From Bacteroidota bacterium (lineage in GTDB: Bacteria; Bacteroidota; Bacteroidia; NS11-12g; UBA955): a stretch of DNA of 37,762 nucleotides. Location of the stretch: positions 1 through 37,762 of the forward strand of contig JABMMZ010000061.1 in assembly GCA_013205405.1 (NCBI GenBank), read 5' to 3'. The position numbers and the translations under genes are program-made. The notes below the pieces were generated by a model that had not been told where the DNA came from, did not search any database, and saw nothing but the letters and a program-made list of their open reading frames with translations. Numbering within the stretch: position 1 is the first letter of the stretch; the number at the start of each line of letters is the position of its first letter. Shown here piece after piece: positions 1 through 37,762 of the stretch.

Positions 1-115
1 ACGAATCGGCTATCACTTCATCACTTGCCCAATCTATATCAAAAGTTAGAAAAATTTCATTCTCCCAATTATTATTTTCCATAGAAATAGAATTTATAAA
101 ATTAAATATTTGCAT
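1..115 (-). CDS. Polysaccharide deacetylase-like protein, N-terminal fragment
   Basis: An open frame begins with ATG at 115 and runs off the left edge, giving 38 codons. The visible protein has a short N-terminal segment followed by FLTFDIDWASDEVI. A hydrophobic strand ending in a DxDW motif near the N-terminus is typical of polysaccharide deacetylase/WbmS-like proteins of glycan clusters. The start overlaps the last 14 bases of the upstream glycosyltransferase, which indicates an operon-internal gene. Only the first strand and putative metal-binding aspartates are visible, so the family call rests on one motif and the context. Confidence 0.5.
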   Translation of the reverse strand, partial: MQIFNFINSISMENNNWENEIFLTFDIDWASDEVIADS

Positions 116-1397
116 ATTTTTTTATTCTAATTATAAAAAATTCGGTTATGATAGAGATTGGTTTTAATAACTTATAACGAATAGTATAATAGGGGTATAA
201 TTTTATTTTATTATAAATATTTAGAATAAAATTATTGTTTAATTCTTCTTTTTTGATGGTTTTCAATACCTCATTAATTCTTTTAAATTGCTTTTTATCA
301 AACCAATTTTTAACCTCTAAATTTTGAATTAAATTATGATTATCATAGGCTAAATTTAATTGAGAACAAATCTCAGAAACAGAATTAGCATTCATTAAAG
401 GATATTTATCTAAATTATGATATAAGCTACCATTTCTATAAGATATCAAAGGCTTTCCTGCCATTAGTATTTCATTTATTGAACAAGAAGAATACCAACT
501 ATGTCCAAATTGACCAATACCAATATCTGATAGTTTGATAAACTGAAAAATATATTTACGTAACATTTTAGGTAACCATATAACATTTTTTTCAAGATTT
601 AATTCTTTAATTAAACTTTTTGTATGATTAACATCGTTTCCATATTCCAATAAAATAAGGCATGAATTACTTTTTGTTATGTCAATAAATTTCTTAAAGC
701 CAGCTATTAATAACTCATTTCCTTTGTAATGAATATCATTTATTCCGGTAAGCCAATGTTGTCTGCAATGTTGAATTATTTTAAAATCAAAATGATTAAT
801 TTCATTTAATTCATTGGTATATATCTGATTTATATTTGTGCTATTATCTAAAAAAAAAGGCAGATAATGATAGGGAATATTTTCATGTTTTATATTATTG
901 CCTCTTATTTTAAAAATTAGATTTTCATAATTTTCATTTGTAGGATCAATGGCCAAATGTTTTGCATACTTAATGCCATAAAACTGAGCCTTAGCGCATA
1001 GGGTAATATTGTATTCCCATCTTAATGGAATAAAATTCTTGGTAACTTTAAATGGCCATTCAGACAAATCGGTACCAGCAGGAAAATAAATATCTAATTG
1101 TATATTGGCTTTGTTGCAAAATGCAGCTGCATAATCTGTGCCTATAAAAAAATCAAACGATTCGAAAGTTTTATTTATTGATTTAATTGGTGTATCAGAA
1201 AAATTATTTTCACTCCAACCAAGTTCAACTATTTTTAATTCAACTTTATTGTTTGTGTCTGCTTGAGGATGAAAATGATCATATTCGTTCAAAAGAAATA
1301 ATGTAACATTATATCCATTGTCCTTTAAATACAAAGCGATTGGCGACATCATATTATTCATATTACCAATACAAGCTATGTTTTTTATTACTTTCAA
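102..1397 (-). CDS. Glycosyltransferase of the surface-polysaccharide operon
   Basis: A 431-residue soluble protein. The N-terminus (VIKNIACIGNMNNMM, then a GYNVTLFLLNE strand) looks like the first Rossmann unit of a GT-B glycosyltransferase. Around residues 290-330 there is the pattern DIGIGQFGHSWYSS followed by EILMAGKPLISYRNG, resembling the donor-nucleotide region of GT4-like enzymes. It probably transfers a sugar to the growing polysaccharide on the cytoplasmic face of the membrane. The chosen start is TTG at 1397, because it overlaps the upstream stop by 4 bases and keeps the first beta strand; the next ATG would delete that strand. The sugar and linkage cannot be read from sequence. 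Confidence 0.72.
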   Translation of the reverse strand: MKVIKNIACIGNMNNMMSPIALYLKDNGYNVTLFLLNEYDHFHPQADTNNKVELKIVELGWSENNFSDTPIKSINKTFESFDFFIGTDYAAAFCNKANIQLDIYFPAGTDLSEWPFKVTKNFIPLRWEYNITLCAKAQFYGIKYAKHLAIDPTNENYENLIFKIRGNNIKHENIPYHYLPFFLDNSTNINQIYTNELNEINHFDFKIIQHCRQHWLTGINDIHYKGNELLIAGFKKFIDITKSNSCLILLEYGNDVNHTKSLIKELNLEKNVIWLPKMLRKYIFQFIKLSDIGIGQFGHSWYSSCSINEILMAGKPLISYRNGSLYHNLDKYPLMNANSVSEICSQLNLAYDNHNLIQNLEVKNWFDKKQFKRINEVLKTIKKEELNNNFILNIYNKIKLYPYYTIRYKLLKPISIITEFFIIRIKKYANI

Positions 1398-2329
1398 AAA
1401 AAACTTTCTAATTTTTCTATTTCAATATCTAAAAAACCTAGTCCTTCTTTCCCATATGTATTTCCACAGTAAAACACATACAATTTACCGTTATGAATAA
1501 ATGAGTTGGGATATGCTTTGGATGTATCCCATAATTCAATTTCTACAGTATTAAAAATCTCATTAATTATTTTCCAATTTGCTAAATTACCACTAACTGC
1601 TGCACCAAGTTGATAATCATTGTCTTGTTTAATATATGAAAAAGTCATTAAATTAGTATTTGAATTAAGTTTACTAATTGTTGGTGCAGCTATGTAGGTT
1701 GTTTCATTATCTATTGGAATATGGATCATATTTTCAGAAGTCCATTTTAATCCATCTTTAGAAAAAGCAGAGCGAACATCATAAAATGATGAATAATCTA
1801 CATTGGATGTTCTCTTTACTTTTCTGCCGCTTAAATAATACATTCTCCATCCATCATTATAGGGTATGACATGTGGAGTAGATACTAACCAAGGGTCGTT
1901 AATATTTCGTCCATAAATTGGAGAATTTGAATATTTTTTAAACGTTAATCCACCATCATTTGAAATAGCTAAACCTACTTCAACTTGATACATCCCATTT
2001 TCTAAATTGGTTCTTCCACTGTAATACATCCACAATTCATTTTCTCTTTTAACAATACAGCCACTATATAGCCCATTAAAATCAAAATGTCCTTCAGGTC
2101 CATTTTCTAAAACAGGCTTATCTGATATTTTTAATATTTTACTTGGTTCATTAATATCTATTTCAATAAATCCAACTTGTGGATTATTCCTTTCGCCACG
2201 CGTAGAAAAATAGATGCGGAAAATATCATCATGCAAATGCAAAGGGATGCACATTGCTGTGTGGCTTTGCATAAATGGGAATTGCCCTTGGGCTTTAAAA
2301 ATACATCCAGATATATTCCAATTTATCAT
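1394..2329 (-). CDS. Glycosidase-like beta-propeller protein (GH43/GH32-like fold)
   Basis: A 311-residue protein with repeated propeller-type blades: LWMYYSGRTN, WRMYYLSGRK, TFSYIKQDND and LYVFYCGNTYG, spaced through the chain. Acidic residues sit in NDPWLVSTPHV and SKDGLKW contexts, as in five-bladed GH43/GH32/GH130-like proteins. No signal peptide is visible, so it probably acts in the cytoplasm on a sugar nucleotide or lipid-linked intermediate, or is a non-catalytic relative. The frame is open to 2386, but ATG at 2329 is preferred: it lies one base beyond the upstream stop and leads directly into INWNISGCIFKAQG. The stop overlaps the next gene's TTG start. The substrate is unknown. Confidence 0.6.
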   Translation of the reverse strand: MINWNISGCIFKAQGQFPFMQSHTAMCIPLHLHDDIFRIYFSTRGERNNPQVGFIEIDINEPSKILKISDKPVLENGPEGHFDFNGLYSGCIVKRENELWMYYSGRTNLENGMYQVEVGLAISNDGGLTFKKYSNSPIYGRNINDPWLVSTPHVIPYNDGWRMYYLSGRKVKRTSNVDYSSFYDVRSAFSKDGLKWTSENMIHIPIDNETTYIAAPTISKLNSNTNLMTFSYIKQDNDYQLGAAVSGNLANWKIINEIFNTVEIELWDTSKAYPNSFIHNGKLYVFYCGNTYGKEGLGFLDIEIEKLESFF

Positions 2330-2330
2330 T

Positions 2331-3002
2331 CTAAAATCTTTTAATATCTGAACTGTGTTTTTCAATAGCCACTGATTTGGTACCAATAAATACTTGGTCG
2401 TCTTCTGTATGGCCTAGTATCAGTGTACCAGCGCCTAGCATATTGTTTTTACCAATATTAATGGAATCTCTTAAAGTGGCATTAACACCTATAAATGTGG
2501 CTTCGCCAATATTTACAAATCCTGAAACTACCACATGGGAAGTTAAAAAGCAATGATTGCCAATTTGGCTATGGTGGCCAATATGATTGCCACTCCAAAG
2601 TACTACATTACTGCCAATTTTTACATAAGGCTGAATGGTATTATCTTCATAAATAAAGGTATTGTCGCCAATTTCATTATTACCCCATATTTTTATTTTA
2701 GAGTGAATATAAGTGGCCATTTTATAACCCTTGGCTTTGGCTTCATTATATAAATCTATGCGTACTTTATTTAATTTAGTATAACCTATGGCTATGTACA
2801 TTTCGTATTCATTCGGGGAATAGTTGTTTTCTATTTCTTCAAATGTTACAACGGGTAATCCTAATAAAGTATCTTGTTCTATTCTGTCCTTATTGGCACA
2901 GAAGGCAATAGGCTCATAAGCACTATCTTCTTTAAAGTACCAATAAACTACTTCGGCTATGGCTGCAGTTCCAAAAATAATTAGTTTCTTATTTTTCTCC
3001 AT
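2331..3002 (-). CDS. NeuD/PglD-like sugar O/N-acetyltransferase
   Basis: A 223-residue protein. Residues 1-90 form a small Rossmann-like domain (KLIIFGTAAIAEVVYWYF, then PIAFCANKDR), as in PglD and NeuD. From about residue 100 there are left-handed beta-helix hexapeptides: IGDNTFI, IGSNVVL, IGHHSQIG, IGEATFIGV, IGKNNMLGAG. The family transfers acetyl from acetyl-CoA to an amino or hydroxyl group of a nucleotide sugar. A UDP-linked amino sugar made by the DegT-type aminotransferase of this operon (5127-6218) is a plausible acceptor, but this is inference. The ATG start at 3002 lies 2 bases past the stop of the FemAB-like gene. Confidence 0.8.
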   Translation of the reverse strand: MEKNKKLIIFGTAAIAEVVYWYFKEDSAYEPIAFCANKDRIEQDTLLGLPVVTFEEIENNYSPNEYEMYIAIGYTKLNKVRIDLYNEAKAKGYKMATYIHSKIKIWGNNEIGDNTFIYEDNTIQPYVKIGSNVVLWSGNHIGHHSQIGNHCFLTSHVVVSGFVNIGEATFIGVNATLRDSINIGKNNMLGAGTLILGHTEDDQVFIGTKSVAIEKHSSDIKRF

Positions 3003-3004
3003 TT

Positions 3005-4069
3005 TTAATTTTTAAGTTGATTGAAGGGAATAACAAAGAAACCATAGAAATTTTCAATCAATTGTTGAGATGAATATTCTAATAGCTTGTTGTTTTTTAT
3101 TTTGGTTAAGTGCCAATATAGTCGTTCTTGTGCACCCCATTTTTTCTTGAAATCATAAACGCCTGCTTCTCTGCTGGCTGTTCCACCCCAGTTCCAATAT
3201 TTATAGCCTTTGGCAGCTAAATCTTTCATGGCCTGAAAAATAAGTATACTACTGGGTTGCAAATTTCTAAATTCTACATCGGTTCCAGGGGTGTAATATT
3301 CAATGGTTTTATTATATTGAAATACCAACATGGCGCCAATTTTTTTACTATCTAATTGGGCAATATATAAGCTGTAATATGCTTTTGAAATGTATTGAGG
3401 TATGCTAGTAAAAAAGGATAAATGTTTTACTGGAGCACCTATGGCTTGCATGTTTTGGCTATGTATTTGATGCAAAAATTCCCAATCTTCGTTCTGCCCA
3501 TCAGACAATTCAACCACTATTCCCGATTTTAAGGCTTTGCGAATATTTCTTGGTCTTGGGTCTTCGAAAATACCCATTAAGTCTTCTTCAAAATGCTCTG
3601 AATAATTGGGTAATTCCGTAACTTGACCGATGCGTTCAGATACATTATCGAGTACTATATTTTGTTTGATAAAGTCTAACTCTTGGGGTAGAAAATAATT
3701 CGATACAATGTTCCAACTCAATGCATCAATTTCTGAACTCCAAGTTTCTAATCTATTTAATAATTCCGTTTTAATAGATTCATTCAAATTATCTTGCAAT
3801 AAAAAACCACCATTTGAACCAAAATAGGCTAATGAATTAATGGCTGAACCAATGGGCGTTTCTTTCAAAAGAATAGGTAAAGCACCTATCCATTGCTCTT
3901 GTTCATTTTTGCAAATGGTTACAAATGCCTTACATTGTAAATGATTTTCTAATAAAAAAAGATATTCAGAATGATGTAAAAAAAGTGCTTCAGGGCATAG
4001 TTCTAACCACAGGTTATAAGCATCTTTTACTGTATTTAACTCAACTATTTCTGATGTTATATGACTCAC
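3005..4069 (-). CDS. FemAB/GNAT-like acyl- or aminoacyltransferase
   Basis: A 354-residue protein with two GNAT-like halves. The C-terminal half has the recognisable core SKKIGAMLVFQYNKTIEYYTPGTD, then LQPSSILIFQAMKDLAAKGYKYWNWGGTASREAGVYDFKKKWGA in outline. The LGG-type motif followed by FKxxWG is characteristic of FemAB/CelD-like proteins. Members use aminoacyl-tRNA or acyl-CoA donors to modify peptidoglycan or polysaccharides. Inside a capsule operon the likely role is decorating an amino sugar with an amino acid or acyl group. The start is GTG at 4069, with no better ATG nearby. The gap to the upstream gene holds a hairpin (4111-4141). Confidence 0.68.
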   Translation of the reverse strand: MSHITSEIVELNTVKDAYNLWLELCPEALFLHHSEYLFLLENHLQCKAFVTICKNEQEQWIGALPILLKETPIGSAINSLAYFGSNGGFLLQDNLNESIKTELLNRLETWSSEIDALSWNIVSNYFLPQELDFIKQNIVLDNVSERIGQVTELPNYSEHFEEDLMGIFEDPRPRNIRKALKSGIVVELSDGQNEDWEFLHQIHSQNMQAIGAPVKHLSFFTSIPQYISKAYYSLYIAQLDSKKIGAMLVFQYNKTIEYYTPGTDVEFRNLQPSSILIFQAMKDLAAKGYKYWNWGGTASREAGVYDFKKKWGAQERLYWHLTKIKNNKLLEYSSQQLIENFYGFFVIPFNQLKN

Positions 4070-4110
4070 GTAAGGAAGTGAAGTTTATCTAATATTTAAG
4101 ATATTATAGA

Positions 4111-4141
4111 TACTGAATATTTGCAAAGCCAAATTTCAGTA
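4111..4141. repeat. Imperfect inverted repeat between operon genes
   Basis: The left arm TACTGAATATTTG (4111-4123) pairs with the right arm CAAATTTCAGTA (4130-4141) with a single bulged T around a 6-base loop. No T-tract follows on the minus strand, so it is unlikely to be an intrinsic terminator. It may be an mRNA-stability hairpin or a small interspersed palindrome in the 89-base gap between the epimerase and FemAB-like genes. Confidence 0.5.
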
Positions 4142-4158
4142 TGACAATAGTAATTTAT

Positions 4159-5115
4159 TTATGCTTGTGCCGCAGTTTTAAAAGCTTCAGCAGTTAGTAA
4201 AATACCTTCTTCTAAATCTATTTTTGCTTTGAAATCAAGTATATTATTTGCTTTATCTACACTTGGAATACGCAAAGCAATATCTGCACTTAATGCTGCA
4301 CGGAAAATAATTTTAGATTTAGAATTTAACACCCTGCAAACCGTTTGTGCTAATCCTAAAATGGTAATAACCGCTCTGGCATTGCCAATATTGAAACTTT
4401 CACCAATGGCTTTTGGGTGGTCTAAACATTTGAATAAACAATCTACAAAATCATCAACATAGCACCAAGCGCGTATTTGATTGCCATCACCATCTATATA
4501 AATATCTTCGTTATTCAAAGCTTTTTTAATAAAAATTTGGATAGCGCCTTCGCCTGTTTGCCCTGGTCCATAAACATTAAATGGTCGCACTGTAACTACT
4601 GGTAAATGGTATTTGCTATAGTAGGCATGTGCTAAATGTTCGCCAGCCAATTTACTCACGGCATAGGTCCAACGCGCCTCGCCTGTTGTACCAGATACCG
4701 TTTGGTCGGTTTCTGATGAACGGAAAGCCATAGAACCAAATACTTCAGAAGTAGAAAAATCAATAAATCTTTCAATAGTGCCTATTTGATGAGCAGCCTC
4801 CAGCGCATTCGCTGTGCCTATCATATTTACACGCATTGTTTTCACAGGATCTTTAATTACGGTATCAATACCAGCTATGCCTGCAGCATGCACTACCACA
4901 TTGCAACCACGCATACTATCTTCCATTAATTGATAATCTAACACATCGCCTTTTACTATTTTCATATTAGGATGGTTAGAAAAACCGCTACCACTTAGCG
5001 TATCTCTGTGAAAATTATCATATACTACTATTTTATTAGTTTCTATCAAATTTCTGATAAGGGTATTGGCAATAAAGCCTGCACCGCCTGTAATGAATAT
5101 TATTTTGTTTTCCAT
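4159..5115 (-). CDS. NAD-dependent nucleotide-sugar epimerase/dehydratase (extended SDR)
   Basis: A 318-residue extended short-chain dehydrogenase. The NAD site GGAGFIA lies at residues 10-16, an acidic DN follows the second strand (33-34), and the catalytic pair Tyr151/Lys155 sits in YAVSKLAGE, with STSEVFG upstream. [10 protein letters not shown] and the [18 protein letters not shown] stretch are typical of UDP-sugar 4-epimerases and GDP- or dTDP-sugar 4,6-dehydratases. It supplies a nucleotide sugar for the polysaccharide and probably works with the adjacent aminotransferase, 11 bases away. Length is normal. Epimerase and dehydratase cannot be separated from these motifs. Confidence 0.85.
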
Positions 5116-5126
5116 TTTATTGTCAT

Positions 5127-6218
5127 TTATAATTGATTAATTGAATGTATAATATGTTCTATTTCGTTATTGTTTAATTGTGGATACAAAGGAATTACTA
5201 AGCCATTTTGCCAAGCATTAAATGCATTTGGAAATAATTCTGCTGCATTGAAGTTGTATTTATTTTTATAAAAATCCATGTGTGGAATACACTGAGCGCC
5301 ATAATTAGCAGCTATTCCCGCCTCTTTTAGTTTGGCTATTGCTTCTACTTGGCTTATACCATTAAGTATGATATGAAACGATTGCCATGAGTGGTAGTAG
5401 CCTTCTTCAACCTTTGGTAATGTAAGTTTACTATTTTTTATCTCTGCTAAAAATTGTTTAGCAATGGCTTGTTTGGCATCTAATATTTCTTGAAAGCGTT
5501 TAAACTGAGAAAGTACTAAAGCTGCTTGAAAATCAGTCATTCGGTAATTAAAACCAGCTTCAGTAAAACCAGTATGTCCTGCAACAGGATTAACTCCATG
5601 ATTGCGCAATATTTTACATTTTTCTATAAATGCCTTATCACCACTTACAATTAAGCCACCCTCGCCACTGGTAATGGCTTTGCGCGGGTGTAATGAAAAC
5701 GATGCCGATTGACCAAAAGTGCCAGTTTTACTCCCATTGTATTCTGCTCCCAAAGCACAAGCAGCATCTTCTAAAAATACTAAATTGTGTTTAGTGCAAA
5801 TAGCTTGTATTGCTTCAATATTAGCAGCTAAACCAAATTCGTGCACTGATAAAATGGCTTTTGTTTTAGGGGTTATTTTTTCTTCAATTTTAGAAATATC
5901 TATATTAAAAGTTTCCAAATTAATATCTACAAATATGGGTGTAGCCCCTACAAGCTCTACCACATTAGCCGTAGCAATATAAGAAAAAGCAGGTACTATC
6001 ACTTCATCGCCAGCACTAATGCCATTAACTTTTAGCATAATGTGCATGGTAGCTGTACCATTACTTACTGCCACCACATGGCTATTGCCTAGGTATTCGC
6101 CTACATATTGTTCTAAAGCCAATACATTTTCTCCCTGTACTAGCATACCTGTTTTTAACACGTCTGTAACGGCAGCTATGTCAGTTTCTGTTATGTACGG
6201 TTTGGTAATTGGAATCAT
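5127..6218 (-). CDS. DegT/DnrJ/EryC1/StrS-family PLP sugar aminotransferase
   Basis: A 363-residue protein of full family length. It has PxF-SY ([10 protein letters not shown], 76-85), the PLP-ring aspartate in EDAACALGA (about 151), and Schiff-base Lys180 in [14 protein letters not shown]. The [12 protein letters not shown] motif and the C-terminal [12 protein letters not shown] are also family features. These enzymes convert a keto nucleotide sugar to an amino sugar with glutamate as donor. With the SDR downstream and the NeuD-like acetyltransferase it gives a plausible route to an N-acetylated amino-deoxy sugar. The next upstream gene, wzt, ends 86 bases away, with a palindromic repeat in the gap. 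Confidence 0.88.
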
Positions 6219-6279
6219 TTTATTTTATGATTTTTGGAATTTTAATTTTCGAATTTAGTTTGCGTTTTTTCGGAGAATT

Positions 6280-6317
6280 AATCCTTCTCCTTTGGAGAAG
6301 GATTTAGGATGAGGCAA
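6280..6317. repeat. Palindromic interspersed repeat, copy A (overlaps 3' end of wzt)
   Basis: A perfect 11-bp inverted repeat, AATCCTTCTCC (6280-6290) and GGAGAAGGATT (6294-6304), with a TTT loop, is followed by a tail GGATGAGGCAA. The same architecture (CTYTCC-NNN-GGAGAR hairpin, then GRTGAGGCAA) recurs at 21833-21875 and 22476-22535 in the same orientation. The tail encodes the last residues of Wzt and its stop codon. Short elements of this look are common in Bacteroidota genomes, to my knowledge. Confidence 0.75.
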
Positions 6318-7587
6318 TTTTACTCCACTTACTCCCCACCATGGCAGGCGCTACCACCCATTCATAAGGATAACTTTCAGCCGCTATTTCAGCAGCTTTG
6401 ATGATTTCAAAACTTAAAATATTTTCATGGTAATCTATCGTAAGCATTGTAGATGCATTATGAATACCTACGGTAGCTAAAAAACTACCAGGTAATAATT
6501 GATTGTCAATTTCTACTTCAAAAATATTTTCGCCTTTTTGCAAGCTCAGTGGCTCATGGCTAAAGAGATTCAAAGCATGAAATAAAATGCTACCATCTTT
6601 ATCGCATAATTTAACATCGGCATTTACTTGAGGTATATCTATACTTGAATAGATGTAAAAACGCATTCTGATAGGTGATTTGTATAAGACCGATTCGCTG
6701 GCGGTGCCTTGGTTATTCAACAATTGTAAACGGGTAATTTTAGCTTCGCCTGTGCCTATGCCTTTTTGAGAAATTACTACATCGCCTTCGTTATCACTGG
6801 TATTTATTTTTAAGTATTGGGTCACACAATCGTTGATATTGCCAGCAAAGTCAACCGTGCCATTTTTCATTACTATGCCAGTGGTGCATAATGATTTTAC
6901 AGCACCCATATTATGGCTCACAAAAATAACGGTTCGCCCTTGTCCGCTTACATCTTTCATTTTACCCAAGCATTTGCGTTGAAACTCCACATCGCCAACG
7001 GCTAGTACTTCGTCCACTATGAGTATTTCAGGTTCTAAATGGGCTGCTACAGCAAATGCCAAACGCACATACATGCCACTTGAATAACGTTTTACGGGTG
7101 TGTCTATATAACGTGAAACACCACTGAATTCAACAATTTCATCAAACTTGCTGCGTATTTCGGATTTGGTCATACCTAAAATAGCACCGTTTAAGAAAAT
7201 ATTTTCTCTTCCTGTTAAATCGGGGTGGAAGCCTGTTCCAACTTCTAATAAACTGGCAATTCTACCTTTTACTTTGATATTGCCAATGCTTGGTGCGGTA
7301 ACACGCGATAACATTTTTAGTAAGGTAGATTTACCTGCACCATTTTTACCAATAATACCAATGACTTCACCTTGTTTTACTTCAAAGTTAACATCTTTAA
7401 CAGCCCAAACCACATCGCCTTTTTTGGCTTGTTGAGTTCTATCATTTTCGCCAATTTCAAAGGTATCTTTTTTACCAGATATTTTCTTGACCCAATTTTT
7501 AAAATCACCAGCTAGGGTGCCACTGCCAATTTCGCCTAAGCGGTATTGTTTACCTAAATTTTCTACTTTTATTACTACGTCACTCAT
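6304..7587 (-). CDS. wzt: Polysaccharide ABC exporter ATP-binding subunit with C-terminal glycan-binding domain
   Basis: A 427-residue ATPase. Walker A GKNGAGKST is at 80-88, the signature YSSGM at 168-172, Walker B ILIVDE at 188-193, and the H-loop in VSHNMG. After about residue 265 comes a beta-rich domain (VLYKSPIRMRFYIYSS, GSFLATVGIHN) like Wzt-C, which recognises a terminal modification of the undecaprenyl-linked chain before export. A roughly 50-residue insert between strand 1 and Walker A matches the Wzt/TagH group. The start shares one base with the wzm stop (TAATG). The last few residues and the stop codon lie in palindromic repeat A, so the C-terminus may have been re-cut by repeat insertion. 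Confidence 0.92.
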   Translation of the reverse strand: MSDVVIKVENLGKQYRLGEIGSGTLAGDFKNWVKKISGKKDTFEIGENDRTQQAKKGDVVWAVKDVNFEVKQGEVIGIIGKNGAGKSTLLKMLSRVTAPSIGNIKVKGRIASLLEVGTGFHPDLTGRENIFLNGAILGMTKSEIRSKFDEIVEFSGVSRYIDTPVKRYSSGMYVRLAFAVAAHLEPEILIVDEVLAVGDVEFQRKCLGKMKDVSGQGRTVIFVSHNMGAVKSLCTTGIVMKNGTVDFAGNINDCVTQYLKINTSDNEGDVVISQKGIGTGEAKITRLQLLNNQGTASESVLYKSPIRMRFYIYSSIDIPQVNADVKLCDKDGSILFHALNLFSHEPLSLQKGENIFEVEIDNQLLPGSFLATVGIHNASTMLTIDYHENILSFEIIKAAEIAAESYPYEWVVAPAMVGSKWSKIASS

Positions 7588-8432
7588 TATACAGTATCCA
7601 TAAAGGTTTTTTCTACTTTATTAAAAGTAGCAATGCCAAATAATAACAAAATTATAGCAACAATAAAACTATACATTAACATGTAAAAATTAAAACTTCC
7701 ACCACAACCAAAACTATGCTTGGCTGCCTCTAAAACAGGGGTAATAGGGTTATACTGAATCAAGGCATGGATTGTTGGATTTTTTACCTCGCTTAAAGGA
7801 ATAACTACCGATGAACCATACATCAACAATTGAACACCAAAGCCAACAAGAAAAGTAAGATCGCGGTATTTGGTAGTTAATGAAGATATAATTAAACCCA
7901 AACTTAAGCCTAGTAATGCCATAATTATTAAATAAAATGGCACTAAAAGTATTGAAAAACTTGGTTGTAAATGGTAACTTTTATCTATAAAGAAATAATA
8001 AAACCAAACCACAATGAGTAGTATAAATTGGATTGAAAATTTCAATAAATTTGAAATAACAACCGATATAGGCACCGACAAACGCGGAAAATATACTTTG
8101 CCAAATACACTGGCATTAGCTACAAACGTATTTGAAGTAGCTGTAAGACAAGATGAAAAATAATTCCAAAAAGTTTGACCGCACAAAAAAAATAGAAAAC
8201 CAGGTACGCCATCTGGTGTGAGCTTTGCTATATTTCCAAAAATAACGGTAAAAACAATGGATGTAATAATGGGTTGTACAAAAAACCAAACAGGGCCTAG
8301 AACGGTTTGTTTATAAACGGCAACATAATCCCTCTTTACCAATAAGGTAATCAAGTCGTGGTATTTCCAAAGTTCTTTTAGGTTTAAACTAAAAGGACCT
8401 TTTTTACTACTTATTTCGTAATCGAAATTCAT
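7587..8432 (-). CDS. wzm: Polysaccharide ABC exporter permease
   Basis: A 281-residue ABC-2 type permease with six predicted membrane segments. The N-terminal amphipathic region (LKELWKYHDLITLLVKRDYVAVYKQTVLGPVWFF) is typical of Wzm/KpsM proteins, and the glycine-rich fourth segment (IIMALLGLSLGLIISSL) also fits. It forms the channel through which the Wzt ATPase drives lipid-linked polysaccharide across the inner membrane. ATGA overlap with the antiterminator gene upstream and TAATG with wzt downstream indicate coupled translation of the three genes. Confidence 0.92.
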   Translation of the reverse strand: MNFDYEISSKKGPFSLNLKELWKYHDLITLLVKRDYVAVYKQTVLGPVWFFVQPIITSIVFTVIFGNIAKLTPDGVPGFLFFLCGQTFWNYFSSCLTATSNTFVANASVFGKVYFPRLSVPISVVISNLLKFSIQFILLIVVWFYYFFIDKSYHLQPSFSILLVPFYLIIMALLGLSLGLIISSLTTKYRDLTFLVGFGVQLLMYGSSVVIPLSEVKNPTIHALIQYNPITPVLEAAKHSFGCGGSFNFYMLMYSFIVAIILLLFGIATFNKVEKTFMDTV

Positions 8433-8929
8433 GCTATGGGTTTTAAAATTTTAAATGGCAATTGAATTTTTAAGCTATTGCCTAAGTTTTCAAAATGCAC
8501 AATAAACCAATCACCATCTGGTTTTGAATACAATTCACCAACATGCCCTTTTAAGGGTCCATCGGTTACTTGTACTTTTTGTCCTATTTCTATTTGAGTG
8601 GCATAATCCATAACTGCTATATCATAGCCATAAGCTATCATTGATTTAATGGTATCAATTTCATGTTGAAAAACACGTGCATTTTGTTTGTTATATTTTA
8701 GAAAGCCTACTACACCTATGGTTTTTAAAATAAAATCGTAATTGGTAGTTACTTTCACAAAAATATAACTGTTAAATAATGGTTTTTCAACTAATTTTTT
8801 TCTATCACTCCATTGGCTTACTACCTTTATAATGGGCAAATAATGCTCTATACCTTTTTCTACAAAACGTAAGGCTACCTTTTTTTCTTGCCTTGAGGCG
8901 GTATATAATACATTCCAAATAGGTTCCAT
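8429..8929 (-). CDS. NusG-family specialised transcription antiterminator (UpxY/RfaH-like)
   Basis: A 166-residue protein with an N-terminal NGN domain (IWNVLYTASRQEKKVALRF, then PLFNSYIFVKV) and a C-terminal KOW domain (IGQKVQVTDGPLKGHVGEL). This is the architecture of UpxY and RfaH, which load on RNA polymerase at the 5' leader of long surface-polysaccharide operons and suppress premature termination. It is the first gene of the operon running to the left edge, which fits that role. The frame is open to 8959, but ATG at 8929 is preferred because it leads directly into the NGN domain. The stop overlaps wzm by ATGA. Confidence 0.88.
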   Translation of the reverse strand: MEPIWNVLYTASRQEKKVALRFVEKGIEHYLPIIKVVSQWSDRKKLVEKPLFNSYIFVKVTTNYDFILKTIGVVGFLKYNKQNARVFQHEIDTIKSMIAYGYDIAVMDYATQIEIGQKVQVTDGPLKGHVGELYSKPDGDWFIVHFENLGNSLKIQLPFKILKPIA

Positions 8930-9047
8930 TTTTTCAAAGCGCTGCCCCCTCAGTCCCATTTTGGATCTAAGAAAGTTTGCAATATAGTGGCTTTTACTTA
9001 GTGTAGCAGCCTTTTTTTGTAAACAACCTGTTTAAACTTATAAAAGC
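8930..9047 (-). promoter_or_regulatory. Leader/promoter region of the polysaccharide operon
   Basis: This gap lies between the antiterminator gene and the end of the upstream nucleotidyltransferase gene, and should hold the operon promoter and the leader on which a UpxY-like factor would act. No exact TAnnTTTG box is visible; the closest is TATATTG on the minus strand near 8980. No strong hairpin or T-tract was found. Confidence 0.35.
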
Positions 9048-9581
9048 TTATTTTGGTATATTTTTTTCTTTTATTTTATTACTCCAAAGCAGTAAGCTAG
9101 GTTCCTCATTTGTCATTTTAGTTAAAATTTTGTAACCAATTTTTCTGCTTATTTTCTTTTCTAATTTTTCACACAATTCTTTTAAGAATTGCTCATTTAC
9201 ATTACCAATTAAGGCAATATCTATTTGTGGACTATCAGTGCCTTTGGCGAATGAGCCTGTAAGGTATATTTTTTCTACGTTTCCAAGTTTTGATACTACG
9301 TATTCTATTATCCAATCGAGACCAATATATTTAAAAACAATATTGTTAATATCCTTGTAAAGTGGATGAGTTGTATTGGCTTTAAATAGTTTTTTATTAC
9401 CTTCAAATTCTGTTTGAAGCATGCCTGCTTTTTCAAGTTTATTGAGTTCTAGTCTAATAGCGTTGGTGCTTTCGCCAAATTCGGCTTCTAAGTTTCGTAA
9501 ATAAGATTTTGTGGTACTGTTTAAAAAAAACTTTAACAGAAGCTTAACGCGTGTTTTAGAAGAAATGAGGGTTTCTATCAT
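9048..9581 (-). CDS. Winged-helix protein with a degenerate MNT-type nucleotidyltransferase domain
   Basis: A 177-residue two-domain protein. Residues 1-70 look like an ArsR-type winged helix (LISSKTRVKLLLKFF, NAIRLELNKLEKAGML, then a wing). Residues 100-135 carry the minimal nucleotidyltransferase signature GSFAKG (109-114) and IDIALIG (120-126). In active members the pattern is (S/T)DxDL, with both aspartates binding metal; here the second is Ala123, so catalysis is doubtful. Such genes are often found beside Bacteroidota glycan clusters. A 10-bp palindrome over its own promoter suggests autoregulation. It does not obviously belong to either flanking operon. Confidence 0.7.
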   Translation of the reverse strand: MIETLISSKTRVKLLLKFFLNSTTKSYLRNLEAEFGESTNAIRLELNKLEKAGMLQTEFEGNKKLFKANTTHPLYKDINNIVFKYIGLDWIIEYVVSKLGNVEKIYLTGSFAKGTDSPQIDIALIGNVNEQFLKELCEKLEKKISRKIGYKILTKMTNEEPSLLLWSNKIKEKNIPK

Positions 9582-9587
9582 GATACT

Positions 9588-9612
9588 TATTGAGTAGCAA
9601 AACTACTCAATA
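9588..9612 (-). promoter_or_regulatory. Palindromic operator overlapping a TAnnTTTG promoter box
   Basis: Arms TATTGAGTAG (9588-9597) and CTACTCAATA (9603-9612) form a perfect 10-bp inverted repeat with a 5-base spacer, 6 bases upstream of the winged-helix gene's ATG. On the minus strand the centre reads TAGTTTTG (9605-9598), an exact TAnnTTTG -7 element. No T-tract follows on the minus strand, which argues against a terminator for the upstream GT2 gene. A dimeric winged-helix protein bound here would block its own promoter. Confidence 0.6.
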
Positions 9613-9671
9613 TATTTTGAAAAAAGAAATATAAATTTTGAAGAAGAATGGATGAAGTTTTTATTGTGGGG

Positions 9672-10388
9672 TTACTTAGAAAATATATTGTATTTAAAAA
9701 TGCAATATATCGCTCTAAAGCCATCTTTCCAGCCTATTTTTTTACCTTCTAAATAGGTTCTTCCATAATAGGAAATGCCTACTTCATATATTCTGATACC
9801 TTCTATTTTACTTATTTTGGCTGTTACTTCTGGTTCAAAACCAAACCTGTTTTCTTTAAAATTAATAGACTGAATAATTTCACGTTTGAATAATTTGTAA
9901 CAGGTTTCCATATCTGTTAAGTTAAGATTGGTAAGAGCATTACTTAGCTGTGTCAAAAATTTATTACCCAATGAGTGCCAAAAGAATAAGATTCTGTGGG
10001 GTTTGCCACCCATAAATCGGCTGCCATACACTACATCTGCAAAGCCATCGGCAACAGGCTTTAGTAAAATATTATACTCTTGGGGGTCGTATTCTAAGTC
10101 GGCATCCTGAATAATAATATAATCGCCAGTAGCTTCTTTAATACCAGTATGCAATGCGGCTCCTTTACCTTTATTTCCCTCGTGTTTACGATATTGAATG
10201 TCTAATTCAGGATTTTCTAACGCATATTTTTTTATAGCATCTTCTGTTCCATCTATACTGCAATCATTTACAATAATTATTTGCTTCTTGATGCCTTTAA
10301 TTAATTCTACCTTTTTTACCTTGTCAAGTATTAGATGAATAGTATTGGCCTCATTGTAAGCTGGAATAATAATTGATAAGGTCTCCAT
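9672..10388 (-). CDS. GT2 glycosyltransferase, DPM1-like
   Basis: A 238-residue soluble GT-A enzyme. It has the N-terminal [12 protein letters not shown], the VNDCSIDGT nucleotide-binding loop (about 41-49), a DAD metal site in [17 protein letters not shown], and [12 protein letters not shown], all matching dolichyl/polyprenyl-phosphate mannose or glucose synthases. It lacks the C-terminal membrane segments some members have. It probably makes a polyprenyl-phosphate sugar donor, or starts a lipid-linked glycan. It is last in a three-gene operon with an oxidoreductase and an ABC flippase; the 10-base gap to the former supports co-transcription. Confidence 0.85.
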
Positions 10389-10398
10389 AAGTGGTAAA

Positions 10399-11430
10399 CT
10401 ATTTTTTTATAAAAGAGTTAAGAGCATAAATTCTTTCAATTATTTCTACAACTTTTAGTCCTTCTAATGCATTAGTTGAAATAGTAGTTCTATTTTTAAG
10501 TGTATCTATTACATTTGCATATACATAATTATGGTTAGCAGCAGAACCTTTATAAGGTCCATAATCATTGCTAGGATTGGTTTCGGCTAAGGTAGGCATT
10601 GTATAATTTTCTACATGGCAATATTCTACTTCATTCATGTATTGTCCTCCTATTTTTATACTCCCTTTTTCGGCTATAATGGTAAGGCTACTTTCTAAAT
10701 TATGATTCCATACACTTGTAGAATAATTGATACAACCCATACCACCATTTACAAAATTAAAGTTTACAAATCCACTGTCTTCAAAATCAGTAGTATCCTT
10801 ATGATTAAAATCGTTAAACTTGGCTTGAATATCTGAAATATCACCGAATAGCCAGTACATAATATCAATAAAATGCGAAAATTGTGTAAATAAGGTGCCA
10901 CCGTCTAGTGCTAATTTACCTTTCCACCCATCAGCTTTATAATACCTATTATCGCGGTTCCAATAACAGTTAATTTGAACTATAAATATTTTACCTAATA
11001 CATCTTCTTCCACCAGTTTTTTTACCCATTCGCTGGGAGGTGAGTATCTGTTTTGCATAACACAAAATACTTGGCGAGAAACTTGTAAGGCTTTAAATAT
11101 TATTTTTTCACAATCGGCTTTACTTAAAGCCATTGGTTTTTCAATAACAATGTGTTTTTTATGCTCAAGTGCAATAAGGGCGTGTTCAGCATGAAGGCCA
11201 TTTGGGGTAGCTATACATAGTACATCAAAATCAATTTTAGATTCAAATAAATCTTGAATAGAGGTAAAAAATGGGATATCATATTGATCAATTTCTAAAT
11301 TATCTTTCGGCTTAATATCGCATAAAGCAACTAATTCTGATTCTTCATGACGGCTCACCATTTCTGCATGGCGTTTGCCAATATGACCAGAGCCTAAAAC
11401 CGCAAATTTTATTTTTTTATTTTCAAACAT
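10399..11430 (-). CDS. Gfo/Idh/MocA-family sugar oxidoreductase
   Basis: A 343-residue protein with an N-terminal Rossmann nucleotide site ([16 protein letters not shown], about 10-25), the [13 protein letters not shown] strand-helix, and the family's EKPMALS motif carrying the catalytic-region lysine. The C-terminal domain includes [21 protein letters not shown], with the conserved histidine helix. WlbA-type members oxidise UDP-N-acetyl-amino sugars in LPS biosynthesis, and the neighbouring genes make that the likeliest pathway. The start overlaps the ABC transporter stop by 8 bases. The exact substrate cannot be assigned. Confidence 0.85.
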
Positions 11431-13153
11431 GAGTAAATTTTCCTTTTTCTAATTTGTAATATTTGTCGCAAACTTCCAATATTTTATTCTGATGTGCAAT
11501 AATAATAATTGTAACCTGCTCTTGTTTTAGTTTTTTGATGGTTTCTATAATCGTATTTTCAGCTTCTATATTTAATGAACTTGTAGCTTCATCTAGCAAA
11601 AGTAATTTGGCTTTTTTGTAAAGAGCACGTGCAATAGCAATTCGCTGTTTTTGGCCTTCGCTTATCTTAGCACCTTGCTCGCCCAATATAGTTTCTAGTC
11701 CATTAGGCAAAGTGTGTAAAAATTCATTTATACCTGATTTTTCTATAGCTTCAGTCAATTTAATATCATTAAATGTTGTGCTTAAAACAATATTTTCTAA
11801 TAAAGAACGGTTGAAAATAAAGGGCGATTGATGCACAAAACCAATTTGATTTTGCCAGGCTATTATATCCTCATTTTTTAGTGCAACACCATCAATACTA
11901 ATTGTGCCTTGCGAAGGTTCTATTAATCCAGAAATTAATTTTAATAAAGTACTTTTTCCACTTCCGCTTATACCAGTAATACCAATAATTTGACCTTTTT
12001 TAATGCTTAAATCTACATTTGAAAATAAAGGATGAGGGCTATCTTGGTGTTGAATCTCAATATTACGTAGCTCAATTGCATTATTAAAAGGAAATGGTTT
12101 AAGTATTACTTGTGGTCGGTATTTATCTGCATCTACCAATAAAAAATCAATAGTATATTGATACAATTTTATTTTCATTAAGGCAATTAATAGCCTATTT
12201 AATGCAGGTATAAGTCTAAAAACAGAAATTACAAATACAGCACCTATTACCCTTAATCCAGCAGGATTATTTGAAAAAAAATAACCATAAATAACTAAAA
12301 TAATAACGCCCAATAATACCACTATTTCATTTGCACGCGAAGGAATTAATTGAAAATGAATGGCTTTAAAATCACAGTTTAATAAAAAACGCTGACGAGA
12401 TAAAAACTCTTTAATAAAATATGCAGATGAGTGGTTTATTTTCATATCAGCAATACCATTTAATCCAATATTCAAACTATCTAAAGTAGCTTCTCTAACA
12501 CCCTTTGTTTCTTGTCCTAGTTTATAAACTTTGTTTTTAATGGTTTTATTAATTAAGTAAAAAGCAGGGCCAGTAATACAGCCAATTAATATAAAAATAT
12601 TGGGATTGAATCCAATGATAAGAACAACAATAAAAATTACCACTATGGTTTCTGCTACTAAATTAACAAATGGCAGCAAAATGCCAGTTGCATAATGAAA
12701 TGAATTAAAATGTATCTTATGCAATAAATCAGAGGTGCCTTTTTTTACTATCTCTGTAAAAGGTTGGTTTACCGTATGGTAAAAGCTTTTTTCAGTAAAA
12801 TTTTGAACTAACTCTGTACTTAAAAGTTGAATACGCTTTTGAATAAGTAAAGCCATAATATTTTTAATGATAAAAAAGAAAACCACCCCTACTATTAGGC
12901 CAATTAGAAATTCAGATTCTGTATTGGCACCAGATACCTTAAAAATATATCTCAACTTACTACTTTTGGCTAAAAAGTCGCCATCAATTGCCAACATCAA
13001 TACGGGTACTACTGTTGCCAAAGCCAATACATCCAATAAGCTTACCACACTTGTTAAAAACAACAACCATTTGCCTTTCTTTAAATTCTTTTTATCTAAA
13101 AGAATTTTTACACTTTTTAAAGTTTGCGATATAGCGTTTTTATTAGTGTTCAA
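11423..13153 (-). CDS. ABC exporter, fused membrane and ATPase domains (lipid-linked glycan flippase-like)
   Basis: A 576-residue half-transporter. The membrane domain (about 28-330) has roughly six segments. The ATPase domain has Walker A GISGSGKST (394-402), signature ISEGQ (497-501) in place of LSGGQ, Walker B LLLLDE (517-522) and H-loop His554. It resembles MsbA/PglK-type exporters that flip lipid-linked saccharides. Placed first in an operon with a GT2 and a sugar oxidoreductase, it probably exports a glycan made by them. The start is TTG at 13153, as no ATG is usable before the first membrane segment; a TACCTTTG box about 40 bases upstream supports it. Confidence 0.85.
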   Translation of the reverse strand: MNTNKNAISQTLKSVKILLDKKNLKKGKWLLFLTSVVSLLDVLALATVVPVLMLAIDGDFLAKSSKLRYIFKVSGANTESEFLIGLIVGVVFFFIIKNIMALLIQKRIQLLSTELVQNFTEKSFYHTVNQPFTEIVKKGTSDLLHKIHFNSFHYATGILLPFVNLVAETIVVIFIVVLIIGFNPNIFILIGCITGPAFYLINKTIKNKVYKLGQETKGVREATLDSLNIGLNGIADMKINHSSAYFIKEFLSRQRFLLNCDFKAIHFQLIPSRANEIVVLLGVIILVIYGYFFSNNPAGLRVIGAVFVISVFRLIPALNRLLIALMKIKLYQYTIDFLLVDADKYRPQVILKPFPFNNAIELRNIEIQHQDSPHPLFSNVDLSIKKGQIIGITGISGSGKSTLLKLISGLIEPSQGTISIDGVALKNEDIIAWQNQIGFVHQSPFIFNRSLLENIVLSTTFNDIKLTEAIEKSGINEFLHTLPNGLETILGEQGAKISEGQKQRIAIARALYKKAKLLLLDEATSSLNIEAENTIIETIKKLKQEQVTIIIIAHQNKILEVCDKYYKLEKGKFTHV

Positions 13154-13193
13154 AAATTTTAAGTTAAATTATGAATGCTTTTGTTTTAATTTG

Positions 13194-13201
13194 CAAAGGT
13201 A
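13194..13201 (-). promoter_or_regulatory. Promoter -7 box of the ABC flippase operon
   Basis: TACCTTTG on the minus strand is an exact Bacteroidota TAnnTTTG element. It lies about 40 bases before the TTG start at 13153, leaving a leader of some 35 bases. A clear TTTG -33 element was not found. Confidence 0.5.
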
Positions 13202-13227
13202 GTTTTTTATTATAATTATTTAAGCCT

Positions 13228-13803
13228 GTGTTTGATATAACCCCAAAAGAACAAACAATTAAAAATGTAAGGAAGGGACTGGTGCAGCCTTTGCCTAATA
13301 TTTATCCCTTATTAAACTTTGAGTCGGATGTATTAAAGAAGCCACTAGTGTTTGCCGATGAGGATTTTGTGAGTAATTGGGTAAACAATGGGTTTTACTT
13401 TAGCAGTTGCAGTAATGCATATGATTTTTTAGCGCAATTATTGGAACTGCAAACTCAAAAATGCCTAGGTAGTTTAGCTGTTTCAGAAAAAAAATTATTA
13501 GATTTGTTAATAGATAATGGAATTGATTTTATATCAACTGAAAATATAGAAGAGACGATTGTTTGTACTTGTCAAAAATTAGAAAATATAAGCAATGCGA
13601 TTTGTTTAAGCTCAGAAATTCAAGCGCTGAAAGGCATTGAAAAGGCAAAGAATATTGTATTTTTTGCTAAAAATACACAAGTTGAATCGCCAAGTAGCAA
13701 TGTTTTTTTTAGTGAGTTGGCTATTAAGAATGATATGCGCGTGTTGTTAAATTTTGATTATTTTAAACAACATCAAGCGGTATATTTATTTATGGCAGAA
13801 TAA
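13228..13803 (+). CDS. LUD-domain-like protein (LutC/YkgG relative)
   Basis: A 191-residue soluble protein with a GTG start. It opens with an amphipathic helix (KEQTIKNVRKGLVQPLP), followed by VFADEDFVSNWVNNGFYFSSCSNAYDFLAQLLELQ, then alternating strands and helices, and a C-terminal SELAIKNDMRVLLN. The order resembles the short LUD proteins of Bacteroidota related to the LutC subunit of lactate oxidation, but no iron-sulfur or binding motif can be checked by eye. It is divergent from the ABC operon and convergent with nbaC, with 2 bases between the 3' ends and no visible terminator. It stands alone, so a full LutABC complex is not implied. Confidence 0.5.
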   Translation: MFDITPKEQTIKNVRKGLVQPLPNIYPLLNFESDVLKKPLVFADEDFVSNWVNNGFYFSSCSNAYDFLAQLLELQTQKCLGSLAVSEKKLLDLLIDNGIDFISTENIEETIVCTCQKLENISNAICLSSEIQALKGIEKAKNIVFFAKNTQVESPSSNVFFSELAIKNDMRVLLNFDYFKQHQAVYLFMAE

Positions 13804-13805
13804 GT

Positions 13806-14339
13806 TTAATTAAATCGAGGGTCTGTTGCCATTACATGTCCGCAATTTTTGCAAGTACGCATTTCTTCTGAGCTATAGTACTCTTTAAAACGTGGTAAGA
13901 AATCTTTTTCAATATCATGCAATTCAAAGTAAGTGGCATGTAGCGGGTGGTTGCATTCTTCGCAAAACCAAAGTAAACCATCTGTAAAACCTTTGCCTGC
14001 TCTTACCCGTTCTATTACCAAGCCTATAGAGCCTTCGCTTCTGCTAGGTGAATGGGGTACTTTAGCTGGCAATAAGAACATATCGCCCGCTTTTAAAGGA
14101 ATATCTACCGCTTTACCATCTTGCTGGGTGCGTACATTTATTTCGCCTTCTAATTGATAAAAAAGCTCTTCGGTTTCATTGTAATGGTAATCTTTGCGGG
14201 CATTAGGGCCAGCTACTATCATCACAATAAAATCGCCAGCACCTACGGTTAAGTTTTTATTGCCAACAGGTGGTTTTAATAAATGTCTATTATCTTTTAT
14301 CCATTGGTCTAAATTAAAAGGGGCTACTATATTTTGCAT
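13806..14339 (-). CDS. nbaC: 3-Hydroxyanthranilate 3,4-dioxygenase
   Basis: A 177-residue cupin enzyme that opens the ring of 3-hydroxyanthranilate in tryptophan degradation via the kynurenine pathway, leading to quinolinate and NAD. The catalytic iron ligands are visible in YHYNETEELFY (His and Glu) and in KVPHSP (second His). The bacterial form carries a C-terminal rubredoxin-like site with two CxxC pairs, CEEC and CKNC, both present. Length is normal. No other kynurenine-pathway gene is in the window. It is a single gene, separated from tsaB by about 260 bases that contain a terminator. Confidence 0.95.
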   Translation of the reverse strand: MQNIVAPFNLDQWIKDNRHLLKPPVGNKNLTVGAGDFIVMIVAGPNARKDYHYNETEELFYQLEGEINVRTQQDGKAVDIPLKAGDMFLLPAKVPHSPSRSEGSIGLVIERVRAGKGFTDGLLWFCEECNHPLHATYFELHDIEKDFLPRFKEYYSSEEMRTCKNCGHVMATDPRFN

Positions 14340-14371
14340 ACTTCAATAATAGTAAATATTTATGTAACAAC

Positions 14372-14409
14372 AAAAATCCTTACTGAATTGGTTGTCAGTA
14401 AGGATTTTT
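14372..14409 (-). terminator. Intrinsic terminator after the tsaB operon
   Basis: An 11-bp perfect stem, ATCCTTACTGA (14376-14386) and TCAGTAAGGAT (14395-14405), is flanked by A and T runs, so it can terminate in both directions. The relevant direction is minus, ending the transcript from tsaB before nbaC. Confidence 0.8.
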
Positions 14410-14600
14410 TAGAATTGATTTGAAAAAGCTATTAATTAGATTTTTGGCTGTAAAATAATAAAGAATAGTCATAGTAGTGCCATAGAAATATGGCAGTTAA
14501 AAACATCAATGTCAGAGTTTTATAAATTGTATTGCTTTAAAGCCAAAAAAAATGCACTTGTTTAAAATTATAAAAATGAAATAATTTTTAAGTGTAAATC
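14410..14600. other. Intergenic stretch with no recognisable feature
   Basis: About 190 AT-rich bases lie between the terminator and the end of tsaB. No ORF of note, RNA fold or repeat was recognised. Confidence 0.4.
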
Positions 14601-15446
14601 TTATTTTTTACTCTCAGTTATATTCGCTTGCTTTAAATAAAAAGGCTCATAATAGGCTGTATCTTCAAATTGTTGAGTTTCAAATTTTTTTACAGCAAGG
14701 CTAGACATGGCTAGGGCATTAGCCACCGCATTAATTACTGGCAAATTAAGACTTTCAGAAGATTTAGTGGCACCATCGCCACACAGTGCTATTTTTGATT
14801 TTAAAATATTAGATTTTAGATTTTCTATTTCTTCGCTCATTGAGCTTGTCGAAATGAGCTTGTCGAAGTATGGTTTTTCTATTTCTTCGCTCATAAAACT
14901 TTTACTCCACTGAGTTTTTTGAAGTGACGAATTGAGATTCTTCGCTATGCTCAAAATGACAGAGGCTTCATTTTTAATTATTAATTTTTCATTATTAACT
15001 AAAAATGCTTCATCAATAATACTATTCGTTGTAGGTTGGAGTGGGTTTAAATTTTTATCAAAAATAGTATGATACACTTCCATTCTTCGGGCATCTATCA
15101 TAGGCCAATAGTAATCATAATCGCTATTTTGTTGGACGGCCGCTTCTGCAATAATTTGAAGAGTATCAATGGCTATTAAAGGGATATTTAGGGCATAGCA
15201 TAATCCTTTAGCGGTGCTGCATCCTATACGAAGACCTGTGTAAGAACCTGGTCCTCCACTAATAGCTATTGAACTTAAATTATTAGCATTTAAATTAGCT
15301 AAATCTAAAATTTGTTGAATTAAGGGGGCTAAAAATTCAGCATGGGCTAAAGTTTTTTGGTTTTCTAAATAGTATGTTTTTTCTGGTGTATATAAGCCAA
15401 CGCTGCAAAGGCTAGCTGAAGTTTCTAAACACAGTATATTAGCCAT
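14601..15446 (-). CDS. tsaB: tRNA threonylcarbamoyladenosine biosynthesis protein TsaB, with repeat-derived insert
   Basis: A 281-residue ASKHA-fold protein, partner of TsaD in making t6A37 on ANN-decoding tRNAs. It has ILCLETSASLCSVGLY, the AISGGPGSYTGLRIGCSTAKGL motif and PMIDARRMEVY, all diagnostic. TsaB proteins are usually about 220-235 residues. Here residues about 161-209 are an insert coded by interspersed repeats (14821-14964), including VILSIAKNL and a duplicated MSEEIE; removing it restores normal length. The C-terminal ALCGDGA, NAVANALAMSSLA and YEPFYLK follow, so the protein is probably still functional. Its ATG directly abuts the stop of the DUF4175 gene. Confidence 0.93.
   Translation of the reverse strand: MANILCLETSASLCSVGLYTPEKTYYLENQKTLAHAEFLAPLIQQILDLANLNANNLSSIAISGGPGSYTGLRIGCSTAKGLCYALNIPLIAIDTLQIIAEAAVQQNSDYDYYWPMIDARRMEVYHTIFDKNLNPLQPTTNSIIDEAFLVNNEKLIIKNEASVILSIAKNLNSSLQKTQWSKSFMSEEIEKPYFDKLISTSSMSEEIENLKSNILKSKIALCGDGATKSSESLNLPVINAVANALAMSSLAVKKFETQQFEDTAYYEPFYLKQANITESKK
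14821..14964. repeat. Composite of short interspersed repeats inside tsaB
   Basis: A 20-base direct repeat (TTTTCTATTTCTTCGCTCAT) occurs at 14821-14840 and 14875-14894, a period of 54 bases or 18 codons. Between the copies TGAGCTTGTCGAA occurs twice (14841-14853 and 14855-14867). A third unit, GATTCTTCGCTATGCTCAAA onward (14935-14961), belongs to a repeat look common in Bacteroidota that translates as VILSxAKNL. The whole block is open in the tsaB frame. Confidence 0.75.
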
Positions 15447-18400
15447 TTACACATTCCCCACTTTCTTAAAATAATCTCTTACTTTATCTTTATAATAAGG
15501 CGATAATTCGGGAGGTAAACTTCTTAAAAGTTCCATTTCACGCGCTTTTTTCTCTAAATATTCTTTAATGGCAGGAGGTATGCTATTGGTGGTTTCTTTA
15601 GCTTGTTCGGCTTCTCTTTTATTATCTTGCTCTTGTTCTTTTTCAGCTTTTTCGTGCTCAAGCATTCGTGTTTCAATATCTTGAATGCGTTTGATGGTTT
15701 CGGGTGTTATTTGTTTGTTGACAAGGTCTCTTTCTTGCTTTTCCATTAGGTCTTGGGTTTTCTTTAAATCGCCTAATGCACCTTCTTTGCCTTCTTCTTT
15801 AAGCATTTGCTGCAATCTACCCAATTCTCTTCTCAAGGCTTCTTGTTGAGCCGCTATTTTAGCAAATTCTTCGCTGGTAGGTTTTTTACCACCTTTTTTC
15901 CCATTTTGCATTTCTTGCAATTTTTTGCCCAACTCTTTCTGCATATCGCCTATGCTGCCCGATTTAGGTTTGCCTTTTTTACCAGGTTTTCCTGGCTTTT
16001 TACCCCCAGGGTTTTTACATTGACCTTCTCCTGGTTTTTTGTCTTTTTTTTCATTCATCTCCTCTTGCATTTGCTTAAGCGATTCGGTAAGCATAACAGC
16101 TAAATTATTAAAGCCAGTCATCACATACTGCTGTCTCACAGTACCTTGGTTAATTTCAATTTTACCAAAACTTTCTATGGCTTTGTCCATATTGTTATTA
16201 ATGCCACTCATTTCTTTATTCACAAAACTTTGTATGGTTATTTGTCTTTTGCTTAAGGCTAATAAAGAATCTTCTACAGATTTGGTTTCTTCTTTGAGTT
16301 TACGTTGCTTGGCACTTAGTTCTACATATTTAGGATTATAGTTTCTAATTTCTTGCATTTGCTTAATTAATACTTCTTGTTCATCGCTTAATTGTATTAA
16401 GTTTTCAAGAATCTGTCGTAAAGTATAATAATCTTCTTCTGCTTGTTTTTCTTTGCCTTCTTCTTGTGCCTTCTTCATCTTTTCAGCCATTTTCTTCATT
16501 TTATCAGCGGCTTTCTTTTGGCTTTCGGAGGCTTTTCCGTTTTTCTTTTTCTCAAGACTTTCTTTGCTTTCATCTAAGTCTTCATTAATGTCTTCTTGAT
16601 CTTTTTTAGTATCTTCTAAGTCCAATTTATTTTCAAGTTCTTCGTTTTTCTTTTCAAGGTCATTTAGTTCCTTTTCAATACTTTCAAATTTCTTATCTAT
16701 CTCCGCTTGTTCTTTTTTAAGTTCTTCGTTACTTTCTTCTTTCTTTTCTGTTTTCTCTGCCAATGCTTCCTGTTCTTTAGCCAATTCATTTAATTCATTT
16801 ATCTGCTCTTCTATCTTTTTCTCCATTTCCATTTGCTTGAATTGCTCTAAGGTTCTATCCAATTGTTTTTGCATATCCTCATTCTTCATTTTCATTTTTT
16901 CTAACTCCTGTTGCATGGCTTCTTTATTTTGCTGTTTCATCATTTCTTCCAGCTTTTTCATCATGGCTTTCATTTCAGGTGTTAGTAATTCATTGAAGAG
17001 TTTTTCTACTTCTTTTTGCTTTTTAAGTAGTTCTTCATCCTGAGGATTTAATTGTTTTTCGCGTTCGTTTTTTGCTTTATTTTCAGTTTTTAGTTGTTCT
17101 ATTTTATTTTCAAGTTTCTTTTGGTCGTTAATAAAGTCTTTTACTTTTTGCTCTTGCTGCCATTCTAGATTATTTTCTAGTAATTCTTTGTTAAGCTCTT
17201 GCGAGCGTTTTTGAAGACTCATAGATTCTTTTATGGCTTCATTTAGTTTTTGTTTAATGCTACTGCTGCTGCTTTCTGCTTGTGTATTGAGTTCTTCTTT
17301 ACTTGGAGAAACAGATTTAAACGTAGCAGATTTAGAAGATTTTTTACCATTTACTGCATCATTGTCCCATACTTCAAAATAATACTCTAACTCATCGCCA
17401 TCATTTTTGGCTAGGGTTTTTAAATCAACCATGTAATAAAAAATTTCATCTGTACTTCGACCAATGGTTACAGGTAAATATTGATGCACACTGTTTTGAG
17501 TCAAATTTTTGTATACAAATTGCAGTTTGCTTATGCCATAGTCATCATCTGCCTTGCCATAGAAGTAATAAATAAAAGGATTAATAGAATCTGGTTTTTG
17601 TTCTGCAATTATGCCTGGGAAACGATCGTCAATGTTTTGAATACTGTATTTTATGGTATCTTTTTGTGTAATGAACTGATTCGCCAATTGTATAAAGTAT
17701 TGTGTATTTTTTAGAACAGTTTGTTGAATTGAAAATGTGTTGTCATTTTTTTGAGCAGATAATAATTTGGTATCAAACATAAAGTTCATTTTCTCTGCAT
17801 CTTTGGTATTAAATATCCACTCTAACTTAGTGCCTTGGGGAACCGTTAAATCGCCTGTATTTTGAATTGCTTCTGGTTTTCTGCCAATATAAGCAGGGTA
17901 TGTAATATTTACTTTAAAATTAGCAATAACAGGATTGGGCAGCACCTTAAGCTTATAGGTATTGGATGTAAATTCGCCATCAGAAAAGAAAAAGGAATGA
18001 TTAGATGTAAGATTTTGAAATTGATAAGAAAAAGTATTTTTGCCATCTTTTTCCATTTTTATGAGGTGCTTATCAATATTAATGAATACTTCTGCCGGTA
18101 AATTCTTACCCTTGGTTTCTAATTCTATTTTGTAATCACTATTTCGTAATACATTTAATGAAGTATTTTTAAGTATATATTCAAATGGCGCTTCTTTAGC
18201 AAATTGCTCTTTATAACTAATGATGCGATTAACAGGATTGGTTAAAATATTGCTTTGAAAAACTAGTATAATACCCATCATGAGCAGAGGTAATAAAGCG
18301 TAGCGACTATATTTTTTAACTGAGCTTTTTAAATTGATAGCTTTACTAAATGTAAACGGACTTAAGTTTTGTATTCTTTGATTAATACTAGCCAATAACA

Positions 18401-18776
18401 GTTCATTATGACTATTGGTATTTTGCTCTTGTAATTGGAGGGTATTTAAAAGTTTATCTTTTATTTCAGGAAAATGACTTCCAACTAATGTTGCGGCCTG
18501 CTTATAATTAAGCGTTTTGCCAACTTTAAATAATTTTAATAGTGGAATAATAACATAAAGACCAATAATAGCCAAGGCAAAAATGATAAAACTATAAAAA
18601 AGAAAGGCTCTGAAAGTACTACCAAAATGGCCGAAATATTCTAAAACAGCTGCTAAAGTAAAAAAAGCAACCAAACCGCCTAATACTAATAAACCGCCTT
18701 GTAATAAGCGATTGAGATAGTATTTTTTTATAAATTCATCTAATTTTTGCTGTAAAACAGAATTTTGAAACGACAT
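15447..18776 (-). CDS. DUF4175-family membrane-anchored coiled-coil protein
   Basis: A 1109-residue protein of unknown function. Hydrophobic segments lie near residues 27-47, 57-80 and 155-175, followed by a beta-rich, probably periplasmic region (about 180-480). From about residue 490 to 860 there is a long coiled coil extremely rich in Glu, Lys and Gln. A Lys/Gly/Pro-rich basic linker follows at about 915-945, then a second helical region ending LPPELSPYYKDKVRDYFKKV. This layout matches the Bacteroidota DUF4175 family. The C-terminal YxxxVRDYF motif also ends other Bacteroidota membrane proteins found near MoxR/BatA loci, but no such locus is visible here. It abuts tsaB and follows the PspC gene. 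Confidence 0.75.
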   Translation of the reverse strand: MSFQNSVLQQKLDEFIKKYYLNRLLQGGLLVLGGLVAFFTLAAVLEYFGHFGSTFRAFLFYSFIIFALAIIGLYVIIPLLKLFKVGKTLNYKQAATLVGSHFPEIKDKLLNTLQLQEQNTNSHNELLLASINQRIQNLSPFTFSKAINLKSSVKKYSRYALLPLLMMGIILVFQSNILTNPVNRIISYKEQFAKEAPFEYILKNTSLNVLRNSDYKIELETKGKNLPAEVFINIDKHLIKMEKDGKNTFSYQFQNLTSNHSFFFSDGEFTSNTYKLKVLPNPVIANFKVNITYPAYIGRKPEAIQNTGDLTVPQGTKLEWIFNTKDAEKMNFMFDTKLLSAQKNDNTFSIQQTVLKNTQYFIQLANQFITQKDTIKYSIQNIDDRFPGIIAEQKPDSINPFIYYFYGKADDDYGISKLQFVYKNLTQNSVHQYLPVTIGRSTDEIFYYMVDLKTLAKNDGDELEYYFEVWDNDAVNGKKSSKSATFKSVSPSKEELNTQAESSSSSIKQKLNEAIKESMSLQKRSQELNKELLENNLEWQQEQKVKDFINDQKKLENKIEQLKTENKAKNEREKQLNPQDEELLKKQKEVEKLFNELLTPEMKAMMKKLEEMMKQQNKEAMQQELEKMKMKNEDMQKQLDRTLEQFKQMEMEKKIEEQINELNELAKEQEALAEKTEKKEESNEELKKEQAEIDKKFESIEKELNDLEKKNEELENKLDLEDTKKDQEDINEDLDESKESLEKKKNGKASESQKKAADKMKKMAEKMKKAQEEGKEKQAEEDYYTLRQILENLIQLSDEQEVLIKQMQEIRNYNPKYVELSAKQRKLKEETKSVEDSLLALSKRQITIQSFVNKEMSGINNNMDKAIESFGKIEINQGTVRQQYVMTGFNNLAVMLTESLKQMQEEMNEKKDKKPGEGQCKNPGGKKPGKPGKKGKPKSGSIGDMQKELGKKLQEMQNGKKGGKKPTSEEFAKIAAQQEALRRELGRLQQMLKEEGKEGALGDLKKTQDLMEKQERDLVNKQITPETIKRIQDIETRMLEHEKAEKEQEQDNKREAEQAKETTNSIPPAIKEYLEKKAREMELLRSLPPELSPYYKDKVRDYFKKVGNV

Positions 18777-18817
18777 AGCGGATATTAATCAAACGAATTT
18801 AATACAATTTTATTACT

Positions 18818-19036
18818 TTACAAATCCCAAACAGCGGTTCTTTTTTCTCTGTTGTATTGACGCATATTTATCCAAAAGGCTAAAATCATATAGATAATTA
18901 CTGGAGAACCCAATGCTAAAAAACTTGCATATACAAAGAATAAACGAATGCGTTTGGTGCTTAAGCCCATTTTTTCGCCTAATTTGGTGCATACACCAAA
19001 AGCTTTTGCTTCTATTAAGTTTTTGAATAATGGCAT
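18818..19036 (-). CDS. Small PspC-domain membrane protein
   Basis: A 72-residue protein that is essentially one PspC domain. The amphipathic start contains KAFGVCTKLGEKMGLSTKRIRLFFVY, then one or two membrane segments (ASFLALGSPVIIYMILAFW) and a short basic tail. PspC proteins sense envelope stress or bind membranes, and stand-alone short forms are common in Bacteroidota. ATG at 19036 is chosen over the TTG two codons upstream. It is probably first in a transcript with the DUF4175 gene and tsaB (41-base gap). The 142 bases upstream, to cysS, show only a possible TATTTTTG box very close to the start. Confidence 0.75.
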   Translation of the reverse strand: MPLFKNLIEAKAFGVCTKLGEKMGLSTKRIRLFFVYASFLALGSPVIIYMILAFWINMRQYNREKRTAVWDL

Positions 19037-19178
19037 ACACAAAAATAGGTATTTTTTATAGAATTGTTGTATTTTTAATCGTTATTTTCTTATGCTCTAA
19101 TAGTTAGAAATTTAGGAGTGTTTCAGTTCATTTTTTAAGTTTGAATAATTATGCTAAAAATTTGAAGCCATAGAAACC

Positions 19179-20651
19179 TTAATTTATGCTATAACTACTG
19201 CCTTCTTTGCCATCTTTTATTTCAATACCTAAAGCTGTTAATTTAGTTCTAATATCGTCTGATAAGGCAAAGTTTTTATTTGCTTTTGCCTCTACTCGCA
19301 TATCTAAAAGCATTTTTACAACACCATCTAAATGACTATTGTTGTTGCTTTTTTCGGCTTGTAAACCTAAAATATCAAACACAAAAGTTTCGTAACCAGT
19401 TTTTAATTTTTCTAAATCCTCAGCTGTTATGGTTTGTTTGCCAGCAGCTAAATAATTAATATTGGTAACTATATCAAATAAATGGGCAATTAAAATGGGG
19501 GTATTCAAATCCTCATTTAGGGCTGCATAGCATTTATTTAATAGGTCATCTACTTGAATGGTAGAAGCACTTGATGGTGTTATATTCTGTAATGTTTGGT
19601 GGGCAGCTAATAATCTACTCAAACCTTTCTCAGCAGCTTGTAAGGCGGCATTGCTAAAATCTAATGTGCCACGGTAATGCGCTTGCAAAATAAAAAATTT
19701 AAGCGTCATAGGTGTATAAGCTTTTTCTAATAGGGCATGATTGCCAGCAAAAAACTCATCTACGCCTATGCCATTGTTTAGCGACTTTGCCATTTTTTGG
19801 CCATTAATAGTTACCATGTTGTGGTGCATCCAATAATTAGCCGGATTTTGATGGGTACAAGCTGTACTTTGCGCTATTTCACTTTCGTGATGTGGAAATA
19901 GTAAATCCATACCACCACCATGAATATCAAACTGAGCGCCTAAGTATTTTTTACTCATGGCACTGCACTCTATGTGCCACCCTGGAAAACCATTACCCCA
20001 AGGGCTGCTCCACTGCATAATATGCTCTGGTCCTGCTTTTTTCCAAAGCGCAAAATCGTTAGGATTGCGCTTTTCTTCTTGTCCTTCAAGCTCGCGTACT
20101 TCGTTACCAGCGCCTGCTATGAGGTCTTCTAGCACCCTGCCTGAAAGTTTGCCGTAGTCATTGTTTTTACTATATTTTAACACATCAAAATAAACAGAAC
20201 CATTGCTTTCATAAGCGTAACCATTGGCTATAATGGTTTCTATCATTTCTATTTGTTCTATAATATGTCCACTGGCTCGGGGTTCTATAGAAGCCGGCAA
20301 TACATTTAATTGATTGAGCATGCTATGGTAGGCATTGGTATAAAATTGCGCAACTTCCATAGGCTCTAATTGCTCTAAGCGGGCTTTCTTGGCTATTTTA
20401 TCCTCGCCTTCATCGGAATCGTTTACCAAATGTCCTACATCGGTAATATTACGCACCAAGCGCACTTTGTAACCAATATGCTTCAGGTATCTATGCAATA
20501 CATCAAATACCACAGGCCCACGCACATGACCCATGTGTGGGTTACCATATACCGTAGGGCCGCATAAGTAAATACCAACAAAAGGTTCACTAATGGGCGT
20601 AAACAAAGAAATATCTCTGGTGTAGGTATTGTAAATTTTGAGCGGTTGCAT
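19179..20651 (-). CDS. cysS: Cysteinyl-tRNA synthetase
   Basis: A 490-residue class I aminoacyl-tRNA synthetase that charges tRNA-Cys. It has the zinc-binding YLCGPTVYG cysteine, the HIGH-type motif HMGH in [20 protein letters not shown] and HHESEIAQ supplying further zinc ligands, and KMAKS as the KMSKS loop. The C-terminal DALR-like helical region includes the family's [20 protein letters not shown]. The frame is open 28 codons further upstream, but ATG at 20651 ([12 protein letters not shown]) is the conventional start. A TAATTTTG box ends 9 bases before it, which excludes the longer reading. Length is normal. Confidence 0.96.
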
Positions 20652-20659
20652 ATTAAAGG

Positions 20660-20667
20660 CAAAATTA
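20660..20667 (-). promoter_or_regulatory. Putative -7 promoter box of cysS
   Basis: TAATTTTG on the minus strand, matching TAnnTTTG, lies 8 bases before the ATG at 20651. Transcription from it would give a nearly leaderless mRNA, so either the leader is very short or the match is chance in AT-rich DNA. Confidence 0.35.
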
Positions 20668-20966
20668 ATTGAAATTCTGTTATATTTAAAAATGTTTCTG
20701 ATTGAAGGTGAAAAACACATTGAAGGGCTGGACACTAATTTCTGCTTTATTACTGCTTATGCAATATAAAAATATTTACAGAGTGACAATAATGTAAAGT
20801 CTTCCAAACACTTATGTCAAGATGCGCGCGAGAACAGATAAAAGACTATGAATCAAAGGATTATTATGATAATTGGTTAAAACAGACAAAAAAACATTAA
20901 AATTAAATAGAATATGTATAAAATATTAATTCCATTTATATTCATTATAAATCTCAAAATAACTAT
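20668..20966. other. Gene-poor stretch upstream of cysS
   Basis: This is about 300 bases with no convincing gene. It holds a 28-codon plus-strand ORF (20814-20900) of coding-like composition (EQIKDYESKDYYDNWLKQ) and an 18-codon hydrophobic ORF (20914-20970) whose TGA overlaps the next ATG. Both look like fragments of decayed genes rather than working ones. No terminator or RNA fold was recognised. Confidence 0.4.
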
Positions 20967-21359
20967 ATGATTGAAAATTTATCAATAGAAAGTTTAAATT
21001 TACTAATCAAGAAGAAAGATACAGCATTATGGTATTTAACTTTTCCTCAAAAAAGTAATTCAAAAATTATTAATAAGGAAACTAAAATTAGTATAGATTT
21101 TTTCAGTAATGAAAAGAAAAAAATAATTAAATATTTAGATAAATCAAAGAGAATTATAAAACATAAAATTTTTTTTAATAAAACTTAAGATAATTTTCAA
21201 ATTTTTTATGCCAATATCAATAAAAGTATAGGGTTTTTCTATTCTGCTTTTAATAAAAAGATTGATGAGAGTTCGCTTAAATATCTATTTATTTTTAGTT
21301 ATTTAAATGGGATTTATATTCCAGCTTTTGAGTCTGTAATTGTTTTAGCTTTTACATAA
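20967..21359 (+). pseudogene. Interrupted ORF of unknown function (one in-frame stop)
   Basis: From ATG at 20967 the frame codes 73 residues (MIENLSIESLNLLIKKKD at the start) to TAA at 21186-21188. It then continues open in the same frame for 56 more codons (DNFQIFYANINKSIGFF, then SLKYLFIFSYLNGIYIPAF) to TAA at 21357-21359. Composition is similar on both sides: Lys/Ile/Phe-rich with no family motif. A single nonsense mutation in a gene of about 130 codons is the simplest reading. A short hydrophobic ORF overlapping the start by ATGA (20914-20970) could be a lost signal peptide in another frame. No function is proposed. Confidence 0.45.
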
Positions 21360-21472
21360 GAGATACTTCTCAATAGGTCCATTAAAGATGAGGCTTTATT
21401 ATCGGGTATATCTAATAATATTTTCAAAATACTAATTTTTCTTACTATGCAAAGATAATATTTTTTATAAAT

Positions 21473-23236
21473 TTATTTATTTCTAAATCCATTCTCAATT
21501 TTCTCCCCTCTCATTTCAAGTCCTTTTGGTATTAAATCCGCATTGACACATGGTATGCAGGTATTGTTGCAATTGTTTTCTATTGGGGCTATATGGATAA
21601 GGTTTTCATTTAATTTAAGACCATAGGTTTTCACAGTTTTATAAGGCTCGGGTATCATAACCAAATGAGTCAGTAGTATGCTTTTCTTTTGAATAACATA
21701 AACCGTAAAACCTGTTAAAAGTAATAGATAAGCATATTTTCCTACTTCAATTATTAAATTATTATTTGTTTTTTTATAAAAATACTTTTGGAATAATTTA
21801 TACCAAAAGCCCATATTAATAAATTGCCATTTTCCTTCTCCTGTGGAGAAGGAGCCAGTAGGGCGGATGAGGCAAAACAAGGGGTGTTGCAAAAAAACAA
21901 AACCTATCATAAAAGGCCATATAAAGCCATACGCAAAACGATAATCGGGGGCTATGAATATCCAGATGTTTATAACCACTCCCCATAAAAATAATAGCTT
22001 TAAAGCTATACTCAAGGGTTGTTTTTGTAAAAGTCTTTTAATCATCATAAAAATGATATTTAGCCATGCAAAGCTCATAGCAAATGTTAGTATCTTATTA
22101 AATAAGGATTGTAAAGCGAACCATTTAAGAAACCACTCTGCAAAGGATAAGGATAAGACATACTCCCAGCTTTCACTCGGTATTTTTGCCCAACTGCTTA
22201 TCCAATTCTTTTCTATTTGTGCTTGCTCTGTTGTTACAGCCCAATCTAAATTTACAAAGGGCATTGGCAAATAAGGATAAACCAAATAGCCCGAAATAAT
22301 GATATTTCTTATTACCCAAACCATACCTATAAAACCAGAAATAACAAAAAGGGTATGATTTGCTTTTTTTTGTAAAATATTAAAGCCAGCTACAATAGGT
22401 AATAAAAACAGGGCAGATAGCTTGATAGTAATAGCCGTAGCCAATAAAATATATAAGAAATTGGGCGATACAAAGCCCCCTCTCCATTGGAGAGGGGGTT
22501 GGGAGCCTGTTCCGTTAAAACTGAGGTGAGGCAAATTTCTTATCATATAAAATCCAATGACCAACATAAAAATGCCTACCGCTACATCGGGGGCTACAGA
22601 CGAAACCCAACCTCTGCTTACTGTTAATGAAATAATTATAAAGCTTAAAGATAGTAATCTTTCTTTTAAAGGGAATGATTTATTCAGAATATTTTGAAAC
22701 AGAAAAATTGTCCAAATTAACACCAAAAAACTATTCAGAAATCTGGCAGAAACATTTGAAAATGGATAGAAAGAAAATAGAGCTTGTACATTGAAAAAGG
22801 AAGAATTAAAACCTAAGCGACCAAATAAATTGGCTAAACCTGGCACTGCCTTGTATTGCTCTATCCATTGCAAAGCTTGCGCATGGTAAAAGCTGCTGTC
22901 GCCATGATTGGGTTCGGGCAAAGCTAATATTAATACGCATATACCAATCAATAAGTAAAAAAAAAGTGATGGTTTATCAGCCTTTAGAATAAAATTAAAA
23001 TCTATTTTATGGACGATTAAATAAATCAAACTTAAAATGAATAAACTTAAATGCACCCAAGAATTAACAGGCAAGAACAAAGCAAATAAAGCAGATACTA
23101 TACTTAAAAAACAATATCCCATTAATAATTCATTAAACCAGTTAATGCCTTTAATTTTTAATATTCGGCATGCAATATTGCCCCATGTTTTAAAAACTAC
23201 AAAATGCGAAAGCCATGATAATAAAACTACTAACAT
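21473..23236 (-). CDS. LIC_10190-family polytopic membrane protein (glycosyltransferase-like), with repeat-derived inserts
   Basis: A 587-residue protein with about ten or more membrane segments. After the third or fourth segment it has the family motif PEPNHGDSSFYHAQALQWIEQYKAVPG in outline: HGD..YH resembles the first extracytoplasmic loop of GT-C transferases such as PMT/ArnT, where an Asp is catalytic. It may use a polyprenyl-phosphate sugar, but acceptor and donor are unknown. Two palindromic repeats lie inside the frame, at residues about 234-254 and 454-468, both in loops between hydrophobic segments. A TAGTTTTG box lies 11 bases upstream of the ATG. The gene is divergent from the E1 dehydrogenase. 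Confidence 0.7.
   Translation of the reverse strand: MLVVLLSWLSHFVVFKTWGNIACRILKIKGINWFNELLMGYCFLSIVSALFALFLPVNSWVHLSLFILSLIYLIVHKIDFNFILKADKPSLFFYLLIGICVLILALPEPNHGDSSFYHAQALQWIEQYKAVPGLANLFGRLGFNSSFFNVQALFSFYPFSNVSARFLNSFLVLIWTIFLFQNILNKSFPLKERLLSLSFIIISLTVSRGWVSSVAPDVAVGIFMLVIGFYMIRNLPHLSFNGTGSQPPLQWRGGFVSPNFLYILLATAITIKLSALFLLPIVAGFNILQKKANHTLFVISGFIGMVWVIRNIIISGYLVYPYLPMPFVNLDWAVTTEQAQIEKNWISSWAKIPSESWEYVLSLSFAEWFLKWFALQSLFNKILTFAMSFAWLNIIFMMIKRLLQKQPLSIALKLLFLWGVVINIWIFIAPDYRFAYGFIWPFMIGFVFLQHPLFCLIRPTGSFSTGEGKWQFINMGFWYKLFQKYFYKKTNNNLIIEVGKYAYLLLLTGFTVYVIQKKSILLTHLVMIPEPYKTVKTYGLKLNENLIHIAPIENNCNNTCIPCVNADLIPKGLEMRGEKIENGFRNK
21833..21875. repeat. Palindromic interspersed repeat, copy B (inside the LIC_10190-type gene)
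   Basis: TCCTTCTCC (21833-21841) and GGAGAAGGA (21845-21853) form a perfect 9-bp stem with a TGT loop, followed by a spacer and GATGAGGCAA (21866-21875). The orientation and tail are the same as copies A and C. It is read in frame as about 15 residues of a loop. Confidence 0.75.
22476..22535. repeat. Palindromic interspersed repeat, copy C (inside the LIC_10190-type gene)
   Basis: CCCCCTCTCC (22476-22485) and GGAGAGGGGG (22489-22498) form a perfect 10-bp stem with an ATT loop, followed by a longer spacer and GGTGAGGCAA. This GC-rich patch contrasts strongly with the AT-rich gene around it. It adds about 20 residues (including PPLQWRGG) between two membrane segments without breaking the frame. 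Confidence 0.8.
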
Positions 23237-23246
23237 AATTGGTAAA

Positions 23247-23254
23247 CAAAACTA
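23247..23254 (-). promoter_or_regulatory. Putative -7 promoter box of the LIC_10190-type gene
   Basis: TAGTTTTG on the minus strand matches TAnnTTTG and lies about 10 bases before the ATG at 23236. The leader would be very short. No clear -33 element was found. Confidence 0.35.
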
Positions 23255-23436
23255 ATGTAAAATTTTTGGAAATGAAGTATAACGAGTTGCAAAACTTAGA
23301 TAATAGAAAACCTTTTGGGAGTTTGAATAGATTTGATTTAACATAATGGCAAAGCCTTAAAACTCTATTGAAACAAAATCCTAAATTTTACTTAACATTG
23401 CACTTCTATAAAATTAACACTATTTTATCCTAATAA

Positions 23437-25479
23437 ATGGTAACCAAAGATATACTACTAAAAGCTTATGCCCTCATGTGCAAAGCAAGGGCTATGGCAA
23501 ATATTTACGAAGAAAATAGACCCATTACCAAGTATGTTCACTCCACCAGCAAAGGACATGAGGCTATACAAATAGCCACTGGTTTTTTATTAAAATCAAT
23601 AGATTATGCTGCTCCATACTACCGCGATGAGAGCATGCTGTTAGCCATGGGCATGAAGCCCTATGAGCTAATGTTGCAATTATTAGCTAAAGCAGACGAT
23701 CCATTTAGTGGTGGTCGCACTTATTATTCGCACCCATCTTTAAAACGAGATGATATGCCTAAAATGCCACACCAAAGCAGTGCCACCGGTATGCAGGCTA
23801 TTCCAGCCACAGGTATGGCCCATGGTATAAAATATAAGGAAAGTGAAGGCTTGTTAAATGGTGAAAAACCAATTGTGCTGTGTAGTATTGGCGATGGCAG
23901 TATGACAGAAGGCGAAGTAAGTGAAGCATTGCAAATGGCAGTACTTAAAGAGTTACCAATTTTATATTTAGTACAAGATAATGATTGGGGTATAAGTGCC
24001 AGTGGTGATGAAATGAGAGCGATGGACGCCTATGAATTTGCAGCAGGGTTTAAAGGCTTAAAACGTGCTAAAACAGATGGGAGTAATTTTGTAGAATGCT
24101 ATGATGATGTTAAAAATTCCATTGATTGGGTGCGCAAAAATAGAAAACCAATGCTTCTCCACGCCAGAGTGCCTTTGTTAGGACATCACACTAGTGGGGT
24201 GCGAAGTGAGTGGTATAGAGATGATTTAGAACAAGATTTAAAAGATGATCCATTTCCTAAATTAAAAAAAATACTTTTAAATCTTGCAGAAACAGAACAA
24301 ACACTTACTGCCATTGAAAATGAGTGTATTGATGAAATTAACGAAAGTTTTAACAATGCTGTAAATGCAGATGATCCTTTGCCAGAAACGCTTTATTTAC
24401 ATGAGTTTGCACCTACGCCAATAACAGAAGAAAAAGGCGAAAGAGCACCTGCGGGTAAAGAACCTATTGTAATGGTAGATGCTGCCTTATTTGCTTGCGA
24501 TGAAATTTTAAAAAAACATCCAGAAGCCTTGCTTTACGGGCAAGATGTAGGTATACGACTTGGAGGTGTATTTAGAGAAGCAGCTACATTAGCCAAAAAA
24601 TACAGTAAAAATAGAGTATTTAATACCCCCATTCAAGAGGCTTATATAGTAGGTTCTACGGTTGGTATGAGTGCTGTTGGTTGCAAACCCATAGTAGAAA
24701 TACAATTTGCCGATTATATATGGCCGGGTATTAATCAATTGGTAGAAGAATTATCTAAAAGTTGTTTTTTATCCAATGGAAAGTATCCAGTGCAATCGCT
24801 TATAAGAATTCCAACAGGCGCTTATGGTGGTGGTGGTCCTTACCACAGCGGTACGGTAGAAAGTAGTATATTGCAAATAAAAGGTATAAAGGTAGTATAT
24901 CCCAGCAATGCAGCAGATATGAAAGGCTTGTTAAAAGCGGCTTTTTACGATCCTAACCCCGTTATTATGTTTGAGCACAAAGGCTTGTATTGGAGCAAAG
25001 TGCCGGGCACAGATTATGCCAAATGTCCTGAGCCAGACGAAGATTATATAATCCCATTAGGAAAAGCCAATATAGTTTTAAAAGCCAGTGAAAGTGCCGT
25101 AAAATATGGTGAATCGGTAGCAGTAATTACATATGGAATGGGAGTGCATTGGGCGTTAAATGCAGCAAAGCAGCTAGAGGGTCAAGTGGAGATTGTTGAT
25201 TTACGTACACTTAATCCGTGCGATGATGAAGCGATTTATAATGCAGCTAAAAAACACGGCAAAGTATTGGTGCTAACAGAAGAAACTCTAAGAAATTCTT
25301 TTGCAGAAGCCATTGCTGGAAGAATTCAATTAAATTGTTTTAATTACTTAGATGCGCCTGTGCGCACTATAGGCTCTGCTAATTTGCCAGCAATACCGCT
25401 TAATATTACACTTGAAAAAGAAATGCTACCAAGTGCGGATAAGGTGGTTGAAATGTTGAAAGAGATATTGGCGGATTAA
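23437..25479 (+). CDS. Fused E1 alpha-beta subunit of a 2-oxoacid dehydrogenase complex (branched-chain type)
   Basis: A 680-residue thiamine diphosphate enzyme combining both E1 subunits. In the alpha half, residues 152-187 hold the TPP/Mg motif: GDGSMTEGE, then DNDWGIS. HHTSGVRSEWYRDD is the phosphorylation-loop region, typical of branched-chain rather than pyruvate E1. The beta half starts near residue 344, with LYGQDVGIRLGGVFREA, FNTPIQEAYIVG, and the transketolase C-terminal domain (VAVITYGMGVHWAL, VEIVDLRTLNP). It decarboxylates 2-oxo acids and passes the acyl group to an E2 lipoyl domain. E2 and E3 are not in the window. The gene stands alone, with its own terminator. Confidence 0.9.
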   Translation: MVTKDILLKAYALMCKARAMANIYEENRPITKYVHSTSKGHEAIQIATGFLLKSIDYAAPYYRDESMLLAMGMKPYELMLQLLAKADDPFSGGRTYYSHPSLKRDDMPKMPHQSSATGMQAIPATGMAHGIKYKESEGLLNGEKPIVLCSIGDGSMTEGEVSEALQMAVLKELPILYLVQDNDWGISASGDEMRAMDAYEFAAGFKGLKRAKTDGSNFVECYDDVKNSIDWVRKNRKPMLLHARVPLLGHHTSGVRSEWYRDDLEQDLKDDPFPKLKKILLNLAETEQTLTAIENECIDEINESFNNAVNADDPLPETLYLHEFAPTPITEEKGERAPAGKEPIVMVDAALFACDEILKKHPEALLYGQDVGIRLGGVFREAATLAKKYSKNRVFNTPIQEAYIVGSTVGMSAVGCKPIVEIQFADYIWPGINQLVEELSKSCFLSNGKYPVQSLIRIPTGAYGGGGPYHSGTVESSILQIKGIKVVYPSNAADMKGLLKAAFYDPNPVIMFEHKGLYWSKVPGTDYAKCPEPDEDYIIPLGKANIVLKASESAVKYGESVAVITYGMGVHWALNAAKQLEGQVEIVDLRTLNPCDDEAIYNAAKKHGKVLVLTEETLRNSFAEAIAGRIQLNCFNYLDAPVRTIGSANLPAIPLNITLEKEMLPSADKVVEMLKEILAD

Positions 25480-25506
25480 AAGGTCTTCTAGAAATATTTA
25501 TAATAA

Positions 25507-25538
25507 AAAAACCGCTAAAATTATTTCTAGCGGTTTTT
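25507..25538. terminator. Bidirectional terminator between E1 and desaturase genes
   Basis: AAAAACCGCTA (25507-25517) and TAGCGGTTTTT (25528-25538) form an 11-bp perfect stem with A and T runs, between two convergent genes. It serves both the plus-strand E1 gene and the minus-strand desaturase gene. Confidence 0.88.
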
Positions 25539-25560
25539 AAATATGTTTAAAATATAGAAT

Positions 25561-26655
25561 TTACCTTGTGCCCATATCTTTTAAATGCGCAATGTGCGAA
25601 GCCAAGGCATAGCGGGTTTTTTTATGAACTAAATAAGGTACATTAAACTCTTTGCAAACATTGCTCACTATAGCACTTAAGGCAGGATAATGCACATGCG
25701 AAATATTAGGAAACAAATGGTGTTCCACTTGAAAGTTTAAACCACCAGTAAACCAGTTCCAAAATTTGCTTTTAGTAGCAAAATTTGCTGTTGTTTTTAA
25801 TTGGTGCACTGCCCATTCGTCTTCTACTTTTCCTGTTACCAAGTCTTGTGTTGGAAAACTAGTTTCTTGCACTGTATGAGCTAATTGGAAAACCAAACTC
25901 AATACAATGCCTGCAAAAGCACCATATACTAAAAAGCCAATTAACCAAGGTGTAAATCCTATCATATAAATAGGTAACACAGCAAATAATGCAATATGTA
26001 ATAATTTAAAACTCCAAAAAGAAATATGTTCACTCAATTTCATTTTTTTGATAGGCATTTCTCCTACTTTACCCGTAAAGTACTTTTTATAATCTGTAAA
26101 TAAAATCCAATAGATATATAATAAGGAATAAGCAGCCAAAAAGTAAATATGTTGGTATTTGTGTATTTTGTATTTTTTTTGAGATTCGCACAATCTTAAA
26201 AAAGGACGCGCATCTATATCGTCATCTACCTCAGCAATATTGGTAAATGTATGGTGTACTATATTGTGTTTGGTTTTCCACATAAATACATTTGCGCCTA
26301 ACATGTTAAGCGATAAGCCAGCCATATCATTCACCCATTTTTTACTACTAAAACTGCCATGTGCACCATCGTGCATAATATTAAAACCAATAGCAGAGGT
26401 TAAAGCACCTAAAACTAAACATTCAATAATTAGTAATGTAATATTTAAGAAACCACCGGTATTAAGCATTGGTTTAGAAAAAAATACAAGATGAATATAA
26501 ATAGCAACAAAGCTTAACATAATAATTAATGCCTTTGAATAAAGTTTAAAATTACCTGTTTTAATTGTTTTAGCTTTTTCAAAATAATCGTTTACTCTTT
26601 TTCTAAGTTCGGAATGAAATGAATCAGTAGGGTTTAGAAATTTTGGAATTATCAT
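25561..26655 (-). CDS. Membrane fatty acid desaturase
   Basis: A 364-residue integral-membrane di-iron desaturase. Three histidine clusters are present: HDGAH, HNIVHH and, near the C-terminus, QVEHH (the Q/HxxHH box). They lie between pairs of membrane segments, with a final VHKKTRYAL tail like linoleoyl-CoA/delta-6 type FADS proteins. It introduces double bonds into acyl chains using reduced ferredoxin or a cytochrome, so it may tune membrane fluidity. The frame is open to 26688, but ATG at 26655 is preferred: the upstream codons fall on the TACCTTTG promoter box, and MIIPKFLNPTD is a sensible soluble start. Confidence 0.9.
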   Translation of the reverse strand: MIIPKFLNPTDSFHSELRKRVNDYFEKAKTIKTGNFKLYSKALIIMLSFVAIYIHLVFFSKPMLNTGGFLNITLLIIECLVLGALTSAIGFNIMHDGAHGSFSSKKWVNDMAGLSLNMLGANVFMWKTKHNIVHHTFTNIAEVDDDIDARPFLRLCESQKKYKIHKYQHIYFLAAYSLLYIYWILFTDYKKYFTGKVGEMPIKKMKLSEHISFWSFKLLHIALFAVLPIYMIGFTPWLIGFLVYGAFAGIVLSLVFQLAHTVQETSFPTQDLVTGKVEDEWAVHQLKTTANFATKSKFWNWFTGGLNFQVEHHLFPNISHVHYPALSAIVSNVCKEFNVPYLVHKKTRYALASHIAHLKDMGTR

Positions 26656-26685
26656 GATAATATTTTTGTAGTTTAAATTGTGGCG

Positions 26686-26693
26686 CAAAGGTA
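26686..26693 (-). promoter_or_regulatory. Promoter -7 box of the desaturase gene
   Basis: TACCTTTG on the minus strand is an exact TAnnTTTG match, 30 bases before the ATG at 26655. It decides the start codon, since the longer reading would begin inside the promoter. The identical octamer precedes the ABC flippase gene. Confidence 0.55.
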
Positions 26694-26783
26694 AGTCTAA
26701 TTAACAATATAAATATGATTTTGCTCATAAAACAACTTTTTAACCCGTTAAAGTGATAATTTTCAACTAATTTAAAAATAATT

Positions 26784-26813
26784 TTTGTAATGTTAAAAAT
26801 AATTTTATTTTTG
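26784..26813 (+). promoter_or_regulatory. Promoter of the tRNA-Val locus
   Basis: TTTG (26784-26787), an 18-base spacer, and TATTTTTG (26806-26813) together fit the Bacteroidota promoter consensus (TTTG -33 and TAnnTTTG -7) better than any other site in the window. Transcription would begin near 26818, before both the tRNA-like remnant and the intact tRNA. Confidence 0.65.
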
Positions 26814-26830
26814 CAGTCCCAAAAAACAAA

Positions 26831-26905
26831 AGAAAACTTAGCTCAGCTGTTTCAAAGCATTCCTTATTAAAACTGAAGAATAGTGGGGTTTGAAACCCAA
26901 AAAAT
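26831..26905 (+). pseudogene. Decayed tRNA-like sequence upstream of tRNA-Val
   Basis: CTTAGCTCAGCTG, then TTCA and AGCAT, aligns base for base with the D-arm region of the intact tRNA downstream. A GGGGTTTGAAACCC stretch matches the T-arm position. The acceptor stem no longer pairs, and the anticodon arm (around TATTAAAACTGAAGAA) has no 5-bp stem. It lies 9 bases before the intact gene, under the same promoter, so it is probably a former tandem copy. Confidence 0.6.
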
Positions 26906-26913
26906 AATATAAA

Positions 26914-26988
26914 GGGAGCTTAGCTCAGCTGGTTCAGAGCATCTCGTTTACACCGAGAGGGTCGGGGGTTCGAATCCCTCAGCTCCCA
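26914..26988 (+). tRNA. tRNA-Val (anticodon TAC)
   Basis: A 75-base cloverleaf. The acceptor stem is GGGAGCT (26914-26920) with AGCTCCC (26981-26987) and discriminator A. The D-arm has AGCTCAGCTGGTTCAGAGC. The anticodon stem is TCTCG/CGAGA around loop TTTACAC, giving anticodon TAC at 26949-26951. The T-arm has GGGGGTTCGAATCCC. The 3' CCA is not encoded, as usual in this phylum. Confidence 0.95.
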
Positions 26989-26997
26989 CAATTAAAA

Positions 26998-27024
26998 GAC
27001 TTTCAGAAATGAAAGTCTTTTTTT
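26998..27024 (+). terminator. Terminator of the tRNA-Val gene
   Basis: GACTTTCA (26998-27005) and TGAAAGTC (27010-27017) form an 8-bp stem with a GAAA tetraloop, followed by seven Ts. A diverged relative of it follows the tRNA-like sequence at 27239-27318. Confidence 0.9.
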
Positions 27025-27031
27025 ATTATAA

Positions 27032-27262
27032 CATGTGCAAGTTTTATATTCAATTCAACGTGATCAATATTTAGGCCATACTTGCGATACCTTAGAGAAT
27101 CGTTCATCAGCAAATAATTCCAATCATAAAGGTTTTACAGGTGGTGTTGGTGATTGGAAAGTGGTTTACTTTGAAGAGTTTGAAAATAAGTAATCAGCTT
27201 ATAAGCGAGAAAGAGAAGTAAAAGGATAGAAAAGTAGAAAAAGGGTAGGTCAGTTGGTTTAA
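27032..27262 (+). pseudogene. Decayed GIY-YIG nuclease (Uri/UPF0213-like)
   Basis: One frame from 27032 reads VLYSIQRDQYLGHT (the GIY-YIG core, with one residue of YYLG apparently lost), then LENR, then NSNHKGFTGGVGDWKVVYFE, EFENK, stop, SAYKREREVKG, stop, KSRK. This is the typical order of a small Bacteroidota GIY-YIG protein. TAA at 27191-27193 and TAG at 27227-27229 interrupt it; the second stands where family members have Trp (KGWKSRK), a one-base change. The N-terminal strand and true start are missing. After KSRK the frame runs straight into tRNA-like sequence and stops at 27260. It is certainly not expressed as an intact enzyme. Confidence 0.75.
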
Positions 27263-27318
27263 AGTATTCCGCTATTTTAGTGCGGAAGGGTTGGGGGGGT
27301 CGAATCTCTCAGCTCCCA
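27239..27318 (+). pseudogene. Decayed tRNA-like sequence fused to the GIY-YIG relic
   Basis: GGGTAGGTCAGTTGGTTTAAAG resembles a tRNA D-arm. An anticodon-arm-like CCGC/GCGG stem has an oversized loop. The 3' part, TCGAATCTCTCAGCTCCCA, is nearly the same as the T-arm and acceptor 3' strand of the intact tRNA-Val (TCGAATCCCTCAGCTCCCA). The 5' acceptor strand does not pair with it, so it is not a working tRNA. Confidence 0.65.
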
Positions 27319-27324
27319 AACTCT

Positions 27325-27355
27325 AAAAAGACTTTCATTCTTTAAGGTCTTTTTT
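27325..27355. terminator. Terminator after the tRNA-like tail, also facing the PBP1A operon
   Basis: AAAAAGACTTT and TTAAGGTCTTTTTT pair with one G-T wobble. On the plus strand it resembles the tRNA-Val terminator (AAAGACTTTCA in both). On the minus strand it ends in a T run and lies 18 bases past the stop of the penicillin-binding protein gene, so it can serve both. Confidence 0.7.
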
Positions 27356-27372
27356 ATTTTACAATATTTTTT

Positions 27373-29622
27373 CTAAATCCCTAAGTCTAGCTCCTCATCA
27401 TCAGGCTTGCCAAATTCATCTAAAGGCGCTCCCGAAGAATATTCACCACAATTATATTCTAAACTTATTTCTTTTTCAGGTTTTGTTATGGGGTCTAGTT
27501 TGATATTAAGTTTTGAATCTTCTTTGGCTTTTTTAATAAAATAAGCAAATATAGGCAATGCAGCATGTGCACCTTGGCCATAGGCAGTGCTTCTAAAACG
27601 TACTTTGCGACTATCGCAACCTACCCAAGTGGCACAAACCAAATCATTGGTTACACCCATAAACCAACCATCACTGTTGCTCTGAGTAGTGCCTGTTTTG
27701 CCTCCTACCCATCCTTCTACTCTATATTTTCTATGCAATCTTTGTCCTGTGCCTTTTTTGCATACACCTTCTAGTAATTGACACATTACATAGGCCTTTT
27801 CTTCAGTTAATATTTGCTTTATTTGAGTAGGTGAAAATTCAGCAAGTATATTGCCGTTTTTATCTTCTATTCTTGTTAAATAAGTAGGCTCTACCCAATA
27901 TCCTTTATTGACAAACATACTAAATGCACTGGCCATATCAAATGGAGATATATCTGCTACCCCTAAGCAAATGGCAGGCATATTTGGCATTTTTGCACTG
28001 TCAATACCCATTCTTTTTACAAAATCTATGATAGTACCAGGCGCTCTTGCTCCCATTGTTTTCATAACTTGTGCTACAATACAATTTGTACTTGTAGCCA
28101 AACCTTGATACATATTCATAGTGCCACCATAACCACCACCACTATTGTGCACTACCCAGCCACCATATGCTGGTGGTGTATTTGAAAATTGCATACATGG
28201 CGATATTTTATTATCTATGGCTAAAGCATATACAAATGGCTTAAATGTAGAACCTACCTGTCTAGTAGCACTTTTATTAACATGATCAAACTGAAAATAA
28301 TGATGATTAATACCCCCAACCCAAGCTTTTACTTGACCAGTTGAAGGTTGAATAGCAACAAAACCAGTATGTAAAAATTTTTTCATATACTTTAATGAGT
28401 CTAGAGGACTCATCATTGTATCAATATCGCCTACCCAACTAAACAAAGTCATTTTAACTTTTGTTCGGCACACTTTCATAATTTTTGTTGTGTCTTTACC
28501 AAATTGCTTTTTCAAAAGTTTATAACGGGGCGTTTTCTTTAATTCTTGAATTGGATATTCTGGCAATACTCGCCAATCCTCATCAGTCCAAGGCTGACGC
28601 GTTCCCCAACTTTTATTAAATTGTTTTTGTAAATCGGTCAAATGTTTTTTTGCCGCTTCTTCTGCATAAGTTTGCAAGCGGCTATCTATTGTCGTATAAA
28701 TTTTTAAACCATCTTTATATAGGTTATAATTTTCGCCATTAGGCTTTTTGTGTTCCTTACACCATTTATTCAAATCGCGTTTTAAATATTCTCTAAAATA
28801 AACAGCTAAACCTTGGTTATGATCTTCGTATTGATAATCTAATACAATAGGCATTTCTTTATACTTTTCATATTCAGCATCGGTTATTACTTTATTTCTT
28901 TTCATTTGAAAAAACACAGTATTTCTGCGTTTTAAGCCATCTTTCGGATTGCGTTTAGGGTTATACATTGAAATTCCTTTCAATACACCCACTAATACTG
29001 CGCATTCTTCTACTTTTAGGTCTTTAGGTGTTTTATTAAAAAACTCTTTAGCTGCAGATTTAATACCATAAGAACCACCGCTGTATCTTATTGTATTCAA
29101 GTACATGTTTGCTATTTCATCTTTGGTATAGCGTCTTTCTAATTTAATAGCTATTACCCACTCCTTCAATTTTTGAATTAATCTAATGACTATGTTTGGT
29201 CTGTCTTCTTCATCATCATAATGAAATAGATTTTTTGCTAATTGTTGGGTTATTGTACTTGCACCTCCTTTGCTTCCAAGGCCTGCAACAGCTCCTACTA
29301 ATCGTTTGGCATCAATGCCAGAATGATCGAAAAAACGCTCGTCTTCAGTGGCAATTAATACCTTAAACATCATAGGTGCTATTTCATTAAAAGGCACATA
29401 AGAACGCTTTTGAATATAGTATTGTCCCATCATTACACCGTCTGCACTGTATAGTTCGCTTGCTAAAGAACTTTTTGGATTTTCTAACTCTTCAATATTT
29501 GGCATGTGCCCCAAAATCCCTAAATTTACAAGGAAAAAGAAAACAGGTACAAAAACTAAAAAAATTAAAAACCATTTCCATATTTTTTTAAGAATAGGTA
29601 TTTGAAGCATGTTATTAGACAT
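27373..29622 (-). CDS. Bifunctional penicillin-binding protein 1A (transglycosylase/transpeptidase)
   Basis: A 749-residue class A PBP that polymerises and cross-links peptidoglycan in the periplasm. One N-terminal membrane anchor lies at about 15-37. The GT51 domain shows EDERFFDHSGID (Glu93 catalytic) and ASTITQQLAKN (121-131). The transpeptidase domain shows STFK (458-461, Ser458 nucleophile), STN (511-513) and KTGTT (642-646). Length is normal for PBP1A. It follows the PorW/SprE-like gene by 9 bases and is probably co-transcribed with it. Confidence 0.94.
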   Translation of the reverse strand: MSNNMLQIPILKKIWKWFLIFLVFVPVFFFLVNLGILGHMPNIEELENPKSSLASELYSADGVMMGQYYIQKRSYVPFNEIAPMMFKVLIATEDERFFDHSGIDAKRLVGAVAGLGSKGGASTITQQLAKNLFHYDDEEDRPNIVIRLIQKLKEWVIAIKLERRYTKDEIANMYLNTIRYSGGSYGIKSAAKEFFNKTPKDLKVEECAVLVGVLKGISMYNPKRNPKDGLKRRNTVFFQMKRNKVITDAEYEKYKEMPIVLDYQYEDHNQGLAVYFREYLKRDLNKWCKEHKKPNGENYNLYKDGLKIYTTIDSRLQTYAEEAAKKHLTDLQKQFNKSWGTRQPWTDEDWRVLPEYPIQELKKTPRYKLLKKQFGKDTTKIMKVCRTKVKMTLFSWVGDIDTMMSPLDSLKYMKKFLHTGFVAIQPSTGQVKAWVGGINHHYFQFDHVNKSATRQVGSTFKPFVYALAIDNKISPCMQFSNTPPAYGGWVVHNSGGGYGGTMNMYQGLATSTNCIVAQVMKTMGARAPGTIIDFVKRMGIDSAKMPNMPAICLGVADISPFDMASAFSMFVNKGYWVEPTYLTRIEDKNGNILAEFSPTQIKQILTEEKAYVMCQLLEGVCKKGTGQRLHRKYRVEGWVGGKTGTTQSNSDGWFMGVTNDLVCATWVGCDSRKVRFRSTAYGQGAHAALPIFAYFIKKAKEDSKLNIKLDPITKPEKEISLEYNCGEYSSGAPLDEFGKPDDEELDLGI

Positions 29623-29631
29623 TGGTGTATA

Positions 29632-32190
29632 TTATAAAGCGTAGTTGTTTTGAAAAAATATAAGGTAATCTGAAATATTTTTATCTTTTGACAATATTAC
29701 AAAATTATCATTAGAAATAATAAAACTTTGAGGAAATACTATTTTTTGAAGATCAAAGAGAGAGATATTATTATTGGTTAATTTCAAATAATTTTTAAGT
29801 GCTTCTAAAGTACTAAAATTATTAACCATAAGTATTTGTTCTTTACCTAATAAAGAAGCCGTTATTTGTAAATTATCTATAGGATAATTAGTTTTATTAT
29901 ATTCATTAAATCCTGCTTTTAGTTTATCCATATTAGCGCCTTTTGGTAATACCAAAACATAAAAATGAGAGGCGTCTTTATCATAAGTATATTTTTTAGT
30001 AGAATCGATACTACTTGTTAAGCTTGTTTTTTTTTTGTTTTGTTTAATAAGTTCTAATGTAGTGGCAGCCTGTTTGCCAATTTCTGTTTGAGGGTAATTG
30101 TCGTTTATAGCTTTTAATTTCATTTCAAAATCCTTGAAGTTTCCTTGTTCAGCAATACTTAAAGCTTCTAAATAGTCGAAGTTTACTTGCAAAGGGTTTC
30201 CTGGAAATTTAGTGTCATTTTCTTTTTTAAGTTCGCTTAGTTTAATATAATCTTTATTTTTATAAGTGGTATAAGCATTTTTATATAATACATCTACCTC
30301 TGTATCTACTTTAGCAATATTTTTCGTTAGAGAATCTGGATTGTCTTTTTTTTCTAATATGGCTAAAAAATTACTTAATGAGTCAGTTTGTCTTATTAAA
30401 TCAGTATAGTATTTAACTTTAGGTAAGTCGCCTTTTTCAGAATATATTTTCGCTAATAAATAATAAGCATTTATTTCAAATTTACTTTTAGGGTATTTTT
30501 TAAGCAACTCGTCCAGCATTTTTCTGGATTTATCATATTGCTTTAAGCTTTGAAAATATACATTTGCACCTAAAAAATAAGACTCAGCTGCTTCATCCTT
30601 GAGTTTTTGTTTTTCATCTTTAGTAAATGGAATATTTTCGTAATATTTTTTTCTTTCTGCTGGTGCATCAGCTAAAATTTTATTTTTTGCCTCGCTTCCA
30701 AAATCATTGTTTTTTTGCTCTTTATCTATTTTTTCCCAAGCGGCAGATTTATTGCTACTAATAGCCCAAAAATCTGCTAGTTCTCTGTTGCCCCATATTC
30801 TTTGAAAATCTTGAAAACCTTTGGTTTTGGCAGCCATATTATAGAAAGGAAATGTTGTATTTACTATATTTCCAACATTAGGCGGTGGCATAATTTGTTG
30901 TTGTATTCTTTTAAGTTCATCTTCACGCTTTTTGTCATCTTCTCGGTCACGATCTTCTTTTATGAGTTTATCTATAGTTTTTTCTCTTAATTTTTCATTT
31001 TCTGATAACTTCAGTAAACTATCATTGGTTTTAATAATAACTAAATGTTTAATTAATTCATTTAAAACATTATTTTTTGTAATAATGGCCTCATAATTAG
31101 GGTTATTTTTATCTACCGACCTAGCAGCACTGTCAAAATAAATTTGTGCATTGATGTAATCTTGTCGTTTAAAATATAATTCTGCTAGTGCCATATAGGA
31201 GGAACTTTTAAGGGTTAAATCATTGCTCTTGGCTCTTAAAGCATTGCTGTAATAGGTTATAGCTAGAATTTCATTTTTATCTAGTAAAGCCAAATTGCCT
31301 AATTCATAATATATTTGATCAAAGTATTCAATATTCTTATCATCTTTCAACATACCTTGAAGAGAAGCTATCGCTTGATTTATTTCAACCCTATTTTTTG
31401 GATTAATGGCTTTTGCTATATTTAGTTTTGAATGAAAAGCAAAATCGTATGGAGGATTTAATTTTATAACTTTTTTAAATTTTTCATTGCCATCCGGATT
31501 CTTTTTTGAAGCACTGTACAACTGCCCCAAAACAAAATTATACCTAATTTTATTTATCTTACCCTTTGTTTTAGGGATAGAAATTTCTAATAATTTAATG
31601 GCTACTAAATATTTTTTTTGATAAATATTTACGGCAGCACCCGCTATATTTAATTCATTTCTTAATTTAGCAGGAAAAGTTTTAGAACTATTTAGTTTGG
31701 TATAAAGCGCTTCTGCATCATTATATTTTTTTAATTGTAAGTAAGTTTTAAGAATATTTATTTCTGCCTGAGCAGCTGCAGAGCTTCCTTTATAAGTGCC
31801 TGCAACGTATTCGTAAACCTCTAATGCACTATAAAAATCACCTTTATAAAAATGAGCGTCTCCCATTAAAAGGTAGCTATCATCTACCCACTTACCTTTA
31901 CTGTGTTTTTCTATTATATGGGAACATTTCTTCAGAACTTCGTCCATTTTAGCGGCATTTCCCTTTAAACTGCCTTCATCTGGAATAGCATATAAAGATA
32001 ATATTTCTTTGTAATTATCTATGTAAGTATTTTCGCCAGATTCTTTGGCTTCAAATACTATCAATTCAGCGTTGTAATAATAATTATAATGAGAAGTTGA
32101 ACTGTGCCAAAGTTTAGATAAGAAATTTTGAGAATGCAAATTTTGCAGTCCAAAAACTAAAATTAAAATTATATATTTTATTTGGTTCAA
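29632..32190 (-). CDS. PorW/SprE-like TPR protein (type IX secretion / gliding)
   Basis: An 852-residue protein with a signal peptide (IKYIILILVFGLQNLHSQ), then NFLSKLWHSSTSHYNYYYNAEL, the usual start of SprE/PorW. Many TPR-like helical pairs follow (about 55-410 and 560-720), and a C-terminal HFYVLVLPKGANMDKLKAGFNEYN domain shared by the family. PorW links the PorKN ring to the translocon in type IX secretion. Family members are lipoproteins, but no lipobox Cys is visible here. The frame is open to ATG 32250, but a TAAATTTG box at 32226-32233 lies inside that extension, so TTG at 32190 is preferred; it gives an ideal signal peptide. Confidence 0.75.
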   Translation of the reverse strand: MNQIKYIILILVFGLQNLHSQNFLSKLWHSSTSHYNYYYNAELIVFEAKESGENTYIDNYKEILSLYAIPDEGSLKGNAAKMDEVLKKCSHIIEKHSKGKWVDDSYLLMGDAHFYKGDFYSALEVYEYVAGTYKGSSAAAQAEINILKTYLQLKKYNDAEALYTKLNSSKTFPAKLRNELNIAGAAVNIYQKKYLVAIKLLEISIPKTKGKINKIRYNFVLGQLYSASKKNPDGNEKFKKVIKLNPPYDFAFHSKLNIAKAINPKNRVEINQAIASLQGMLKDDKNIEYFDQIYYELGNLALLDKNEILAITYYSNALRAKSNDLTLKSSSYMALAELYFKRQDYINAQIYFDSAARSVDKNNPNYEAIITKNNVLNELIKHLVIIKTNDSLLKLSENEKLREKTIDKLIKEDRDREDDKKREDELKRIQQQIMPPPNVGNIVNTTFPFYNMAAKTKGFQDFQRIWGNRELADFWAISSNKSAAWEKIDKEQKNNDFGSEAKNKILADAPAERKKYYENIPFTKDEKQKLKDEAAESYFLGANVYFQSLKQYDKSRKMLDELLKKYPKSKFEINAYYLLAKIYSEKGDLPKVKYYTDLIRQTDSLSNFLAILEKKDNPDSLTKNIAKVDTEVDVLYKNAYTTYKNKDYIKLSELKKENDTKFPGNPLQVNFDYLEALSIAEQGNFKDFEMKLKAINDNYPQTEIGKQAATTLELIKQNKKKTSLTSSIDSTKKYTYDKDASHFYVLVLPKGANMDKLKAGFNEYNKTNYPIDNLQITASLLGKEQILMVNNFSTLEALKNYLKLTNNNISLFDLQKIVFPQSFIISNDNFVILSKDKNISDYLIFFQNNYAL

Positions 32191-32225
32191 AATAATGTTG
32201 TTATTTGTAGTTAACTTTAAAAACG

Positions 32226-32233
32226 CAAATTTA
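32226..32233 (-). promoter_or_regulatory. Promoter -7 box of the PorW/SprE-like gene
   Basis: TAAATTTG on the minus strand matches TAnnTTTG. It would start transcription near 32220, about 30 bases before TTG at 32190, and it excludes the upstream ATG at 32250. It lies in the 67-base gap shared with the divergent LytM-like gene. Confidence 0.45.
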
Positions 32234-32257
32234 TTATTTGTTAACGACATTTTTTAC

Positions 32258-33175
32258 ATGGAAAAGAAACAAGAGCGAAGAAAATTATTGAAAAAACTTA
32301 AAAATAAGTACCGATTACTTATTATTAATGAAACAAATTTTCAAGAAAAAACATCCATTAGCCTAACTTTAGGAAATACTATTTTAATAGTTTCTACTGG
32401 CTTATTGCTGTTTTCAGTAATAAGTTGGGGTATTTTTACATTATTTCCTACAGTTAAAGATTATGCACCTGGCTATAGTCAAACATTTGATGGAATGATG
32501 AAAAATAACATGTTAAATAAAATGAATATTTTAGAAAAAAAAGTTTTAATAGCCGAAAAAAGAGAATTAGCACTCAAGCAAATTTTCTCTGGAAAAGATG
32601 TTACAGCTTATGATATTCCTTTTAAGGCAGAAAAAAGTAGAGCTGTTGAGCTAGAAATAAATGAAACAAAAGCCGAAGGAGATAGGGTAAATAATGCAAA
32701 AGATATTATTAGTAATGCTAGAAAAGACGAAGTAAAAGAACAAAAGCCAAATGTAGTAAACAAAGTAGTTTTAACCTCTATTGAGCTAGAGGCAGACGTT
32801 TTAAATAGTGATTTTTTATTCTTTTCTCCGATAAAAGGGACTATAATTTCTAATTTTAATAGCCGTAAACAAGCTTCAGTAAAAGTAGCTGCGCAAGGGG
32901 ATAATGCCATAAAAGCTGCTATGGAAGGCACCGTAATATTAAGTACTTGGACTCCAGACAATGGCTATATAATAAGTATTCAACATTCGAATAATTGGGT
33001 AAGTACATATAAAAATAATGCTGCAAACTATAAGGAATTAGGAGCCTTGGTGAAAGCCGGAGAAACCATAGCCCTTGTTGGAAATTCGTCTAAAGATGCA
33101 AATAAAAATGCCTTAGAATTTGAACTTTGGCATAATGGTGTTGCAGTAAATCCATTAAATTACATAACTTTTTAA
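32258..33175 (+). CDS. Membrane-anchored degenerate M23/LytM-domain protein
   Basis: A 305-residue protein with a basic N-terminus, a membrane segment at about 38-62, a linker with helical parts, and a C-terminal LytM fold (about 205-305: ISNFNSRK, IKAAMEGTVILSTWTPDNGYIISIQHSNN in outline, LVKAGETIALVG, FELWHNGVAVNPLNYI). Active M23 enzymes need an HxxxD motif and an HxH motif. Here the first position reads QASVKV, and the HLHFELW motif reads ALEFELW, so all zinc ligands appear lost. Like EnvC or NlpD it would be a regulator, not a hydrolase. ATG at 32258 is chosen over 32195 because of the divergent promoter. It is followed 13 bases later by bactofilin. Confidence 0.82.
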   Translation: MEKKQERRKLLKKLKNKYRLLIINETNFQEKTSISLTLGNTILIVSTGLLLFSVISWGIFTLFPTVKDYAPGYSQTFDGMMKNNMLNKMNILEKKVLIAEKRELALKQIFSGKDVTAYDIPFKAEKSRAVELEINETKAEGDRVNNAKDIISNARKDEVKEQKPNVVNKVVLTSIELEADVLNSDFLFFSPIKGTIISNFNSRKQASVKVAAQGDNAIKAAMEGTVILSTWTPDNGYIISIQHSNNWVSTYKNNAANYKELGALVKAGETIALVGNSSKDANKNALEFELWHNGVAVNPLNYITF

Positions 33176-33188
33176 TATTATTGCACCC

Positions 33189-33554
33189 ATGTTGAATAGA
33201 AATACAAAAACTGAAAACAACCAAAGCTCTGCTTTAAATATGATAGGAACAGGCACAATTATAAAAGGTGACCTAAGTTCTGATGGTGACTTAAGAGTAG
33301 ATGGCAAAATAGAAGGAAATACAGCCTCAAAATCTAAAATAGCTTTAGGTCCTAGTTCAGAAATTATAGGTAATGTATCTGCAAGAAGTGCCGATATATC
33401 TGGTAAAATAGACGGAGATTTAGAAGTAACTGAAACACTTTTTTTAAGAGCAACTGCCAAAATCAATGGTAATATTAAAACCAGTAAAATAGTAATAGAG
33501 AGCGGTGCTTCGTTTAATGGCAATTGCTATATGACTGCTTCTAAGGCAGTGTAA
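33189..33554 (+). CDS. Bactofilin (polymer-forming cytoskeletal protein)
   Basis: A 121-residue protein with a disordered N-terminus (about 1-15) and a right-handed beta-helix core made of repeats such as IIKGDLSSDGDLRVDGKIEGN and SEIIGNVSARSADISGKIDGD in outline. Bactofilins polymerise without nucleotide and scaffold cell-wall enzymes, often next to an M23 peptidase. Here the adjacent LytM partner has lost its catalytic residues, so the pair may act structurally. Length is normal. Confidence 0.92.
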   Translation: MLNRNTKTENNQSSALNMIGTGTIIKGDLSSDGDLRVDGKIEGNTASKSKIALGPSSEIIGNVSARSADISGKIDGDLEVTETLFLRATAKINGNIKTSKIVIESGASFNGNCYMTASKAV

Positions 33555-33566
33555 TTTTGATTAATT

Positions 33567-33770
33567 ATGAAAAATAAAATCCCGTTGAGTGGCTATGCAA
33601 AATACAGTGCAATAGGATTGCAAATGGCCTCTATTATTGTAATTTTAGCATTATTAGGTAGATATATGGATAGCTTTAAATGGACAAAAACACCAATTTT
33701 TACAATTTTGGGTGTTTTTTTAGGCGTTTTTTCAGCTATGTATTACATTATTAAATTTTTAAGTAAGTAA
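33567..33770 (+). CDS. atpZ: AtpZ/AtpI-family ATP synthase accessory protein
   Basis: A 67-residue membrane protein with two hydrophobic helices (IGLQMASIIVILALLGRYMD and FTILGVFLGVFSAMYYIIKFL in outline) around a short KWTKTP loop. The GxxxQM-helix and LGR(Y/W)xD motif define the AtpZ/AtpI family. These proteins sit near the Fo sector and help assemble the c-ring or supply Mg2+. It lies between bactofilin and the unknown 130-residue membrane protein, at the head of the ATP synthase genes. Confidence 0.85.
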   Translation: MKNKIPLSGYAKYSAIGLQMASIIVILALLGRYMDSFKWTKTPIFTILGVFLGVFSAMYYIIKFLSK

Positions 33771-33773
33771 ATT

Positions 33774-34166
33774 ATGCAAAAATTATTTTTATTTTTACTC
33801 ATCGCATTTTTAGTTTTAGCGGGTATTTCCACTCTAAACAAAATTAGCTTAAATAATAATGACATCATTTGGTTAAATGTTATTGGATTTATTATTGCTG
33901 CCAGTACCTTATTTTCTGCATACCGTGTCAATAGCTCCTTATTTGTTTCTCAAGCCAAATTTAATGCAGTATTTTTCGGCACCATGTTTTTAAAAATGTT
34001 TTTTGCTCTTTTTTTAATTGGCATATATCTAAAATTTAATGATATAAGGAATAAAATTGGGGTTATATTTATAGTTTGTTCATATTTTATTTATACTTGC
34101 TTTGAAATTCAATTTATCCTTTCTAAATTGCGCTCCAATTCGAAAAAAAATAAAAATGAGAATTAA
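33774..34166 (+). CDS. Four-helix membrane protein of the ATP synthase operon, unknown function
   Basis: A 130-residue protein with four predicted membrane helices and a basic C-terminal tail (RSNSKKNKNEN). It starts 3 bases after atpZ and overlaps atpB by 11 bases, so it is translationally coupled. Its position between AtpZ and subunit a matches the place of AtpI in other operons (uncI), and its topology is similar, but no sequence motif confirms the family. It is probably an Fo assembly factor; this is an inference from context. Confidence 0.65.
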   Translation: MQKLFLFLLIAFLVLAGISTLNKISLNNNDIIWLNVIGFIIAASTLFSAYRVNSSLFVSQAKFNAVFFGTMFLKMFFALFLIGIYLKFNDIRNKIGVIFIVCSYFIYTCFEIQFILSKLRSNSKKNKNEN

Positions 34167-35352
34167 GCGCGTAAATAAAGGACTTTCAATATTTGGCAAA
34201 CTAAAAATTTTAGCACTTATTATAAGTTTTGCGCTGTTTTTACCAATTTCTTCGTTTGCAAACGAGCCAGAAGTAGCCAAAAATCACGAATTACAAATTG
34301 AAGGTGCAACTGCTTCTAATTCACATGCAAATGCGCATGAAGAGAAATTAGTTAAATTTAATCCTGGTAAAATGATTCTTGAACACGTAAAAGATGCACA
34401 CGATTGGCATATTTTAGATTATCATGGTCATTCAGTTAGTATTCCGTTGCCAGTTATTTTATACGATAATGGTTTGCATATGTTTATGTCATCTAAATTT
34501 GAACATGGACACGCAACAGTAGAAAGTAAAGGCAACTATTATAAATTACACGAAGGACATATTTTTAAAACAGATGCAGCAGGAACTATTGAAGTTGGCG
34601 AAAAAAACGCTGTAACAAATCCAAAACCTTTAGATTTTTCTATCACCAAAAATGTAGCTGCTATGTTTGTAGGTGCTATTATTATATTGTTAATATTCTT
34701 TTCAATTGCAAAATCTTATAAAAAGAAAGGAAATGCGGCTCCTAAAGGATTGCAATCACTTATTGAGCCAGTTATTCTTTTTATTAAAGACCAAGTGATA
34801 TTGCCTTCTATTGGCAAAAAGCACTATGCTAGGTTTGTTCCATTATTGCTTACCATTTTCTTTTTTATATTCATCAATAATTTATTGGGTTTAATACCTA
34901 TAGTTCCATTTGGTGCAAATGTTACAGGTAATATTGCAGTTACACTAATTTTAGCATTAATAGTATTCTTTGTTGTTAATTTGAATGGTAATAAATCGTA
35001 TTGGAAACATATATTTATGCCAGATGTGCCAATTGCTTTATGGGTATTATTAATTCCTATTGAACTTTTTGGTGTTATCTTAAAACCATTTGTTTTAATG
35101 TTGCGTTTATTTGCAAACATTACAGCAGGCCACATTATAATTTTAGGCTTTTTCAGTTTAATATTCATATTTGGCGAAAAAAATGTAGCAGCCGGTTACG
35201 GAACTTCGGTTCTTTCGGTAGCTTTCACATTGTTTATGAGCGTATTAGAGTTGTTAGTTGCCTTTTTACAAGCTTATGTATTTACATTGTTAACCTCACT
35301 TTATATAGGTTCAGCATTAGAGGAGCATCACCATGCAGAGGAACACCATTAA
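34156..35352 (+). CDS. atpB: ATP synthase Fo subunit a
   Basis: A 398-residue subunit forming the proton half-channels beside the c-ring. The C-terminal part has the membrane helices typical of subunit a, including the essential arginine in LMLRLFANITAGHII, and ELLVAFLQAYVFTLLTSLYIG at the end. The N-terminus has a cleavable signal peptide (LKILALIISFALFLPISSFA) and a His-rich periplasmic domain (residues about 35-165), as in Bacteroidota homologues and unlike the shorter E. coli protein. ATG at 34156 is chosen over an upstream one at 34102, as it starts the signal peptide. Confidence 0.93.
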   Translation: MRIKRVNKGLSIFGKLKILALIISFALFLPISSFANEPEVAKNHELQIEGATASNSHANAHEEKLVKFNPGKMILEHVKDAHDWHILDYHGHSVSIPLPVILYDNGLHMFMSSKFEHGHATVESKGNYYKLHEGHIFKTDAAGTIEVGEKNAVTNPKPLDFSITKNVAAMFVGAIIILLIFFSIAKSYKKKGNAAPKGLQSLIEPVILFIKDQVILPSIGKKHYARFVPLLLTIFFFIFINNLLGLIPIVPFGANVTGNIAVTLILALIVFFVVNLNGNKSYWKHIFMPDVPIALWVLLIPIELFGVILKPFVLMLRLFANITAGHIIILGFFSLIFIFGEKNVAAGYGTSVLSVAFTLFMSVLELLVAFLQAYVFTLLTSLYIGSALEEHHHAEEHH

Positions 35353-35378
35353 TTAGAAATAAAAATCAAACAAAATAA

Positions 35379-35648
<270 letters not shown>

Positions 35649-35672
35649 TAAGCAAAAAAGAATTAAAATATT

Positions 35673-35715
35673 ATGCAATGAGAAGGGTAAAATAATTACC
35701 CTTTTCATTCTGCAT
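35673..35715 (+). promoter_or_regulatory. Intercistronic hairpin between atpE and atpF
   Basis: AAGGGTAA (35683-35690) and TTACCCTT (35696-35703) form the core stem with an AATAA loop. Outer pairing extends imperfectly to ATGCA (35673-35677) and TGCAT (35711-35715). Only four Ts follow the core, so it is a weak terminator at best. It could protect the atpE mRNA 3' end or attenuate downstream transcription. Confidence 0.55.
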
Positions 35716-35733
35716 ATACATTAACAAACAGAA

Positions 35734-35754
35734 TTAGTTAGCAAAACTAACTAA
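35734..35754. repeat. Perfect palindrome upstream of atpF
   Basis: TTAGTTAG (35734-35741) and CTAACTAA (35747-35754) with the spacer CAAAA lie 23 bases before the atpF ATG. The core TAGCAAAACTA is the same as in the operator at 9588-9612. It can form an RNA hairpin in the mRNA or bind a dimeric protein on DNA. Confidence 0.5.
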
Positions 35755-35777
35755 ACAAAAAAACAAAAAATAAAAAA

Positions 35778-36287
35778 ATGGATTTTGTAACCCCTGGTAT
35801 TGGTCTCATATTCTGGATGTGCTTAGTTTTCAGTTTACTTATAGTATTACTGAAAAAATTTGCTTGGAAACCAATTTTAACTGCTTTAAATGAAAGAGAA
35901 AACTCAATTACTGAAGCCTTAAAATCTGCAGAACATGCACGCGAGCAAATGGCTAAATTAAATAGCGATAACGAAGCGATGCACAAGCAAGCAAGAGAAG
36001 AACGCGACCAAATTTTGAAAGAAGCCAAAGAAATGAAAGACAATATTATTTCTGAAGCCAAAAAAGCTGCCGAAGATGAGGGCAAACGCATTATTCTGAG
36101 AGCAACTGAAGAAATTAATAAACAAAAAGCAAATGCTATTTCAGAATTGAAAGGTCAAGTGGCTAGTCTTTCTGTTAGTATTGCTGAAAAATTAATTAAC
36201 AATCAATTGTCAAATAATACAGAGCAACAATCTATCATTGCTTCTCAAGTAAATAATTTGAATAGTAACCAACAAGCAATTGCCTAA
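35778..36287 (+). CDS. atpF: ATP synthase Fo subunit b
   Basis: A 169-residue subunit with a single N-terminal membrane helix (GLIFWMCLVFSLLIVLLKKFAW) followed by a long Lys/Glu/Ala-rich helix typical of the peripheral stalk that holds F1 against rotation. The PILTALNEREN start of the stalk and the SIAEKLIN segment near the C-terminus are family hallmarks. It ends 5 bases before atpH. Confidence 0.94.
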   Translation: MDFVTPGIGLIFWMCLVFSLLIVLLKKFAWKPILTALNERENSITEALKSAEHAREQMAKLNSDNEAMHKQAREERDQILKEAKEMKDNIISEAKKAAEDEGKRIILRATEEINKQKANAISELKGQVASLSVSIAEKLINNQLSNNTEQQSIIASQVNNLNSNQQAIA

Positions 36288-36292
36288 CTAAA

Positions 36293-36832
36293 ATGTCGGA
36301 AATTAAAATTGCAAATAGATACGCTCAAGCACTTATTCAGCAAGCAACTACCGATAATAAATTATCAGTTGTGGCTCAAGATATACAGGTGCTTTTTGAT
36401 ACAATTTCAAATAGTAAAGATTTGAAGAATGTTTTGCAAAATCCAATTATCAATGGCGTTCAAAAATTAGATGCTTTAACAAGTATTTTTAAAAATTTTA
36501 ATCCACTTTCTTCTGGTTTAATTAATTTAGTATGCAATAAAAACAGAGAAAACATTTTGTTAGATATTGCAGATGCTTTTTTAAATGCTTATAGAACACA
36601 ACAAGGTATTCAAAAAGTAACTATTGAATCTGCAGTAGCTTTAGATTCTAAAACTGTAGACAGTATCAAACAATTTGTAAAAGAAAAAACGGGTGCAAAT
36701 GAAATAGAAGTGCACACATCTATCAATACTACTGTAATAGGTGGTATGATAATAAAATATGGTGACAATTTACTAGATACTAGTATAGCCGCTAAATTGA
36801 GAAACTTAAAAAAAGAATTAAACATAGCTTAA
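36293..36832 (+). CDS. atpH: ATP synthase F1 subunit delta
   Basis: A 179-residue OSCP/delta subunit joining the b stalk to the top of F1. The N-terminal helical domain (IANRYAQALIQQA) and C-terminal motif (VIGGMIIKYGDNLLDTSIAAKLRNLKKEL in outline) are diagnostic. Length is normal. It is followed 12 bases later by atpA. Confidence 0.94.
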   Translation: MSEIKIANRYAQALIQQATTDNKLSVVAQDIQVLFDTISNSKDLKNVLQNPIINGVQKLDALTSIFKNFNPLSSGLINLVCNKNRENILLDIADAFLNAYRTQQGIQKVTIESAVALDSKTVDSIKQFVKEKTGANEIEVHTSINTTVIGGMIIKYGDNLLDTSIAAKLRNLKKELNIA

Positions 36833-36844
36833 AAATAAATAATT

Positions 36845-37762
36845 ATGGCAGAAATAAGACCTGATGAGGTTTCAGCAATTCTGAAACAACAAATAACAAA
36901 CTTTAAAACAGAAGCCGAATTAGAACAAGTAGGTACTGTGCTTCAAGTAGGTGATGGTATTGCACGTATTCATGGACTTACCCAAGTTCAATCTGGAGAA
37001 TTGATTGAATTTGAAAATGGTATGAAAGCCATTGTATTGAATCTTGAAGAAGATAATATTGGTGCTGTACTATTTGGTAGTAGCACTTTAATAAAAGAAG
37101 GTGATACCGTTAGAAGAACTGGTAAAATTGCATCTATCAATGTAACTGAAGGTATGTTAGGTCGTGTAATTAATACACTGGGCGAACCTATTGACGGTAA
37201 AGGGCCACTAATTGGTGAAATGTTTGAAATGCCCTTGGAGCGTAAAGCACCAGGTGTATTATTTCGTGAGCCTGTAAAAGAGCCATTGCAAACTGGTATT
37301 AAAGCTATTGATGCCATGATTCCTATTGGAAGAGGTCAACGTGAGTTGATTATTGGTGATAGACAAACTGGTAAAACAGCGGTTGCTATTGATGCCATTA
37401 TTAATCAAAAAGAATTTTTTGCTAAAGGCAAACCAGTATATTGTATATATGTGGCTATTGGACAAAAAGAAAGTACTGTAAAACAAGTTGTTAAAACATT
37501 GGAAGAAAAAGGCGCAATGGATTATACCGTTGTTGTATCTGCTTCGTCTTCTGCTCCTGCACCATTGCAGTTCTTTGCTCCTATGGCAGGTGCTGCAATT
37601 GGCGAATTTTTTAGAGATAGAGGATTGCCAGCTTTAATAGTATATGACGATTTATCTAAGCAAGCGGTAGCCTACCGTGAGGTATCTTTATTGTTAAGAC
37701 GTCCGCCTGGTCGTGAAGCTTATCATGGAGATGTATTCTATTTACATAGCCGTTTATTAGAA
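36845..37762 (+). CDS. atpA: ATP synthase F1 subunit alpha, N-terminal 306 residues (cut by window edge)
   Basis: The frame runs from ATG at 36845 to the right edge, with no stop. It has the N-terminal [13 protein letters not shown], the beta-barrel domain ([14 protein letters not shown]), [19 protein letters not shown] with the P-loop at residues 171-178, and [13 protein letters not shown] with [22 protein letters not shown] at the end. It is the non-catalytic nucleotide-binding subunit of the F1 hexamer. About 200 further residues, and probably the rest of the operon, should lie beyond the window. Confidence 0.97.

Follow-up and report, generated by a model that had tools for sequence, protein, structure and literature searches.

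A short locus in a Bacteroidota draft genome is the relic of a small element that is widespread across this phylum. It lies in a window of 37,762 nucleotides (the whole stretch of DNA that was analyzed, contig JABMMZ010000061.1), and all of its parts are on the plus strand. In live form, the unit is about 350 to 380 bp long and consists of one small GIY-YIG gene of about 80 to 90 codons, a terminator, and an incomplete duplicate of the host tRNA. We consider it probable that this element is minimal, homing-like, and self-restoring, that it occupies the tRNA genes of Bacteroidota, and that the locus is one of its dead members. Such an element would be among the smallest gene-carrying units imaginable as mobile, and it would reside in an essential gene while leaving that gene working. 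The many small GIY-YIG proteins of Bacteroidota that are annotated without a function would gain an explanation that can be tested, as would pseudo-tRNAs called as odd isotypes and tandem arrays of tRNA and nuclease genes.

The host gene is an intact tRNA-Val(TAC) with the anticodon UAC (26914..26989; ARAGORN and Rfam RF00005, 69.2 bits), which has been kept functional. Upstream of it lies a degraded tRNA-Val copy, U (26837..26899), found by local alignment to the intact gene with a score of 41. U spans tRNA positions of about 6 to 65, and its anticodon arm is unrecognizable. An intrinsic terminator, visible in the sequence, adjoins the intact gene (26994..27026) and is followed by the dead nuclease ORF (27033..27245), delimited by PF01541, a family-specific profile, and translations. 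PF01541 matches at 27047-27238 with 31.7 bits against a curated cutoff of 22.6, which makes the ORF a member of the GIY-YIG superfamily, and the family-specific profile covers 27032-27259 with 96.2 bits (E 2.4e-27), one TAG and one TAA lying inside the match. These nonsense codons are the TAA at 27191-27193 and the TAG at 27227-27229; in addition, a frameshift after codon 2 or 3 puts the ATG at 27033 out of frame with the remainder. The ORF passes without a gap into a displaced, diverged tRNA-Val copy, R (27246..27318), which corresponds to tRNA positions 8-76 by alignment, and the old frame continues into the tRNA sequence (..KSRKRVGQLV*SIPLF). R has lost its anticodon arm; at that point, flanked by tRNA positions 28 and 47, sits the hairpin TTCCGCTATTTTAGTGCGGAA (27267..27287), that is, TTCCGC-TATTTTAGT-GCGGAA, recognized by its position and by its match to a motif in other loci. 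A diverged terminator copy, located by alignment, ends the locus 3' of R (27325..27357). R and its terminator align with tRNA-Val and its terminator with a score of 67, and the resemblance is not due to chance, since the shuffled maximum is 25. The first-pass annotation had already described the intact tRNA and terminator followed by a GIY-YIG frame with two nonsense codons, the gapless passage of that frame into tRNA-like sequence with a 3' part almost identical to the tRNA-Val 3' end, and the diverged copy of the terminator. All of this is borne out by ARAGORN, Rfam, PF01541, the family profile, translation, and alignment; the frameshift, the U copy, and the hairpin in place of the anticodon arm are additions to it.

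Where do other members of this family reside? The window's genome, a 2.15-Mb draft that is 83.8% complete, contains only one second GIY-YIG match, which lies inside a 610-codon frame and is probably UvrC. Small GIY-YIG ORFs were searched for in 59 related genomes and the surroundings of the matches were extracted; a separate, protein-only search that set no condition on tRNAs yielded 80 loci from named genomes, which were pooled with the first set. For 81 of the 202 small GIY-YIG ORFs in the pooled set, a same-strand tRNA ends 0 to 99 bp upstream, and such tRNAs drop to 0 to 2 per 100-bp bin between 700 and 1400 bp (the last bin, at ≥1400 bp, is open-ended and gathers more distant ones). Opposite-strand tRNAs are absent from the 1.3 kb upstream and the 700 bp downstream of these 202 ORFs. 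As the first-pass annotation had suggested checking, GIY-YIG ORFs of about 80 to 100 codons just 3' of intact, same-strand tRNAs are found throughout the Bacteroidota, and the 3' ends of these ORFs often lie inside a second tRNA copy. Relatives of the nuclease are present in 125 of 198 genomes in an independent, phylum-wide Bacteroidota sample, and 23 of the best 30 loci in that sample are at a tRNA. The element is real and widespread across the phylum. Targeting of tRNAs is not general to the nuclease family, because, in the mixed sample, roughly every second small GIY-YIG ORF lies away from tRNA genes. An origin from phages or plasmids was considered and rejected: searches of both gave no match, a single viral contig matched, and there was no PHROG.

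Several variants were met in the course of these searches. A second GIY-YIG class (L043, L052, L053, L055, L062, and L073) lies 175 to 190 bp after various tRNAs and has no tRNA copy; its conserved tRNA-ORF spacer is enclosed by CCGTGTC...GACACGG-like inverted repeats, and its protein tail reads ..KRALKLML... A third group of small GIY-YIG ORFs (L003, L010, L013, and L033), mostly off tRNAs, carries tandem repeats such as CTTCGACTTCGCTCAGGGTAC after the ORF. In Cognataquiflexum, the tRNA-Val/GIY-YIG cassette is flipped relative to conserved flanking genes between two species (L126 and L137).

The nuclease itself is a protein of about 80 residues with one Pfam domain and one compact predicted domain. 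An intact relative scores 61.3 bits against PF01541, and the catalytic residues Tyr16, Gly18, Arg27, and Glu63 are invariant in 27 of 27 proteins. The intact relative is modeled with confidence as a GIY-YIG fold (pLDDT 87.9), the tRNA-encoded tail being the least certain part; neither Pfam nor this predicted structure reveals a separate DNA-binding region besides the catalytic domain. Its nearest folds are the UPF0213 protein 1zg2 (Foldseek E 1.6e-3, probability 1.00), which is also matched by sequence (E 0.0021), and Slx1. As judged from sequence, nuclease subfamilies track the tRNA isotype, and the window's subfamily goes with tRNA-Val. On a tree of 193 domains, the isotype changes 20 times, compared with 47.2 times when shuffled, and 0 of 200 shuffles are as low; this figure is helped by near-copies in the tree and, because short proteins leave many open forks, is support for clustering rather than for a resolved history. 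The nearest relatives of the window copy are almost all at tRNA-Val(TAC), and the closest among named ones is L115 (identical with locus L021), whose protein has the C-terminal sequence ...RVAQLVQSIPH, specified by the tRNA copy. Members at tRNA-Val in the named set come from at least six orders, namely, Bacteroidales, Chitinophagales, Cytophagales, Flavobacteriales, Saprospirales, and Sphingobacteriales. A further order, Kitasatosporales, stems from a draft genome that is probably misassigned: this draft, labeled Streptomyces griseus (L127), has a member near-identical to one in a Chitinophagaceae draft (L129).

The usual order of an intact element is as follows: the intact tRNA, a terminator, the ORF, a copy of the same tRNA, and a second terminator. 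The ORF starts about 35 to 70 bp 3' of the intact tRNA, behind the terminator. Of 107 evaluable cases, 82 have a copy of the same tRNA 3' of the ORF, usually without its first 2 to 20 bases, or more. In 37 of 81 cases, it is within this copy that the ORF meets its stop codon; the suggestion in the first-pass annotation that tRNA sequence may serve as the nuclease C terminus thus has support beyond the window. An upstream tRNA copy occurs in 54 of 108 cases, some of which are plain second tRNA genes. There is also a mirror class, in which the tRNA 5' part with a hairpin precedes the ORF and the intact tRNA follows it (L011 at tRNA-Arg and L324 at tRNA-Ser); in both loci, the ORF starts directly after the anticodon loop. 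Some elements form arrays. In L323, a tRNA-Met is followed by five near-identical 365-bp units of ORF, tRNA 3' part, and terminator, exactly the unit that had been proposed from the window; L326 has eight units with a period of about 360 to 367 bp, and L324 has three mirror-class units and then the intact tRNA-Ser. Displaced copies are labeled by ARAGORN as tRNA-Leu(tag), tRNA-Ile(tat), tRNA-Pro(ggg), or undetermined (L021/L115, L122, L136, and L153), and the elements probably cause false tRNA annotations.

What became of the anticodon arm in the displaced copies? At least 38 loci, the window's among them, have a hairpin of the form T[CT]CCG...CGG[GA]A instead of the arm of the downstream copy, from position 27/28 to 46/47; the motif and the exact position seen in the window (28/47) recur in at least 37 other loci. 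The 27 distinct hairpins have an invariant core, and pairs 2, 6, and 7 keep their pairing with changes on both sides; the sole mispaired cell among them is in the window's dead copy. Descent of the hairpin from a decayed tRNA stem was rejected, as the arm has been swapped for an unrelated motif at a fixed position. A plain count of stems of 6 or more pairs is given no weight, since that length is also reached by 36 of 110 intact tRNAs. A similar palindrome, TCCCGAT(N)ATCGGGA, is scattered in several genomes (G004, G006, G007, G059, G060, G063, and others) at 0 to 48 copies per genome, compared with 0 to 3 for a control pattern, and at two loci (L286 and L290), it takes the place of part of the tRNA D-arm.

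This hairpin is the starting point of the chief rival to a homing-like element. The Ssn family comprises site-specific single-stranded-DNA nucleases that target NTS. By analogy, the small GIY-YIG protein could be a site-specific nuclease for single-stranded DNA that targets the hairpin beside its gene and acts in transformation or genome upkeep, with tRNA genes as no more than a preferred neighborhood. A conserved hairpin with an invariant core next to the gene would fit such a function, as would the dispersed palindromes, and the non-tRNA GIY-YIG group with other tandem repeats 3' of its ORF points the same way. As a lead, the motif resembles the Neisseria repeat dRS3, ATTCCC(N8)GGGAAT (PMC3898611). 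A requirement for single-stranded DNA would, moreover, explain why the restored tRNA should be left uncut. On its own, however, this reading leaves unexplained the fixed strand and order with respect to the tRNA, the 3' tRNA copy, and the subfamilies that track isotype. Nor is there close agreement between palindrome counts and GIY-YIG counts, and the former were rejected as a proxy for nuclease activity for want of a clear correlation. We regard an Ssn-like role as unlikely overall, though deserving serious weight.

Is the element selfish at all? Median dN/dS is 0.065 in the tRNA-Ala set and 0.068 in the tRNA-Val set, and the nuclease is therefore under purifying selection. Together with the hairpin pairing kept through two-sided changes, and with displaced copies that fold well enough to be called as tRNAs by ARAGORN, such low values would suit a domesticated host module, in which the nuclease and a tRNA-like RNA with the hairpin control the supply of tRNAs or the processing of RNA. 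A module of that kind would not be expected to be patchy among closely related species, to sit at many tRNA isotypes, to form tandem arrays, or to leave dead copies such as the window's, and we think domestication quite improbable.

In the window's genus, the neighboring transpeptidase gene is kept in 16 of 16 relatives, but no tRNA adjoins it there, so the window's own empty site cannot be read. The tRNA-Ala(GGC) locus of Flavobacterium served as the source of empty sites instead and was compared across 30 species. Eleven of these have the ORF and 19 do not, and presence is patchy among closely related species. Orthologous filled and empty sites differ by a clean shift of about 352 to 378 bp, with collinear DNA downstream (for example, L227 and L229 differ by a 364-bp shift over a 1,044-bp alignment with 82% identity). 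In seven loci, the R-side terminator, located after the displaced copy, matches the terminator of the empty site with scores of 68 to 140, against a null of about 22, whereas the L-side terminator, located after the intact tRNA, has no match in empty sites (20 to 27) and is common to filled sites (65 to 160). The ORF, one tRNA part, and one terminator therefore act as one insert, and the host terminator has been displaced to its far side. Exceptions are L228 and L242, whose second terminator is element-like, as expected from double insertions or conversions, and L251, whose match is weak. The insertion point may lie anywhere within the stretch common to L and R. By comparison with Flavobacterium, the window's terminator at 26994..27026 would, in the model, be borne by the element, and that at 27325..27357 would be the host's. 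The first-pass proposal that the unit could be mobile and that its tRNA portion restores or duplicates the target is supported, as the block is present or absent whole; movement itself we infer. Gain and loss cannot be told apart by structure, because recombination between the tRNA copies would restore a scarless empty site; the differences between species could thus be partly losses, that is, old insertions followed by precise loss through such recombination. Some Flavobacterium species without the ORF (L229, L233, L236, and L254) have a full-length pseudo-tRNA-Ala with the hairpin directly 5' of tRNA-Ala, possibly the scar of earlier elements.

These sites also bear on the simplest account. 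Of course, tRNA genes do duplicate, and many loci have at least two tRNA-Val copies, yet an ordinary tandem duplication, in which one tRNA became a pseudogene and the ORF next to it is unrelated, is hardly credible: the same order recurs in more than 100 loci and many families, the tRNA copy often supplies the ORF's stop codon, and both the skewed tRNA positions around the 202 ORFs and the Flavobacterium sites, where ORF, tRNA part, and terminator change as one block, refute it.

How might a homing-like element produce what is observed, namely, the architecture, the strand rule, the isotype specificity of subfamilies, the filled and empty sites, the arrays, and the purifying selection? It can be postulated that the tRNA gene is cut or nicked by the nuclease, the likeliest site being the anticodon arm or the bases adjoining it, and that recombination repair from a filled copy inserts the unit. 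As the unit carries the missing tRNA half, one intact tRNA would remain, and the displaced half would end up beyond the ORF, together with the host terminator. The TCCCG/TTCCG hairpin could then mark the destroyed target in the displaced copy, disabling it as a target or as a tRNA. Given its position 35 to 70 bp after the tRNA and behind a terminator, the ORF most likely owes its expression to transcripts that start at the tRNA promoter and read through. Two points speak against homing. (i) The restored tRNA should still be a target, and no immunity mechanism is visible; if it does stay cuttable, the tandem arrays would be explained. (ii) Long-site homing endonucleases usually have a separate DNA-binding domain, which these proteins lack.

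Several known systems invite comparison. Integrative islands in tRNA genes use a tyrosine integrase and an att site in the tRNA 3' part. Like them, the Bacteroidota element regenerates the tRNA with a part that it carries and leaves a displaced partial copy on the other side; unlike them, it is about 360 bp long, its displaced copy is nearly whole, and its sole gene is a GIY-YIG nuclease, the block of about 352 to 378 bp containing that ORF and no tyrosine integrase. UPF0213/YhbQ-type proteins (such as 1zg2, the closest fold) and Ssn proteins are likewise small, with a single catalytic domain, and a search of the openly available literature found no description of a tRNA association for them. 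Group I introns with a homing endonuclease occur in bacterial tRNA genes (PMC3984707). They share the target and set a precedent for specificity toward the anticodon region, but the Bacteroidota element restores its tRNA by a DNA copy rather than by splicing. A group I intron in the window was rejected, an Rfam cmscan finding only tRNA and no intron ribozyme. No earlier description of the element was found in the open literature, a search that did not extend to subscription papers and preprints.

The closest known system is SegB of the T-even phages, a free-standing GIY-YIG homing endonuclease at tRNA genes. According to the excerpted text of the report on it (PMC13096335), SegB is suggested to cleave within tRNA-containing sequences and shows no isotype preference, and in T6, the tRNA and nuclease unit is tandemly amplified, the nuclease 3' end having recombined at the tRNA 5' end. 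As far as that text goes, both systems have a GIY-YIG nuclease gene adjoining tRNA genes, and both form tandem tRNA and nuclease units. The Bacteroidota element differs in being chromosomal, in encoding about 80 residues with a catalytic domain only, and in keeping to one tRNA isotype per subfamily; further differences are the restored tRNA and the hairpin at the anticodon arm, a copy of this kind being absent from the account of SegB in the same excerpts. As with free-standing homing endonucleases, the gene adjoins its presumed target and filled and empty alleles exist; unlike them, the protein has no separate DNA-binding region. Might an autonomous unit of about 360 bp, whose sole gene is a single-domain GIY-YIG nuclease, home into tRNA genes at the anticodon arm, regenerate the tRNA with the half it carries, borrow the displaced copy for the end of its ORF, and mark that copy with a conserved hairpin, and so be a categorically new kind of bacterial mobile element? 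We hold this tentatively, at slightly short of an even chance. There is a fair chance that the element, which would belong with the homing-type nuclease elements at tRNA genes, deserves a class of its own there, as the chromosomal counterpart to the tRNA-associated SegB of phages.
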